From Vibrio hannami (lineage in GTDB: Bacteria; Pseudomonadota; Gammaproteobacteria; Enterobacterales; Vibrionaceae), in NCBI RefSeq assembly GCF_029589055.1, contig NZ_JARQZP010000001.1, positions 62,001 to 126,000 on the forward strand: a DNA stretch of 64,000 bases, read 5' to 3'. A program made the position numbers and the translations under genes. Shown in pieces: positions 1-64,000 of this stretch; positions within the stretch are counted from its first letter, which is position 1, and each line of letters starts with the position of its first letter. The notes under the pieces are model-generated. The model was not told the origin of the DNA and did not search any database. It worked only from the letters and a program-made list of their open reading frames with translations.

Positions 1-250
1 GAACTTTATGACCTGCTGGTTCTGCTGATGCCGCTGGAGCAGCCGGTGCCGCTTCAGCTGCTGCAGGAGCAGCTACCGGAGCTGGTGCCGCAACAGGCGC
101 AGGCGCCGCTGCATATTGAACTGGTGCTGCTACTGGTGCAGTGCCAGAGCGGCTGATGCGTACGGACTCTTCACCTTCGGAAATTTCCAGTTCAGCAATG
201 CCAGACTCTTCAACTAATTCAATAAGCTTTTTGATTTTACGGATATCCAT
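1..250 (-). CDS. accB: Biotin carboxyl carrier protein of acetyl-CoA carboxylase (partial, C-terminus off the window)
   Basis: The first 83 codons read from the ATG at 248-250 toward the left edge. The N-terminus [18 protein letters not shown] is typical of AccB and is followed by an Ala/Pro-rich linker. The biotinyl domain with its lysine lies beyond the window. AccB carries the biotin that is carboxylated by AccC, the first step of fatty acid synthesis. It lies 59 bp downstream of aroQ on the same strand, the usual aroQ-accB-accC order, so it may be co-transcribed with aroQ. The low-complexity Ala/Pro linker accounts for the repetitive DNA at 20-150. Confidence 0.93.
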
Positions 251-309
251 TTTTCTTTCTCTTTTATTAAGACTTGCACTCTGAGACAGAGCGAAGTGAT
301 TAAAGTTCG

Positions 310-762
310 TTAAGATTTAGAGCGCAGCTGTTTAATTGCTGCATTCAACGCAAATTCGTACCCTTGTGCGCCAAGGCCACATATAACGCCAACCGCTTTA
401 TCTGATAGATAAGAGTGGTGACGGAATGGCTCTCTGGCATGTACATTTGATAAATGTACTTCAATAAAAGGGATGTTAACGCCTAACAGCGCGTCTCTTA
501 ACGCGACACTGGTATGTGTAAATGCTGCCGGGTTAATAATGATGAAATCTACTTTTTCAAACGCGTCGTGTATGGTTTCTAGTAGCTCATACTCGCGGTT
601 GGATTGCAGGTGGGTAAGTTCAACATCAGCCAGATTGGCTTGCTCTATAAGGTTCTCAACTATCTGATCCAAAGTTTGTGAGCCGTAGTGGCCGGGCTCG
701 CGAACACCAAGTAGGTTAAGATTTGGACCGTTTAAGAGTAGAATGCGCGATTTTGCAGTCAT
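310..762 (-). CDS. aroQ: Type II 3-dehydroquinate dehydratase
   Basis: A 150-aa protein matching type II dehydroquinases in length. Visible family motifs are NGPNLNLLG near residue 11, the flexible lid with the catalytic Tyr (REPGHYG), [16 protein letters not shown] containing the catalytic His and substrate-binding Arg, and [11 protein letters not shown] near the C-terminus. The enzyme converts 3-dehydroquinate to 3-dehydroshikimate in the cytosolic shikimate pathway and normally forms dodecamers. It lies upstream of accB on the same strand, a conserved pairing in gammaproteobacteria. A purine-rich stretch sits upstream of the ATG. aroK and aroB of the same pathway are near 56 kb. Confidence 0.96.
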
Positions 763-820
763 CTTGGGGTCATCTTCCTTTAAATTGAATGTAAGTGAAA
801 TTACCGACCATTATTTGAAC

Positions 821-844
821 TTTTACTGCAAATTTCCAGTAAAA
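821..844. promoter_or_regulatory. Inverted repeat upstream of aroQ, possible operator
   Basis: TTTTACTG, eight spacer bases, CAGTAAAA: a perfect 8-bp inverted repeat 59 bp upstream of the aroQ ATG. There is no T-tract typical of a terminator on the aroQ side and it sits where a promoter is expected, so an operator is plausible. The binding protein is unknown. Confidence 0.3.
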
Positions 845-1031
845 AAGTAGTCACCGATCATTTTAGACCAAGATTATAGTTAATTCACAGCAAATAGCAG
901 CAATTTACTGGTCTAATCTCCATGTCTGATAGTGCTAAAGTGTAGAGCAGTTAACACTTTCAACGACAGAGCGCTGTTAATACTATGAAAATAAATTGAT
1001 CAATTTGAGTCAAAATGGCTGGTTTGACTCA

Positions 1032-1064
1032 ATAAAAAACCGCCGCTTTGATTAAGCGGCGGAA
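1032..1064 (-). terminator. Rho-independent terminator of acs
   Basis: A 9-bp perfect stem (CCGCCGCTT/AAGCGGCGG, loop TGATT) followed on the minus strand by a run of six T residues. It starts 44 bp past the acs stop. Confidence 0.9.
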
Positions 1065-1107
1065 AGGAAGCGATGTGAATTTTCTGGGTTTGACCCGAAA
1101 TGTCGAA

Positions 1108-3051
1108 TTAAGACATTTCGGCTTTTTCTGCGATTAGCTTATCAACTACGCTTGGATCGGCCAGAGTAGATGTATCTCCAAGGTTACTGGTATCCCCAGT
1201 CGCGATCTTACGCAGAATTCGGCGCATAATCTTACCTGAACGAGTTTTCGGTAGAGAATCTGTCCAATGCAGTACATCTGGCGTGGCTATTGGGCCAATC
1301 TCTTTTCTTACCCAGTCTTTAACTTCTTTGTGAAGTTCGGCGCTTGGGTACTCTCCAGCGTTTAAAGTGATATAAGCGTAAATTGCCTGACCTTTAATGT
1401 CATGAGGCACACCTACAATCGCTGCCTCTGCAATCTTATCAAACGCTACCAGTGCAGACTCAATTTCAGCCGTCCCCATGCGGTGGCCTGATACGTTTAG
1501 TACGTCATCCACTCGGCCTGTAATCCAGTAGTAACCGTCTTCATCACGACGAGCACCATCGCCAGTAAAGTACATACCGCGGAATGTTGAGAAGTAAGTC
1601 TGCTCGAAACGTTCATGGTCACCATATACGGTACGCATTTGTCCTGGCCATGAGTCAAGGATAACAAGGTTACCTTCGGCCGCCTGATCTTCAATGATAT
1701 TACCCATATTGTCGACTAGTGCAGGTTGAACGCCAAAGAATGGACGAGTCGCAGAACCTGGCTTCAATGTAGTCGCACCAGGAAGTGGTGTAATCAGGAT
1801 GCCGCCGGTTTCTGTTTGCCACCATGTATCAACGATAGGAGACTTTTCATTACCGATGGTCTTGTAGTACCACTCCCACGCCTCTGGGTTAATTGGTTCA
1901 CCTACCGAACCCATAATGCGCAAGCTGTCACGAGTTGTGCCTTCAACAGCTTCGTTACCTTTTGCCATCAGAGCACGAATTGCTGTTGGAGCCGTATAAA
2001 GGATATTAACCTGATGCTTGTCGACAACTTCACTCATACGAGCTGTAGTAGGGTAGTTAGGTACACCTTCGAATAGAATAGTTTTAGCGCCGTTGGAGAG
2101 CGGACCATAGATCAGATAAGTGTGTCCGGTAATCCAGCCAACGTCTGCGGTACACCAGAATGTCTCGCCAGGTTGATAGTCGAATACATACTTAAAGGTC
2201 ATAGTGGCATAAACCAGATAACCACCAGTAGTGTGTAGTACACCTTTAGGCTTACCTGTTGAGCCTGAAGTATAAAGAATGAATAGCGGGTCTTCTGCTT
2301 TCATCTCTTCTGGTGGGCAATCATCAGATACATTTGCTGTTGCTTCGTGCCACCAGACATCGCGATGTTCGTGCCACGCAACATCTCCTCCGGTACGCTT
2401 AAGAACAAGTACCTTCTCAATGGTCTTAACTTCTGGGTTGGTAAGTGCCTCATCAACGTTCTTTTTCAGTGGAACAGCGCGACCACCGCGAACACCTTCA
2501 TCAGCGGTGATTACGACTTTAGCATCAGAGTCGATGATACGGCCTGATAGCGCTTCAGGAGAGAAGCCACCAAATACAACCGTATGAACAGCACCAACGC
2601 GGGTACATGCAAGCATTGCAACAGCAGCTTCAGGTACCATTGGCATATAAAGACAGACTACATCGCCCTTGCGGACGCCATTCTCTTTTAGCGCATTAGA
2701 AAAACGACATACTTCTTTGTGCAGCTCATTGAAAGTTAGGGTCTTATCGTCATTCGGGTCATCGCCTTCCCAGATAATGGCAACATCGTCGCCTCGCTCA
2801 GCAAGGTGGCGGTCAATACAGTTTGCAGAGACGTTAAGCGTTCCATCTTCGAACCAACGGATATCTACGTGACCAGTATCGAAGGAGGTGCTTTTTACTT
2901 CAGTAAAGGGCTTTATCCAGTCAACAATCTTGCCGTGTTCACCCCAGAATCCCTGAGGATCACTGACTGACTGTTGGTACATAGTAAGGTATGTGTCGTT
3001 ATCAATGTGAGTCTCTGCTTTTATATTTTCTTTGACCGGATACACGCTCAT
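1108..3051 (-). CDS. acs: Acetyl-CoA synthetase (AMP-forming)
   Basis: A 647-aa protein of the expected length for Acs. Motifs in order: the ATP-binding loop [31 protein letters not shown], and the C-terminal hinge/lid region [18 protein letters not shown] and [13 protein letters not shown]. Near the end [14 protein letters not shown] contains the lysine that is reversibly acetylated in this family. The enzyme makes acetyl-CoA from acetate, ATP and CoA. The ATG is preceded by a good AAGGAG with about 7 nt spacing and the gene ends in its own terminator. In vibrios acs is the main target of CrbS/CrbR, whose genes lie within 12 kb here, so control by that system is likely. Confidence 0.97.
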
Positions 3052-3234
3052 TGCTTCTCTCCTTGTGAATTCAGCAATTTTCCATTTGATGGGCTGACAG
3101 GAACAACTGATGTTGAGTTTGTAGGGTACAGTTGCCTCTGTTAATACAATGTTATAACTCTCGGTGAATACGGATCTTTTCTCAATTAGACTTTAGATTA
3201 ATATTGTCGACAATCTGCCTTATGAGGCTGAAAA

Positions 3235-3870
3235 TTATCGTAAATATGCAGAAGTAAGAGCGGGTAAGTCGCCATACCTAAGCCGAACATAGACTAAAGC
3301 TGCTGATATGGCATCCTGAAGGGCGTCGTGTTTGTTGTCTTGAGGCGGGAGATCAAGGTGCTTACAGATGGCGTCCAGGCTCAGGTCAAAATAGGCATTT
3401 GGTAGATGCTTTTCTAGCATTTCATGATAAATATGGCTCACCTCGATCAACTCATTTGGCATAGGGAAACCAAAGTGTTTCTGGCAGGCGATATCAAGGA
3501 TCGTCTTATCGTAGTGGATATGGTAGCCAACCATAGGTCGGTTCCCGGTGAACTCAAGTAGCGCTTTGATCGCTTCTTTTTCGCTCATGCCATCGACTAA
3601 ATCCTGATGGCGAATACGATGAATGCGCACCGAGCCTGAGTCCAAAGATTGTGGTGCCCGTAAGCGTACATAAAACGGTTCGCTAGTTATGATTCTATTG
3701 TCGATGATCTTGGTTGCGGCGATGGTGACTAACTCCGCCCGGTGGGGATCCAGGCTAGTGGTCTCACAATCCAGCGATACATACTCTTTATGTTTGCAAG
3801 GCGTAAAGAGGTGTCGATGAGGAGAATCCTTCAATCGGTAGTACCAGAGTTTACGCTTAAGCCAGTTCAT
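3235..3870 (-). CDS. 3'-5' exonuclease, DnaQ-like (DEDDh)
   Basis: A 211-aa protein with the three exonuclease motifs of the DnaQ/RNase T fold: Exo I SLDCETTSLDP (Asp and Glu), Exo II VGYHIHYDKTIL, and Exo III with HDALQDA, which makes it the DEDDh type. It should hydrolyse single-stranded DNA or RNA 3' ends in the cytoplasm; the substrate is not evident. Its start overlaps the stop of the upstream CBS/nucleotidyltransferase gene (TAATG), so the two are translationally coupled. This two-gene unit is commonly found near acs in vibrios and related bacteria, but its role with acetate metabolism is not known to me. Confidence 0.85.
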   Translation of the reverse strand: MNWLKRKLWYYRLKDSPHRHLFTPCKHKEYVSLDCETTSLDPHRAELVTIAATKIIDNRIITSEPFYVRLRAPQSLDSGSVRIHRIRHQDLVDGMSEKEAIKALLEFTGNRPMVGYHIHYDKTILDIACQKHFGFPMPNELIEVSHIYHEMLEKHLPNAYFDLSLDAICKHLDLPPQDNKHDALQDAISAALVYVRLRYGDLPALTSAYLR

Positions 3871-5696
3871 TATTCTCTAATCTGATAGTGATAGCCAAGC
3901 CACTGTTTGAACTTCTTAACAACATGCAAGCTGTGGCGAAGAAGATCTCGTTCTGTGCGATCCAGTAGTTTGAGATCAATGCTGTTATGACTGTGCTGCT
4001 GAGAAAGCTGTTGCGCTAGGCGTAATTTGAAAAACTGTTTAAGTGCTTCAGTCAGGTTATCTGCGGTCTCTTTTTCCAGTACCTTTCTTCTCATTAGTGT
4101 TTCAATACGCTCGAAGGTATTGTTCTCCATGATTTGGTACTCAAGGCTAAGTGCCCGAACGCCATGTACGATAGGGAAGATCCCGCCTTGTTTAAGGTCG
4201 ACACCCTCTTTAGAGCTTTTAACATTGCCGAATAAGGTCAGCGGCACCGAGAAGTTTAGGGCTGGGCGGGTAAACTCGGTCAGTATCAGTTCCTGATCGG
4301 CCATTAAGTTACTCAGGTGCTGTTTTATCGGTTCAAGCAGCGCTTTGTTCCCTGCAACGGCATGAGCATCGGCTACGATGGCTAGCTTCATCACTTGTTC
4401 TGGTCGCGCGGCTTCAACCCACTCAGTTATAGTTTGTTTCCATTCAGATTCGCTTTGGACCCACTCAGGATTGTTGACCATTACTTTACCGGGACAAAGC
4501 GGGTATCCCAGTTGCTGAAGAGTATGAGTAAAAATATCCAGAATAGGTCGATGATCCGGCCAGCGAAATCCATCTTTCATAATGATGGCGTTGTCCTGAT
4601 CGGTTTTTAGAATCTGTTCGCCACGTCCCTCAGACCCAAGAACCATCAAGCAGATATCGTCGTGCAGCGCTGGTGGAACGACTAGCTCAAATGCTTTCTC
4701 AATGATCTGTTCGTTGACCGCTGATATCAGCTCCATAATAAAGCGGGTGCGGATACCGTTAGTCAGCAAACTATCGACCAGATTCCGTTGTCGGTTTGCG
4801 GCTAGTGCTAACTCATCTATTGTTGTCGCACGCGCAATACTTAGCGTCAGTACATGAGAATGGGTTGAGAAGGCACTTAGAATTTGGGTCATATCCAACA
4901 TGCCGACCGCTTTATTGCCTTCACATACCATGACCCGTTTCATGCGTTTTTTGGTCATGGTAATCATGGCGTTAAACAGGAAGTCACCATCATCAACATG
5001 AAATACTGGGAAGGTGGCGATATCTCCGACCTTAGTATCCAGTGGATGACCTTCCAGCATAACCGCATGCAGCATGTTGGTTCGTGTCACAATGCCGTAT
5101 GGGTGCTCGTTTGGTTTTTCTTCAAGTCTGCTATCGTCTTCATTTAACTCAATTAACGCAGCATCAATCCCTTTCTCTTTCAAATAACGAGTGACTTCGA
5201 TGAGGGACATATCTGAAGGCAGGGTTACAGCTGGGTGATAGATAGAGTTATCTACCTTGGTTAGTATGAACTCAGCGAGGTTTTGCTGCTGCTGTGCCGC
5301 TTCAATAAGTTCTTGTCTCTTCGCGAGGTTGTTGTCGAAATAGGCGGCGAACTCGCCATTCTCATTATATAACTCGAGAAAGACTGACCTGGGCATCATG
5401 TAAGAGAGTGTATCTTCCAGCGCTACATATCGGTGTTTTACGGTGTTTTCAAACTGAGAGCGGACATCGAATATGTCGTCATTAGCATAGTGAGCAAATA
5501 TCTCCGACTCGTCAGCTGAACGTTCCTCAACAGCCCCTTTGATAAGAATGTATAAGTGCTGACTCTCTTCACCAGACTTAAGAATAACATCCTTGGCACG
5601 ATAATATGCGACATCCAGAGATGAACGTAATCGCTGCTGCTGACCTTCAGACAGGCGATTAAAAGGCGGGGATTGCATGTTGAACTTATCAGGCAT
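3870..5696 (-). CDS. Cyclic-nucleotide-binding / CBS / DUF294 nucleotidyltransferase-like protein
   Basis: A 608-aa multidomain protein. Residues about 22-125 resemble a cyclic-nucleotide-binding fold, about 155-275 are a CBS pair, about 340-440 are the DUF294 nucleotidyltransferase domain with the signature GSEGRGEQ (353-360) followed by DQD (366-368) as likely metal ligands, and 460-600 is the DUF294 C-terminal domain. Such proteins are predicted signal-sensing nucleotidyltransferases, similar in layout to GlnD-like enzymes; the target is unknown. It is coupled to the exonuclease gene. No signal peptide or membrane segment is seen, so it is cytosolic. Function beyond the domains is inference. 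Confidence 0.85.
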   Translation of the reverse strand: MPDKFNMQSPPFNRLSEGQQQRLRSSLDVAYYRAKDVILKSGEESQHLYILIKGAVEERSADESEIFAHYANDDIFDVRSQFENTVKHRYVALEDTLSYMMPRSVFLELYNENGEFAAYFDNNLAKRQELIEAAQQQQNLAEFILTKVDNSIYHPAVTLPSDMSLIEVTRYLKEKGIDAALIELNEDDSRLEEKPNEHPYGIVTRTNMLHAVMLEGHPLDTKVGDIATFPVFHVDDGDFLFNAMITMTKKRMKRVMVCEGNKAVGMLDMTQILSAFSTHSHVLTLSIARATTIDELALAANRQRNLVDSLLTNGIRTRFIMELISAVNEQIIEKAFELVVPPALHDDICLMVLGSEGRGEQILKTDQDNAIIMKDGFRWPDHRPILDIFTHTLQQLGYPLCPGKVMVNNPEWVQSESEWKQTITEWVEAARPEQVMKLAIVADAHAVAGNKALLEPIKQHLSNLMADQELILTEFTRPALNFSVPLTLFGNVKSSKEGVDLKQGGIFPIVHGVRALSLEYQIMENNTFERIETLMRRKVLEKETADNLTEALKQFFKLRLAQQLSQQHSHNSIDLKLLDRTERDLLRHSLHVVKKFKQWLGYHYQIRE

Positions 5697-5836
5697 AGGA
5701 GCGTCTTTTTCTTGCCGAAAAACTTACCTTAAGTGTGACAAATATATGGCTTTCCTCCAGACTACTTTGGTCTAATGTTTACGTAGTAATTTCCTCTCGT
5801 TAGGTCAGTCAAATACGGTATGTCGCATATGAATTA

Positions 5837-5868
5837 GGGAACAAAAAAATGACAAATGTTCCCTTTTT
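5837..5868 (+). terminator. Terminator-like hairpin inside a divergent promoter region
   Basis: GGGAACA, 13-nt loop, TGTTCCC, then TTTTT on the plus strand. It lies between the divergent CBS/DUF294 gene and the MFS gene, 93 bp upstream of the MFS start, with no plus-strand gene before it. It could end a short leader or small RNA, or act as an attenuator. It could also be a fortuitous inverted repeat. Confidence 0.45.
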
Positions 5869-5960
5869 AATCCCGGGTAACAAGAGCATAATACGCGCAA
5901 TTTTATAACCGTATTTTAGGCTTAGTCTAAATTAGGCTTTAACATTTTTGGGCATTATTT

Positions 5961-7127
5961 ATGTTTTCACCGTCACCTTATGGCTGGATTTCACAATACT
6001 TTCTAGGGGCATTCTTTGCTTATGGCGTTTACCTGCCTTTTTGGGCGCTATGGTTTGAAGGGCAAGGAATATCTGCTTCGGATATTGGCTTTCTTCTAGG
6101 GTTAGCTTTTGCAACCCGATTTATCGCCAACCTATTTATTACTCCTAGATTGCACAAGGTTGAGCACTTACTTCCAGCGATTCGTCTAATTAGCCTTTTA
6201 TCCGCTGTATTTATTGGATTTCATCTGATTGCTGGTGGTAATTTCTGGATGCTGGTTGTCGCTACGATTTTGTTTAATATGTGCTACGGACCGATGATTC
6301 CACTTAGTGACGGTTTGGCGAACTACTACTCGAAGCTTAAGTTATTAGACTATGGGCGCACTCGTCTATGGGGATCCATTGCGTTTATCGCCGGCTCAAG
6401 CGTAGTAGGTTATCTGGTTGCACAGTTTGGCTCAGATATGATCATCTATACGGCTCTGTTCGGTATGGCTATTGGCTTTGTTTTCTCTATGCGAAAAATC
6501 GATCCAATGCCAGTCTCGGAGTCTTCGGCTGACTCTGAGAGGCCTAAGTTACTTTCTCTATTAAAAGACAGAGAAGTGTTAGCATTTCTGATTGTTATTT
6601 CTCTGATACACGGTAGCCATTCTGCATATTACAGCTTTAGCTCAATTCATTGGAAAGCAGCAGGGCACGCAGAAAGTATTATCGGCTATCTGTGGAGCTT
6701 AGGAGTAATTGCTGAGATTACTGTATTCGCGACTGCGAAGCGTCTATTCGCTGGCTGGAGCTTGCAGAGAATGTTCTTTATTGCATCGTTAGGTTGCTTA
6801 GCGCGCTGGTGTTTAACTGCGGGTACAACCGAAATTTGGGCGTTAGTTCTGATACAGCTTCTGCATGGCGTAACATTCGCAATGGCTCACCTGGCAGCAA
6901 TCCAGTTTATCCAGAAAGCTCCGACCAATCAGATGGTGCCTTTGCAAGCTTTGTATAACGCAATTCCAATGGGAGCGGTTATCGCAGTAATGACCACCGT
7001 TAGTGGCTGGGGTTACGAAAACTATGGTGCAAATGTGTTCTGGGCGATGGCGGTTATGGGACTTATAGCCTGCTTTATTCGTGTCGAGTCAAAGAAACCT
7101 GCACAGGAGCCACAAATTCAGAGCTAA
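5961..7127 (+). CDS. MFS transporter, 3-phenylpropionate (HcaT)-like
   Basis: A 388-aa membrane protein with about 12 hydrophobic segments. The N-terminus SPYGWISQYFLGAFFAYGVY and the segment RLWGSIAFIAGSS are characteristic of the HcaT/nucleoside-H+-symporter-like MFS_1 group. It should be an inner-membrane proton-coupled importer of a small aromatic acid or similar solute, but no aromatic degradation genes are nearby, so the substrate is uncertain. It is divergent from the CBS/DUF294 gene and is followed by a strong terminator, so it forms a single-gene unit. Confidence 0.82.
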   Translation: MFSPSPYGWISQYFLGAFFAYGVYLPFWALWFEGQGISASDIGFLLGLAFATRFIANLFITPRLHKVEHLLPAIRLISLLSAVFIGFHLIAGGNFWMLVVATILFNMCYGPMIPLSDGLANYYSKLKLLDYGRTRLWGSIAFIAGSSVVGYLVAQFGSDMIIYTALFGMAIGFVFSMRKIDPMPVSESSADSERPKLLSLLKDREVLAFLIVISLIHGSHSAYYSFSSIHWKAAGHAESIIGYLWSLGVIAEITVFATAKRLFAGWSLQRMFFIASLGCLARWCLTAGTTEIWALVLIQLLHGVTFAMAHLAAIQFIQKAPTNQMVPLQALYNAIPMGAVIAVMTTVSGWGYENYGANVFWAMAVMGLIACFIRVESKKPAQEPQIQS

Positions 7128-7162
7128 CTGGCTGAATTATTAAGATCTTTGTCTACACTTAG

Positions 7163-7187
7163 AACCGGGGTTGATACCCCGGTTTTT
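7163..7187 (+). terminator. Rho-independent terminator after the MFS gene
   Basis: Perfect 8-bp stem AACCGGGG/CCCCGGTT, loop TTGATA, followed by T residues. It separates the MFS gene from crbS. Confidence 0.92.
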
Positions 7188-7207
7188 GTTTATCAGGGAA
7201 GGTAAAT

Positions 7208-10200
7208 ATGCAAGGGTGGATTGTTGTTCCGGTATCTTTAGCTTATTTGGGGATACTGTTTTTAGTTGCATGGTACGGCGACAGACAGACTAAGTGGCTG
7301 TCTAATTGGCGTCCGTGGATTTATAGCCTTTCCATTGCAGTTTATTGTACTTCCTGGACTTTTTACGGAACAGTCGGTCAGGCGAGTAATAACCCTTGGT
7401 CCTTTCTTCCTATCTATATCGCTCCCATCGTCGTCTTTGTATTCGGCTGGCGGATTCTCGCCCGAATGATACTGATTGCCAAGCGCGAGCATATTACTTC
7501 AATTGCGGACTTTATTGCTGCCAGATATGGCAAGTCTCAGGGGCTTGCGGTGATGGTTACCTTGATTGCAGTGGTGGGTATCTTACCGTATATCGCGCTC
7601 CAACTTCGGGGGATTACCATGGGGCTGGATATTATTGCTCCTGGATTGAACACGCACCTGGGATATGGGGAAAGCAATATCTCATGGTTTGTTGTTGGCG
7701 CATTAGCTATTTTTACCATGCTGTTCGGTACCCGACATATCGACAATACAGAACACCATCGCGGTATGATGATGGCGGTTGCCTTCGAATCTATCGTTAA
7801 GCTGGTTGCCTTTCTCATTGTGGGGATTTTCATCCTCTTTCTTCTGGCCGACAACCCTGAAATCTCGTTATTTTCAGTCGCCAGAGAGACTTATCAACCC
7901 CTAATATGCCGGGTCTTGTGGTTCATACCCTGTTGACTATGGCTGCGATTATTTGTCTTCCAAGGCAGTTTCATACCATGGTTGTGGAGAACGAAAGAGC
8001 CCAGGATCTGCATGTTGCGCGAAAAGTGTTCCCAACGTATCTGATATTAATGAGCTTGTTTGTTCTGCCTATCGCATGGGCAGGCCAGAGTTTGCTGGCA
8101 AACAGCCCGGCAGATACCTATGTTATTAGCCTGCCATTGTCTGTTGGCGCAAATGATATCGCTCTGCTTGCGTATTTGGGGGGAACTTCAGCGGCGAGTG
8201 GAATGGTAATAGTTTCTACCATAGCGCTAGCGATAATGATGTCAAATGACCTTGTTCTCCCGCTTCTGTTAAGACGAATGCGCCTGGCTCAAAGAACTCA
8301 CAAGCATCTATCAGGCTTGCTGCTGAACATACGCCGGGCTTTGATTTTGCTGATTCTTTTTGGAGCGTGGGGCTTTTATCTGGCTTTGGATAATATCCAG
8401 TCTCTTTCCGTAATTGGTCTGCTTTCCTTTGCTGCTATCGCTCAGTTTGCTCCGGCACTGGTTGGTGGTATGTATTGGCGTGCGGGAAATCGAAAGGGTG
8501 TCTATGTTGGTCTGCTCGCAGGCTTCACCGTTTGGCTTATTACCTTGATGGATCAAACCGGAATGCTTGCGGGAACGGAAGATACTAACTTTCTGATTTG
8601 GGTTACTTCACCTCCCGAACCTTTTGCCAGTTGGAATATGTCTTCCGCCGACTGGGGGATGGCGTTAAGCGGACTGGTAAATTTCAGTGGTTATATCATC
8701 GTCTCACTGCTTACACGTTCAAACCTAAGTGAGCGCTTACAGTCGGCAGCATTTGTCGGTGCACCTCTGCCTGAAAGTGAAAACGTCAGTTTATATCAAA
8801 GCCGGGTAACGGTAAGTGAACTGGAGTTACTAGCTTCAAGGTTTGTTGGCAGAACCAGAGCAAGAAGTGCATTCAATAACTTTGGCCGTCAGAATGGGGC
8901 TACCTTGCTCCCTAACCAACAGGCATCATCAGCACTTATTCGTCATACCGAACGGCTTCTTGCCGGTGTGTTTGGAGCTTCATCCGCTAAATTGGTACTC
9001 ACTTCAGCGTTGCAAGGCAAAAAGATGCAGTTGGAAGAAGTGGCTACCATTGTGGACGAAGCTTCTGAACTGTATGACTTTAGTCGGGGTTTGTTACAGG
9101 GGGCTATCGAGCATATTAGCCAGGGAATTACGGTCGTTGATAAACAGCTCCGGCTGGTAGCATGGAACCAGCGGTATCTTGAGCTGTTTGAATTTCCCCC
9201 TGGGCTCATACAGGTGGGGCGGCCGATTGCTGATGTGATTCGCCATAACGCGCAAATAGGTTTATGTGGTCCGGGAGACCCGGAAGAGCATGTCAGAAAA
9301 CGGGTTTATTATCTTGAAAAGGGCTCTCAACACACATCTTCACGAGTCTATCCGGATGGTCGTCATATAGAGGTGCAAGGGAATCCTATGCCTGGTGGCG
9401 GCTTTGTAATGAGTTTTACGGATATCACGGTATTCCGGCAGACAGAGCAGGCACTGAAGGAAGCAAATGAAAATCTGGAGTCCAGAGTCCGGGAAAGAAC
9501 CAAAGAACTTGAAGAGCTTAACGCACGATTAGTCAATGCTACTACAAGGGCAGAAACTGAGTCTCAGTCTAAATCACGTTTCTTAGCTGCGGTTAGTCAC
9601 GACCTGATGCAGCCTCTAAACGCTGCTCGCCTGTTTGCTTCGTCCTTATCTGAAACAGCAACAGAGCCGGAGAGTAAGAAGTTTTCTAACCATATTGAAA
9701 GTGCGCTTGGTGCTGCTGAAGAGTTAATTGGAGACTTGCTGGATATATCACGTCTGGAGTCGGGAAAACTGGATGTGAATGTTAAAAGCTTCGAACTGAA
9801 TGACGTACTAAATAATCTGAATGCTGAGTTCAGTGCCTTGGCTGGTGGGCAATCCGTTGAGTTTAAAACGGTATCTAGCAACTTAATCGTACATTCTGAT
9901 CCCAAACTATTGCGACGGATATTGCAGAACTTCCTGACCAATGCGTTTAGATATAATCCTAGAGGGAAGGTGTTACTTGGAGCCCGAAGAGTTAAAGGGG
10001 CTGTGAGAATCGAGGTATGGGATAACGGAATGGGTATTGTTCCTGAGAAGCAGGAAGCGATATTTGACGAGTTTACTCGTGGGGATGCTAATCATATATC
10101 TCAGGGACTTGGGATAGGGCTTGCTATCGCAAAAGGTATTTCAAATGTGTTGGGGCATGATATTGGATTAAGATCTTGGCCGGATGAAGGTACGGTTTTT

Positions 10201-10647
10201 TCCGTTACTGTAGAGCGAAGTGAAGTTGCAGAGAAGGTTGTCCAGCTAAAAACAGCAGTTGTTGATGATGCGCTGCAAAGTGTCAGAGTGCTGTGTGTAG
10301 ACAATGAATCGGACATCCTGGTCGGAATGAATGAACTTTTGACCCGTTGGGGCTGTGAAGTGAAAACCGCTCATGATCTGGTTGAGAGTATGAAATGTCT
10401 GGAAGATGGCTGGAAGCCGGATGTGATTTTTTCTGATTATCGTTTGGACAACGACCGCACCGGGCTAGAGGTACTTCAACAGTGTAGACTGCGTTTAGGT
10501 GACAACTTTGAAGGCGTGGTGATAAGTGCTGACAGAGGCGATGATATGCTGGCTGCGATAAAAACGAACGGGTTTAATTTTATAGCTAAACCCGTAAAAC
10601 CTCTGAAACTGAGAGCGATACTCAATCGAGTCAAAGGCTCTGTTTAA
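7208..10647 (+). pseudogene. crbS: Transporter-fused hybrid histidine kinase CrbS, one apparent frameshift
   Basis: Two overlapping frames (7208-7936 and 7906-10647) together encode one protein of about 1146 aa. It has an N-terminal sodium/solute symporter domain with about 13 membrane segments, a PAS region, HisKA with AAVSHDLMQPLN (His near 797), HATPase with NFLTNAFRYNP and GLGIGLAIAKG, and a C-terminal receiver domain with FSDYRLDN (Asp near 1076). This matches CrbS, which with CrbR switches vibrios to acetate uptake by inducing acs. The frame breaks at CCCC (7898-7901). Restoring a fifth C joins the frames as YQPPNMPG, so I infer a base lost in sequencing rather than a dead gene. Its stop overlaps the convergent Nudix gene stop. 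Confidence 0.85.
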
Positions 10648-11252
10648 TCTACATGGACCTTAATGGTGGATTGATTGAATGCTCTAAAGCCCGCTTCAAT
10701 ATCCTCATACAGCACTCTGTCTATGGAAAGTTCAGGTAAATCGTCTGGCGAGAAAAAGCCTATTTCGGATATTTCAGTGTTTTCACTGAAGTCACCTTCA
10801 ACAGCCTCCGCAACGAAGAATAGCTTATAGATGGTATAAGGAAACTTCGGCGAATAAGGATTGCGGTCTCGATCTTTGATAGCGTACAAGCGGCAATTTT
10901 TGACTTTATATCCGGCTTCTTCCTCTACCTCTCGAATAACACCTTCTAGCGGGGCTTCGTTTTGGTCTGCCCATCCACCTGGCATTGTCCATTTACCATC
11001 AGATTTTTCTTTGACTAGTAATACATTATCGTTTTTGATTACGCAGCAACGTAAGTCTACCTTAGGTGTTGCATAACCATTTTCAGGGAAGAAAAACTTC
11101 TCGATAGTCGCAATATCTGCATCACTATACATCGCATATAGTTCATGACTAATTGCTTCAAGGCGCTGGTAGCGCTCTCTGTCAAAGGGATCTTTGACGT
11201 AATGCAGGCCAGTCTGGGCAATTGCCCGAATTTCTTTGATCAGAGAGTGCAT
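10644..11252 (-). CDS. NUDIX hydrolase with Nudix N-terminal domain
   Basis: A 202-aa protein. Residues about 5-60 match the Nudix_hydro_N helical domain and residues 65-195 the Nudix fold. The Nudix box is complete: GGWADQNEA followed by REVEEEAGY (about 92-114), with the Glu residues that bind Mg2+. Relatives are ADP-ribose or nucleoside-diphosphate-linked pyrophosphatases; the substrate cannot be told from sequence. The stop codons of this gene and of crbS overlap tail to tail (10644-10647). It lies 10 bp downstream of an uncharacterised membrane protein gene on the same strand and is probably in one transcript with it. Confidence 0.88.
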   Translation of the reverse strand: MHSLIKEIRAIAQTGLHYVKDPFDRERYQRLEAISHELYAMYSDADIATIEKFFFPENGYATPKVDLRCCVIKNDNVLLVKEKSDGKWTMPGGWADQNEAPLEGVIREVEEEAGYKVKNCRLYAIKDRDRNPYSPKFPYTIYKLFFVAEAVEGDFSENTEISEIGFFSPDDLPELSIDRVLYEDIEAGFRAFNQSTIKVHVD

Positions 11253-11262
11253 AGGGGCTTCC

Positions 11263-11922
11263 TTATTGTTTTGATTTTAGATTCAGGCTATCAGAAGCGA
11301 TTCTGGTACTGAAATAAAGCCAACTTGCAGCACCAACAAACTTAAAGCCTTCTTCCATTATCTGAATTGCATCGTATGTAAGGTGAAGGTGCGTTTCAAG
11401 GTGCCAGGTAACAACATCGGTAGCAATGGAAGCAGCCAGAAAACCGCCTGCACACATAAATGCAAAACCATCTATTTCCAGAATGGTTTTAAATTGTCTT
11501 AGCATCAATAAACCACCGCAAACCGCATACACAGCATAGCAGATGTTTTCATTGATATAGCGATCATGGATTAAGAAGAAGTCATCAACAGCAATCACTG
11601 AAAGCAGCATACCAACCAGAATAAGCAGTTCTTTTCTGTTTTTGTCGAAATTGCTACCAACATTGAAAGCGGTGAAATAGCAGATAGCGACGCTGGATAC
11701 CCAAATCCAACTACCTATGTTAGAAAGAAAGCCCAGAAAACTTGAAGCATCAAGTTGCTGAAGTGGATCTCGCACTATTTCAATTGTTTCAAATCCTTCG
11801 TTTGATAATGTACTGAAAGAAAAGCCATAAAAAAGAGTGGCCGGGATAGCTGCACATAGGATGTAGCGGATTATTTTGGGCCAGTTAAAGGTCTGCTGAA
11901 AAGCGAGCGTTATAAAAGACAT
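11263..11922 (-). CDS. Uncharacterised multi-pass membrane protein
   Basis: A 219-aa protein I do not recognise by name. It has six or seven hydrophobic segments (about 17-37, 62-86, 98-112, 126-141, 153-170, 195-207). Charged and histidine residues fall inside or at the edge of these segments: DDFFLIHDR (113-121), TDVVTWHLE (168-176) and EEGFKF (190-195). Such buried Asp/His/Glu clusters occur in membrane metal-dependent hydrolases such as the ceramidase-like superfamily, but this is only analogy. It is followed 10 bp later by the Nudix gene on the same strand. Confidence 0.7.
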   Translation of the reverse strand: MSFITLAFQQTFNWPKIIRYILCAAIPATLFYGFSFSTLSNEGFETIEIVRDPLQQLDASSFLGFLSNIGSWIWVSSVAICYFTAFNVGSNFDKNRKELLILVGMLLSVIAVDDFFLIHDRYINENICYAVYAVCGGLLMLRQFKTILEIDGFAFMCAGGFLAASIATDVVTWHLETHLHLTYDAIQIMEEGFKFVGAASWLYFSTRIASDSLNLKSKQ

Positions 11923-12035
11923 GGAATGCTCCGGAAAGAAAATTTACAAAGGATATACCGCAAGCGATTCTATGGTTAAACTTAACCCAATCAATGAGTT
12001 GGAGTTTATTTTTCGGTCAGAATTCTGTTAGATCG

Positions 12036-12067
12036 AAAAAAGGCCAGCGTATGAATGCTGGCCTTTG
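12036..12067 (-). terminator. Rho-independent terminator of the symporter operon
   Basis: Stem AAAGGCCAGC/GCTGGCCTTT around an 8-nt loop, with further T residues on the minus strand, immediately after the symporter large-subunit stop at 12083. Confidence 0.92.
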
Positions 12068-12082
12068 TAGAGATTGTATCAA

Positions 12083-13786
12083 TTAGTGGTTATGAGCTTC
12101 ACCTGCACCCTTCGGATAACGGATGGATTCAACCATATCCTGTACATCTTCTGGTACTTCAGCAGTAAACTTGTTAACAACGATTGATACAGTGAAGTTT
12201 ACACACATACCTAGAGTACCGATGCCTTCTGGGCTGATACCGAACCACCAGTTATCAGGTGTATTTGCAGCTGGGTTTACAAACTTGAAGTAGATGATGT
12301 AAGCCGCTGTAAATGCGATACCTGAAAGCATACCTGCGATTGCGCCTTCTTTGTTCATCTTCTTATAGAAGATACCCAGGATGATTGCAGGGAAGAAGGA
12401 CGATGCTGCCAGTCCAAACGCAAATGCTACTACCTGTGCTACGAAGCCCGGTGGGTTGATACCCAGATAACCTGCACACACTATGGCGAAGAATGCTGCC
12501 AGTCGGGCTGCGAGCAGTTCCTGTTTATCCGTCATATCTGGTTTAAACCCTTTCTTCAACAGGTCGTGGGATATGGATGTCGAGATTACCAGTAGCAGAC
12601 CCGCGGCTGTTGATAGTGCCGCTGCCAAGCCACCCGCTGCTAGTAGTGCTACTACCCAGTTAGGAAGTTTAGCCAGTTCTGGTGAAGCCAGTACGATGAT
12701 GTCTCGGTTGATCTTCATTTCGTTACGGTCATCGCCAGAGTAGAACATCTTGCCGTCACCGTTCTTATCATCCCACGCTACAAGACCCGTGCTTTCCCAG
12801 TTCTTATACCAGCTTGGTGCTTCTGCCGCTGCTACACCTTTCATGTCAGGGCCGTTGATAGTATCGATCATGTTTACACGAGCAAATGCTGCTACTGCTG
12901 GTGCAGTTGTGTATAGGAACGCGATAAATACCAGTGCCCAGCCTGCAGAGATACGTGCATCAGATACTTTAGGTACGGTAAAGAAGCGGATAATTACGTG
13001 TGGAAGACCCGCAGTACCAACCATTAGAGCCGCACAGATAAAGAATACGTCAACCATACTCTTTGACCCGTCGGTATAGGCGGTAAAGCCGAGCTCCTGA
13101 GTCAGTCCGTCTAGTTTATCCAGTAGGTAAACATCGGTGCCAGCCATGGTAGAACCAAAGCCTAATTGTGGAACAGGAGTGCCAGTCATCATCAAAGATG
13201 TGAAGATTGCAGGAACCATGAATGCGAAGATAAGTACACAGTACTGAGCTACCTGAGTATAGGTAATGCCTTTCATACCACCAAGTACAGCGTAGAAGAA
13301 CACAACACCCATACCGATGATGATGCCCATGTTGATATCAACTTCCAGGAATCGTGCGAATACCACGCCAACCCCACGCATTTGACCCGCAACGTAAGTA
13401 AAGGATACGAAGATGGCACAGAATACCGCTACCATACGAGCTGTTTTAGAGTAGTAACGGTCACCGATAAAATCAGGCACGGTGAACTTACCAAACTTAC
13501 GCAAGTAAGGAGCAAGACAAAGAGCAAGTAGTACATAACCACCTGTCCAACCCATTAGGTAAACACCGCCATCGTAACCGATGAAAGAGATGATACCTGC
13601 CATTGAGATGAACGATGCTGCCGACATCCAGTCAGCGGCTGTCGCCATACCGTTCGCTACAGGGTGTACACCACCACCTGCAACGTAGAACTCACTTGTT
13701 GAGCCAGCGCGAGCCCAGATTGCAATGCCGATATACAGTGCGAATGTAATACCAACAAGAATAAACGTCCAAGTTTGAATATCCAT
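12083..13786 (-). CDS. Sodium:solute symporter family protein, large subunit (ActP-like)
   Basis: A 567-aa SSS-family permease with about 13 membrane segments, beginning MDIQTWTFILVGITFALYIG. The FYVAGGGVHP motif and the TAADWMSAASFI stretch are typical of the ActP-like group. About residues 300-365 form a long polar insert between membrane segments. It pairs with the DUF4212 small subunit encoded 12 bp upstream, the arrangement of the two-component Na+ symporter family. Its place between crbS and crbR, with acs nearby, suggests acetate or a related short-chain acid as substrate; that is inference from context. Confidence 0.88.
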   Translation of the reverse strand: MDIQTWTFILVGITFALYIGIAIWARAGSTSEFYVAGGGVHPVANGMATAADWMSAASFISMAGIISFIGYDGGVYLMGWTGGYVLLALCLAPYLRKFGKFTVPDFIGDRYYSKTARMVAVFCAIFVSFTYVAGQMRGVGVVFARFLEVDINMGIIIGMGVVFFYAVLGGMKGITYTQVAQYCVLIFAFMVPAIFTSLMMTGTPVPQLGFGSTMAGTDVYLLDKLDGLTQELGFTAYTDGSKSMVDVFFICAALMVGTAGLPHVIIRFFTVPKVSDARISAGWALVFIAFLYTTAPAVAAFARVNMIDTINGPDMKGVAAAEAPSWYKNWESTGLVAWDDKNGDGKMFYSGDDRNEMKINRDIIVLASPELAKLPNWVVALLAAGGLAAALSTAAGLLLVISTSISHDLLKKGFKPDMTDKQELLAARLAAFFAIVCAGYLGINPPGFVAQVVAFAFGLAASSFFPAIILGIFYKKMNKEGAIAGMLSGIAFTAAYIIYFKFVNPAANTPDNWWFGISPEGIGTLGMCVNFTVSIVVNKFTAEVPEDVQDMVESIRYPKGAGEAHNH

Positions 13787-13798
13787 TTCTATAACCTC

Positions 13799-14065
13799 TT
13801 AGTCTTCCTGTACGTTGTACTTCTTGTCGAGCGCGTTCATGCGCCAAACGTAAACAAAGATCAAAGCAACAAATGTGTATATTGCGCCTTGCTGTGCAAA
13901 CCAGAATCCAAGTTTAAAACCACCGATTTGGATTGCGTTTAGTGCGTCGACAAATAAGATCCCTGCTCCGTAAGAAACAATGAACCAGATTGCCAGTAGA
14001 GTACCCATTATGGTCAGGTTTTCCTTCCAGTAGGCTTGTGCGTGATCCGAGGATTCGAATGACAT
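13799..14065 (-). CDS. DUF4212 sodium/substrate symporter small subunit
   Basis: An 88-aa protein with two hydrophobic helices (about 18-41 and 50-72) and a polar C-terminus. The pattern AYWKENLTIMGTLLAIWFIVS is the DUF4212 signature. These small proteins always precede an SSS large subunit, as here (12 bp apart), and are thought to be accessory subunits. The ATG has the SD-like GGAGAAGG upstream. The likely promoter lies at 14066-14170. Confidence 0.93.
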   Translation of the reverse strand: MSFESSDHAQAYWKENLTIMGTLLAIWFIVSYGAGILFVDALNAIQIGGFKLGFWFAQQGAIYTFVALIFVYVWRMNALDKKYNVQED

Positions 14066-14173
14066 GGCCTTCTCCTTCCGTTTCGTTATTTGGTGTTAAC
14101 AAACTGTTACGGAATTTAGATTAGCAGGCCTTATAAAAGATCTCAGTCCAACTTTAGTCGGGGACAAAAATAG

Positions 14174-14200
14174 AAAAACGCCCTGAAAACGGGCGTTTTT
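14174..14200 (-). terminator. Rho-independent terminator of crbR
   Basis: AAAAACGCCC, 7-nt loop, GGGCGTTTTT, perfect 10-bp stem ending in T residues. It lies between the crbR stop (14255) and the DUF4212 gene start. Confidence 0.92.
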
Positions 14201-14254
14201 GATAGGTTTGTTGTAAAAACGAAGTGTTAAATAAATGTTAACTTAGCCTAAGGT

Positions 14255-14890
14255 CTAACTTTCAGGCTCTAGTTGCTGAAGAAGAATGACTGCCTGAGTA
14301 CGATTTTGTACCCCTAACTTGCGAAAGATTGCTGTCATATGAGCTTTGATCGTGGCTTCAGAGACATTTAGCTCATAGGCAATCTGTTTATTGAGCAGGC
14401 CATCGGACAGCATACCGAGCACCTTGTATTGTTGTGGTGTCAAAGATGCGATTTTTTCTGCTAAGTCATTACATGCCTGGCTATTCTTCAACAGTTCTTC
14501 TGGGAAGAATGGGTCTCCGTTGAGTACCTGGTTTAGCGCGCTGATCAGTGCACGCATATCGCTGGATTTTGGAATAAAGCCAAAAGCGCCATGGCTCTTG
14601 ACTTGACTGACCACGCTAGGTTCTTCACTGGCAGAGATAACAACAATAGGTAAATCCGGGTATTCTGCACGTAAGTGAATCAGGCCGGACATGCCGTTTG
14701 CACCAGGCATTTTTAAATCAAGTAGCAGGAGATCGGGTTCATCTTCTTTTTGTAGCAAAGCCAATAGGGCATCAAGGGAATCTGCTTCAAGTAAGTTAGC
14801 TCCGCTGATTGCCATATGTACTGACTGAAAAAGCGCATTTCTAAATAGCGGATGATCGTCAGCAATTATAATTGTATGGGTCGAATCCAT
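14255..14890 (-). CDS. crbR: LuxR/FixJ-family response regulator CrbR
   Basis: A 211-aa regulator. The receiver domain (about 5-120) has the acidic pair ADDHP, the phospho-acceptor Asp in LLLLDLKMPG (about 57) and the conserved Lys in GFIPKS. The C-terminal HTH (about 147-205) reads LTPQQYKVLGMLSDGLLNKQIAYEL in two parts, typical of the LuxR group. Its position next to the symporter and near crbS and acs identifies it as the CrbR partner of CrbS. It is expected to activate acs in response to phosphorylation. It is a single-gene unit with its own terminator. Confidence 0.88.
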   Translation of the reverse strand: MDSTHTIIIADDHPLFRNALFQSVHMAISGANLLEADSLDALLALLQKEDEPDLLLLDLKMPGANGMSGLIHLRAEYPDLPIVVISASEEPSVVSQVKSHGAFGFIPKSSDMRALISALNQVLNGDPFFPEELLKNSQACNDLAEKIASLTPQQYKVLGMLSDGLLNKQIAYELNVSEATIKAHMTAIFRKLGVQNRTQAVILLQQLEPES

Positions 14891-15028
14891 GACGTTATAA
14901 CCTTAGTTTCTGGGGCTAAAATAGCACTTCACTAAGTATTGTATGGTTTTGAAAAATGGACAATATTTGAGCGCGAAAAGTCTGAGAGGGGTCTAGTTTT
15001 ATTTACAACTTATTAACGTTGCTGATAG

Positions 15029-15131
15029 GTGAAGGTGTAGGACAATATTTCAAAGTCGCATGAACCCGTCCATGGGGCTCCGACTTGCCGTCCTGGCAAG
15101 TAGGCTTTGAAATATCATCCCACACCCTCAC
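15029..15131. repeat. Palindromic intergenic repeat, ERIC-like in form
   Basis: The outer arms 15029-15055 and 15105-15131 are inverted copies of 27 nt with four mismatches. Inside is a perfect 7-bp stem ACTTGCC/GGCAAGT with loop GTCCT (15083-15101) and a CCC...GGG pairing around CCATGG. The element fills the space between dsbD (ends 15149) and the crbR promoter. Its form, a 103-bp non-coding palindrome beside a stop codon, is that of a dispersed intergenic repeat. I see no second full copy in this window. Confidence 0.75.
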
Positions 15132-15148
15132 TTCAAAGATGGATGATA

Positions 15149-16930
15149 CTAGTTAATTTGTTGATTCTTTATATGATCTAAGAAAGGCTCAGCTTCCATA
15201 AAACCAGTCAGGCGGGCGTTGGAGTGATAGTTACCCTTGCTATCCCAGAAGTCGATAGTTGGTAGCCCCATCACTTTTAGTTTTTTGAAGATCTCCACAT
15301 CTTGTGGGCTGTTTTTTGTTACGTCGGCCTGTAGAAGAATAAAGTTCTTCAGCTTAGCCTCCACTTCCGGGGTATGGAAGGTGTACTTTTCAAACTCTTT
15401 ACACGCGACGCACCAGTCGGCATAGAGATCCAGCATAACGGGTTTGTTTGCTTTATTGGCTAGCACTAGTTGCTCTTCCAGTTCATCAAGAGATGCAACC
15501 CGGATAAACTCTACTTGTGGCTCATAGGTGTTTGTTTGGCCTGTCCAATGGTTGTATACCGGAACAGCAGAACCAACGATACCGAGAACAGCGATGATAC
15601 CGACAAGGCTCTGTCTCCAACCGCCAAATTCGAGGCTGTTTTTAACATGGTATAGCCAGCCGCATGTTGCCACACCGAGCGCACCCCATAGGGTTATTGC
15701 CCAGCTTTCAGGAATGAGTCTTTCAAGGAAGAAGATCGGTGCCGCAAGAAGGATAAAGCCAAACAGGATTTTTACTCTGTCCATCCATGCTCCGGCCTTA
15801 GGAAGTAACTTATTGCCGAACACAGCAACAATCATCAAAGGAATACCCATTCCCAGCCCCAGTGCGTATAAAGCGACGCCGCCAGTAACCAGATCGCCAC
15901 TTTGTGCAACATAGAGAAGTGCACCGGAAAGTGGGGCGGTTGTGCATGGTGAACAAACCAGGCCTGAAATAGCGCCCATTGCAAACACACCGGTCATGCT
16001 ACCGCCAGTCTGTTTGTTGCTTTGATTATTTAGCCAGGTCTGTACTGAGCTTGGAAGTTGAATGGTATATACACCAAACATCGACAATGCCAGAAGGACA
16101 AACATAACGCTGATACCAACCAAAACATACGGATGCTGTAGAGCAGCCTGGAACTGTAGGCCCGCAGAAGCAACTACCAGGCCCAGGAGTGTGTAGGTCA
16201 GTGCCATTCCTTGAACATAAACAAAAGAGAGGGTCAGAGCTCTGGATTGACTTAATTTGCCACCGCCCAAAACAATTCCGGTAAGAATTGGGTACATAGG
16301 GAAAACACAAGGTGTAAAGGCAAGCCCGATACCTAACGCAAGAAACAGGAATGGAGTCCACCAGTTATCTTCTAACTGACCTGCAAGCGATGATTCTTGT
16401 GTTTTTGGCGTTGAATTATTTGTCGGTGAAGCTAGGGTCGCAGCTTTAACTGATGAACCTGATGCAGGGGTTCCAGATGCAGTAATAGCTGTTAATGGAA
16501 TTACTTTAGTTTCAGGAGGGTAGCAGAATCCCGCCTTGGCGCATCCCTGATACTGAACAATTAGCTTGCCGTTTTCTGAGACAGAAGTAAGTGGTACCTG
16601 AATATGCAAAGGTTGGTTGTAGATATTTACCGCACCAAAAAACTCGTCTTTGTAGGGTTCGCCATCTTCAAGTACAAACTCTCCAATAGCACCGTTTTCA
16701 ATGGATATGGAAAGTCTATGCTGATAAAGGTAGTAACCGTCCAGAACATCCCAGTCAACGAATACCTTGTCATTGACCTGAGCCGCGGCAAAGGGGAAAG
16801 CCTGATCGACAGTCACAAACTCTGACTTGCTATTACCGAATGCGGTTGAGTCGTTGTTTCCAAACAGTGCATAGGAAGGGAAAGAAAAACTGATTAACCC
16901 TAACAATAAAATCGAGATAAATGCGCGCAT
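15149..16930 (-). CDS. dsbD: Thiol:disulfide interchange protein DsbD
   Basis: A 593-aa inner-membrane reductase. A signal peptide (about 1-21, ending SYA) precedes the periplasmic alpha domain with its cysteine pair (GCAKAGFC). About residues 190-450 hold eight membrane segments with the paired cysteines (FTPCVFPM and [11 protein letters not shown]). The C-terminal thioredoxin-like domain has the active site DWCVACKE. DsbD carries electrons from cytosolic thioredoxin to periplasmic DsbC and cytochrome maturation proteins. In many gammaproteobacteria cutA and dcuA lie between aspA and dsbD; here they are absent and dsbD follows aspA directly. Confidence 0.96.
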
Positions 16931-17031
16931 AAGTTACTACATATTTACAGAGATGCTTATAAGACCACTAAGAGCCGGAAATTCTTTCCATCATACTAGA
17001 AAGAATACGGAAAAATAGTGAACAGGACGCA

Positions 17032-17058
17032 AAAAGGGGAAGCGATACTTCCCCTTTA
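17032..17058 (-). terminator. Rho-independent terminator of aspA
   Basis: AAGGGGAAG/CTTCCCCTT 9-bp stem, loop CGATA, followed by T residues on the minus strand, 20 bp past the aspA stop. Confidence 0.9.
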
Positions 17059-17076
17059 GTGTTAATGCCAGAAACT

Positions 17077-18516
17077 TTAGTTGTAACGTTTCGCTTTGTA
17101 CTGTGGTTTCATCAGGTTCTCGGTTGAGAATATGCTATCTAACTCTTCTGCTGTAAGCAGTCCTCGTTCAAGAACGACTTCCCGTACACTCTTGCCTGTT
17201 TCGGCACAAATTTTACCGACGATATCGCCTTCATGGTGGCCGATATACGGATTCAGATATGTAACAATACCGATGGAGTTAAATACATAAGACTCGCAAA
17301 CCTCTTTGTTTACGGTAATGCCATCAATGCACTTATCACGCAGATTTACGCACGCATTTGCCAGAATATCCAGAGACTCAAACATACACTGGGCAATCAC
17401 TGGTTCCATAACATTTAGTTGCAGTTGTCCACCTTCGGCGGCGAATGAGATGGATGTGTCGTTACCAAGCACCTTAAAACAAACCTGATTCACCACTTCA
17501 GGTACAACCGGGTTTACTTTAGCGGGCATAATCGATGAGCCAGCCTGTAGTTCAGGCAGGTTGATTTCGTTCAGGCCAGCACGCGGACCAGATGATAGTA
17601 GACGCAGATCGTTACAGATCTTGGAAAGCTTAACGGCAAGGCGTTTTAATGCACCATGAACCATCACATAAGCACCGCAGTCGGAGGTTGCTTCGATCAG
17701 GTTTTCAGCAGGAACACAGTCAAGCCCTGTTACTTGCGCGAGACGTTTCACAGCGAGCTCCTGATATCCTTCGGCCGCATTAAGGCCAGTACCGATAGCG
17801 GTAGCACCCAGGTTTACTTCGAGGAGAAGTTTGGCTGTGTAATTGAGGTTTCTTATCTCTTCTTCAATGGTTACCGCATAAGCTTTAAATTCTTGACCAA
17901 CCGTCATTGGAACCGCATCTTGCAACTGGGTTCGTCCCATCTTCAGAACTGTAGAAAACTCGTCGCTTTTCTGATCAAGCGACCCTTTCAGGTATTCCAC
18001 AGAATCAATCAGAGTTTGAATGCTGTTATATACCGCAATACGGAAACCAGTGGGGTAGGCACAGTTTGTGGACTGGCTTTTATTTACGTGATCATTTGGG
18101 TTTATAAGTTCGTACTGACCTTTTTCTTTCCCCATCAACTCAAGAGCGAGGTTTGATATCACTTCGTTGGCATTCATGTTCACTGAAGTTCCGGCACCAC
18201 CCTGAAATACATCAGACGGAAACTGATCCATGCATTTCCCTGTTTCAAGGATGACATCACAAGCCTTGATAATGTAGTCTGCAATATCAGCGGGAATGAC
18301 ATTTAACTCCTTATTCGCCATAGCTGCGGCCTTTTTGGTCATAACCATACCGCGAACAAATTCGGGCACATCTGAGATGCTTTTATCTGAGATATTAAAG
18401 TTCTCAATAGCTCGCAGAGTATGAATACCGTAATAAGCATTTACCGGAACATGACGTTCGCCTAACAAGTCATGTTCGATGCGCGTTGCATTATTATTTG
18501 AAGTAGATTTAGTCAT
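17077..18516 (-). CDS. aspA: Aspartate ammonia-lyase
   Basis: A 479-aa protein of the fumarase/aspartase superfamily. The signature loop [16 protein letters not shown] is present, as are [11 protein letters not shown] and the substrate-binding [15 protein letters not shown]. It reversibly splits aspartate into fumarate and ammonia, feeding anaerobic fumarate respiration and nitrogen supply. Its length matches E. coli AspA. The gene is divergent from fxsA with 209 bp between them and has its own terminator, so it is transcribed alone; the dcuA transporter gene that often follows it is missing. Confidence 0.96.
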
Positions 18517-18725
18517 ACGGGTAACCTTGTGATAATAAAATCTCGTTATTTCAGACAGATAATAGCTAATAATTTGGATGGAAATAGCAAAAGGATCACT
18601 ATTTTTGTCAGCGTTTAGCTATTTTCCCGATAGATCGTAAATTTAAGTAATATTTGTGTTTGATCCTCGAGTTTCGCGTAGACTAAGAGAGACAACGACT
18701 ATATTGGTTTATTGAAGGAGAGCTC

Positions 18726-19262
18726 GTGTTTCCTGTTTTATTGCTGCTGTTTATCTTTGTTCCAATTATTGAAATTGGATTGTTTATTCAAGTTGGTGGT
18801 TTTCTTGGGTTGTGGCCTACCGTCGGCCTAGTATTGCTTACCGCATTTGTTGGTGCGTCGCTGGTCCGTAGCCAGGGATTGCAGACTTTAATGTCTGTTC
18901 AAAGCAGACTTCAGGAAGGTGAGTTACCTGCTCAGCAAATTCTGGAAGGTGTTATGTTAGCCGTTTCCGGGGTGCTTCTTCTTACTCCGGGCTTTATGAC
19001 CGACGCTTTTGGTATGATTGTATTGCTGCCAGCACCAAGGGCGGCTTTGGCAAAACAGATTATGGCTCGGGTAAAAGTGAATACCATATCTGGCGGCGGT
19101 TTCCAGAGTGGGGGCTTTCATGCACACGGTGGTTTTGGCCAAAACCCGTTTGAACAGAATGATCCGTTCAGAAATCCTAATGATGATGGAAATACCTTTG
19201 AAGGTGAGTTCGAACGTAAAGACGGTGAAGACAAGAACGGTGATAACAACAGGCTGAATTAG
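18726..19262 (+). CDS. fxsA: FxsA family membrane protein
   Basis: A 178-aa inner-membrane protein. Three or four hydrophobic segments lie in residues 1-115, starting FPVLLLLFIFVPIIEIGLFI, with the conserved LVRSQGLQTL cytoplasmic turn. The tail (120-178) is Gly/His/Asn rich and ends in a charged stretch. FxsA in E. coli suppresses F-exclusion of phage T7 when overproduced; its normal role is unclear. The start is GTG at 18726 with AAGGAG five bases upstream. It is divergent from aspA, as in many gammaproteobacteria. Confidence 0.92.
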   Translation: MFPVLLLLFIFVPIIEIGLFIQVGGFLGLWPTVGLVLLTAFVGASLVRSQGLQTLMSVQSRLQEGELPAQQILEGVMLAVSGVLLLTPGFMTDAFGMIVLLPAPRAALAKQIMARVKVNTISGGGFQSGGFHAHGGFGQNPFEQNDPFRNPNDDGNTFEGEFERKDGEDKNGDNNRLN

Positions 19263-19281
19263 TTTCGCTAATTCCATCGTC

Positions 19282-19314
19282 ATCCCGGAAATTGCCAAAG
19301 CAATTGTCCGGGAT
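19282..19314. terminator. Long hairpin between fxsA and trmL, possible bidirectional terminator or REP-like repeat
   Basis: ATCCCGG and AATTGC pair with GCAATT and CCGGGAT around a CAAA loop, a 13-bp stem with one small internal bulge. It sits between convergent genes. No clear T-tract follows in either direction, so it may be a dispersed palindromic unit serving as a transcript end. Confidence 0.6.
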
Positions 19315-19327
19315 CTCTTAAGAGCAG

Positions 19328-19806
19328 TTATACAGCACCTTCAAATCCCAGCTGTCTCCATGCTTCAAAAGCGATAATTGCTACAGCATTAGACAGGTTC
19401 AGGCTGCGGCTATCTGGAACCATAGGAATTCGAATACGTTGATCCATTGGCAGGCTTTCGATCAGTTCAGCGGGTAAACCTCGCGTTTCCGGACCAAAAA
19501 GCAATACATCACTCTCTTTAAAATCTGCATCGATATGATGGCCGGTTGTCTTCGTTGTACAGGCAATCAGTCTATACTCACCATCACGCTCATTTTCCAG
19601 ATACTCAATAAATGCCTCTAAGCTTTTATGGCGCTTTACTCTTGCCAGGTCATGGTAGTCAAGTCCGGCGCGTCGTACCTTTTTTCTTCAAGATCAAAGC
19701 CCAGAGGCTCAATCAAGTGCAGGTTAGCCCCGCAGTTTGCACATAATCTTATGATGTTTCCGGTATTCGGCGCTATTTCAGGTTCGTATAAAGCAATATC
19801 TAGCAT
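19328..19806 (-). pseudogene. trmL: tRNA (cytidine/uridine-2'-O-)-methyltransferase TrmL, one apparent frameshift
   Basis: The start at 19806 gives [18 protein letters not shown], the TrmL N-terminus. The frame breaks at a run of six A (plus-strand T at 19680-19685). Adding one A gives [18 protein letters not shown] and an open frame to the TAA at 19328, 159 aa in all, the normal TrmL size. The second part includes [14 protein letters not shown] and [16 protein letters not shown], the SPOUT knot motifs. TrmL methylates the wobble base of two leucine tRNAs. The pattern suggests a homopolymer error rather than decay. Confidence 0.85.
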
Positions 19807-19853
19807 GAGAGTGTTTTTGTATTTGAGAAAGTTGAAGAAGTATATAGCAAGAC

Positions 19854-19878
19854 GATCCGGCTGAACATATGCCGGATC
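19854..19878 (-). terminator. Hairpin after cpxA, probable transcript end
   Basis: Perfect 8-bp stem GATCCGGC/GCCGGATC with a 9-nt loop, 17 bp past the cpxA stop. The T-tract on the minus strand is poor, so termination is likely but not certain. Confidence 0.55.
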
Positions 19879-19894
19879 ACTCAATAAGAAGGGG

Positions 19895-21268
19895 TTAGTG
19901 TTGTTGAGTAGGCAGCTGAATCTCGACTTTCAATCCGCCTAGTTCGCTTCTTGATGCTTCGATAGAACCGTTGTGTTGCCTAATGGCACTCTCTGTAATC
20001 GCTAGCCCTAAACCAGCGCCGCCAGAGTTTCTGTCTCGGGCAAAAGAGACGCGATAAAAAGGTCGGAATATCTCTGTTAGTTCCGTTTCAGGAACACCTT
20101 CTCCATTATCTTCAACTGTCACTTTCAATGAGTTTTCCTGATGCTCAAAGGTAACTCTTATCTGGCTTTCACTGTAATGAATAGCGTTTCGAATAATATT
20201 CTCGACCGCGCTCATCAGAAGATTAGGATTACCAACTATGGTGCAGTTAGGAATGGAACTATAAGTGAGTTTTTTCCCTACCTGTTCTGCTTCAAACTCT
20301 GCATCTTTTACCAGCTCCTCCCATAGTTCAGTGGCCGTATGTGCCTCTCTCACCTGGTGGCTGTTGACCTGCATTCTGGATAGTTCTAGCAGTTCGGCGA
20401 TCATCTTTTCTAATCGCTCGGCTTCTGTGTCAATGCGATTAAGTTCATCACTTTCGCCAAGTTTTCTTTTTGCTAGCGCATTTGCCATTCTCAGGCGAGT
20501 CAGAGGAGAGCGAAGCTCATGAGAAATATCCGACAGCAATCTCTGGTTACCTGAAATCATGCCATTTACAGCAAGCACCATCTGGTTAAATGCAGCACCT
20601 GCTTGTTTGAACTCTGTACTGCCGACTTCAAGAGAAGGATCTTCTACAAATTCACCATTAGCGACTCTTCGAGCAGCGCTTTCTAGTTTTCTTGCTGGTT
20701 TGCTTAGTGCCCACGCTAACCACAGTAGAAAGGGAGTACTAATCAGCATAACAGTAAGCAAAAGTTTAAACGGGCTGTCTAATAGTTGAATCAAAAAGGG
20801 TGCAGGCAGCTCTTGCTTATCACCAACAAACATGTACAGATCGGTATTTGCTATACGGACAGCAACTGGGCCTGCAACCATGAAACGTCCGTATTGTCGC
20901 TGTTGAGGTTTACTGAACGTATCCATACTGGTGATGAAATTTTGTATCGCCCTTGATTTCATCTTTCCATAATCGCCCACCAGATTTCCGTATTGGTCGG
21001 TGAAGTAGATAACGGGTTTATCATCGTCTTTGCGGCGATTATTGTTAATTCGGGATAAGACATAATCTAGGTTTTGTTCGTGAGCGAACTTTGACTCTAA
21101 AAAATGAGCTATCTCTTCGAGTTTTCGAATATTGTTTTTATGCGCAGAGTGGGTTTCTCTGGGATCTAAATTGGAAGTGACAACAACACCAATGAGCACT
21201 ACAAACATGGTAAACCAGAAAATAGCGAAGATTCGCCCGTAAAGATTTGAAAACTTGGGTAACCGCAT
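19895..21268 (-). CDS. cpxA: Envelope-stress sensor histidine kinase CpxA
   Basis: A 457-aa inner-membrane kinase. A first membrane segment (about 12-30), a periplasmic sensor domain (about 31-163), a second membrane segment (about 165-187) and a HAMP linker are followed by HisKA with [17 protein letters not shown], then the ATPase domain with [17 protein letters not shown] and GAGLGLAI. It senses misfolded envelope proteins and phosphorylates CpxR. Its ATG overlaps the cpxR stop (TGATG), so the pair is translationally coupled. Confidence 0.95.
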
Positions 21269-21954
21269 CAGTTTTCCTCAATTAATAGATAACCACGACC
21301 TCGCAGGGTTTTGATTCTGGGTTTTCCATCGCTACGTTCCGGGAGTTTTTTACGTAGGTTAGATACATGCATATCTATGGCTCGATCAAATGGTGCCAGA
21401 CGCTTTCCAAGAACATCCAGGCTCAATTGCTCTTTTGTTAACGTTTCTCCTGGATTCTGAATAAAGTGCGCCAGTAGTGAAAATTCAGTGGTAGTAAGTT
21501 CTATCAGTGCATCTGCGCAGTAAGCTTCCTGTTTGCCTGGGTACACTTTTATATCCTGATATTGAATGCAATCTCCCGACTTTGAACCGTTACCTGCCTG
21601 AGTACGACGCAAAATCGCTTTTATTCGGGCAAGAAGTTCTCTGTCACTGAACGGTTTAGGCAGGTAATCGTCTGCCCCAAGCTCTAGCCCGATTACACGA
21701 TCGATCTCTTCCCCTTTTGCTGTCAGCATAAGAACCGGAGTTTCCCAGTGTTCTCTTAGCTTTTTCAGCATGTCGGTTCCGCTCATTCTGGGCATCATGA
21801 CGTCCAGCAAAATTAAATCGATATCTTCATTGACTGCTTTTAGCCCTGCTTCACCATCATTAGCTTCTGTTACCGTAAAGCCTTCAAAGGTAAGCACCTC
21901 TTTAAGCAGACTGGTTAGTTCTGTATCGTCATCCACTAATAATATATTTGCCAT
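21268..21954 (-). CDS. cpxR: Response regulator CpxR
   Basis: A 228-aa OmpR-family regulator. The receiver domain has DDD near residue 8, the phospho-acceptor Asp in LILLDVMMPRMSG (about 51) and the conserved Lys in YLPKPF. The winged-helix DNA-binding domain ends in RIKTLRGRGYLL. It is the first gene of the cpxRA operon and is divergent from cpxP. Tandem GTAAA-type boxes in the 190-bp intergenic region suggest control of both itself and cpxP. Confidence 0.96.
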   Translation of the reverse strand: MANILLVDDDTELTSLLKEVLTFEGFTVTEANDGEAGLKAVNEDIDLILLDVMMPRMSGTDMLKKLREHWETPVLMLTAKGEEIDRVIGLELGADDYLPKPFSDRELLARIKAILRRTQAGNGSKSGDCIQYQDIKVYPGKQEAYCADALIELTTTEFSLLAHFIQNPGETLTKEQLSLDVLGKRLAPFDRAIDMHVSNLRKKLPERSDGKPRIKTLRGRGYLLIEEN

Positions 21955-22031
21955 GGTAAAGCTTACTCCGCCAGATTCTCTTGATTTCAGTATTACTGAT
22001 CTTAATGAGAAAATTAACCACTTCTTCTCTC

Positions 22032-22067
22032 TTTACGTATCTTTACGATCTCTATACGTTGCTTTAC
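22032..22067 (-). promoter_or_regulatory. Tandem CpxR boxes between cpxR and cpxP
   Basis: On the minus strand GTAAA, five bases, GTAAA is a perfect CpxR box (plus-strand TTTAC at 22032-22036 and 22042-22046). Two more related half-sites follow at 22053-22057 (TATAC) and 22063-22067 (TTTAC), giving four half-sites on one face of the helix at 10 or 11 bp steps. They lie 78 bp from both the cpxR and cpxP starts, suiting shared control. Confidence 0.8.
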
Positions 22068-22144
22068 TCAGGAAATCGTAATCTATGCTCAACCGCTGTG
22101 AAGACAGCATCAACAAAGCGAAATAGTGAATAAGGGTTTAGATT

Positions 22145-22651
22145 ATGAGAACTGTAAAAAAATTAGTATTAGCTGCCGCTGCTCTTCCTCTGGTATTTGG
22201 TACTGCAAGTGCGTATGCATTTGGTGGTAAAGATGGCGGTAAAGATTTCAGAGGTAAATGTGGTGGTTTCGACAAGGGCGTTATGCGCCAGTTAGATCTG
22301 ACCGATGAACAAGAAGCCCAGCTTGAAGCAATGCGCGATGCAAAGCGTGAAGAAAGAAAAACTCAGCGCACAGCAAATATGGCTGAGCGTCAGGCGGAAA
22401 TGCAGGCATATCAGTCAAAGGTTCAGGATCTTGTATTAGCGGATACTTTTGATGAGGCTCAGGCACAGGAACTGGCAAAAGAGATGGTTGAGAAGCGTGC
22501 TGAGCGCCGTGCGGAAATGCTGAAAATGAAGCACGAAATGTTGAGTATCCTGACTCCTGAGCAGAAAGAGCAGTTTAAAGAACTTCAGACTGAACGCATG
22601 GAAAAATGCTCTGAAAAAATGGCTAAGCGTATGGAAAAACGCAACAATTAA
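22145..22651 (+). CDS. cpxP: Periplasmic stress adaptor CpxP (Spy/CpxP family)
   Basis: A 168-aa protein. Residues 1-25 form a signal peptide cut after SAYA. The mature part is helical and highly charged, with the two LTxxQ motifs LTDEQ and LTPEQ that define the Spy/CpxP family, and many Lys/Arg/Met/Glu residues. CpxP binds misfolded periplasmic proteins and damps CpxA. It is divergent from cpxR with CpxR boxes between, and is followed by a terminator. Confidence 0.92.
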   Translation: MRTVKKLVLAAAALPLVFGTASAYAFGGKDGGKDFRGKCGGFDKGVMRQLDLTDEQEAQLEAMRDAKREERKTQRTANMAERQAEMQAYQSKVQDLVLADTFDEAQAQELAKEMVEKRAERRAEMLKMKHEMLSILTPEQKEQFKELQTERMEKCSEKMAKRMEKRNN

Positions 22652-22687
22652 AGATAAGTCATTAAATTGCACTGCCTATCTTTTGAG

Positions 22688-22709
22688 AGCAGCCTTCGGG
22701 CTGCTTTTG
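22688..22709 (+). terminator. Rho-independent terminator of cpxP
   Basis: Perfect 7-bp stem AGCAGCC/GGCTGCT with a TTCG tetraloop followed by TTT. It ends the cpxP transcript. Confidence 0.9.
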
Positions 22710-22799
22710 TCGTTATAACCACCAGAGTATGAGATAAACTGATACCCAAGTCACAATTTCGAGGTTATAATCTGCGCAAATTATTCTCGCTTAAACATA

Positions 22800-23711
22800 A
22801 TGATGAAAGACGAATATTCACGATTAGTCTCTACCGCAGCATGGCTGGCAACGGGTGTAGCAACCATTCTTTTGGTCGCTAAAGTTGTTGTATGGTGGAT
22901 CACTGGGTCAGTCAGCCTGCTGGCATCGTTAATAGATTCTCTTCTTGATATTGGAGCTTCGCTGGTTAACCTGATCGTTGTTCGATATTCATTGCAGCCT
23001 GCAGATAAAGACCATACTTTCGGTCACGGTAAAGCGGAATCCTTAGCTGCACTAGCTCAAACCATGTTTATATCTGGCTCCGCCTGTTTTCTTATTTTAA
23101 ATGGTGTCGACCGTTTCTTCCGGCCTCATGAACTTGTTTCTCCTGAATATGGTATTTATGTCAGTGCGTTTGCAATGGTAATGACAGGCGGCTTAGTGGC
23201 TTTCCAGAAGCATGTGGTACGAAAAACCGGAAGTCAGGCGATTGCAGCAGACTCTTTGCACTATCAAACCGACTTATATATGAATGTTGCGATTATGATT
23301 GCGCTGGCTTTGAGTTACTTTGGAATAAAGCAAGCTGATGCGGTGTTTGCTATTGGTATTGGTTGCTTCATTTTGTTTAGTGCGTATCAGATGGTAAGGG
23401 ATGCGATTCAGTCACTTCTGGACAGGCAACTGCCGGAAGAAGAGCTGGAACAAATAAGACATACGGCGAATGCAGTTGAAGGCGTTAGAGGTGTGCATCA
23501 GCTGAGAACAAGAAAATCAGGACCAGTGAGATTTATACAGCTTCATCTTGAGTTAGACGACCAGCTGCCTCTTATCCAGGCACATCAGATAGCGGATGAT
23601 GTCGAAGAAGCGCTGGAGAATCTGTTTCCACAATCTGATGTGTTGATTCATCAGGATCCGGTATCTGTAGTTTATGGTACTGAGAAAGGACAAAAAGAAC
23701 TGGGTTGGTAG
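22800..23711 (+). CDS. fieF: Cation-efflux pump FieF (CDF family)
   Basis: A 303-aa cation diffusion facilitator with six membrane segments (about 12-205) and a cytosolic C-terminal domain. Metal-site residues are visible: SLIDSLLDIGAS (two Asp), the DHTFGHGKAE motif and DSLHYQTDLY (His and Asp). The C-terminal domain has HQLRTRKSGP. It should export Zn2+ or Fe2+ in exchange for protons. The gene has its own upstream region after the cpxP terminator and its place between cpxP and pfkA is the same as in enterobacteria. Confidence 0.95.
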   Translation: MMKDEYSRLVSTAAWLATGVATILLVAKVVVWWITGSVSLLASLIDSLLDIGASLVNLIVVRYSLQPADKDHTFGHGKAESLAALAQTMFISGSACFLILNGVDRFFRPHELVSPEYGIYVSAFAMVMTGGLVAFQKHVVRKTGSQAIAADSLHYQTDLYMNVAIMIALALSYFGIKQADAVFAIGIGCFILFSAYQMVRDAIQSLLDRQLPEEELEQIRHTANAVEGVRGVHQLRTRKSGPVRFIQLHLELDDQLPLIQAHQIADDVEEALENLFPQSDVLIHQDPVSVVYGTEKGQKELGW

Positions 23712-23783
23712 GAAGCTATCAGGCAATTAAAGACAAAAATATCATAATAGTCTATTTTTTGTTCAAAAGGTTTATACTCAGGA

Positions 23784-23801
23784 TGATTCTGATATGAATC
23801 A
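23784..23801. promoter_or_regulatory. Inverted repeat upstream of pfkA, possible operator
   Basis: TGATTC, TGATAT, GAATCA: perfect 6-bp arms, 171 bp before the pfkA start. It may bind a regulator. The half-site does not clearly match a factor I know. Confidence 0.3.
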
Positions 23802-23971
23802 ACAAAGTTTTTTAGCAGAATTGTAATACTCTTACATAAGTAAAAAAGTTTCAGTATTTCGAAAAAATGTTATAAGAAATGACATAAACTAATCAAACGG
23901 AATACCTTAATAATTTCGCCAAATTTGGCACATAAAATTTGTAATTTAGATTTAAAAAATCGAGGGTGAGC

Positions 23972-24934
23972 ATGATTAAGAAGATCGGTGTTTTGACAAG
24001 TGGCGGTGACGCACCAGGAATGAACGCTGCAATTCGCGGCGTGGTTCGTACTGCACTTTCAGCAGGTCTGGAGGTATATGGTGTATACGACGGTTATCAG
24101 GGTCTGTATGAAGACCGTATCGAAAAGCTAGATCGTTCAAGCGTTTCTGACGTAATTAACCGTGGTGGTACCTTCCTGGGTTCTGCACGCTTCCCTGAGT
24201 TCAAGGAAGTTGAAACTCGTGAGAAAGCTATTGAAAACCTGAAAAAACACGGCATCGAAGCACTTGTTGTTATTGGTGGTGACGGTTCATACATGGGTGC
24301 TAAGAAGCTGACTGAAATGGGTTACCCATGTATCGGTCTGCCGGGTACAATCGATAATGATATTGCGGGTACGGATTACACTATCGGTTACCTGACTGCA
24401 CTAAACACAGTTATCGAAAATATTGACCGTCTACGTGATACTTCATCTTCACACCAGCGTATCTCTATTGTTGAGATCATGGGTCGTCACTGTGGTGACC
24501 TGACTCTGATGTCTTCTATCGCTGGTGGTTGTGAGTACATCATCACTCCAGAACGTTCATGGAGTAAAGAAGAGCTTATTAAAAGCCTTTTAGCTGGTCT
24601 GGAGAAAGGTAAGAAGCACGCAATTATCGCTCTTACTGAGCTAATGATGGACGCTAACGAGCTAGCGAAAGATATCGAAGAAGCGACAGGTCGTGAAACA
24701 CGCGCAACTGTGCTTGGTCACATCCAGCGCGGTGGTCGTCCAACGGCATTTGACCGTGTTCTGGCTTCTCGTATGGGTAACTACGCTGTTCACCTACTAA
24801 TGGAAGGTCACGGTGGCCGCTGTGTAGGTATCCAGAAGGAAGAGCTTGTTCACCACGATATTATCGATGCAATTGAAAATATGCGTCGTCCAGTTCGTGA
24901 TGACCTATACCAGGTAGCTGAAGAGCTGTTCTAA
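23972..24934 (+). CDS. pfkA: ATP-dependent 6-phosphofructokinase
   Basis: A 320-aa protein, the exact E. coli PfkA length when started at the ATG at 23972; this ATG has GAGGG five bases upstream and is preferred over the in-frame GTG at 23966. Motifs are [42 protein letters not shown] with the catalytic Asp, and [10 protein letters not shown]. It phosphorylates fructose 6-phosphate, the committed step of glycolysis. It is monocistronic, with a 254-bp upstream region and a strong terminator. Confidence 0.97.
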
Positions 24935-24951
24935 GGATAGCTTAACAGGGC

Positions 24952-25073
24952 ATAGGACGGACTTCGTCCTACAGGTTACAGATATAAAAGCGTGAGGTTT
25001 ATAATCTCGCGCTTTTTTGTTTGTGTCATCTGTAACCCGTAACCCGTAACCCGTAACCCGTAACCCGCAACCC
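24952..25073. repeat. Modular intergenic repeat, copy 1 (hairpin + terminator + GTAACCC array)
   Basis: A short hairpin (TAGGAC/GTCCTA around GGACTTC), then the pfkA terminator, then a heptamer array at 25032-25073 with five perfect GTAACCC units and one GCAACCC. The same order of parts, with shared sequence GGACGGACTTCGTCCTAC, is found after the malic enzyme gene near 39.1-39.3 kb. It sits between the convergent genes pfkA and tpiA. Confidence 0.85.
24986..25018 (+). terminator. Rho-independent terminator of pfkA
   Basis: AAAAGCGTGAG pairs with CTCGCGCTTTT (one T-G pair) and is followed by T residues. It lies within the modular repeat element. Confidence 0.88.
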
Positions 25074-25080
25074 AAGATCA

Positions 25081-25105
25081 AAAAAGGCCGACTAATGTCG
25101 ACCTT
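25081..25105 (-). terminator. Rho-independent terminator of tpiA
   Basis: AAGGCCGAC/GTCGACCTT stem with a TAAT loop and a T run on the minus strand, 34 bp past the tpiA stop. Confidence 0.85.
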
Positions 25106-25138
25106 CCATCAATACTTTTTCTAGCAGGTTGCTAAAAA

Positions 25139-25903
25139 TTAAGCTTTCATCTTAGCTGCTGCTTTAGCGATAGCTGCAAAGCTCTTAGCGTCTAGAGAAG
25201 CACCGCCAACTAGAGCGCCATCGATGTCTGGCTGTGCGAAGTAAGCTTCAGCGTTTTCAGGCTTAACAGAACCGCCGTACTGGATGATTACCTGCTCAGC
25301 CACAGTTGCATCTTTTTCTGCGATCATTGCACGGATAGAAGCGTGGATACGCTGTGCATCTTCAGCAGTTGCTGCTTTACCAGTACCGATTGCCCAGATT
25401 GGTTCGTAAGCGATGATAGCGCCGTTAAGAGCTTCAACGCCGTATGCATCGATAACTGCGTTGATTTGACGTGCACATACTGCTTCAGTTTCACCAGCTT
25501 CGTTCTGAGCTTCAGATTCACCGATACAGAAAACTGGCTTCAGGCCGTTCTCTTTTAGGAATGCGAATTTCTTAGCAACAAACTCGTCTGATTCGTTATG
25601 GTAGTCACGACGCTCAGAGTGACCGATGATGATGTGAGTCGCACCGAAGTCTTTTAGCATCTCAGGAGACATGTCGCCAGTGAACGCGCCTTTGTTGTTA
25701 AGGTCAGTGTTCTGAGCACCAAGGATGATGTCGCTGCCTTCTAGAGTGCGTTCTGCAAGGTCGATGTATAGTGCTGGTGGAGCAACTGCAACGTCAACGC
25801 CAGTAACGCCAGCTAGTTCTGCTTTAAGTCCATTTAACAGCTCAGTTACCATTGCTTTGCTGCCGTTTAGTTTCCAGTTACCCATAACTACAGGTTGACG
25901 CAT
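25139..25903 (-). CDS. tpiA: Triose-phosphate isomerase
   Basis: Started at the ATG at 25903 this gives 254 aa, [16 protein letters not shown], the standard TpiA start, with GGAG seven bases upstream. An in-frame upstream extension to 25996 exists but is not homologous and is rejected. Motifs include the catalytic Lys in GNWKLNG, His in [10 protein letters not shown], Glu in [14 protein letters not shown] and the phosphate loop [10 protein letters not shown]. It interconverts dihydroxyacetone phosphate and glyceraldehyde 3-phosphate. It is single-gene, convergent with pfkA. Confidence 0.97.
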
Positions 25904-26134
25904 AGGAATATCTCCAAAATAAATTAAATGTAAAAAACAAACGTAATTGCGAAAGAATATAACAGATAAATACTGCCAGATCATGACGGGAATCATGACT
26001 TTCGCTGATCTTTGTCGGTCGCTGCTGAAGGAATCAGTTCCTTAAGTGACTCCGCAAGCAAAATCATAGCTAATTTATCAGATTCTGCGAATCATGCGGT
26101 ATGTTTAAAAGAAATAATTAAAGATGAGAATCGA

Positions 26135-26485
26135 ATGCCAAATTTAGTAATGGAATACACCAGCTCTGTAGAGGAACGAGTGAATATTCAGGGGCTTTTG
26201 GAGGACCTGCACCAGGTTGCTTTGGATTGTGGGTTGTTTGCCGCTGACGATGTGAAAACAAGGGGGCTTCGCTGCCATCATTGGTTGATTGGCGAAAAGG
26301 GAGATAGTGAGGACTTTATTCATATCAGCTTTGAGTTACTGTCCGGAAGAACGATAGAGCAAAAAAAGAAACTTGCAGATGATTTAATGGATGTTCTGAA
26401 AAGTCAGGCTTCAGCTGTATCCAGCTTAAGCCTGAATATGCGGGATATGGAAAGAGAGACATTTGTTAAAGTTCTAAATAACTAA
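26135..26485 (+). CDS. 5-carboxymethyl-2-hydroxymuconate isomerase (CHMI) family tautomerase
   Basis: A 116-aa protein beginning MPNLVMEYTSSVEERVNI, with the Pro next to the initiator Met that acts as catalytic base in the tautomerase superfamily once Met is removed. The fold pattern, with HHWLIG and FIHISFELLSGRTIEQKK, fits the CHMI/HpaF family. In HpaF this enzyme acts in homoprotocatechuate degradation, but no other hpa genes are in the window, so the true substrate is open. The ATG at 26135 is chosen because the upstream extension to 26012 overlaps the tpiA promoter region and is not homologous. Confidence 0.8.
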   Translation: MPNLVMEYTSSVEERVNIQGLLEDLHQVALDCGLFAADDVKTRGLRCHHWLIGEKGDSEDFIHISFELLSGRTIEQKKKLADDLMDVLKSQASAVSSLSLNMRDMERETFVKVLNN

Positions 26486-26495
26486 CTGGTGGTAC

Positions 26496-26834
26496 TCAGC
26501 GTGCACAGTGATTTGGATGATTAAAGGGGATGACTTCTGCAGTTTCATTTAAATCTATATCACCATCCAGGACTTCTTTGAATTTCCCCATCTGGCTGCT
26601 GAGTTCCTGCATAAGTACTACATTGGTGTGGTGTGGGTTCTTGCAGCGCTTAATCACTCTATCAATATGACTTTGTTGCGCTCTGAGTCTGGGGCGCATC
26701 TCTTCAGACGCAAAAGTAATAGCTTGCTCACACATCTCCTGCTTGAACAGCTCAAAAGCTTTTGGGTTGTTTTCTGCAAGCTCTACCAGTTCATCAAATG
26801 GAGGCAATGTTTGCTCAATTTCAGCGTACTCCAT
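26496..26834 (-). CDS. DUF3135 family protein
   Basis: A 112-aa small acidic/helical protein starting MEYAEIEQTLPPFDELVELA. It carries the DUF3135 pattern of PPFDEL, FELFKQEM and the C-terminal RLRAQQSHID region, found in vibrios and other marine gammaproteobacteria. No catalytic motif, signal peptide or membrane segment is visible and its function is unknown. It is convergent with the tautomerase gene (stops 10 bp apart). GGAGA precedes the ATG at a good distance. Confidence 0.8.
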   Translation of the reverse strand: MEYAEIEQTLPPFDELVELAENNPKAFELFKQEMCEQAITFASEEMRPRLRAQQSHIDRVIKRCKNPHHTNVVLMQELSSQMGKFKEVLDGDIDLNETAEVIPFNHPNHCAR

Positions 26835-26945
26835 GGTATCTCCTTTCTTTCCCTTCTCCGTGGGACTTACTAAAAGTGTAGTAGAGATGCTGAAAATGCA
26901 ATCTCAAGAATGAGACAAATTGCGGAGGTTTCTCTGAGAATGGAA

Positions 26946-27566
26946 CTAACTAACTGTTTTTATGATGTATGAGCATCTTCGTTCATTATTAATAATATGC
27001 TCAGTGCGTTCGATTTTTGTGTCATTACCTAATAAATTTTCAAAAACATTGAGTTCTGACTGGCACAATGTGGGGCAGCTTTTAGCGGCTTTACAGATGG
27101 GACAATGGTTCTCGGTGAAGAGGAAACCTTCTTCGAGTTCGGTTAATTCAGCCATGTATCCATCTTGCTCCCTTAGTGAGACTAAACGGACAAGCTTTTC
27201 GCCGAGTGGTAGGTCTGGCGTAATGACTGCCGAATACCTGGCCAGTGTTTTTGATTCTCTTTCTGCGGCAACTTTCTCAAGCCCTTCCTGACCGAAAATA
27301 TGCTCAACCGCTTCAATAACCTGAACCGTTAAGTCATCATGGCGATCTGCAAATTGTGCATGTCCTTCTTCAGTCAGTGACCAGTGGCGAGTTGGCCTGC
27401 CAACCTTTACCTTTACATCGAAATGCTTAACCAGATTGTTATCTTCTAAAGCCTGTAAATGTTGCCGTGCACCCATCGACGTCATTTCAAGGTCTTCAGA
27501 CAACTTCTTAGCTGTAATCGCACCTTCACGCTTTATTTTTTCAAGAATTATGTCGATGGTCTTCAC
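26946..27566 (-). CDS. Winged-helix regulator with a Cys-rich, probably Fe-S-binding, domain (ArsR/SufR-like)
   Basis: A 206-aa regulator. Residues 5-70 form a winged HTH (AITAKKLSEDLEMTSMGARQ, then RPTRHWSLTEEGHAQF). The C-terminal part has cysteines at about 155, 158, 164, 168 and 198 in HCPICKAAKSCPTLCQSE and RRCSY, the layout of COG2345 regulators related to SufR that bind an iron-sulfur cluster. It probably represses its targets in a redox- or iron-dependent way. It is a single gene between the DUF3135 gene and glpX; its regulon is not evident. Confidence 0.8.
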   Translation of the reverse strand: MKTIDIILEKIKREGAITAKKLSEDLEMTSMGARQHLQALEDNNLVKHFDVKVKVGRPTRHWSLTEEGHAQFADRHDDLTVQVIEAVEHIFGQEGLEKVAAERESKTLARYSAVITPDLPLGEKLVRLVSLREQDGYMAELTELEEGFLFTENHCPICKAAKSCPTLCQSELNVFENLLGNDTKIERTEHIINNERRCSYIIKTVS

Positions 27567-27682
27567 TGAGTTATCCAGAGTTAAGAAATTGAATCGCTAA
27601 AACAGTGTCATTATGGAGGATATGTTTAGTAAAGTAAATTATTTACTAAGTTGTTGTTAAATTGAAGTAATATAACAGGCAT

Positions 27683-27707
27683 AAAAAAGCGCAGCCGAAG
27701 CTGCGCT
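27683..27707 (-). terminator. Rho-independent terminator of glpX
   Basis: Perfect 8-bp stem AGCGCAGC/GCTGCGCT, 4-nt loop, T6 on the minus strand, 21 bp past the glpX stop. Confidence 0.93.
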
Positions 27708-27727
27708 CATCATTCAGTGTTTCTCTC

Positions 27728-28734
27728 TTAGAGAATAATATCCCGAACCTCGGCGTCTTTACGTTCCAGATAATGGATAGACTTGATACGACGGATAGTG
27801 CGACACTTGCCACGGATTAGCAGAGTTTCTGTTGTCGCGATATTTCCTTTACGAGTAATGCCTTCAAGCAGGTCACCTTTAGTAATACCTGTTGCAGAGA
27901 ATACAACGTTGTCGCTCTTTGCCATGTCAGACATTTCCAGAACGATATTTGCTTCAACGCCCATCTCTTTACAGCGTGCCAGCTCCAGCTCACCGTGCTT
28001 ACGGTTTTCTTCTGTATCGCCTTTAACTTCATGACGAGGAAGTAAACGACCGTGCATGTCGCCGTCCAGAGCACGAATAACAGCAGCAGAAACTACACCT
28101 TCAGGCGCACCACCAATGCAGTACATCACATCAACTTCGCTATCTGGCATACAGGTCAGGATAGAAGCAGCAACATCACCATCTGGCACAGCAAATACGC
28201 GAACACCCATAGATTGCATCTTTGCAATTACGTCATCATGCCGTGGCTTCGCCAGCGTAATAACAACTAGTGTATCCAGAGTTTTACCAAGCGCCTTAGC
28301 GATGTTTTCCAGGTTTTCTTCAAGAGGAAGGTTTAGATCAATACAGCCTTTAGCACCAGGACCTACAACCAGCTTTTCCATGTACATGTCAGGTGCTTTA
28401 AGGAAGCTACTTTTTCGCCAGCTGCAAGTACAGCCAGTGCGTTAGCCTGACCCATTGCGGTCATGCGAGTACCTTCAATAGGGTCTACCGCAATATCAAC
28501 CTGATCACCGCCAACGCCAACATGTTCGCCAATGTATAGCATTGGTGCATCATCAATCTCACCTTCGCCAATTACAATTTCACCACTGATGTCGGTTTTG
28601 TTTAGCAAGCTACGCATCACTTCTACAGCTGCACCGTCTGCTGCGTTTTTGTCGCCACGTCCAAGCCATTTGTAACCTGCCAGTGCTGCACCTTCAGTTA
28701 CACGAGAAAAAGCCATCGCTAAATCGCGTTTCAT
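27728..28734 (-). pseudogene. glpX: Class II fructose-1,6-bisphosphatase GlpX, one apparent frameshift
   Basis: Two overlapping frames form one 335-aa Glp[19 protein letters not shown] from the ATG at 28734, through [15 protein letters not shown] and DPIEGTR, then after the break [17 protein letters not shown] and YCIGGAPEGV. The break is at AAAAAGTAGC on the minus strand (about 28410). One extra G there gives [17 protein letters not shown], the usual family sequence. The enzyme removes the C1 phosphate from fructose 1,6-bisphosphate in gluconeogenesis. A single-base loss in sequencing is more likely than a real mutation. A PurR-type palindrome lies in its promoter region. Confidence 0.88.
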
Positions 28735-29037
28735 GTCTACTCCAGTTGAAAAAGTAAGAGGGATAAAAATTCGGCGGGATTCTATCACAACGTAATCGAA
28801 AACGTTTGCCTTTTGCACAGATTTTTTGTTTCTCAGAGCTTCTCACCAGAAGAACATAAGGTTCCCGATAAAAAAGTCATGCTCAAAAGTCAGCGAAAGG
28901 TCAGAATGTGATTTAAAGTTGAGCAACTAACAAGATTTCTACAATTTAAGGAGTGCTATCCGCTCGCGGCTGAGTAGAATAAAGGCATTCAGGGTGAGAG
29001 CAACTCATCACAATGGTCACATATAAGGTAGATTAAT
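28735..29037. other. Divergent promoter region between glpX and zapB
   Basis: A 303-bp gap with no plausible reading frame. It holds a LacI-family-type palindrome near glpX (28797-28809). Promoters for glpX (leftward) and zapB (rightward) must lie here. I see no further strong structure. Confidence 0.6.
28797..28809 (-). promoter_or_regulatory. PurR/LacI-family-type operator upstream of glpX
   Basis: On the minus strand GCAAACGTTTTCG, which fits the PurR consensus ACGCAAACGTTTTCGT in its core (central ACGTTT with correct flanks). It starts about 63 bp upstream of the glpX ATG, a usual operator position. The site could serve PurR or another LacI-family protein such as CytR or Cra, which have related half-sites. 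Confidence 0.5.
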
Positions 29038-29280
29038 ATGTCGTTAGAAGTGCTAGAACAGTTAGAAGCAAAAGTACAAACCGCAGTAGATACAATTACA
29101 CTTCTTCAAATGGAACTAGATGAGCTAAAAGAAAAGAACAGCCAGCTAGAAGCTGAAGCGAATGCTCTGAAAGAAGGCCGTGAAGAGTTAGAAAGACAAA
29201 ACCAACAGGTTCGTGAAGAGCATGATGCATGGCAAGAGCGCATCAGGACTCTATTAGGTAAGATGGAAAACGTGGAATAA
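29038..29280 (+). CDS. zapB: Cell division protein ZapB
   Basis: An 80-aa protein that is one continuous coiled coil (heptads of Leu/Glu/Lys), starting [20 protein letters not shown], the typical ZapB sequence and length. ZapB forms filaments that join ZapA/FtsZ at midcell with MatP on the terminus region. Its place next to glpX and rraA is conserved across gammaproteobacteria. Intergenic repeats and a terminator follow it. Confidence 0.95.
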
Positions 29281-29295
29281 TTAGTTTCTATCGTC

Positions 29296-29377
29296 GTGAA
29301 TGTTGCTAACTCTGCGGCGTCGATGCTCACTTACTATCGTAAGCTCCGCGTCTCCTTCTTGATTTAGTAACATTCAC
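29296..29377. repeat. Palindromic intergenic element after zapB
   Basis: Outer arms GTGAATGTTGCTAA (29296-29309) and TTAGTAACATTCAC (29364-29377) are inverted copies with one mismatch. Inside is a CTTAC/GTAAG stem with loop TATC (29330-29343). The element is 82 bp, non-coding, and lies between convergent genes, as dispersed palindromic repeats often do. Confidence 0.65.
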
Positions 29378-29416
29378 TTAGATATAAAGCTAATTATTAA
29401 ATCACTAGATTCCTCG

Positions 29417-29438
29417 TTACCACGCTCCTGCGTGGTAA
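29417..29438. repeat. REP-like short hairpin
   Basis: Perfect 9-bp stem TTACCACGC/GCGTGGTAA with loop TCCT. Sequences of this kind (CCACGC...GCGTGG followed by ATGC) recur between genes in many gammaproteobacteria. No T-tract follows, so it is not a good terminator. Confidence 0.55.
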
Positions 29439-29470
29439 TGCATGTTTAGGCTAATAGCCGTACAGTGTAG

Positions 29471-29496
29471 AAAGCAGCCGTTGTGGCTGCTTTTTT
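29471..29496 (+). terminator. Rho-independent terminator between zapB and rraA
   Basis: GCAGCC/GGCTGC stem, GTTGT loop, T6 on the plus strand; an AAA run on the other side may let it act for rraA as well. Confidence 0.88.
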
Positions 29497-29517
29497 AATG
29501 CATATCTGAGTTAATAA

Positions 29518-30042
29518 TTACTCTTCTTCGTAATCGTCATCGGTCTCTTCGATGTCGAGTTTTGCATCGAGAGGTTCCTGAGAGATGATAATGCCGGTGT
29601 TGTCGGCATAGAGGTAGTCTTCTGGCAGGAAGGTGACGCCGCCGAAGTTCACAGGTACGTCGATTTCACCAATATCTTGAGAGGTTGCGCCTACAGGGAT
29701 AGAAGCCAACGCTTGAATGCCGACATTCATATCTTCCAGGTCATCTACTTCACGGATACATCCGTAAACAACAATACCTTCCCACTCGTTTTCTTCCGCT
29801 AAAGCTGCAATCTCTGCATCGATAAGTGCTTTTCTCAGTGAGCCGCCGCCATCGATCAGAAGAACCCGACCATTACCGTCTTCTTCAAGGATGGAACGGA
29901 TAAGGCCATTGTCCTCAAAACATTTGACTGTGGTTACTTGGCCGGCAAAAGATGCGCTACCGCCAAAGTTACTAAACATGGGCTCTACGACATCAACCTG
30001 GTCTAAGTAAATATCACATAGTGCAGAAGTATTGTATTCCAT
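29518..30042 (-). CDS. rraA: Regulator of RNase E activity RraA
   Basis: A 174-aa protein starting [19 protein letters not shown]. It shows RLG-type loop elements [19 protein letters not shown] and [20 protein letters not shown], the RraA/HMG-aldolase fold. It binds RNase E and slows mRNA decay. The C-terminus carries an acidic tail ([12 protein letters not shown]) that makes it somewhat longer than the 161-aa E. coli protein. It lies 75 bp downstream of menA on the same strand, the conserved hslU-menA-rraA order. Confidence 0.95.
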
Positions 30043-30117
30043 ACGAGAGGTCTTCTATTGGTGAACACTAAATCTGAGTATATCCAGTCATTAAGTCAAT
30101 GCAATGACAAGGCTCAA

Positions 30118-31035
30118 TTATCTCGCCAGAGTTTGAGCTACAACCATTAGTGAAAACAAAATGTTAGTGATTACGGCGCATTTAACGATAACCGGCAACA
30201 TAGGCGCGATTTGTACCGGAGATTCTGACGCCAGAACCGCTTTGCCGTGTTTGCCTATTACCGCAGCAGACAATAAAAACGGTACGACAAACCATAGCTG
30301 TGCCGAGTTAAATAGCAGGTAGCCAGCAAAAGCAACGAACGCAGCCCAGATTAGCGTCAGGTGGTATACCTTAGCGCATTGTTCGCCGAGTCTGACTGCT
30401 ACTGTACGTTTCCCACACTCACGGTCGTTGTCTATATCACGCATATTGTTGACGTTGAGTACAGCAACAGCTAAAAGCCCACAACCAAGTGCTGGCGCTG
30501 CAATAGTCCAGTCTACAGAGCCTGTGTGCAGGAAGTAAGTACCACCTACACCAAGTAAACCAAAGAAGATAAATACAGACAGGTCACCAAGGCCGACATA
30601 GCCATAAGGTTTGTCACCTACGGTATAAGCAATAGCGCTAACAATCGCTAACAGGCCTAATCCAAGAAAAGCAATAATATTGGTGAGGCTGTCCAGAGAA
30701 TAGAATATAAGAGCGATACCGGCAGCGATAGTAAATACGATATTCAGGATGATGGCTTTTTTCATCTCTTCCTGAGTAACCGCACCTGACTGCATGGCCC
30801 TCATTGGGCCGAGGCGATTTTCATTGTCGGTACCCTTCTGAGCATCACCATAGTCATTCGCCAGATTAGACAGAATTTGAAGCAGAGTGGCAGTAAGGAG
30901 CGCCAGCAACATAACAGGAAATGAAAATCGGCCATCAGAGTGAGCAAGGCTGCTACCAGTGAGAATGGATACCAGTGCCAGAGGAAGCGTTTTTGGTCTG
31001 GCTGCATCCAGCCAGATTGAGAGCGATTTATTCAT
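30118..31035 (-). CDS. menA: 1,4-dihydroxy-2-naphthoate octaprenyltransferase
   Basis: A 305-aa UbiA-family membrane enzyme with eight or nine hydrophobic segments. The first prenyl-diphosphate-binding Asp motif is NLANDYGDAQKGTD, and the second region is VNNMRDIDNDRECGKRTVAVRLG. It joins octaprenyl diphosphate to dihydroxynaphthoate to make demethylmenaquinone in the inner membrane, for anaerobic respiration. It is downstream of hslU, but the hslU terminator lies between, so menA may have its own promoter. Confidence 0.95.
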   Translation of the reverse strand: MNKSLSIWLDAARPKTLPLALVSILTGSSLAHSDGRFSFPVMLLALLTATLLQILSNLANDYGDAQKGTDNENRLGPMRAMQSGAVTQEEMKKAIILNIVFTIAAGIALIFYSLDSLTNIIAFLGLGLLAIVSAIAYTVGDKPYGYVGLGDLSVFIFFGLLGVGGTYFLHTGSVDWTIAAPALGCGLLAVAVLNVNNMRDIDNDRECGKRTVAVRLGEQCAKVYHLTLIWAAFVAFAGYLLFNSAQLWFVVPFLLSAAVIGKHGKAVLASESPVQIAPMLPVIVKCAVITNILFSLMVVAQTLAR

Positions 31036-31089
31036 TTAACTAATCTATTAACTGCCTAATGCGAGAAGTATATCAACTGTTTGCGGAAT

Positions 31090-31123
31090 AAAAAGCCCAC
31101 CTAAAGAGGTAGGTGGGCTTTTT
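31090..31123 (-). terminator. Rho-independent terminator of hslVU
   Basis: AAAAAGCCCACCT/AGGTGGGCTTTTT, 13-bp perfect stem with an 8-nt loop, 24 bp past the hslU stop. Confidence 0.94.
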
Positions 31124-31147
31124 GTTGATGCGGGTACTATTTTGCGC

Positions 31148-32485
31148 TTACAGGATAAATCTACTTAGGTCTTCATCCTCAACAAGTTCACCAAGATGAG
31201 CTTTTACATAAGCAGCATCAATTGTTAGTGTACTGCCCGGCTTATCCGTAGCTTCAAACGAGATCTCATCCATCAGTCTTTCCATCACAGTGTGCAGACG
31301 ACGAGCACCGATATTCTCAGTTGTTTCGTTTACACGCCATGCAGCTTCAGCAATCTGGTTGATGCCATCTTCAGTAAACTCAATGTCGACTTCTTCAGTT
31401 TTCATCAACGCAATGTACTGCTCGGTTAATGATGCGCGAGGTTCGGTAAGAATACGCTTGAAGTCATCGCTAGATAGAGCTTCAAGCTCTACGCGGATTG
31501 GCAGGCGACCTTGTAGTTCCGGGATCAGATCAGAAGGTTTAGCTACCTGGAATGCACCAGAAGTAATAAACAGGATATGGTCTGTTTTTACCATACCATG
31601 CTTAGTTGAAACCGTGCTGCCTTCGATCAGAGGAAGCAAGTCACGCTGTACACCTTCACGAGAAACGTCCGGGCCGGAGCTTTCACCACGCTTACAGATC
31701 TTGTCGATCTCATCGATAAACACGATGCCGTGGTTTTCCACGTTTTCGATGGCATTTTCTTTCAACTCTTCCTGATTTACCAGCTTCGCCGCTTCTTCTT
31801 CAGTTAGTGCTTTAAATGCATCTTTGATCTTAAGCTTGCGATTCTTCTTGGTGTTGCCGGCAAGGTTCTGGAACATACCCTGAAGCTGGTTTGTCATCTC
31901 TTCCATACCTGGAGGAGCCATAATTTCCACACCCATCTGCGGTGCAGCTACGTCGATTTCAATCTCTTTATCGTCTAGCTTGCCTTCACGTAGTTTCTTG
32001 CGGAAAATCTGACGGGTATTCGAGTTGTCATCGCCAGATTCCTGGTCTTTTTGTCCCCAGGCATCGCGCGCTGGTGGCAGCAGAGCATCAAGGATACGCT
32101 CTTCAGCCTGCTCTTCAGCGCGGAACTTAACTTTTTCCATCGCCTGCTGGCTTGTCATTTTAGCTGCAACATCTGTCAGGTCGCGGATGATAGTTTCTAC
32201 TTCCTTACCAACGTAACCAACTTCAGTAAACTTGGTCGCTTCAACCTTGATAAACGGCGCGTTGGCGAGCTTTGCCAGACGACGGGCGATTTCGGTTTTA
32301 CCAACACCCGTTGGACCGATCATTAGAATGTTCTTTGGTGTTACTTCTGGACGCAAACTTTCATCAAGCTGCATACGACGCCAGCGGTTACGAAGTGCGA
32401 TCGCCACTGAGCGTTTTGCTTTGTCCTGGCCGATAATGTGGCGATTTAGTTCGTGAACAATCTCACGAGGTGTCATTTCAGACAT
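31148..32485 (-). CDS. hslU: ATP-dependent protease ATPase subunit HslU
   Basis: A 445-aa AAA+ unfoldase. It starts [20 protein letters not shown] and has Walker [13 protein letters not shown], the pore motif [14 protein letters not shown], Walker [11 protein letters not shown], sensor region [13 protein letters not shown] and the C-terminal tail ending DLSRFIL that docks into HslV. It lies 18 bp downstream of hslV, one operon driven by a sigma32-type promoter. It forms hexamers that feed substrates to HslV. Confidence 0.97.
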
Positions 32486-32503
32486 ATTGTTTACCTCAAT
32501 TCT

Positions 32504-33037
32504 TTATTCAGCCGCGATTTCAAGTTCTTCAACAGTGTGATGATGGTTGGTAAATACACAAATATCACCTGCAATGGTTAGCGACTTTTCTGCAATTTCT
32601 CGAGCGTCTAATTCTGTGTTTTCCAGTAGAGCAGTTGCTGCTGCCTGAGCAAAGTTACCGCCAGAACCGATGGCAATAAGATCGTTTTCAGGCTGAACAA
32701 CGTCACCGTTACCAGTGATAATCAGTGAAGCCGTTTCGTCTGCCACTGCCAGCAATGCTTCTAGTTTTCGTAATGCTCTGTCGCTTCTCCAGTCTTTTGC
32801 CAGCTCAACGGCTGCTTTAGTCAGATGCCCCTGATGCATCTGGAGCTTAGACTCGAAGCGTTCAAATAGGGTGAAGGCGTCAGCCGTACCACCAGCAAAC
32901 CCCGCAAGCACTTTATTGTTATACAGGCGGCGTACTTTCTTCGCATTGCCTTTCATTACTGTGTTACCAAGGGATACTTGTCCATCACCAGCTATAACAA
33001 CTTTGTTGCCACGGCGTACAGATACTATGGTAGTCAC
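32504..33037 (-). CDS. hslV: ATP-dependent protease peptidase subunit HslV
   Basis: A 177-aa threonine protease. After Met removal the catalytic Thr leads [20 protein letters not shown]. The Lys (NAKKVRRL) and [17 protein letters not shown] are typical of HslV. The start is GTG at 33037 with GAGGT about 8 nt upstream. It forms double hexameric rings and acts with HslU. It is the first gene of the heat-shock operon. Confidence 0.97.
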
Positions 33038-33073
33038 GAGATAGACCTCTTTGTTTTCTTAATATGATAAAAG

Positions 33074-33103
33074 TTATATGAGGTTATAAAACTGGAATTC
33101 AAG
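33074..33103 (-). promoter_or_regulatory. Sigma32-type promoter of hslVU
   Basis: On the minus strand CTTGAA, 14 bases, then CCTCATATAA, close to the sigma32 consensus CTTGAA-N13/14-CCCCATNT. It lies 37 bp upstream of the hslV GTG, matching the known heat-shock control of this operon in E. coli. Confidence 0.8.
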
Positions 33104-33108
33104 GGAAG

Positions 33109-33137
33109 AAGAGCGAGATGAATTATCTCACTCTTTT
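33109..33137 (-). terminator. Rho-independent terminator of ftsN
   Basis: GAGTGAGAT/ATCTCGCTC stem (one G-T pair) with a 5-nt loop, then a T/C-rich run on the minus strand, past the ftsN stop. Confidence 0.75.
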
Positions 33138-33150
33138 GGAATGGGGGATG

Positions 33151-33693
33151 TTACTGCGCTTCTTTCCAGATCGCGCATGGTTCAATTTTAGCGCGCTGAA
33201 GCTTATGTTTATCTTTTTCAGCGTCCCTTTTGAATTTGTATGGTCCTAAGACGACCTTAAACCAGCTGCTTCCTTCTTTTTTGCGAATTTGGCTATTTAT
33301 CCCTTGAAACGCGATATCAACCTTCCGGTTTTCGGCTTGTTTAAGGGTTTTGAAAGCACCGCACTGCATAATGTACGGTATTTCCGAAACAACCAGATCT
33401 TTTGCCTCTACCTCTATCTCTTTTTGTGGCAGAGACTTAACATACTCCCACTCTTCTGTTGGCGGTGGTGGTATTTGTTCTGCTTTCTTTGCTTCAGGTT
33501 TTGGTTTGCTAGCAACAGGAGCTGGCTTAGGTGGTTCAGGGTCTGTGCTAAGAATATACAGGCCATAGCCAAAGCCACCAGTTAGTAATATGGCAGCAAT
33601 TGCAGCTTTCCATGGGAAGCGTTTTTGCGGTTTCTTGCGCGAAGGGCTTTTTCTCTTGCCTTGTCCGCGTCGTACGTAGTCTCTGTTTGCCAC
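33151..33693 (-). CDS. ftsN: Cell division protein FtsN
   Basis: A 180-aa bitopic protein. The cytosolic N-terminus is basic (MANRDYVRRGQGKRKSPSRKK), a membrane helix spans about 29-48, a Pro/Lys linker follows, and the SPOR domain (about 108-176) has YIMQCGAFKTLKQAENRKV and WFKVVLGPYKFKRDAEKD. FtsN triggers septal wall synthesis through FtsQLB/FtsWI and binds denuded glycan by SPOR. It sits between cytR and hslV as in enterobacteria. Confidence 0.94.
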   Translation of the reverse strand: MANRDYVRRGQGKRKSPSRKKPQKRFPWKAAIAAILLTGGFGYGLYILSTDPEPPKPAPVASKPKPEAKKAEQIPPPPTEEWEYVKSLPQKEIEVEAKDLVVSEIPYIMQCGAFKTLKQAENRKVDIAFQGINSQIRKKEGSSWFKVVLGPYKFKRDAEKDKHKLQRAKIEPCAIWKEAQ

Positions 33694-33770
33694 TCTTTTT
33701 TACTTCAAAGCAGGTTATTAAACGGCTTACATGTTAATCCAGTTTGTAGCTCAATGACAAATGTCTCTTT

Positions 33771-33803
33771 AAAAAAGAAACGGTGCATATCCAGCACCGT
33801 TTT
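33771..33803 (-). terminator. Rho-independent terminator of cytR
   Basis: AAACGGTGC/GCACCGTTT stem with a 7-nt loop followed on the minus strand by a T-rich run, 17 bp past the cytR stop. Confidence 0.85.
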
Positions 33804-33819
33804 CGTGAGTAAATTTTGA

Positions 33820-34824
33820 TTAAATTCTTGGTGGAGCTGCGCTATTTCGCACAACCAACTTGGTTTCAAGTAGTCTGGAGCCAGCTCTTACATCTCTCCC
33901 TTTAAGCAGTTCCAGCATCATCAACATAGCCTGACGGCCTATTTCGTAACGAGGCTGAGAGATGGTGGTTAACGGTGGATCGCAGTACTGAGCAAATTGA
34001 ATGTCATCAAACCCAACAATAGAAAGATCCTGAGGCACTCGTAAACCTAGTTTTTTGGCTTCCTGAATTGCTCCAATCGCCATAGTGTCGTTGTGGCAGA
34101 AGATAGCTGTTGGTGGCTCAGGCAAAGAAAGCAGTTTTCGCAGCGCTTTTGCACCGCCAGCAAAGGTAAAGTCCGCGTTTGCACAATAAGTGGTGTTCAT
34201 GGTGATACCTGCACGTCTGAGTGCCTGCTGGTATCCTTGATGGCGAAACTCACATAACGGTGCGTTTTCCGGGCCAGAGATCTGAGCAACCTTTTTATGC
34301 CCCATCTGAGTCAGGTAGTTTACCGCTTCAAATGCAGACGTGAGGTTATCGATATGGACAGTAGGAAGTTCAAGCTCAGGCGCATACTCACAAGCCATAA
34401 CTAGCGGTGGTAGGTTCTTCTGCTCTGGTTTACTTACGTCGAATGGAAGGTCGGTGCCAAGCAATAACATGCCGTCGGCCTGCTTGGTGAATACCAGATT
34501 TACAAAAGAGCTTTCGCGCTTTTGTTGCTGCCCGCTGTCTCCAAGAAGTACCAGGTAGCCATTTTCCATTGCAGCATCTTCAATACCACGAATAATTTCG
34601 GTGAAATAGGGATCACAGATATCGGGAACAATGGTGACAATGGTTTTTGATTCATTTCGACGCAGATTTCTTGCCAGAGAGTTTGGAGAGTAACCTGCTT
34701 CAAGTACCGCATCTTCCACCCTTTTTCTGGTGGATGATGAAACCTTTTCCGGATTCATTAATGCTCTGGATACGGTAGCAGTAGAAACCCCAGCCAACTG
34801 GGCAACATCCTTCATTGTCGCCAT
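33820..34824 (-). CDS. cytR: LacI-family repressor CytR
   Basis: A 334-aa LacI-family protein. The HTH MATMKDVAQLAGVSTATVSR is at the N-terminus and the periplasmic-binding-protein-like effector domain includes PDICDPYFTEIIRGIEDAA and SIVGFDDIQFAQYCDPPLTT. CytR binds cytidine and represses nucleoside uptake and catabolism genes together with CRP; in vibrios it also activates competence and chitin genes. The order ftsN-cytR-priA is conserved. A CRP-like site lies upstream. Confidence 0.93.
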   Translation of the reverse strand: MATMKDVAQLAGVSTATVSRALMNPEKVSSSTRKRVEDAVLEAGYSPNSLARNLRRNESKTIVTIVPDICDPYFTEIIRGIEDAAMENGYLVLLGDSGQQQKRESSFVNLVFTKQADGMLLLGTDLPFDVSKPEQKNLPPLVMACEYAPELELPTVHIDNLTSAFEAVNYLTQMGHKKVAQISGPENAPLCEFRHQGYQQALRRAGITMNTTYCANADFTFAGGAKALRKLLSLPEPPTAIFCHNDTMAIGAIQEAKKLGLRVPQDLSIVGFDDIQFAQYCDPPLTTISQPRYEIGRQAMLMMLELLKGRDVRAGSRLLETKLVVRNSAAPPRI

Positions 34825-34956
34825 ATTAGAATAACCTCTTTCCTATAAATAATTCTTGGTGTCAGGCAATGAGCATAAACACATATCGTTTTTTCTAAGT
34901 GTATGCTTTTGTGATAGTACTGTTTACGGCAAGATTAACATATTTTGCATAGCGTT

Positions 34957-34972
34957 CGTGATATTTGTCACA
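34957..34972. promoter_or_regulatory. CRP-like site upstream of cytR
   Basis: CGTGA, six bases, TCACA, which matches nine of ten positions of TGTGA-N6-TCACA. It lies about 133 bp upstream of the cytR start. CRP control of cytR is known in E. coli. Confidence 0.5.
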
Positions 34973-34990
34973 TCAATGTAACTCGGCCAT

Positions 34991-37192
34991 TTAATTAAGA
35001 TCTTGTGGTTCTATATCCATGGACCACCGTACTTTTTTTGCTGAAGGAAGTAGGGCGATCACAGGCTTAGCTGAGTAAAGCAACTTTTGCAGTACAGTGC
35101 GATTCGGTGTCTGCAAGATCAGTTGCCAGCGAGATTTACCTGCTCTTTTGGCTAAAGGTGCAGGAGTAGGGCCAAGCACCATGCAGAGGTCGTCAAAAAG
35201 AGGGTGGGCCTCTAGGGTATGCCGAACCTGACGCAAAAACTCTTCTGCGAAGTCTCCGTTATTTGCTTCAGCTCTGAAAAGGGTAAGAAAGCTAAAAGGT
35301 GGCAACATGGCCTGCTTTCTCTCTTGCAGTGCAGTTTGTGCAAAGTGTCTGTAGTCGTTGTTTAACAGTGATTGCAGTAATGTGTGCTCTGGGTGGTGCG
35401 TCTGGAGCAGCACTTCACCTGGCTTACTCGCTCGTCCAGCCCGTCCGGCTACTTGCACAAATAGTTGAGCAAGGCGTTCGGATGCCCTGAAATCGCTACT
35501 GTAGAGAGAACCGTCAACATCAAGCAGGCTGACTAAAGTGACATTTGGAAAATGGTGGCCTTTAGCCAGCATTTGAGTGCCTATAAGAATCTGGTATTCG
35601 TTGTTTCTTATAGATTCAAGCGCGCTTTCTAGGCTACCTTTTCTGCGTGTGCTATCCCGGTCGATACGTATGGTTTTATATTCAGGAAACAGTTCAGAAA
35701 GCTGTTTTTCTAATTGTTCGGTCCCGACACCAACAGTTACTAACTGGTGTGAGCCACACTCCTGACAGTTGTGAATAACAGGGCGCTGTGAACCACAGTG
35801 ATGGCATCTTATTTCATTGCTGTTCTGATGGTAGGTGTAGTAGGCATCACATCTCTGACACTCAGCAATCCAGCCGCACTCGTGACACATTAAAGCTGGT
35901 GAAAACCCTCTTCTGTTCAAAAATAGCAGCACCTGACTGCCTGAATCCAGATGAAGGCGCATCTCTGCGATTAATGGCGCGGAAAGGCCGCTCTCAAGAT
36001 ACTGTCCTTTTACGTCAATCACTTTGTTTGTTGTAGGAACAGCAGAGCCAGCTCTCTGTGAAAGTGTTAGGTGGTGATACTTTCCTGAAAGCGCGTTGTA
36101 TAACGTCTCTAATGATGGCGTTGCTGAGCCGAGTACGACAGGGATGTTCTCCCTGTGAGCGCGCATAATAGCAACGTCACGCGCATGGTATCTAAGGCTG
36201 TCCTGCTGTTTATAAGAGGCGTCATGCTCCTCATCGACAATTATGATGCCCAGCTTGTGAAAAGGAGTGAATAATGCCGAGCGTGTACCTATAACAATAC
36301 CCGCATGTTTGTCGCGTGCAGATAGCCAAGCGTTGAGGCGTTCGGTGTCATTTAACCCGGAATGAATAACGGTTACAGGTACATCAAAGCGTTTTTTAAA
36401 GCGATTGATAGTCTGTGGTGTTAAGCCAATCTCTGGCACCAGAACCAGCGCCTGTTCGCCTTTTTCTAGCACAGGTTTAATAAGATTCAGATAAACTTCG
36501 GTTTTGCCTGATCCAGTAACACCTTCGAGTAGATAACAACCAAAATCTGAGCCGCTGTTTACTGTTGCGATAGCAACTGCCTGTTCAGCATTGATCTTAG
36601 GCTTGTCCTGTTCAGACTCTATAAGCTCAGGCCAGCGACCCGGAGTAGGTTTTTGCTCGGTTGATACGATCCAGCCTTTTTCTGTCAGTGTTTTTAAAAC
36701 GCTTGACGAGACATCTTCGTCCAACATTTGTTGATGTGAGACAGAACCCGACTCTAGCATATGCATGACGCGAGCTTGTTGGACTGCCCGGCCGAAACCA
36801 ACCATCAATTGATTTTTACCTGACTCAGTAAGTTGCCATTCAACCAGAGAGGCGAATTCGGCCGCTTTGCCTTTTCTTAATGCAGAAGGCAGGGCATTAG
36901 ACAGCGTGTCTCCCAAAGGATACTGATAGTACTGGCTCGCCCAATTAAGCAGTTCGTAGAGCTTCTTCGGCCATACCGGCTCTATATCCAGAACTTCTTT
37001 TATCGGCTTTAGCTTGTCGATAGAAAATGCGGATTTGTGCACCATAGCTGTAACGATGCCCACAAGTGTCTGTCTTCCAAATGGAACAGATACTCTCCCG
37101 CCAACGACCGGAAACTGGTGGGGCTGGATTAAATAATCAAACCTTTTGTCCAGTGGTACAGGAAGGGCAACTTGAGCTATGGATGGGCGCAT
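34991..37192 (-). CDS. priA: Primosomal replication-restart helicase PriA
   Basis: A 733-aa protein. The N-terminal 3'-DNA-binding domain is about 1-105, followed by a winged helix, then the helicase core with Walker A EGVTGSGKTEVYL, DEEHDASYKQ (DEAH box II) and GSATPSLET. The zinc-binding insert carries eight cysteines (CHECGWIAECQRCDAYY, CHHCGS, CQECGS). Later motifs include GTQMLAKGHHFP and QVAGRAGRASKPG. It reloads DnaB at stalled forks. It is divergent from rpmE. Confidence 0.97.
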   Translation of the reverse strand: MRPSIAQVALPVPLDKRFDYLIQPHQFPVVGGRVSVPFGRQTLVGIVTAMVHKSAFSIDKLKPIKEVLDIEPVWPKKLYELLNWASQYYQYPLGDTLSNALPSALRKGKAAEFASLVEWQLTESGKNQLMVGFGRAVQQARVMHMLESGSVSHQQMLDEDVSSSVLKTLTEKGWIVSTEQKPTPGRWPELIESEQDKPKINAEQAVAIATVNSGSDFGCYLLEGVTGSGKTEVYLNLIKPVLEKGEQALVLVPEIGLTPQTINRFKKRFDVPVTVIHSGLNDTERLNAWLSARDKHAGIVIGTRSALFTPFHKLGIIIVDEEHDASYKQQDSLRYHARDVAIMRAHRENIPVVLGSATPSLETLYNALSGKYHHLTLSQRAGSAVPTTNKVIDVKGQYLESGLSAPLIAEMRLHLDSGSQVLLFLNRRGFSPALMCHECGWIAECQRCDAYYTYHQNSNEIRCHHCGSQRPVIHNCQECGSHQLVTVGVGTEQLEKQLSELFPEYKTIRIDRDSTRRKGSLESALESIRNNEYQILIGTQMLAKGHHFPNVTLVSLLDVDGSLYSSDFRASERLAQLFVQVAGRAGRASKPGEVLLQTHHPEHTLLQSLLNNDYRHFAQTALQERKQAMLPPFSFLTLFRAEANNGDFAEEFLRQVRHTLEAHPLFDDLCMVLGPTPAPLAKRAGKSRWQLILQTPNRTVLQKLLYSAKPVIALLPSAKKVRWSMDIEPQDLN

Positions 37193-37315
37193 AGATAACT
37201 ACGGAAACGAATAATAAACAGAGGGATAGTTTATACCCTGAAGCAGAATCTGCACACCCAGAAATATGGGAGGGTTATTTATAAGAAAAAAATGGCGAAA
37301 AAACTACCAAATAGG

Positions 37316-37344
37316 TTGATCCTGGGGGCACTATTCTTTACTAT
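37316..37344 (+). promoter_or_regulatory. Sigma70-type promoter of rpmE
   Basis: TTGATC (37316-37321), 17-bp spacer, TACTAT (37339-37344). Transcription would start near 37351, leaving a leader of about 97 nt before the rpmE ATG. Confidence 0.6.
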
Positions 37345-37350
37345 ACGCGC

Positions 37351-37447
37351 CCTGACGGTGTGACCTGTGGTTGCACTATTATTTAAATTACGTGTGGTGT
37401 CCGGCATAGAATCGGATGGCGACGCGGCCTATAGATGAGGTTTTCCC
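37351..37447 (+). promoter_or_regulatory. Candidate L31 leader (ribosomal protein autoregulatory RNA)
   Basis: The long rpmE 5' leader contains pairing segments such as TCCG/CGGA around GCATAGAAT and a flanking CGTGT/ACGCG, ending just before the SD (GATGAGG). Ribosomal L31 leaders have been described in gammaproteobacteria. The position fits; the structure was judged by eye only. Confidence 0.4.
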
Positions 37448-37666
37448 ATGAAAACAGGTATCCACCCTGAATACAAAGCTGTAACAGCTACTTGCTCTTG
37501 CGGCAACACTTTTGAGTTCAACTCAACTCTTGCTAAAGACTCTATCCACCTAGACGTGTGTGACAAGTGTCACCCATTCTACACTGGTAAGCAGCGTATC
37601 GTTGATACTGGTGGCCGTGTTGATCGCTTCAACAAGCGTTTCGGTGCTCTATCTAGCAAGAAGTAA
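37448..37666 (+). CDS. rpmE: 50S ribosomal protein L31 (zinc-binding type)
   Basis: A 72-aa protein, [20 protein letters not shown], with cysteines at 16, 18, 37 and 40 (CSC, CDKCHPF) that bind zinc. This is the C+ form that serves as a zinc reserve and can be replaced by the zinc-free paralog when zinc is scarce; that paralog is not in this window. It is divergent from priA and followed by a strong terminator. Confidence 0.97.
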
Positions 37667-37691
37667 TGATTGCTTAGCAATACCGAATTTG

Positions 37692-37718
37692 AAAAAGGAC
37701 GCACTCGCGTCCTTTTTT
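37692..37718 (+). terminator. Rho-independent terminator of rpmE
   Basis: AAAAAGGACGC/GCGTCCTTTTT, 11-bp stem with a 4-nt loop and T run, 26 bp past the rpmE stop. Confidence 0.94.
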
Positions 37719-37847
37719 GCATCTAACGTATGCCAAATTCGTATATAAATTAAATGGTTTTAATCGCTTGCTGGCTATTAACACAGTTAGGTATCCAGTA
37801 AAATCAGCCCCCGTTCATTCCCCATAATCAAACCAAGGTAAACCAAG

Positions 37848-39110
37848 ATGTCTGACGACAATAAACAAGACGATTTTCGTCAACAAGCCCTTCATTATCA
37901 TGCGTATCCAACCGCTGGCAAAATCTCCGTTGAACTAACAAAACCAGCAGACTCAGCGGAAGATCTGGCACTGGCATACAGCCCGGGTGTTGCTGAGCCA
38001 GTACGTGAAATCGCTCAGAATGTCGATAATGTTTATAAGTACACTGGTAAAGGTAACATGGTTGCAGTTATCTCTAACGGTACGGCGATTCTTGGTCTGG
38101 GTAACCTTGGCCCAATGGCTTCTAAGCCAGTAATGGAAGGTAAAGCACTGCTGTTTAAGCGCTTTGCTGGTCTGGATTCTATCGATATCGAAGTTAAGCA
38201 CCGCACTATCGATGAGTTCGTTGATACGGTTGCTAATATTGCTGACACTTTCGGTGGTATCAACCTTGAAGATATTAAAGCGCCAGACTGCTTTGAGATT
38301 GAACAGCGCCTGATTGAACGTTGCGACGTGCCTGTATTCCATGATGACCAGCACGGTACAGCAATTGTGACGGCGGCAGGTATGTTGAATGCTATCGAGC
38401 TACAGGATAAAGAGCTGTCTGAGTCGACTATTGTTTGTCTTGGTGCAGGTGCAGCAGCCGTAGCATGCATGGAGCTTCTGATTAAGTGTGGCGCGCAGCG
38501 TGAAAAGATCTACATGCTTGACCGTAAAGGTGTGATTCATACTCGTCGTGAAGATCTAACCGAACACAAGAAGCACTTTGCTAACAACACAGACAAGAGA
38601 ACGCTGGAAGATGTTATTACTGGTGCCGATCTATTCCTTGGTGTGTCTGGCCCGGATCTTCTGCCTCAGGAAGCGCTTAAACTAATGGCGGATAAGCCAG
38701 TAGTATTCGCATGTTCTAACCCTGATCCTGAAATTAAGCCAGAGCTGGCGCATCAGGTTCGTGATGATCTGATTATGGGTACAGGTCGCTCTGACTATCC
38801 AAACCAGGTGAACAATGTTATCTGTTTCCCGTTCATTTTCCGTGGTGCGCTTGACGTTCGTGCAAGTGAAATCAATATCGAAATGAAACTAGCGGCAGTA
38901 GAGGCGATTCGTCAGCTAGCTAAAGAGCCAGTGCCAGAAGAAGTGAAGAAGGCGGCTGGTGTGACTGAGCTTGAGTTTGGTAATGAGTACATCATTCCTA
39001 AGCCAATGGATCCACGCTTACTTCCACGTGTAGCTAAAGCCGTTGCTCAGGCAGCAGTTGATTCTGGCGTAGCGCGTATAGAAATGCCTAAAGGGTACAT
39101 GGAGAACTGA
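37848..39110 (+). CDS. Malic enzyme (NAD(P)-dependent), short form
   Basis: A 420-aa decarboxylating malate dehydrogenase. The N-terminal domain has YSPGVAEPVREI and the catalytic Lys region GKALLFKRFAGLDSIDIE; the metal site is EDIKAPDCFEIE and VFHDDQHGTA. The NAD(P)-binding fold has LGAGAAAVACMELL. It converts malate to pyruvate and CO2. It lacks the C-terminal phosphotransacetylase-like domain of E. coli MaeB, so this is the compact form. It is followed by the second modular repeat element. Confidence 0.94.
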   Translation: MSDDNKQDDFRQQALHYHAYPTAGKISVELTKPADSAEDLALAYSPGVAEPVREIAQNVDNVYKYTGKGNMVAVISNGTAILGLGNLGPMASKPVMEGKALLFKRFAGLDSIDIEVKHRTIDEFVDTVANIADTFGGINLEDIKAPDCFEIEQRLIERCDVPVFHDDQHGTAIVTAAGMLNAIELQDKELSESTIVCLGAGAAAVACMELLIKCGAQREKIYMLDRKGVIHTRREDLTEHKKHFANNTDKRTLEDVITGADLFLGVSGPDLLPQEALKLMADKPVVFACSNPDPEIKPELAHQVRDDLIMGTGRSDYPNQVNNVICFPFIFRGALDVRASEINIEMKLAAVEAIRQLAKEPVPEEVKKAAGVTELEFGNEYIIPKPMDPRLLPRVAKAVAQAAVDSGVARIEMPKGYMEN

Positions 39111-39126
39111 TAGGTTAAAGGTTGTG

Positions 39127-39310
39127 GGACGGACTTCGTCCTACTGGTCACAGGTAAGTTAAAAGCGCAAAAGGTTGAATCCTTGCGCTTTTAGTTTATT
39201 TTTCCGTAACCCGTAACCCGTAACCCGTAACCCGTAACCCGTAACCCGTAACCCGTAACCCGTAACCCGTAACCCGTAACCCGTAACCCGTAACCCGTAA
39301 CCCGTAACCT
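39127..39310. repeat. Modular intergenic repeat, copy 2 (hairpin + terminator + 15 GTAACCC units)
   Basis: A GGAC...GTCC hairpin at about 39127-39142 (shared GGACGGACTTCGTCCTAC), a terminator at 39161-39192 and then an array at 39206-39310: 14 perfect GTAACCC units and a last GTAACCT. The array reaches the envC stop codon (39309-39311). In the envC sense the unit is GGGTTAC, which has four-nt loops between G3 runs and is G-quadruplex-capable. Confidence 0.9.
39161..39192 (+). terminator. Terminator of the malic enzyme gene
   Basis: AAAAGCGCAA...CCTTGCGCTTTT hairpin with a T run. The A-rich left side makes it possibly bidirectional, so it may also end the envC transcript after the heptamer array. 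Confidence 0.8.
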
Positions 39311-40463
39311 ACCTCAACCATCTTTTCGGATTTTGAGTCTTACTATTCCGACGGATCTCAAAATAGAGTGAAGCCTGTGGCTGACCGCCTGTGTCACCAG
39401 CAAGCGCAATAGTCTCACCAGCTTTTACTTTATCGCCTTCAAGCTTCATTAGTGTCTGATTAAAGCCATAAAGCGTCATATCGCCTTTGCCATGGTCTAG
39501 AAGCACCACAAGACCATAACCGCGCAGGTAATCGGCAAATACCACAGTACCCGAATATACAGCTTTAACTGGTTGTTCGTAGTTAGCGTCAATCACCATG
39601 CCTTTCCAGTTAACCTGACCACTTTGGCGAGTACCGTAGTTATGCAGAACACGGCCTTTCAATGGCCATGGTAGTTTGCCTTTCTGTTTGGCCAGACCGT
39701 CCATTGGCACGGTATTACGTTTTGCTGCTTTTGCTATCTCTGACTTCAGACGGGTTTCATTGCGCTGCAACTCTGCCAGATAGTGTTTATTGCTGGAGAT
39801 ATTGCGCTGGATCTTTCCAACGGTACTTTTACGTTTCTTTTGTGAGCCAGTAAGTTCAGTTTGCTTCTTCTTTTGCTGAGCTAGCAGAGCCTCTATTTGA
39901 TGTTGTTCATTTAGTAGCTGCTGGTTTTTGGCGTCTAACTGCTTACTAGTATTATCCAGCTCCTCTATCGCTTTCGCTCTGGCTTTAGCCAGGTGCTGAA
40001 AATAATGAGCGATTCGGGCTTCTTCTTCGCTGTTTGAAGAATTCAGCAGTGCTTTAGCATCATTATCCCGTTTTGTTACATAGTAGGTTTTGATAAGCGC
40101 TTTAAGTGTTTCTGTCTGGGCTGCTTTCTGAGATTCTAAATCCGCTTTTTGCTTATTGAAGATAGAGAGGTTTTTGTTAGCTGTTTTTAACTTGGCCTCT
40201 GTTTTTCTGATTTCTTGTCCCAGAGATGATATAGAAAGCTCGTGCTGCTTCAGAGATTTTTGCAGGTTGTTCAGCTCTTTTTGCTGAGAAGTTAGAGAGT
40301 TTTTTTGACGAGATATTTCGTTCTTAACCCCTGTTAACTCTTCCTGGCTGGCCATTGAATATACAGAAAGCATCAGTGAAGATAACGCAGCTAAACAGGT
40401 CACAGATAGAATGCGAAGCCCTGACAGGGATGGTTGTGATTGTTTTGATGTATAAAGCTTCAT
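39309..40463 (-). CDS. envC: Murein hydrolase activator EnvC
   Basis: Started at the ATG at 40463 the protein has 384 aa: MKLYTSKQSQPSLSGLRILS, then a hydrophobic signal peptide ending about YSMA. The long coiled coil (about 40-230) is rich in Lys/Gln/Leu and the C-terminal LytM domain (about 260-384) has GRVLHNYGTRQ and YFEIRRNSK but lacks the catalytic zinc ligands, as in EnvC. EnvC activates AmiA/AmiB amidases at the septum. The longer frame to 40568 overlaps the gpmI terminator and is rejected. The stop codon touches the heptamer repeat. Confidence 0.88.
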   Translation of the reverse strand: MKLYTSKQSQPSLSGLRILSVTCLAALSSLMLSVYSMASQEELTGVKNEISRQKNSLTSQQKELNNLQKSLKQHELSISSLGQEIRKTEAKLKTANKNLSIFNKQKADLESQKAAQTETLKALIKTYYVTKRDNDAKALLNSSNSEEEARIAHYFQHLAKARAKAIEELDNTSKQLDAKNQQLLNEQHQIEALLAQQKKKQTELTGSQKKRKSTVGKIQRNISSNKHYLAELQRNETRLKSEIAKAAKRNTVPMDGLAKQKGKLPWPLKGRVLHNYGTRQSGQVNWKGMVIDANYEQPVKAVYSGTVVFADYLRGYGLVVLLDHGKGDMTLYGFNQTLMKLEGDKVKAGETIALAGDTGGQPQASLYFEIRRNSKTQNPKRWLR

Positions 40464-40524
40464 CCGTTGAATATCTCTGATGCCTGTAGCGGTATGAAGA
40501 GCCAGTATACTCAAATTCAGAAAT

Positions 40525-40557
40525 AAAAAAACGCCAGCGCTAGAAAACGCTGACGTC
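40525..40557 (-). terminator. Rho-independent terminator of gpmI
   Basis: ACGCCAGCG/CGCTGACGT, 9-bp stem with one G-T pair and 8-nt loop, T7 on the minus strand, 34 bp past the gpmI stop. Confidence 0.9.
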
Positions 40558-40590
40558 TGCTTATTCAAATAAATTTTCTATATCAAAAAC

Positions 40591-42123
40591 TTATTTAAGT
40601 AGAGATGAACCTGTCATTTCAGCAGGAACTTCCATATCTGTTAGCTGAAGCATAGTTGGAGCCAGGTCAGATAGCTTACCGCCTTCTACAAACTCAACTT
40701 CTTTGTTACCAACATAAATTAGTGGAACAGGTAGGTTTGTGTGTGCAGTGTGAGTACCGCCAGTTGCAGGGTCTACCATCATTTCTGCGTTACCGTGGTC
40801 CGCAGTAAGAAGAAGTTGACCATCAACGTCTTTGATTGCATCAACAACTTTACCAACACACTCATCTACAGCTTCGATAGCTTTAACAGCAGCTTCGTAT
40901 ACGCCAGTGTGACCAACCATGTCCGGGTTAGGGTAGTTACAGATGATAGCGTCGTACTTACCAGATTTAACAGCAGCAACCATCTTCTCTGTAAGTTCTT
41001 CAGAGCTCATTTCTGGTTGTAGGTCGTAAGTTGCAACTTTTGGAGAAGCAATCAGGCTACGCTCTTCGCCGTCGAACTCAGTCTCAACACCACCGTTGAA
41101 GAAGAAAGTAACGTGTGCGTATTTTTCAGTTTCAGAGATACGAAGCTGAGTTTTACCTTGCTTAGATAGCCACTCACCGTATGTGTTCTCAAGAGAAGCT
41201 GGTGGGAACGCGATAGCTAGTGGGATATCCGCTGCGTATTGAGTCAACATTACAAACTCAACTGCTGGGAACTTAGCACGCTCGAAGCCTTCGAATGCAG
41301 GAACAAAAGTACGTGTGATCTGACGAGCACGGTCCGCACGGTAGTTCATGAAGATAACTGCATCGCCATCTTCGATAGCAGCAGATTCCTGCTCTGCAGT
41401 TTTGATTGCTGTAGGCTTAACAAACTCATCGTTTTCATCGCGAGAGTATGCAGCTTCAAGTGCTTCAACAGCAGAATCGAAAGTGAAGTCTGCTTTTTCT
41501 TCTGTTAGAAGTTCGTAAGCTTTCTGAACGCGATCCCAGTTGTTATCACGGTCCATTGCGTAGTAACGACCTACAAGAGAAGCAACACGGCCTTTACCTA
41601 GTTCAGCGAATAGTTCGTCAAAACGCTTTAGTGAACCTTCAGCGCTACGTGGTGGAGTATCACGTCCGTCAAGGAAGCAGTGTAGGTAGATTTTTTCAGC
41701 GCCACGTGCAGCAGCCATTTTAACTGCAGCGTAGATGTGGTCTTCGTGGCTGTGTACGCCACCTGGAGACATAAGGCCCATCAGGTGAACAGCTTTACCT
41801 GCGCTTACAGCTTTATCAATTGCTTCAACAAATGCTGGAGTGTTTTCGAACTCACCGTCAGCGATTGATTTAGTGATGCGAGTAAGATCCTGGTATACAA
41901 CACGACCAGCACCAATGTTAGTATGACCAACTTCAGAGTTACCCATCTGACCGTCAGGCAGGCCAACATCCATGCCAGAACCAGAAATCAGAGTGTTTGG
42001 TTGGTTAGCAAACAGGCCGTCCAGTACAGGAGTATTTGCGTTTGCAACTGCGTTGTTTGCGTTATCTTCACGGTATCCCCAACCGTCAAGAATCACTAGA
42101 GCCATAGGCTTCTTAGCTGACAT
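40591..42123 (-). CDS. gpmI: 2,3-bisphosphoglycerate-independent phosphoglycerate mutase
   Basis: A 510-aa two-domain enzyme of the alkaline phosphatase superfamily. The start [20 protein letters not shown] carries the first metal Asp, and [14 protein letters not shown] has the phosphorylated Ser. Other metal motifs are [16 protein letters not shown] and GTHTAHT. It interconverts 3- and 2-phosphoglycerate and needs Mn2+. It is divergent from the rhodanese gene with a 380-bp region between. Confidence 0.96.
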
Positions 42124-42503
42124 AGTTTTGACCTCGTCGAATCATATTGAAACTTCAAAAATAAAATTAGCGTAACTTTACTACACTTTTAGGGTAAAAC
42201 TGTAGGGTAAGATCAAATAATAATCGCTCTAAGTTGTTACTCCCTTACATTTCTCCTCTGAGATAGTGCATTAAGTGTAGCCCTATTTCTACGTTATAGA
42301 AGCATTGTTGCGAATTGTTCTCAATAAATAAAGCCAATTTTAGCGATTGTATTGATAGGTATTGTTAACTTTCAAAGATCATTTCCTCATTTATCGTCAA
42401 GAAACGCTTTCCCCACTCGCTTCGATTGACCTTCCTCGCTATACTCACTGCTTAAATTTAGACAGGCCGCCCACTTATGGGCTTATTAGTAAGAGTGCAG
42501 GAC
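42124..42503. other. Divergent promoter region between gpmI and the rhodanese gene
   Basis: This 380-bp region has no convincing reading frame. It is AT-rich on the gpmI side and must hold both promoters. A weak Fur-like 7-1-7 pattern (TTGAGAACAATTCGCAA, minus strand) lies at 42308-42324. Confidence 0.5.
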
Positions 42504-42938
42504 ATGCAAGAATATATCGATTTTGTGCAAAACAATATGCTTCTCTCAGTACTGTGGATTGGTATTGTTGTCGCTTTAATCATGAATATCTTTAAAACAT
42601 CAACCGCTGGATACAAGACAATTATGCCAGCTCAGCTAACTCACCTAATCAATAAAGAAGAAGGTGTAGTGGTTGATATTCGTACCAGAGATGAGTTCAA
42701 ACAGGGCCATATTGCGGGTGCACTTCACGTTTTACCAGCTGACATTAAAAAGGGAGCCTTTGGTGCCCTTGAAAAACATAAAGCTAACCCAATCATTGTG
42801 GTATGTAAGACAGGTACTACGGCTCAAGAGAGCGCAAATCTACTTGCAAAAGCAGAATTTGAGAACGTCAATGTTCTGAAAAACGGTCTGATCTCATGGG
42901 ATGAGGCGAAGATGCCACTTGTTCGTGGCAAGAAGTAA
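42504..42938 (+). CDS. Membrane-anchored rhodanese-like protein (YibN-like)
   Basis: A 144-aa protein starting MQEYIDFVQNNMLLSVLWIG, with one membrane helix (about 13-29) and a single rhodanese domain (about 40-140) whose active loop is VVCKTGTTAQ with the catalytic Cys. It probably moves sulfane sulfur or acts in redox control at the membrane. The ATG at 42504 is preferred over the one at 42477 by homology with YibN. It lies 55 bp upstream of secB in the conserved order rhodanese-secB-gpsA-cysE. Confidence 0.88.
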   Translation: MQEYIDFVQNNMLLSVLWIGIVVALIMNIFKTSTAGYKTIMPAQLTHLINKEEGVVVDIRTRDEFKQGHIAGALHVLPADIKKGAFGALEKHKANPIIVVCKTGTTAQESANLLAKAEFENVNVLKNGLISWDEAKMPLVRGKK

Positions 42939-42993
42939 GACTGACGAATCAACAGTTTCAAAATAAAGATTAAGATTTTTAAGGAAAACCAAA

Positions 42994-43470
42994 ATGGCTG
43001 AAGCAGCACCTCAAGATAACCAACAGAACTTCACTATCCAGCGTATCTACCTAAAAGACGTTTCATTTGAAGCGCCAAACTCACCTGACATGTTCCAGAA
43101 AGAGTGGAACCCAGATGTGAAACTTGATCTTGATACTCAGAGCCGCGAACTAGGCCAGAACGTATACGAAGTGGTTCTTCGCCTGACTGTTACAGTTAAG
43201 AACGAAGAAGAAACTGCATTCCTATGTGAAGTTCAGCAAGCTGGTATCTTCACTGCTGAGCAAATGGAAGCTGGTCAACTTGCACACTGCCTGGGTGCAT
43301 TCTGCCCGAACATTCTGTTCCCATACGCACGTGAAACTATTTCAAGCCTTGTTGTTAAGGGTACATTCCCTCAACTAAACCTGGCTCCGGTTAACTTTGA
43401 CGCTCTATTCATGAACTACCTGCAGAACCAGGCTGGTCAAGAGCAAGAAGCACCACAAGCTGACGCTTAA
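42994..43470 (+). CDS. secB: Protein-export chaperone SecB
   Basis: A 158-aa acidic protein with the SecB core: [16 protein letters not shown] near the start, [18 protein letters not shown] and the C-terminal [13 protein letters not shown]. It keeps secreted precursors unfolded and hands them to SecA. AAGGAAAACC precedes the ATG. The gene is in line with the rhodanese gene and followed by a hairpin. Confidence 0.97.
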
Positions 43471-43505
43471 TAGTATTAATCTGAGCATCTAGCTCAGACT
43501 ACAAT

Positions 43506-43550
43506 AAATGCACAAAGCATCTAAAATCATTGATGCGATGTGCATTTTTT
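43506..43550 (+). terminator. Rho-independent terminator of secB
   Basis: AAATGCACA/TGTGCATTT outer stem with an inner GCATC/GATGC pairing, then T6. The next gene gpsA starts 24 bp later. Confidence 0.85.
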
Positions 43551-43573
43551 ATTTCTCTTAATCAGGAAGCAAT

Positions 43574-44608
43574 ATGACAAGTTCGATAGGTAAAGACGTT
43601 TACGGCAAAGAGATTGAAATGACAGTAATTGGTGCCGGTTCTTACGGTACATCATTAGCCATTTCTCTGGCTCGTAATGGTTCCAACGTGGTTATCTGGG
43701 GTCATGAAAAAGATCATATGGAAAGGCTGGAAGCTGCTCGTTGCAATGAAGAGTTTCTGCCTGGCGTAGATTTTCCGGACACCTTAATTGTAGAGACTGA
43801 TTTAGAGAAAGCAGTAAAAGCTTGTAAGGATATTCTTGTGGTTGTGCCGAGCCACGTGTTTGGTATCGTCCTTAATAGTCTGAAACCACACTTGAGAGAT
43901 GACTCAAGAATTTGTTGGGCAACGAAAGGTTTGGAGCCGGAAACCGGTCGACTGTTACAAGAAGTGGCTTACGACACTATTGGTGACAGCTACCCACTTG
44001 CGGTTCTTTCTGGGCCAACATTCGCTAAAGAGCTGGCAATGGGGATGCCAACTGCTATCTCTGTAGCCTCTCCAAACGATGAATTTGTGCAGGATCTGCA
44101 GGAAAAAATTCACTGCAGCAAAACGTTCCGTGTGTACGCCAATAACGATTTTATCGGTATGCAGCTCGGTGGTGCGGTGAAGAACGTTATCGCGATTGGC
44201 GCGGGGATGTCTGACGGTATCGGCTTTGGTGCCAATGCCCGTACTGCATTGATTACTCGTGGCTTGGCAGAAATGACCCGCCTGGGTGTTGCGCTTGGTG
44301 CACAACAGGAGACCTTTATGGGAATGGCGGGTCTGGGCGATTTAGTTCTAACCTGTACCGATAATCAGTCTCGTAACCGCCGCTTTGGCCTTGCTTTGGG
44401 GCAGGGTAAAGATGTACAACTTGCACAGGATGAGATTGGTCAGGTGGTAGAAGGGTATCGAAACACTAAAGAGGTATGGCTACTGGCAAACCGCATGGGG
44501 GTTGAAATGCCAATTGTTGACCAAATTTATCAGGTATTGTATCAAGACAAAAACGCACGACTGGCAGCACAAGATCTGCTGGCTCGCGATAAAAAAGCGG
44601 AAGCATAA
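43574..44608 (+). CDS. gpsA: NAD(P)-dependent glycerol-3-phosphate dehydrogenase
   Basis: A 344-aa enzyme. The Rossmann motif is [12 protein letters not shown], the catalytic Lys is in [12 protein letters not shown], and [17 protein letters not shown] is the substrate-binding region. It makes glycerol 3-phosphate for phospholipids from dihydroxyacetone phosphate. AGGAAG lies upstream of the ATG at 43574. It is followed 20 bp later by cysE, so the two are probably one transcript. Confidence 0.96.
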
Positions 44609-44628
44609 AAAGACAAAAGGTTACGACA

Positions 44629-45450
44629 ATGAGCGAATGCACACCTTGCACGGTATGGCAAAGGATAGTCAAAGAAGCGAAGGAACAAGCTGAGCAAGAA
44701 CCCATGCTTGCCAGTTTCTACCACGCCACTATTATAAAACACGATAGTTTAGGCGCAGCACTCAGCTATATTCTTGCCAATAAGCTAAAAACATCTTCAA
44801 TGCCAGCAATGGCGGTGAGAGAAGTAGTAGAAGAAGCTTTTGAAAAAGATCCTTCTATTACCAACTCTGCAGCGTGTGATATTTGTGCAACGGTAAGTCG
44901 TGACCCGGCTGTCCAACTTTACTCTATACCTCTGCTTTATCTGAAGGGTTTCCATGCCCTTCAGGGATACCGAGTTGCTAACTACCTTTGGAAACAAGGG
45001 CGTGTTGCATTGGCGACCTACTTACAGAATCAGATATCCGTAGCGTGCCAGGTGGATGTTCACCCGGCAGCAAGAATTGGCAAAGGCATCATGCTTGACC
45101 ACGCAACGGGTATTGTTATCGGTGAAACAGCCGTTGTTGAAAATGACGTATCGATTCTTCAGAACGTAACTCTGGGTGGTACAGGTAAAGAGTGCGGCGA
45201 TCGACATCCGAAGATTCGCGAGGGCGTAATGATTGGCGCGGGCTCTAAGATTCTGGGTAACATTGAAGTTGGTGTCGGCGCTAAGATTGGTTCCGGTTCT
45301 GTGGTTCTTCAGCCTGTTCCTGAACATACAACAGTTGCAGGTGTTCCTGCTAAAATTGTTGGCAGACCAACATCAGCTAAGCCTTCGGAAGATATGGATC
45401 AGGCGTTTAACGGTAAGACTGAAAAGCTTATTGATGGTGGTGGTATCTAG
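44629..45450 (+). CDS. cysE: Serine O-acetyltransferase
   Basis: A 273-aa protein. The N-terminal helical domain is residues 1-140 and the C-terminal left-handed beta helix contains hexapeptides such as IGKGIMLDHATGIVIGETA, with His and Asp of the active site, and GAKIGSGSVVLQPVPEHTTV. It makes O-acetylserine, the first step of cysteine synthesis, and joins CysK in a complex by its C-terminal Ile (here GGGI). It converges with the MATE gene, ending 22 bp before it. Confidence 0.96.
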   Translation: MSECTPCTVWQRIVKEAKEQAEQEPMLASFYHATIIKHDSLGAALSYILANKLKTSSMPAMAVREVVEEAFEKDPSITNSAACDICATVSRDPAVQLYSIPLLYLKGFHALQGYRVANYLWKQGRVALATYLQNQISVACQVDVHPAARIGKGIMLDHATGIVIGETAVVENDVSILQNVTLGGTGKECGDRHPKIREGVMIGAGSKILGNIEVGVGAKIGSGSVVLQPVPEHTTVAGVPAKIVGRPTSAKPSEDMDQAFNGKTEKLIDGGGI

Positions 45451-45471
45451 ATCTTGTTGATAGCTGAATAA

Positions 45472-46830
45472 CTATTTTGGTTCCGGAGTCGCGAACTCCG
45501 GAACAGCTTCCTTTCTCAGCTTTAAAGCGTGCAAGTATCCCAGAATACCGCCAAGAATGTTCCCCGCAGCAATACCAATAAATAGCCCCTGAATATCGTT
45601 CATCATGCTTCCAAGCCAGGCAAACGGTATGGTGAATACAAACAGGCGAAGTAAGCTCCAGTAAAATGCATTTAGCGGTTTGTGCATGGCGTTGAGGCAA
45701 CTGATTAGCAGCATGATAACTCCCTGAAAACCGTAGCTTACCGGAACAATCACCAGATATAACCAAATCAGATCATTTACTGCCTGCTCTTTACCAAAAA
45801 GAGCGGCTAACGGGATGCTGAGCGGGACCATCATAATAAAGATCAGCATCTGGAATAAGATCGAAAAACGCATACTCAGGAAGAGTGCCTGAAAGCTGCG
45901 TTTTGGGTTATCAGCACCAAGGTTTTGCGCCATAAATGGAGTCAAAATCGAAGCCAACGACATTACAACCAGTATCAGTAATGACTCTATTCTTTGAGCT
46001 GCTCCATACGCTGCAACAGCTTCTGTGCCATGGGTGGCCAAAAGCTTCATAAGAATAGCTCCGGATAGCGGAGTCATTGCGCTGGAAAGGCCCGCAGGAG
46101 TGCCAATTTTAAGTACTTTCCCCCAATCTGGAATTATGGTCTTCATATTTGGCAAAGAGAGAAGTTTTTCTCGTTTTGCCAGTAAGTTTAGCGACCAGCA
46201 TAATGCAGCCAGCCAGCTTACCGCACTGGCCATTGCAGCTCCTTTAATTCCTAACTCAGGAAATGGCCCGTAGCCAAAGATGAGCAGCGGATCGAGTATC
46301 CCGTTAATCACCCCAGCGAACATCATTATTTTTGCCGGGGTCTTTGTATCACCTGTTGCTCGTATTGCGGCATTGCCTGCCATTGGAATAACTAGCAATG
46401 GAATAGTGAGATACCAGATCACCATGTAGTCACTGATCAGTGGGATTAACTCTGGTTCTGCACCTAGAGCTAGAAATAGAGGTTCGATGGAGGTCAGCCC
46501 CAGTAACGAGGCTAGGATAACGAGTAATACAGCCAGAAGAAGCCCATGAGTAGCTAGTGCTGCTGCGTGTTTTACCTCTTGCTGGCCAAGTAATCTACCT
46601 ATGCTGGTGGATAGCCCAACACCAATCCCCATAGTGATACAGTTGACTCCGAAGGTTACCGGAAAAGTAAAACTAATTGCCGCCAGTGCTTCTGTACCAA
46701 GTAATGAAATAAAGAAGGTATCAACAACGTTAAAGAGCAAAATAGCCACCATGCCGAAGACCATAGGTATGGTCATCTGGCGTAACACCTGGGGAATAGG
46801 ATTGGAAAGAAGGCCGTGCTTATCTTGCAT
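45472..46830 (-). CDS. MATE family multidrug/cation antiporter
   Basis: A 452-aa inner-membrane protein with 12 hydrophobic helices in two related halves, beginning with ILRQM-like QVLRQMTIPMVFGMVAILLF. The pattern fits MATE (NorM/DinF-like) transporters that expel drugs or cations by Na+ or H+ exchange. The last codons carry a perfect 10-bp inverted repeat. It is a single gene, convergent with cysE. The substrate is unknown. Confidence 0.9.
   Translation of the reverse strand: MQDKHGLLSNPIPQVLRQMTIPMVFGMVAILLFNVVDTFFISLLGTEALAAISFTFPVTFGVNCITMGIGVGLSTSIGRLLGQQEVKHAAALATHGLLLAVLLVILASLLGLTSIEPLFLALGAEPELIPLISDYMVIWYLTIPLLVIPMAGNAAIRATGDTKTPAKIMMFAGVINGILDPLLIFGYGPFPELGIKGAAMASAVSWLAALCWSLNLLAKREKLLSLPNMKTIIPDWGKVLKIGTPAGLSSAMTPLSGAILMKLLATHGTEAVAAYGAAQRIESLLILVVMSLASILTPFMAQNLGADNPKRSFQALFLSMRFSILFQMLIFIMMVPLSIPLAALFGKEQAVNDLIWLYLVIVPVSYGFQGVIMLLISCLNAMHKPLNAFYWSLLRLFVFTIPFAWLGSMMNDIQGLFIGIAAGNILGGILGYLHALKLRKEAVPEFATPEPK
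45480..45504. repeat. Perfect 10-bp inverted repeat in the last codons of the MATE gene
   Basis: GTTCCGGAGT and ACTCCGGAAC around the loop CGCGA. It lies between the convergent cysE and MATE genes and may serve as a transcript end, although no clear T-tract follows. Confidence 0.6.
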
Positions 46831-46892
46831 TCATGTACGTTATTTTAAGGACAAGGGTTCAAGGATAACGCTTTTTGGGTCGGACGAGTAGA

Positions 46893-46923
46893 TAAAAAAA
46901 TCCCCCTTCAGAGTGAAGGGGGA
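46893..46923 (-). terminator. Rho-independent terminator of the Prx5-Grx gene
   Basis: TCCCCCTTCA/TGAAGGGGGA, 10-bp perfect stem with a GAG loop, T7 on the minus strand, 10 bp past the stop. Confidence 0.93.
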
Positions 46924-46932
46924 GGGATGCTG

Positions 46933-47664
46933 CTACTTAGCTAAATATACATCTAGCTCTTCGCTACCACCGATGTGTTTACCACCGATAAATATCTGTG
47001 GAACAGTAGAGCGGCCTGTTACAGCGCGTAGTGATACTGTTGTTGCGTCTTTACCTAGTATGACTTCTTCGTAAGACAGGTTTGCATCAATTAGTGCTTG
47101 TTTTGCTTTTGCACAGAATGGGCAGCCAGGCTTAGAGAAAACGGTTATTGATTCCTGGACTCGGTAATCTGGTGCTACATAGCCAAGCATAGTGTCTGCA
47201 TCAGAAACCTTAAATGGGTCACCAGGTTCATTTGGCTCGATAAACATCTTGTTTACCACACCATCTTTGACCAGCATGCTGTAGCGCCATGAACGCTTTC
47301 CAAAGCCAAGCTCTGCTTTGTCGACTAACATACCCATGCCGTCAGTAAACTCACCATTACCATCAGGGATAAAGCTAATGTTCTCTGCTTCCTGGTCGTC
47401 TTTCCATGCATTCATTACAAAAGTATCGTTGACAGATACACATAGAATTTCATCTACGCCATGTTCTTTAAACACAGGGAATAGTTCGTTGTAACGTGGC
47501 AAGTGACTAGATGAACAAGTTGGTGTAAATGCACCCGGTAAGCTGAATACAATTACAGTTTTACCTTTAAATAGTTCATCAGTAGTTACGTTAACCCATG
47601 AGTCACCCTGACGAGTTGGGAAGGTTACTTGTGGTACTGCTTGACCTTCTTTAGATGTAAACAT
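46933..47664 (-). CDS. Hybrid peroxiredoxin (Prx5)-glutaredoxin
   Basis: A 243-aa fusion. Residues about 1-165 are a Prx5-type peroxiredoxin with the peroxidatic Cys in [15 protein letters not shown]. Residues about 170-243 are a glutaredoxin with [12 protein letters not shown]. The protein reduces peroxides with glutathione by itself, as in the related Haemophilus enzyme. The ATG at 47664 has AAGGAAAT upstream; a longer frame to 47694 is not supported. It is divergent from oxyR and is a probable OxyR target. Confidence 0.93.
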
Positions 47665-47763
47665 ATAAATTTCCTTTATTTTTGTATGAGCCAACTGGCT
47701 ACTGAAATCAGTGTAGAGGAGTTAACTCCTTTTTGTTGAGATCATTATTGAAAAATTACATTG

Positions 47764-47802
47764 ATAGCTCCAATCATTTAATACTATAGTAATGATAGCT
47801 AT
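47764..47802. promoter_or_regulatory. Candidate OxyR operator between Prx5-Grx and oxyR
   Basis: ATAG-N7-CATT-N7-ATAG, then CTAT two bases beyond the expected place, approximates the OxyR pattern of four tetranucleotides with 7-bp steps. An ATCATT/AATGAT inverted repeat overlaps. It lies 20-60 bp upstream of oxyR in the divergent region. Confidence 0.45.
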
Positions 47803-47822
47803 TTTCTATTTAAGAGGCGTGT

Positions 47823-48716
47823 ATGAACATTCGGGATTTCGAGTATCTGGTTGCTTTGGCTGAACATAAGCATTTTAGAAAAGCAGCAGAAGCTTGCTTT
47901 GTCAGTCAGCCTACACTGAGTGGTCAGATTCGTAAGTTAGAAGATGAGTTGGGCACCGCACTTTTAGAGCGAAGCAGCAGGCGCGTTTTGTTTACAGAGT
48001 CAGGATTGCTGTTGGTTGAGCAGGCCAAGCGAATCCTTAGTGAAGTAAAGACATTCGTTGACATGGCGAGTTTGCAGGGAAAAGAGATGAGCGGTCCGCT
48101 GCATATTGGTTTTATTCCTACTGTTGGCCCTTATCTTTTACCCAAAATTGTTCCGAGCCTAAAAGACGACTTCCCGGATTTAGAGCTGTTCCTTCATGAA
48201 GATCAAACTCATAAACTGGTAAGGCAGCTTGAAGAGGGGAAACTGGATTGCATTGTACTGGCTTCAGTGGCTGAAACAGAGCCGTTTATCGAGCTCGATT
48301 TGTACGATGAGCCACTGTGTCTCGCAGTTCCATGTGATCATTTATGGGCAGACAAAGATACACTGCAAATGAGTGAGCTAAATGGTAAGACGGTGCTCTC
48401 ACTGGGAGATGGGCATTGTTTGAGAGATCAGGCGCTGGGCTTCTGTTTTGCTGCAGGCGCTAAAGATGACGAGCGTTTTAAAGCAACCAGTCTTGAGACG
48501 CTTCGAAATATGGTTGCTGCTGGAAGTGGGATTACGCTATTGCCACAACTTTCTGTCCCTAAAGAGAAAAACAAAGATGGGGTTTGTTATATTCAGGCTC
48601 AGGATCCGGTACCTTCAAGGAAAATTGTACTGGCGTATCGTCCGGGGTCTCCATTAAGAAAGCGCTTTGAAGACCTGGCTAAAACCATTTCAGGTTACAT
48701 AGTGGATGATGCTTAA
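47823..48716 (+). CDS. oxyR: Peroxide-sensing LysR-family regulator OxyR
   Basis: A 297-aa LysR-type protein. The HTH is within residues 1-60 (HFRKAAEACFVSQPTLSGQI). The redox cysteines are at positions 199 and 208 (GHCLRDQALGFC), the same numbers as in E. coli OxyR. Peroxide forms the disulfide that switches the tetramer to an activator. It is divergent from the Prx5-Grx gene, its likely target. Confidence 0.95.
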   Translation: MNIRDFEYLVALAEHKHFRKAAEACFVSQPTLSGQIRKLEDELGTALLERSSRRVLFTESGLLLVEQAKRILSEVKTFVDMASLQGKEMSGPLHIGFIPTVGPYLLPKIVPSLKDDFPDLELFLHEDQTHKLVRQLEEGKLDCIVLASVAETEPFIELDLYDEPLCLAVPCDHLWADKDTLQMSELNGKTVLSLGDGHCLRDQALGFCFAAGAKDDERFKATSLETLRNMVAAGSGITLLPQLSVPKEKNKDGVCYIQAQDPVPSRKIVLAYRPGSPLRKRFEDLAKTISGYIVDDA

Positions 48717-48741
48717 TTGTAGCCAATTAAACGCCTGAAAC

Positions 48742-48770
48742 AGTAAGCCCCTCAAGTAGAGGGGCTTACT
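48742..48770. terminator. Hairpin between oxyR and mrcA
   Basis: AGTAAGCCCCTC/GAGGGGCTTACT, 12-bp perfect stem, loop AAGTA. It lies between convergent genes and probably serves both, although T-tracts are short. Confidence 0.75.
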
Positions 48771-48794
48771 ATTAAAGGAACATTGATTCTGGTA

Positions 48795-51431
48795 TCAAAA
48801 CAGAGATTCACTCTCTCCGCTGCCACCACCAGAGAATAGATCCAGCTCATCAGCTGCATTATCCTCAGCGTATGTAGTCGGTTCCGTGCCTGATACAAAG
48901 TATTCAAACATAGCGTTTGAGCCTGATTGCTTGGTTAGAAGGCCACTATCTCTATCGATGCGAACTCTTACGATATCTGATGGAATTGACTTTCTCTGGG
49001 TTGGTACGCCGTCCAAAGCGACTCTCATAAAGTCTACCCAGGCAGGTTGAGCGGTTTTTGCACCTGCTTCGCCACCTGGATTTTGCTGATCTTTAGACAG
49101 GTTAGCATTTCTGCTGGTTCGTCCCAGTTTACGTTCATGACTATCGAAGCCTACCCATGAAGTAGCAACAATGCCTGGCCCATAACCGTTGTACCATGCA
49201 TCCTTAGATTCGTTAGTTGTACCTGTTTTACCACCAATATCGCGGCGTTTAAGAGTCTGAGCACGCCAGCCAGTACCATTCCAGCCAGTACCTTCACGCC
49301 AGTTACCTCCACCCCATACGTTGCTGTACATCATCTCTCGGACAAGGAATGCTGTCTGTTCTGAGATGACTTGAGTCGCATAATGGATAGCATTTTCGTT
49401 CTGCACAGCAGTTTCAATTACATCGTCTTCATTTGCTGCGATAGTGTCCTCGAGGTTTTGTTCAACAACAGACTCCGCCATGTTGTCGTCAGTGTCTTTC
49501 TGAACCTTGTTGGTCAGATACGATTTCATTGAATCATCACAGTTCTGTCGGCAGATAATCGCTGGATTCGCCTTAAATTCAGTATCGCCATATGGTGTCT
49601 CTACATGATCGATATAGTATGGTTCAACGTAAAAACCACCGTTAGCAAATACTGAGTAGCCCTGAGCCAGTTTTACTGGAGTCAGGCTGCCAGCACCTAA
49701 AGCAATGGTTTCCGAGCGTGGAAGCTCATTTAGATCAAAGCCAAAGCGGGTTAGGTATTCACGAGTATTGTCTAGACCAACCTGACGCAACACTCTTACT
49801 GCCATTACGTTCTTCGAGGTCGCTAGTCCGATACGTAGGCGGGTAGGGCCGATATAAGTTGGTGGAGAGTTCTTTGGTCTCCACGCCGTACCCATGCTTG
49901 AATCCCATTGATTGATAGGTGCATCGTTAACCAAAGATGCCAGAGTCATACCACTATCAACTGCAGCAGAATAGATAAATGGTTTGATACCTGAGCCCAC
50001 CTGCCGAACAGACTGAGTTGCGCGGTTAAACTTGCTGTGAACAAAGTTAAAGCCACCAACCAGTGACAATACAGCGCCATCTTCAGGATTCATTGCAACA
50101 AATGCAGTATTTGCGTTAGGAACCTGACTTAGCTTCCATGTATAAGTGAATTGAGGCTCATCTTCTAATGCACCTTCAATAGGTGTTTTAGTTAATGGAC
50201 GCACCCAAATCTGTTGGCCTTCTGCAATGATATCTGATGCTGTTTTAGGAGCTGGTCCTTGTTTGTCATCAGTAATGAACTTACGAGCCCACTTCATTCC
50301 GTCCCATTCAACCTGAGCCTCACCCTGATTTTTAATGTATACGGTTGCTGATTGATCTTGCACAGAAGTTACGATAGCCGGAGAAAGTTCACCGTAGCTC
50401 GGTTGCTTTCTCAGGTGCTTTTTCATTTCATCAACAGTCAGGGCTGGCTTACCAGGCGTCCATAGCTCTTTTTCTTCGCCCCGGTAACCGTGTCTCTCAT
50501 CGTAGTTTAGAAGGTTAGATACTGCGGCAGTTGTCGCGGCATTTTGCAACTTGGAATCCACTGTTGTGTAGATCTTCATACCCGATGTATAAGCATCTTC
50601 CCCGTAGCGTTCTACCATCCACGAGCGGGCAATTTCTGCAATGTACGGCGCTCTTAGTTCGATCTCCGCACCATGGTAACGGCCATCAAGAGGCTCCGAT
50701 TTTGCTTGTTCGAACTCTTCCTGCGTAATGTACTTCTCGGCCAACATTCGGCCCAGAACAACGTTGCGTCGGGATGTTGCTCTATCAATGGAGTAAATCG
50801 GGTTCATGGTTGAAGGTGCTTTTGGCATACCTGCCAGTGTGGCCACTTCACTCAGAGTTAGCTGGTTTAGCTCTTTGCCAAAGTATACCTGTGCGGCAGC
50901 ACCAAAACCGTAAGAGCGATAACCAAGGAAAATCTTGTTGATATAGAGTTCTAGAATCTCTTCTTTAGAAAGCAGTTGCTCTATGTGTACAGCGATAAAA
51001 ATCTCTTTGATTTTTCGCATAATTTTCTTCTCATTAGACAAGAAGAAGTTTCGTGCCAACTGCTGTGTAATGGTACTTGCCCCTTGTTTTGCTGAACCGG
51101 AAACTGCAACGACAACTGCAGCTCGGACGATGCCGATTGGGTCGATACCAGGGTGGCTGTAGAAACGGCTATCTTCCGTTGCTATTAGGGCTTCTATTAG
51201 TTCTTTCGGGATCTCGTCATAGGTCACTGGTACGCGACGCTTTTCACCAAATTGCGATATAAGCTTACCGTCGCGACTATATACCTGCATAGGAGTCTGA
51301 AGCTGGACATCTTTTAATGTTGCAACATCTGGCAACTCGGGTTTGACGTAATAATAAAATCCAACAATTGTTCCCACTCCAAGAACAATGCAAACCACTG
51401 AAAAAACAAACAAGTACTTTATGAACTTCAC
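48795..51431 (-). CDS. mrcA: Penicillin-binding protein 1A
   Basis: An 878-aa bifunctional wall synthase. One membrane helix (about 5-27), the glycosyltransferase domain (about 55-230) with EDSRFYSHPGIDP and GASTITQQLARNFFLS, an OB-like insert, then the transpeptidase with the SxxK Ser in GSGIKPFIYS, and the KTG motif GGKTGTTNESKD. It makes and cross-links peptidoglycan. It is divergent from pilM, a conserved arrangement in gammaproteobacteria. Confidence 0.95.
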   Translation of the reverse strand: MKFIKYLFVFSVVCIVLGVGTIVGFYYYVKPELPDVATLKDVQLQTPMQVYSRDGKLISQFGEKRRVPVTYDEIPKELIEALIATEDSRFYSHPGIDPIGIVRAAVVVAVSGSAKQGASTITQQLARNFFLSNEKKIMRKIKEIFIAVHIEQLLSKEEILELYINKIFLGYRSYGFGAAAQVYFGKELNQLTLSEVATLAGMPKAPSTMNPIYSIDRATSRRNVVLGRMLAEKYITQEEFEQAKSEPLDGRYHGAEIELRAPYIAEIARSWMVERYGEDAYTSGMKIYTTVDSKLQNAATTAAVSNLLNYDERHGYRGEEKELWTPGKPALTVDEMKKHLRKQPSYGELSPAIVTSVQDQSATVYIKNQGEAQVEWDGMKWARKFITDDKQGPAPKTASDIIAEGQQIWVRPLTKTPIEGALEDEPQFTYTWKLSQVPNANTAFVAMNPEDGAVLSLVGGFNFVHSKFNRATQSVRQVGSGIKPFIYSAAVDSGMTLASLVNDAPINQWDSSMGTAWRPKNSPPTYIGPTRLRIGLATSKNVMAVRVLRQVGLDNTREYLTRFGFDLNELPRSETIALGAGSLTPVKLAQGYSVFANGGFYVEPYYIDHVETPYGDTEFKANPAIICRQNCDDSMKSYLTNKVQKDTDDNMAESVVEQNLEDTIAANEDDVIETAVQNENAIHYATQVISEQTAFLVREMMYSNVWGGGNWREGTGWNGTGWRAQTLKRRDIGGKTGTTNESKDAWYNGYGPGIVATSWVGFDSHERKLGRTSRNANLSKDQQNPGGEAGAKTAQPAWVDFMRVALDGVPTQRKSIPSDIVRVRIDRDSGLLTKQSGSNAMFEYFVSGTEPTTYAEDNAADELDLFSGGGSGESESLF

Positions 51432-51544
51432 CGGATAATCCCTGATTAATAGAGGTGTTAGGTTACCTAATGTGCAAGCTTAACATATTTAAGCCTTTAC
51501 AGAATAAGTTCAATTTCTTATTAGATTGTTAGGAGACTGCGAAA

Positions 51545-52495
51545 ATGTTTCGGTCAGAGGTTACTGGTATCGATATTAGTCCCCAAAGCATTAAAGTGGT
51601 TTCAGTGAAGTCCGCTGCCAGTGGATATGTAATTACCAGAGCCAGGAGCTTTGCAAGCGGTGCTGTGAATGACGATCACTCTATGGATTATCATCTGCTG
51701 GTAAAGGGACTCGGCGAGCTAAAGAAGGAGTTGCCCTTATTTAGCCGAAAAGTCGCTATTTCGGTTCCCGATTCAGCGGTTGTCTGCCGTTCTCTCCAAA
51801 TCGACAGCGGCATACAGGAAGTTGAGCGTGAGTTTGCGATTTACGAAGCTTTTTCTAGTGTTTCTCCAGTTGCACATCAACAACTGAGAATAGATTTTGT
51901 CGAAAAAACTCAATCGGTACAGGAGGATAAAGTCGGATATCAGGTCTATGCAGCTAAAAAAGAGGTGGTTGATGAGCGGGTTAATGCGGTCAAGCGCGCA
52001 AAATTAACGCCAGTACTTGTCGATACCCAGTCTCATGGCTTGTTAAAAGTATGGGAAGTCATATCGAAAAGGTTGAATCAGGCAAATTGGTTATTGCTCT
52101 ATATTGGCCCTAATCAAACGACTATCTGCTCGGGAGCTGTTTCTGATTCGGTATTTTGTCAGTCGATACAAAAGGGGCTAGGTTGTAAGGTTACTGATTT
52201 CAAAATGCAGCAAAAGGCTTGTGATGAGTTGGCTGATAGTGTGGCTTTGCAAATCCAGATTTACGCATCTGCAACGGAGCCAGTGGAAGGTGTATGGGTT
52301 ACAGGAGATACAGAGTCTCTTGAACCATTTCGAGTGACATTGGAGCGAATAACATCACTCCAATGTCAGCTACTTAACCCACTGGAGTTTATACCAGGCT
52401 GTAATTCAGTCACGGGTAAATATGATTCAGGATATGCATATAGCCTTGCGGTGGGGATCGCCATCAAAGGGCTCTGCTGGGTGGAGTCAGCCTGA
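51545..52495 (+). CDS. pilM: Type IV pilus inner-membrane assembly protein PilM
   Basis: A 316-aa actin-like protein (FtsA fold), starting FRSEVTGIDISPQSIKVVSV. The phosphate-binding segment near the start and the AISVPDSAVVCRS region fit PilM, but overall it is divergent and a little short. PilM binds the INLLPWRE peptide of PilN on the cytosolic face. It is the first gene of the pil operon, divergent from mrcA, and its stop overlaps the start of pilN. Confidence 0.85.
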   Translation: MFRSEVTGIDISPQSIKVVSVKSAASGYVITRARSFASGAVNDDHSMDYHLLVKGLGELKKELPLFSRKVAISVPDSAVVCRSLQIDSGIQEVEREFAIYEAFSSVSPVAHQQLRIDFVEKTQSVQEDKVGYQVYAAKKEVVDERVNAVKRAKLTPVLVDTQSHGLLKVWEVISKRLNQANWLLLYIGPNQTTICSGAVSDSVFCQSIQKGLGCKVTDFKMQQKACDELADSVALQIQIYASATEPVEGVWVTGDTESLEPFRVTLERITSLQCQLLNPLEFIPGCNSVTGKYDSGYAYSLAVGIAIKGLCWVESA

Positions 52496-53049
52496 TGCCA
52501 GATATCAATCTACTTCCATGGCGAGAGAAAAAGCGAGCGCAGTATCGGCGTGTTTTCTGGCTGCTGCTTGGACTGGTATTGCTCATTACCGTTGCTGTTC
52601 ACCTTCTTATTTTAAGCACTATCGAAAAGCAGATACTGACTGAAGCGACAGTTGAGCAAGAGCTTACCCTTGCATTAAATAAAATGCTTCAGAATGAAAA
52701 GCAGCTAGAGTTACTGACCGATACTATTTCAGAACTGGATAAAAGGATTATTCTGCTCGATAGGATGAGTCAAAACCAGAGTATGCCAGTTAGCCAATTA
52801 CATCTCTTTGTTGAGCATGTACCAAAAACTCTGCTTTTCACTAGGGTGTTGATTGCAGAAGGCACTATAGAGATTTCAGGTGTTGCCCAACAGACTGAGT
52901 CGATAACCATGCTGTCGCAGCGGCTGGAGTCCGAATCGAAAGTCACAGATATAAATGTACATGCGGTCTCAAAAATAAAAGAGGGAGAGCATCAAGGCTT
53001 TCACGAATTTTTATTGAAGTTCCCTCTTAACGAGGAGGCGAGCCATTGA
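52495..53049 (+). CDS. pilN: Type IV pilus inner-membrane protein PilN
   Basis: A 184-aa bitopic protein. The cytosolic PilM-binding motif INLLPWREKKR is at residues 4-14, one membrane helix at about 20-42, and a periplasmic coiled coil plus ferredoxin-like domain follow. Start and stop overlap its neighbours (A of ATG with pilM stop; TGA with the TTG start of the next gene), so translation is coupled through the operon. Confidence 0.88.
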   Translation: MPDINLLPWREKKRAQYRRVFWLLLGLVLLITVAVHLLILSTIEKQILTEATVEQELTLALNKMLQNEKQLELLTDTISELDKRIILLDRMSQNQSMPVSQLHLFVEHVPKTLLFTRVLIAEGTIEISGVAQQTESITMLSQRLESESKVTDINVHAVSKIKEGEHQGFHEFLLKFPLNEEASH

Positions 53050-54068
53050 GAGGAATGCCTGAATTAGATTTGAATGATATTGCGGAGTGGCCGCGAAAGT
53101 TTCAAATGTTGGGGCTGATGCTACTGTTTTTGATTATTCAGTTGCTGCTTTACTGGTTAGTAATATTGCCAAAGCAGGAACAAAGGAGTGAGCGTTTAAA
53201 ACTGATAGCTCAGAAGCAGAATATCCTAGTCATGAAATCTGGAAGTGCTTCTCAGAAAATGGACTTGGAAGAGACGTTGAGAGATAAACACCGACGTTTG
53301 GTTAACATGAGCCACTCTTCCTCTGGCGGGAAATCACAAGTAGATATTCTTTCCGTTGTTAACCGATTTGCTTCTGCTAATCGTCTTACAGTGCATCAAA
53401 TAGATAAAAAACAACCGTTAGGGAACAATGTTTACGTTCAACATCTTTTCGATATCCAGATTTCAGGGAGGTTTGAGGATCTTGGGCGATTTTTTGGCTT
53501 TATCGCCTATGTGAAACCCTACATTGGCTTCGAGCGTATTGAGTTTCTTAAGGATAGTGCGGACAGCTCAGAGATTAGCGTCAGAATAAGTGCAGTGACC
53601 TATTCTCTGGATGATAACTGGCAGAGGATGGCGTTAGAAGCTATATCTGGTTTAAACCAAACGCCAGAACCTGAGCAAGGATTGTCGCGATATAACACAT
53701 CTTTTAACCCTGTATCCCCAAGAGATATTTTTGAGTTTGCAGCCCTGGAGTCAAACTCAGGAATTGCTCAACAAAAATGTACAAAAAGCAGCGTGCCTGG
53801 AGATCTAACTGAGATTGAGAAATTCAAGCTAGGCGAGTTATCGCTGAAAGGCTTCCTTCGCGCAGATAATAAAAAAGCAGCATTAATCCAGACTCCTGAT
53901 GGAAAAGTTGTTTCTGTAAAGGAAGGAGACTCCCTCGGAGATGAAGGTGGATATGTGTTAAGTATCAATCAGCATGATCTACTGATTTATGAAACAGCTG
54001 GTGGATGTGAATCTCATAAGCCGGTCTACTGGCCAAAAAGGAGTATTAATATTGAAGTTAGACCATAG
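53046..54068 (+). CDS. PilO-PilP fusion protein
   Basis: One 340-aa frame covers what are normally two genes. Residues 21-42 form a membrane helix and 43-190 the PilO coiled coil and ferredoxin-like domain. After a linker (191-225), residues 226-340 match the PilP homology domain: RDIFEF, then LGELSLKGFLRADNKKAALI and TPDGKVVSVKEGD. PilP's own lipoprotein signal is missing, so the domain would reach the periplasm via the PilO helix. Cys 245 and 321 may pair. The TTG at 53046 overlaps the pilN stop and has AGGAGG 7 nt upstream; an ATG at 53055 is possible. No shift is needed to read it. Confidence 0.82.
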   Translation: MRGMPELDLNDIAEWPRKFQMLGLMLLFLIIQLLLYWLVILPKQEQRSERLKLIAQKQNILVMKSGSASQKMDLEETLRDKHRRLVNMSHSSSGGKSQVDILSVVNRFASANRLTVHQIDKKQPLGNNVYVQHLFDIQISGRFEDLGRFFGFIAYVKPYIGFERIEFLKDSADSSEISVRISAVTYSLDDNWQRMALEAISGLNQTPEPEQGLSRYNTSFNPVSPRDIFEFAALESNSGIAQQKCTKSSVPGDLTEIEKFKLGELSLKGFLRADNKKAALIQTPDGKVVSVKEGDSLGDEGGYVLSINQHDLLIYETAGGCESHKPVYWPKRSINIEVRP

Positions 54069-55380
54069 TTTTGTGATTACTTTACTCTTGCTCTCATTTG
54101 CTGTTAGTGGGGCGGAGAATGAAGGTTCCGTTAATCGGTCAGAAGAAAACCGGATTTCCCTTAATGCTCAAGATATGCCAGTAAGAAACCTGCTCCAGGC
54201 CGTCGCCGATTTTAAAGGGCTGGATCTGGTGGTTTCCGATTCGGTTGAAGGAAATATCTCTTTAAATTTTGAAAATGTTCCATGGGAACAGGCTCTTGAA
54301 GTCATTCTGCATGCTAAAGGTTTGGACAAACATATTACGGGCAACATTATACTCATTGCTCCTAAAGAGGATTTTGGAAAAAGGACACAATACGAAGCGG
54401 AGCAAACCAAGTTAACGCAGCAGTTTGAGCTCTTGCATTCACGGGTGATAAGAGTTCATTTTGCAAATGCTGTTGAACTGGCTGAAACCTTATCATCAGG
54501 CAGTAACGTAATGTCGTCCAGAGGTGCTCTTTTTGTCGATAGCCGAACCAATTCAATCATTGTCAGAGATATGCAAAGCAATCTGGAAGAGGTTAGTAAG
54601 ATGATTGCGCAGTTAGATATCCCAATTGATCAGGTTCAGATCGAAGCACGACTCGTTACCATCAGCGAAGGCGATTTAGAAGAGCTCGGTGTTAGGTGGG
54701 GCGTATCTGGAAGCCACGGAGATACCGCCTTTGGTGGCTCTTTAGAAGGGATTCACTTACAGGGCGATGAATTGTCACTGGATGATATGCTCAACGTCAA
54801 TCTGGGAGCGTCAAGCCCCAATGCCTCAGGCATTGCTTTCTCAATAGGTACGCTAGAAGGCATGCTTTTGGATCTTGAACTATCTGCACTGCAGTCGGAG
54901 TCCAGAGCCGAAATAATATCCAGTCCCAGGCTGATTACTGCCAACAAGAAAACGGCTTATATAGAGCAGGGTACAGAAATCCCTTACCTGGAAGCGGCGT
55001 CTAGCGGTGCCACATCGGTCTCATTTAAAAAAGCGGTATTAAGTTTAGAAGTCACTCCACAAATTACGCCCAACCACCAAATTGTTCTTGATCTGAAGGT
55101 GACACAAAATAGCCCAGGTGAAACCGTGCGGACTGGTTTTGGAGAGTCGGTATCTATCGATACTCAAAGAATTGGCACTCAGGTACTGGTTAATAACGGC
55201 GAAACCATCGTTTTGGGAGGTATTTATCAGTACGACCTGCGCACATCTGTAGATAAGGTCCCTTTGCTGGGAGATTTACCATTATTAGGAAATTTATTTC
55301 GTCGAAGCTATGAAGTCAGGCGCAAAAAAGAGTTGATGATCTTTGTTACTCCTAAGGTTATTTCCGAACAAGTTATGTAA
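54052..55380 (+). CDS. pilQ: Type IV pilus secretin PilQ, short form without AMIN region
   Basis: Started at TTG 54052, which has AAGGAG 8 nt upstream, the protein has 442 aa with a signal peptide (KLDHSFVITLLLLSFAVSGA). It overlaps the PilOP stop by 17 nt. The STN/N0 domain begins at once (ISLNAQDMPVRNLLQAVADF), then N1 (VIRVHFANAVELAETLSS) and the secretin core with VQIEARLVTISEGDLEELGV and VPLLGDLPLLGNLFR. Most vibrio PilQ proteins are larger, with an N-terminal AMIN domain; this one resembles the compact Haemophilus ComE. It forms the outer-membrane pore for pili and DNA uptake. Confidence 0.85.
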   Translation: MKLDHSFVITLLLLSFAVSGAENEGSVNRSEENRISLNAQDMPVRNLLQAVADFKGLDLVVSDSVEGNISLNFENVPWEQALEVILHAKGLDKHITGNIILIAPKEDFGKRTQYEAEQTKLTQQFELLHSRVIRVHFANAVELAETLSSGSNVMSSRGALFVDSRTNSIIVRDMQSNLEEVSKMIAQLDIPIDQVQIEARLVTISEGDLEELGVRWGVSGSHGDTAFGGSLEGIHLQGDELSLDDMLNVNLGASSPNASGIAFSIGTLEGMLLDLELSALQSESRAEIISSPRLITANKKTAYIEQGTEIPYLEAASSGATSVSFKKAVLSLEVTPQITPNHQIVLDLKVTQNSPGETVRTGFGESVSIDTQRIGTQVLVNNGETIVLGGIYQYDLRTSVDKVPLLGDLPLLGNLFRRSYEVRRKKELMIFVTPKVISEQVM

Positions 55381-55658
55381 AAAAGTTCGGTCTTTGCCTT
55401 GAGCCTATAACCTACTAATTATCAATGTAATTTCCATGAATTGTCTGCGGTATAGTGGCTAGTAGCTCAATTATGTTGAGGTGAATTAGTATCACCAGAC
55501 AAAATATAGTTGCATTACAGCCATCAGATCTAGATAATTTCGGGTCTTATCACGAAATAATTGTGAGGAATCGGTGCTGCAAGCCGATCAGTGAAGTATA
55601 AAAATCGATCTGATTTGTAGCAATTTCATTGAATTAACGCTGTAAATTAATGCTGAAC

Positions 55659-56177
55659 ATGGCTGAGAAACGTAACATATTTTTAGTTGGCCCAATGGGG
55701 GCTGGCAAAAGCACAATCGGTAGACACCTTGCCCAACAACTTCATATGGAGTTCCTGGATTCTGATACTGTAATCGAAGAGCGCACTGGCGCAGATATCG
55801 CATGGGTATTTGATGTTGAAGGTGAAGAAGGTTTCCGTAAGCGCGAAGAAACAGTAATCAATGACCTGACTGAAAAGCAAGGCATTGTATTAGCTACTGG
55901 TGGTGGCTCGGTTAAGAGTAAAGATAGCCGCAATCGCCTTTCTGCAAGGGGTATTGTTGTTTACCTTGAAACCACGATTGAAAAGCAACTTGCGCGTACC
56001 AACCGCGACAAGAAGCGCCCACTACTTCAGACTGATAACCCTCGTGAAGTTCTTGAAGGGTTAGCTGGTGAAAGAAACTCGCTGTACGAAGAAGTTGCTG
56101 ATTACACAGTGCGTACAGACGATCAAAGTGCAAAAGTAGTAGCCAACCAGATCATAAAAATGATAGAAGAACGTTAA
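55659..56177 (+). CDS. aroK: Shikimate kinase I
   Basis: A 172-aa protein, [20 protein letters not shown], with the P-loop GPMGAGKST, shikimate-binding [11 protein letters not shown] and GGGSV. The ATG at 55659 matches E. coli AroK; the upstream ATG at 55650 is not conserved. It phosphorylates shikimate. It follows the pil operon after a 278-bp gap and precedes aroB by 24 bp, the classic aroKB pair. Confidence 0.95.
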
Positions 56178-56201
56178 GTTCAATTATTTGGAGAGCCACC
56201 C

Positions 56202-57287
56202 ATGGAACGGATAAACGTTGATCTTGGTGAGCGTAGCTACCCTATCTCTATAGGCGCCGGGTTATTCGATAACTCGGCGCACTTTTCTTCTCTAGGTCTT
56301 AAGAAAAAAGCGGTAGTCATTAGTAATGTGACTGTTGCGCCGCTGTACGCCGAGAAAGTCATTTCTCAAATTACCTCTTTAGGCTGTGAAGCTACTCTGC
56401 TTGAATTGCCTGATGGCGAACAACACAAGAGCTTAAAGGTTTTTGATGACATTATGAGCTTCCTGCTCGAAGGTAACTATGCACGCGATGTGGTATTAGT
56501 TGCGCTGGGTGGAGGAGTTATTGGTGATATTGTTGGCTTTGCTGCTGCATGTTACCAGCGAGGTGTCGATTTCATTCAGGTTCCGACAACGTTGCTTTCT
56601 CAAGTGGATTCCTCTGTTGGTGGTAAAACCGCGGTTAACCACCCTCTTGGTAAAAACATGATTGGTGCGTTTTACCAGCCTAAATCAGTCACTATAGATA
56701 TCGACTGCCTGAAGACGTTACCTGAAAGAGAGTTCGCTGCGGGTATCGCAGAAGTTATCAAGTACGGCATCATTTATGATGAAGCTTTCTTTGTTTGGCT
56801 AGAAGACAATCTGGACAAGCTATACGCTTTAGATGAGTCGGCGCTGATCTACGCAATTGCCCGATGCTGTGAAATCAAAGCAGAAGTCGTTAATCTAGAT
56901 GAAAAAGAGTCTGGAATTAGGGCGTTATTGAACCTGGGTCATACTTTTGGTCATGCTATCGAAGCTGAACTGGGGTATGGTAAATGGTTGCATGGTGAAG
57001 CAGTTTCAGCAGGAACGGTAATGGCAGCAAAAACTGCCCAACTTCAGGGACTCATTACTGAAGAACAGGTTGAACGTATTCAAGCCATACTTGAACGTTC
57101 TAAGCTTCCGATACATACCCCTGAATCTATGTCTTTTGATGATTTCATGAAGCATATGATGCGGGATAAAAAAGTGCTGTCGGGACAACTTCGCCTGGTG
57201 CTTCCAACGGGTATTGGTCGAGCTGGTGTGTTTGCAGACGTTTCAACGGAACTGATTCAACAAGCGATCGACTTTTACCGTAAATAA
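56202..57287 (+). CDS. aroB: 3-dehydroquinate synthase
   Basis: A 361-aa protein with the NAD- and zinc-binding features of DHQ synthase: [47 protein letters not shown], and the zinc-binding [14 protein letters not shown] and HGEAVSAG. It makes dehydroquinate in the shikimate pathway. A SD GGAGAG lies upstream. It is between aroK and damX. Confidence 0.96.
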
Positions 57288-57290
57288 CCA

Positions 57291-57324
57291 TATTTTGCAG
57301 ATAACAGTATTTCGCAGATAACAG
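57291..57324. repeat. Two tandem 17-bp units after aroB
   Basis: TATTTTGCAGATAACAG followed directly by TATTTCGCAGATAACAG, one mismatch, in the 51-bp gap between aroB and damX. Confidence 0.8.
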
Positions 57325-57338
57325 TCTGGTAGGTTTCG

Positions 57339-58826
57339 ATGAGTTTAGCTCATGAATTGCGCGTCCTTGATTTAGATTCTCAGATAGAGTTACTTGAGCG
57401 GGTCAGACTTCTTACTCGCTTTGGATCCAATCTTATCTCTATTGCGGGACAACCCGGAGCAGGAAAAACCTGGATCGCCCAAAGATACCTTGAAGCCTAC
57501 GCTCAGGACAAAAACCAGTCACTGTTAATGTGTCACCCCAACCAAACTGATGAGCAGAAGAAGGCCATACTTCTCAATCAGGTGGTTGCCAACCCTATGT
57601 TTAATGAACATGACCAGTTTATCGATAGCTTTGCACGCCTTATAGGTGATGAAAGCTGTGATCTGGTCATTGTTGTTGATGACGCACACCTGCTAACTGA
57701 CACTCTACTTGCTGAACTTTGGACACTTGTACTTGAAGCGCAGACAAATCCTAATTGGAATGTAAACGTCGTCTTGTTTTCCAATGGTTCCACTTTAGAG
57801 CCGGTAATAAGCCGGATAAGCTATGGTCAGGAACACAAACCTATTTCATTGGAGATCGAACAGCTAAGGCCCAATGAAGCGCAAACTTTTCTTGAAGTAA
57901 TGGTACTCAAGTTTGTGCATGGTGAAGCAGAGAAGAAAAAAGTTCGTAAACAAGCGACCAAAACATTAGCCTTGCCAGGTGCTCTTATGGCGTTAGGGGA
58001 ACGTAAAATGGAGAAGAAGATTATCATCCGTTCAATTATTGGGTCACCTTTTAAAATCTTGCTGTTGGTCCTGATATTACTGGCTCTGATTGCTGGTGGT
58101 TACTTGTGGCTATTCGCCCAACCAGGACCTATGGATAAGTCTGAGGCAGATACCCAGGAACAGACTACCGAACAACTTACTACGGCAGAGAATAATACAG
58201 AAGATGGCTCTGATCAGATGGTTCTTTCACCAGACGGTAAAAGTAACCTTAACTCTGCAGTTAACACTACAGAGAGTAGCAATAATCCGGCTGGTGCAAC
58301 GGATGATGCTGAAGACCTGCCGCCATCAGTAACAGAAAGTGTCGTTAGCGTAGGTAATAACGATGATGGTCAACGCGTAGTTGTACCTTCAAATGTAGTT
58401 GATGCCCTGCTTCAGGGGGAACCTGTATTAGAGTCAACGGTTATCGAAGATGCGGTTGATGATGCCAGAGAGCAGGCAACCATTTCAGACAATACTTCTG
58501 AGCCAGCTCCACCACTGATTACGTTCTCATTTTCTAAAGACGAGCTTCTGGGTGTGTCAGACAGAAACTATACTCTTCAGTTAGCTGCTATGCGTTCACT
58601 GGAAGAAGTGCAGGACTTCTTGCTGGTACACGAGATGGAAAATAAAGTTCGCATCTATCCAACAATTCGGTCTGGTGAAAGCTGGTATATCATCACATAC
58701 AAAGATTTTCCTACTATTCAGCAGGCTAGAAATGCCAGAGATGAGCTTCCACAATCAGTACAGATCCTACAACCTTGGGCAAAATCTATGCTTCAGGTAC
58801 ATAGGGAGATTGAGCGTGCAAATTAA
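57339..58826 (+). CDS. damX: Cell division protein DamX (AAA + SPOR)
   Basis: A 495-aa bitopic protein. The N-terminal AAA domain has Walker A GQPGAGKTWIA and Walker B LVIVVDDAHLL. One membrane helix lies at about 232-258. A long acidic, Ser/Thr-rich linker follows, and the SPOR domain (about 415-490) begins NYTLQLAAMRSLEEVQDFL. DamX goes to the septum by SPOR binding of denuded glycan. It lies between aroB and dam, as in enterobacteria. Confidence 0.92.
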   Translation: MSLAHELRVLDLDSQIELLERVRLLTRFGSNLISIAGQPGAGKTWIAQRYLEAYAQDKNQSLLMCHPNQTDEQKKAILLNQVVANPMFNEHDQFIDSFARLIGDESCDLVIVVDDAHLLTDTLLAELWTLVLEAQTNPNWNVNVVLFSNGSTLEPVISRISYGQEHKPISLEIEQLRPNEAQTFLEVMVLKFVHGEAEKKKVRKQATKTLALPGALMALGERKMEKKIIIRSIIGSPFKILLLVLILLALIAGGYLWLFAQPGPMDKSEADTQEQTTEQLTTAENNTEDGSDQMVLSPDGKSNLNSAVNTTESSNNPAGATDDAEDLPPSVTESVVSVGNNDDGQRVVVPSNVVDALLQGEPVLESTVIEDAVDDAREQATISDNTSEPAPPLITFSFSKDELLGVSDRNYTLQLAAMRSLEEVQDFLLVHEMENKVRIYPTIRSGESWYIITYKDFPTIQQARNARDELPQSVQILQPWAKSMLQVHREIERAN

Positions 58827-58897
58827 CGCTGAGTCAGCCTTGAAAATGTGGTACAGTCCGCTCCCTCGAATTGAAGTTGGTAGTTAAAGAGCGGTAG

Positions 58898-59770
58898 ATG
58901 AAAAAGCAACGTGCCTTTCTTAAATGGGCTGGTGGTAAGTATGGTCTTGTTGAAGATATACAGCGTCATCTACCTGAAGCAAAGAAACTGGTGGAGCCAT
59001 TTGTTGGTGCCGGTTCTGTGTTTCTTAATACCGACTACGAAGAGTACTTGCTTGCCGATATTAATCAGGATCTGATTAATATATACAACCTTCTTAAGAA
59101 AGAACCTGAGAAATACATTGCAGAAACCAGAAGGTTGTTTAAGCCTGAGTGTAACCGCAAAGAATTTTACCTCGATATCAGAAAGCAGTTTAACGAGACC
59201 GACGATATCTGGTTCCGTTCTGTAGCATTTCTTTATATGAACCGCTTTGGCTTTAACGGCTTATGTCGCTATAACAAAAAAGGTGGTTTCAATGTTCCTT
59301 TTGGTTCTTATAAAAAGCCCTACTTTCCTGAAGCAGAGATGATTCATTTCTCTGAAAAGGCTCAGAAAGCGACGTTTGTTTGTGAAAGCTATGTAGACAC
59401 CTTTAAGAAGGCAAAAAAGGGCAGTGTTATTTACTGCGATCCACCGTATGCGCCGCTTTCTAATACCGCAAACTTTACTTCCTATGCAGGGAACGGTTTT
59501 ACGCTTGATGATCAGGCTGAGCTGGCAAATATTGCCGAACGTACGGCCAAAAAACGTGGTATCCCGGTTCTTATCTCAAACCACGATACCAGCCTTACTC
59601 AACGATTGTATAAAGGGGCCAAGCTGGATACGGTTCAGGTTAAACGAACTATCAGTCGAAATGGTGCCGGGCGCAATAAAGTCAACGAGCTGTTTGCCCT
59701 GTTTGAGTCAAAGGTTGAAGCAAAAGTTAGTACCAAATCTCAGGAACGCATCAAAAAGAGCCTGGTCTGA
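58898..59770 (+). CDS. dam: DNA adenine methyltransferase Dam
   Basis: A 290-aa methylase of the alpha group. The SAM-binding motif FLKWAGGKYGL and PFVGAGSVFLN are near the start and the catalytic DPPYAPLS (motif IV) is in the middle. It methylates adenine in GATC and controls replication timing and mismatch repair; in vibrios it is essential for chromosome 2 replication. It follows damX by 71 bp. Confidence 0.96.
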   Translation: MKKQRAFLKWAGGKYGLVEDIQRHLPEAKKLVEPFVGAGSVFLNTDYEEYLLADINQDLINIYNLLKKEPEKYIAETRRLFKPECNRKEFYLDIRKQFNETDDIWFRSVAFLYMNRFGFNGLCRYNKKGGFNVPFGSYKKPYFPEAEMIHFSEKAQKATFVCESYVDTFKKAKKGSVIYCDPPYAPLSNTANFTSYAGNGFTLDDQAELANIAERTAKKRGIPVLISNHDTSLTQRLYKGAKLDTVQVKRTISRNGAGRNKVNELFALFESKVEAKVSTKSQERIKKSLV

Positions 59771-59849
59771 TTTCCCATTAGGAAAATCTTCACTCCTTAG
59801 GTAGAATTGCGGCCAGATTCTGAACACTACAATAACCCTGAGGTCTGGT

Positions 59850-60524
59850 ATGAAAGATTTTTTAATTGCGCCGTCAATTCTGTCTGCTGATTTTGCTCGT
59901 CTTGGTGAAGACGTTGAGAACGTGCTAAACGCTGGCGCTGATGTTATCCACTTCGATGTAATGGATAACCACTTTGTACCTAATCTTTCTTTTGGCGCTC
60001 CAATCTGTAAAGCGCTTCGTGACTACGGCATCACAGCCCCTATCGATGTTCACCTGATGGTGAAGCCTGTTGACCGTATTATTCCAGACTTCGCAAAAGC
60101 GGGCGCATCTATGATCACAATCCATGCAGAAGCGACCGATCACCTTGACCGTAGTCTTCAGCTAATCAAAGAGTGTGGTTGTAAAGCGGGTGTAGTATTT
60201 AACCCGGCAACACCGCTTCATTACCTTGATTACACAATGGATAAAATTGACATGATTCTGCTTATGTCAGTTAACCCTGGTTTTGGTGGTCAATCGTTTA
60301 TCCCTTCTTCTCTTGATAAGCTGCGTGATATTCGTAAGCGCATTGATGCTTCTGGCCGCGATATCCGTCTTGAAATCGACGGTGGCGTAAAAGTTGAAAA
60401 TATTCGCGAAATAGCGGAAGCTGGTGCGGATATGTTTGTTGCTGGTTCTGCGATTTTTGACAAGCCAGACTACAAAGCGGTTATCGATCAGATGCGTGAA
60501 GAACTGGCAAAAGTTCAGCGCTAA
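59850..60524 (+). CDS. rpe: Ribulose-phosphate 3-epimerase
   Basis: A 224-aa TIM-barrel enzyme. It shows [17 protein letters not shown], the metal-binding [16 protein letters not shown] and VHLMVKP, and the phosphate site [13 protein letters not shown] with GGVK. It interconverts ribulose and xylulose 5-phosphate. It lies between dam and gph as in E. coli. Confidence 0.97.
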
Positions 60525-60537
60525 TCAAGCTTTAATG

Positions 60538-60570
60538 AAGAGGGGCAGGGGCTTAAATGCCCCTCTTTTA
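60538..60570 (+). terminator. Terminator after rpe
   Basis: AAGAGGGGCA pairs with TGCCCCTCTT, followed by T residues, 13 bp past the rpe stop. Confidence 0.85.
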
Positions 60571-60585
60571 TAATTAGGGGAAAGT

Positions 60586-61271
60586 ATGTCGCTAGAAAAA
60601 ATTAAACTCATTGCCTTTGATCTGGATGGAACCTTGCTTGATAGCGTGCCAGACCTTTTTGTCGCGGTAGATCAGTCGGTACAAGCACTAGGATATCCGG
60701 CAATTACTGAAGAGCAGGTAAGAGAGTGGGTTGGTAACGGTGCAGATGTGTTGCTAGGCAGAGCGATGAGTCGAAGCCTAGAGGTTTCTGAGGACCTTGA
60801 CCCAGAGTTAAGAAAAAAGCTCGCAGTCTATTTAATGACTTTTACGCTTCATGCGGTCACACCCGTAGTCCTTTGTATCCAACCGTGTTTGAAACCCTTA
60901 TCAAGTTGCATGATGCTGGCTATAAACTGGCACTGGTAACCAATAAGCCTGGTGTTTTTGTGCCAGAGATTATGGAGCAGCATAAAATTGATCACCTGTT
61001 TGTAGAAGTGATTGGTGGAGAAGATTTTCCAACCCGCAAACCTGATCCAATTGCGCTGAACTGGCTGTTGGAGAAGTACGAGCTTTCTGCTGATGAAATG
61101 CTGATGGTTGGTGACTCTAAGAACGACATTCTGGCGGCGAAAAATGCAAATTGCCCTTCGTTTGCACTGACGTATGGCTATAACCATGGCGAGCCAATTT
61201 CAGACTCTAAACCGGACTTTATTGCCGATGAGTTAGCTGAGTTGCTGGATATCCTGTCTATCTCAAAATAA
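60586..61271 (+). pseudogene. gph: Phosphoglycolate phosphatase Gph, one apparent frameshift
   Basis: Two frames form one 228-aa HAD phosphatase. The first has the nucleophile motif AFDLDGTLLDSVPDL; the second has LVTNKPG and MVGDSKNDILAAKNA. The break is at a run of six A (60823-60828): one more A gives RKKARSLFNDFYASCGHTRS and an open frame to the stop at 61271, matching the family. It removes phosphate from 2-phosphoglycolate formed in DNA repair. A homopolymer sequencing error is the likely cause. Confidence 0.88.
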
Positions 61272-61384
61272 TTAAGATAAGGCTCTGGAAAAATACTCGT
61301 TAATGAGTACACTGCTCTATTCGAGATAAAAATATCTCTTTCAAAGAAGTCTCTATTTAAGAAGTAATTAAGGAAATCATAATC

Positions 61385-62389
61385 ATGAGCAAACCTATTG
61401 TATTAAGTGGCGTGCAGCCATCAGGTGAACTAAGTATCGGTAACTACTTAGGTGCTCTTCGTCAGTGGCAACAGATGCAGGATGATTATGATTGCCAGTA
61501 CTGTATTGTTGACCTTCACGCGATTACTGTTCGTCAGGATCCAAAAGCTCTTTATGACGCAACGCTAGATGCGTTAGCTATTTGTCTGGCTGTTGGTGTG
61601 ACTCCTGAGAAAAGTACTCTGTTCGTTCAGTCTCACGTTCCTGAGCATGCTCAGCTAGGTTGGGTTCTTAACTGTTACACCCAAATGGGTGAACTGAATC
61701 GTATGACTCAGTTCAAAGATAAGTCTCAGCGCTACGCGAACGATATTAACGTTGGTCTTTACGATTACCCGGTGCTAATGGCTGCGGATATTCTTGCGTA
61801 TCAGGCACAACAGGTTCCTGTAGGTAGCGACCAGAAACAGCACCTTGAGTTGGCGCGTGATATCGCAAACCGTTTCAACAACCTGTACGGTGAAACGTTC
61901 GCGGTTCCAGAACCATACATCCCTACAGTAAACGCTCGCGTAATGAGCCTTCAGGATGCGACTAAGAAGATGTCTAAGTCGGATGATAACCGTAAGAACG
62001 TTATCACTCTGCTGGAGGAGCCTAAGTCGATCACTAAGAAGATTAAGAGCGCAGTAACTGACCCTGAAGATCCACCGCGTGTAATCTACGATGTGGAAAA
62101 CAAGCCAGGTATCGCAAACCTTATGGGGCTAATGCATGCCGCTACAGGCCAGAGCTTCGAAGAGATTGAGAAAGACTTCGAAGGTAAGATGTATGGCCAC
62201 TTTAAGGTAGCAGTAGCAGAAGCGGTAGTTGCAATGCTTGAGCCTGTTCAGGCTGAGTATAAGCGTATCCGTGAAGACCGCGCATACCTTGACTCAGTAA
62301 TGAAGACAGGTGCAGAGAAAGCATCTGCTCGAGCAGAGATCACACTGAAGAAAGTATACGAAGCAGTAGGCTTTGTTGCTCGTCCATAA
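61385..62389 (+). CDS. trpS: Tryptophanyl-tRNA synthetase
   Basis: A 334-aa class I synthetase. The HIGH-like region is [17 protein letters not shown], the KMSKS motif is [12 protein letters not shown], and [19 protein letters not shown] is typical of TrpRS. It charges tRNA-Trp. AAGGAAAT lies before the ATG. It follows gph after 113 bp that hold a GAGATA/TATCTC hairpin. Confidence 0.97.
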
Positions 62390-62447
62390 TCAGTGGGTGT
62401 AAAAGATTCGCTCAACGCGAATTTGTTGGTTTAAAGTCAAATATCGG

Positions 62448-62475
62448 GCAGCTCACGAGAGCTGCTTATTTTTTC
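62448..62475 (+). terminator. Rho-independent terminator of trpS
   Basis: GCAGCTC/GAGCTGC, 7-bp perfect stem with an ACGA loop, then TTATTTTTT. Confidence 0.9.
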
Positions 62476-62548
62476 TTGCCTTTCAGTGCTCAGTCGGCAC
62501 AATACCGCACTTAAACAACCAATACCGCTTAAATACACGCAGGCACCA

Positions 62549-63127
62549 ATGCTTCTTATCATCGATAATTACGACTCCTTTAGTTATAACCTCTACCAGT
62601 ACTTTTGTGAACTGGGCGCAGAGGTAAAAGTGGTGCGTAATGATGAAATAGATATTGCAGGCATTGAATCACTAGGTCCTACGCACCTTGTTATCTCTCC
62701 GGGGCCATGCACACCAAATGAAGCGGGCATCTCCCTTGAGGCAATAAAACATTTTGCCGGAAAACTACCTTTGATGGGGGTTTGCCTTGGTCATCAGGCC
62801 ATAGCGCAAGCTTTCGGTGCAGAGGTGGTTCGGGCAAAGAAGGTGATGCATGGAAAAACATCGCCAATTCGCCACAACAACAAAAGTGTGTTTGAAGGGC
62901 TAAACAATCCTCTGACGGTAACTCGTTATCACTCGTTAGTAGTGAGCAAAGAGTCACTTCCCGACTGCTTTGAAATTACCTCCTGGACAGAGAGTTCAGA
63001 CGGTAACTTTGACGAGATAATGGGATTCCAACATAAAACCTTGCCTATTGATGCGGTTCAGTTTCATCCAGAATCGATCAAAACCGAGCAGGGTCATGAG
63101 CTACTTGCTAACTTTCTAAAGCGTTAA
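62549..63127 (+). CDS. pabA: Glutamine amidotransferase, aminodeoxychorismate/anthranilate synthase component II
   Basis: A 192-aa class I amidotransferase. The ATG at 62549 gives [19 protein letters not shown], the usual start. The catalytic Cys is in [15 protein letters not shown] and His/Glu in [20 protein letters not shown] binds the partner subunit. It supplies ammonia to PabB for p-aminobenzoate and possibly to TrpE. With no trp genes nearby and argD next, pabA is the better name. Confidence 0.9.
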
Positions 63128-63500
63128 AATCAGGCTTTCCTGTTTCTGATAGCTTGAACTTGATCACTATTCTTAACAATACCCATCATTCTCTGTTATA
63201 ACTGAATAATGAAAATTTATGCGGGGAAGAACACCCTCCTATTCCCCCTTTCTGTTGTTTTGCTGAAATATTCCAGTTCTTCAGTGAATCTTCGGGAAAT
63301 TTTCATAATTACAGTGATAAAGCGATGCATAGATAGTCAATAATTATGCTTTCTCGCTATTGTGTTAGCAGTTATTAAGACGATCTCTCTATTGAATTGG
63401 TTAATAAATTGTAAATACAATGCAGAAGTAGAACAAAATACCAACAGTTTGAAAATAGACTCAAGCTGAAGCATTGGTACCGATATGGAGTATTGAGACG
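63128..63500. other. Gene-free region between pabA and argD
   Basis: A 373-bp AT-rich gap that must hold the argD promoter. A perfect 14-bp palindrome ATTGTAAATACAAT lies at 63408-63421, about 80 bp before the argD start, and could be an operator such as an ARG box, although the match to the ArgR pattern is weak. I see no reading frame that looks coding. Confidence 0.5.
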
Positions 63501-64000
63501 ATGGGAAATAAAGTCGAACGTAGCTTGTTCAATGACGTGATGGTGCCGTGTTACAGCCCTCTCGAAATGATCCCGGTAAAAGGACAAGGATCACGAGTAT
63601 GGGATCAGGATGACAACGAATACATAGACTTCGCTGGTGGCATTGCCGTTAGCTGCCTTGGTCATTGTCATCCGGCAATGGTAAATGCCATTACCGAGCA
63701 GGCAAGTAAGATTTGGCACCTTAGTAATGTGATGACCAATGAGCCAGCACTTCGTCTGGCAAAAAAACTGACAGAGCTTTCTTTTGCCGATAAAGTATTC
63801 TTTGCCAACTCTGGTGCAGAAGCGAATGAAGCAGCTCTGAAACTTGCACGTCGCGTAGCAGCCGACAAATATGGCACAGATAAGTCAGAAATCATTGCCT
63901 TTAAACAGGGCTTCCACGGTCGTATATCTCTTTACAGTAACCGTAGGTGGACAAGCGGCGTATTCCGACGGATTTGGTCCTAAACCAGGTGATGTGACGC
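63501..64000 (+). pseudogene. argD: Acetylornithine/succinyldiaminopimelate aminotransferase ArgD, frameshifted and cut by the window edge
   Basis: Reading [20 protein letters not shown] from 63501, this is the N-terminal third of a class III aminotransferase, with [15 protein letters not shown], the PLP-phosphate region [17 protein letters not shown] and FKQGFHGR. The frame then fails near 63924. The sequence after it in another frame reads [18 protein letters not shown], a perfect family match, so one base has been gained or two lost at CGTATATCTC. The rest lies outside the window. The enzyme works in arginine and lysine synthesis. Confidence 0.85.

Follow-up and report, generated by a model that had tools for sequence, protein, structure and literature searches.

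The window, meaning the whole 64,000-nucleotide stretch of DNA that was analysed, carries a real PilO–PilP fusion in one open reading frame (positions 53046–54068, forward strand). As the best explanation overall, we hold with good confidence that the fused gene supplies a working alignment-complex subunit of this genome's type IVa pilus. The account builds on several observations, namely the frame itself, both encoded domains, the linker that joins them, the sole PilP match in the genome, the pilin and ATPase genes of the same genome, and the repeated occurrence of such fusions.

A single frame encodes PilO and PilP

As originally predicted, the frame joins PilO to PilP over 340 codons without an internal stop. 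Its TTG start codon overlaps the stop of pilN, and AGGAGG lies 7 bases 5′ of this codon. Both halves exceed their curated Pfam cut-offs: PilO (PF04350) is matched by residues 97–188 (E = 4.7e-9; 37.0 bits against 22) and PilP (PF04351) by residues 219–317 (E = 8.4e-14; 52.2 bits against 25.6). Against profiles built from relatives in which the two genes are separate, the N-terminal half scores 99.6% as PilO and the C-terminal half 98.4% as PilP, and 20 shuffled versions of the C-terminal half reach at most 2.5% with the PilP profile.

An AlphaFold2 model of the fused protein alone, made with the help of Photobacterium rows for PilO and PilP, is of moderate confidence (mean pLDDT 72; pTM 0.36). 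Its long helix at residues 17–66 contains the shorter helix predicted earlier at residues 21–42 (53106–53171), a hydrophobic stretch by eye that would form the single membrane span. The periplasmic core of PilO (residues 94–191; 53325–53618) superimposes on the ferredoxin-like core of the solved PilO structure 2rjz with a Z score of 15.1 (1.8 Å over 92 residues). Similarly, the PilP homology (HR) domain (residues 247–333; 53784–54044) matches the solved PilP structure 2y4y (Z 12.1; 2.1 Å over 80 residues); its match to the HR domain of GspC (3oss; Z 8.7) is weaker. The linker (residues 192–246; 53619–53783) is predicted to be disordered, with low model confidence at residues 205–250. Cys245 (53778–53780) and Cys321 (54006–54008) align with a Cys pair that 51 of the 55 split PilP rows share (genome G104 counted twice), and thus the disulfide proposed between them is plausible.

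The PilP lipobox and flexible N terminus were both predicted to be gone. Indeed, neither a signal peptide nor a lipobox can be found by eye at the junction, and at 53561–53780 no frame offers a start codon behind an SD-like word, so the PilP half lacks the signal peptide and lipobox of a free PilP lipoprotein. The N terminus is lost in part. A linker of roughly 55 residues persists, in which RDIF (residues 226–229; 53721–53732) sits where PilP has its RxPF motif and stands 16 residues before Cys245. RxPF has the same spacing to the first Cys in the split PilP of locus L105, and the spacing varies among other rows; R, P, F and the first Cys of split PilP are each at least 90% conserved across 28 rows. 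The second genome with this fusion, G073, retains RVPF. Because these motifs are kept in the fusions, the losses comprise the signal peptide, lipobox and residues N-terminal of RxPF. In other systems the N-terminal segment of PilP docks on PilN/PilO and its HR domain on the N0 domain of PilQ (PMC5805733, PMC5285504), and in Pseudomonas aeruginosa this docking occurs through an unstructured segment (PMC5805733). By analogy, the lost part of PilP would be largely this docking segment, which a covalent bond to PilO may have made needless.

In the mechanism that we propose, the PilO half would span the inner membrane and pair with PilN, and the flexible linker would let the PilP domain reach and grip N0 of the short secretin PilQ. 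The peptide bond to PilO would replace the lipid anchor of PilP together with its unstructured N-terminal docking segment, with the PilO helix standing in for both. The fusion would also fix PilO:PilP at 1:1, a part of the original prediction that stands.

The gene lies in an operon of the order pilM, pilN, pilO–pilP fusion, pilQ, which is flanked by ponA/mrcA on the opposite strand (48795–51431) and by aroK–aroB downstream (aroK, 55650–56177, forward strand). On the forward strand, pilM (51545–52495; PF11104, E = 6e-30; TIGR01175 over its cut-off) is followed by pilN (52495–53049; PF05137, E = 4e-7), which sits directly upstream of the fusion gene. The pilQ gene (54052–55380, forward strand) starts with TTG at 54052, with AGGAG upstream, and encodes 442 aa. 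Both neighbours are conserved in the synteny described in PMC7545093, where the type IVa competence operon pilMNOPQ of V. cholerae occupies the same mrcA/ponA–aroK–aroB place and has a secretin of the same family. Nearly all of the 197 secretins described there reside in complete pilMNOPQ clusters, with few exceptions, whereas the cluster in the window has the fused gene.

The PilQ protein of the window matches TIGR02515 well over the cut-off (E = 3e-143; 477.8 bits against 284) and keeps the N0 (STN, E = 1e-10), Secretin_N and secretin domains in Pfam, N0 being part of the dominant secretin architecture (PMC7545093). No Pfam AMIN match was found in this protein, and it covers the PilQ profile from position 122 only, the profile used throughout having seven rows of mixed length. 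AMIN does not define the PilQ secretin family, because the domain is absent in 27 of 197 published proteobacterial secretins (PMC7545093).

Elsewhere in this draft genome (10 contigs) no PilP match besides the fused gene was found, as predicted, and the fused protein is thus the sole PilP for its own pilus, unless a diverged copy was missed. A pilin match on contig C7 ends 459 bases before a match to an ATPase that size and place suggest is of PilB type, and two T2SSE frames in tandem on contig C6 (348 and 381 aa) are, by the same signs, pilT/pilU-like. Three more T2SSE ATPase frames (431–448 aa) on contigs C3 and C7 of G000 might, as a guess from their size, belong to Tad-type pili.

Fusions and secretin architecture in the genus

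We sought PilQ in 227 genomes of the genus and tabulated the open frames, obtaining a match in 223. These comprise 159 long PilQ frames (at least 530 aa, the AMIN size class, with AMIN model coverage checked in the loci read), 33 short frames with N0, 25 shorter frames without N0 that match from the Secretin_N domain onward only, and 6 broken frames. Four genomes have no PilQ match; G182 and G223 have pilM–pilP near contig ends, and the remaining two measure about 1 Mb each. The operons of all 33 and all 25 genomes in the two shorter classes were read.

Among the 33 genomes with a short, N0-bearing PilQ, 28 have separate pilO and pilP genes and five have fusions, so the predicted architecture does recur in relatives of the window. 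Three fusions are firm (the window, G073 and G021) and two are probable (G049 and G214). In G073 a single frame at the corresponding locus encodes this fusion as well, and the C-terminal half of the G021 fusion scores 92% as PilP. The C-terminal halves of G049 and G214 score 12% and 18%, with 20 shuffles of each giving at most 1.0% and 0.7%, respectively. The N-terminal half of G214 scores only 20% as PilO, Pfam gave no match for the G049 protein, and alignment A4 found no PilP at either locus. We consider G049 and G214 to be probable fusions given their place, length and Cys pair.

Among the genomes of the genus, PilO–PilP fusions turned up only in this N0-bearing class, whose PilQ lacks the AMIN region that binds peptidoglycan. 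None was seen among the 159 long-PilQ genomes (setting aside G117, at a contig end), in which PilO and PilP are matched at two separate places or are separate genes where the operon was read, nor in the six genomes with broken PilQ. Fisher's test of fusion against long PilQ gives p = 1e-4, a value that ignores relatedness and is not usable as a probability. Long frames in G059, G097 and G091 proved to be separate genes and were rejected. A 414-aa PilN–PilO frame in G010 (L122:2567–3811, reverse strand) was left uncounted, as its pilQ is broken in two and a sequence error is possible.

A class-wide search covered 321 genomes, 228 of which were matched, and found no PilO–PilP fusion among those listed matches, 16 besides the window's, whose open frame has at least 287 aa. 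Among named-genome contigs, the fused protein as query found no relative, and with PilQ as query the hits were 18 Photobacterium loci and a single Krumholzibacteriia MAG. All 18 Photobacterium loci have separate pilO and pilP and a long PilQ.

On a tree of PonA and AroK, the five fusions require four changes, and a single clade of the three firm and two probable cases is rejected (p-AU 0.006). The PilQ tree likewise requires four changes, two of which are forced by well-supported branches; G049, G214 and G021 form long branches on it and their placement is unsure. The window and G073 are paired on both trees (support 98). This pairing, along with the fusion at the same locus, suggests that their fusion is probably older than the split of the two genomes. 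The pairing also speaks for descent with fast change over replacement of the operon. Compared with L032, window positions 51545–55380 form an unusually fast-changing operon within a slow neighbourhood.

This rapid divergence is the argument for an operon in decay, in which the fusion would be a step towards loss. PilM, PilN and the fused protein are 32%, 24% and 25% identical between the window and G073, against 56% for PilQ and 97% for AroK (PonA, 78%), and the fused gene itself (24.7% identity) has a dN of 0.95 with dS near saturation. However, none of the four frames is interrupted in either genome, third codon positions are the most variable in each of the four genes, and a pilin match is present in the window's genome and in the four other fused genomes; decay is thus unlikely, and relaxed constraint in part of the fused gene is conceivable given the fast divergence from G073. 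Cleavage of a polyprotein, or a restart of translation, could instead release free PilO and free PilP, and the low-confidence residues 205–250 are perhaps accessible to a protease. We regard this as quite improbable, for a restart would have no SD-like start available at 53561–53780, a free PilP half would by eye have no signal peptide to export it from the cytoplasm, and the single frame is kept in G073 despite the low identity. The draft state of the assembly might also suggest that a sequencing or assembly error erased a stop and a start between pilO and pilP. Such an error would have had to produce the fusion again at the corresponding locus of G073 and once more in G021, and the junction has no remaining signal peptide or SD-preceded start, which makes this explanation exceedingly improbable. 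A working fused subunit remains the reading that we prefer.

Of the 26 split PilP proteins encoded next to an AMIN-bearing PilQ, 18 of which come from Photobacterium, 23 contain a lipobox-like match; of the three that do not, L033 has a late-starting frame. Next to an AMIN-less PilQ, 15 of 28 contain such a match, and overall 16 of the 54 proteins read have none. The description of PilP as a lipoprotein fits most of the first group and is not borne out in 3 of 26 and 13 of 28. The latter 13, for example L087, L089, L096, L098 and L099, may be non-lipoproteins. Because the lipobox is rarer beside AMIN-less PilQ, loss of the lipid anchor does not seem to require fusion, and joining PilP to PilO seems to be another means of holding it at the inner membrane. 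In P. aeruginosa, the AMIN domains of PilQ are required for placing the alignment complex, and AMIN-deleted PilQ forms oligomers described as nonfunctional (PMC5285504), which counts against the reading that we prefer. The sequence of AMIN loss and fusion can only be inferred, and in G021 the two cannot be ordered because this genome is placed beside the AMIN-bearing G059 and the broken G039.

Relatives without pilP

In the 25 genomes with the shortest secretins (L107–L121, L123, L124 and L126–L133; about 360–416 aa without N0), pilQ directly follows pilO. The first start of the pilQ frame lies between 173 bases before and 4 bases after the pilO stop, and there is thus no room for pilP in the operon. 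Pfam found Secretin_N and secretin domains, and no STN/N0, in the secretins of L107, L108, L112, L118 and L127.

Judged by eye, these secretins begin with a signal peptide, which a short linker follows, and in 14 of the 25 the linker contains the motif x[DENS]PF, compared with 1 of 62 other PilQ N termini (G104 included twice; 18 from Photobacterium); the Fisher p of 1e-8 for this difference ignores relatedness and is not usable as a probability. Among split PilP proteins (G104 again twice), the motif occurs in 25 of 29 beside an AMIN-less PilQ and in 8 of 26 beside an AMIN-bearing PilQ, where many read RVPF. It occurs in none of the three fused PilP halves and is thus an incomplete mark of PilP. 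It was not seen in the linker of the other 11 pilP-less secretins.

In the close pair L096, with a separate pilP, and L108, with none, the L096 PilP reads ...EPHSFEQLRDPF... and the L108 secretin reads ...SPHTFEQLRDPF..., after which the two secretins share sequence into Secretin_N. By comparison with L096, the start of the L108 secretin is recognizably that of PilP. The simplest reading is that a single deletion ran from inside pilP through the end of N0 in pilQ.

No PilP match over the cut-off was found in the 25 genomes, and none fell under E = 0.01 with a genus alignment, whose sensitivity is limited in that it found PilP in three of seven control genomes with diverged or fused PilP (G021, G141 and G195) and missed G016, G102, G049 and G214. 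Weak matches (E 0.012–0.73) occur in 11 of the 25, nine of them to model positions 1–51 at most, in frames of 524–554 aa. Five close pairs of the pilP-less kind have a dN/dS of about 0.07–0.33 in pilM, pilN, pilO and pilQ, and a pilin match is present in each of the 25 genomes, which suggests that these pilus systems are maintained. The pilP-less state requires five changes on both the PonA–AroK and the PilQ tree.

Proposed peptide bonds in place of contacts

More interesting than the fusion itself is the pattern that these operons form. On balance we lean towards the view that the PilN–PilO–PilP–PilQ chain has been hard-wired repeatedly in the genus, with different joints made into peptide bonds in different lineages. 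The PilO–PilP joint would be covalent in the window, G073, G021 and probably G049 and G214, the last of which would have a PilM–PilN joint as well. In up to 25 species the joint would be that between PilP and PilQ, where a deletion would have connected the beginning of pilP, encoding the signal peptide and the RxPF linker, to Secretin_N of pilQ, so that HR of PilP and N0 of the secretin would have been lost in a single step. If this is true, the HR:N0 contact, the supposed bridge between the membranes, is dispensable when a covalent bond ties the linker to the secretin.

Natural fusions of this kind serve as experiments on the wiring of the pilus alignment complex. A stable PilO–PilP fusion argues for equal numbers of the two proteins, and the pattern in the genus, in which AMIN is absent and either one joint is fused or HR and N0 are missing, makes it testable which contacts are needed and which merely hold parts together. 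In type II secretion, GspC is not known to be fused to the PilO-like GspM. GspC does resemble the PilP half in being an inner-membrane protein whose HR domain binds the secretin N0 domain (PMC3169554).

The original statement that pilO and pilP are separate genes in described systems does not hold, since a P. putida PilO–PilP fusion (UniProt Q88CU9) was named in 2011 in PMC3169554, which made the same 1:1 argument from a single gene product. That protein comes from another genus and is likened to the window protein by description only, and the accessible text links it to no secretin domains and gives no functional test. This kind of fusion is therefore known, if rare, and what is new is the genus-wide setting of apparently hard-wired joints. 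Listings and passages of open-access papers contained no report that we could find of a PilO–PilP fusion in Vibrionaceae or of combined loss of PilP and N0.

The closest parallel to the 25 relatives is found in cyanobacterial pilMNOQ clusters, which also lack pilP in the operon. There, a PilP homologue is encoded elsewhere in the genome (PMC12288463), whereas our search, with its limited sensitivity, detected none in the 25. Other departures from the standard chain of contacts are described in PMC3724824, in which the PilP–PilQ contact of Myxococcus xanthus is reported to be unlike the N0 contact of other systems, a point against our preferred reading, and PilW of Thermus thermophilus interacts with the same proteins as PilP.

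A further observation concerns G214 (L125:1729–3213 and 3134–4300), in which PilM and PilN also appear to be fused in a 494-aa frame, the profiles scoring 97% and 94%. With this frame beside the probable PilO–PilP fusion, the operon consists of three genes.
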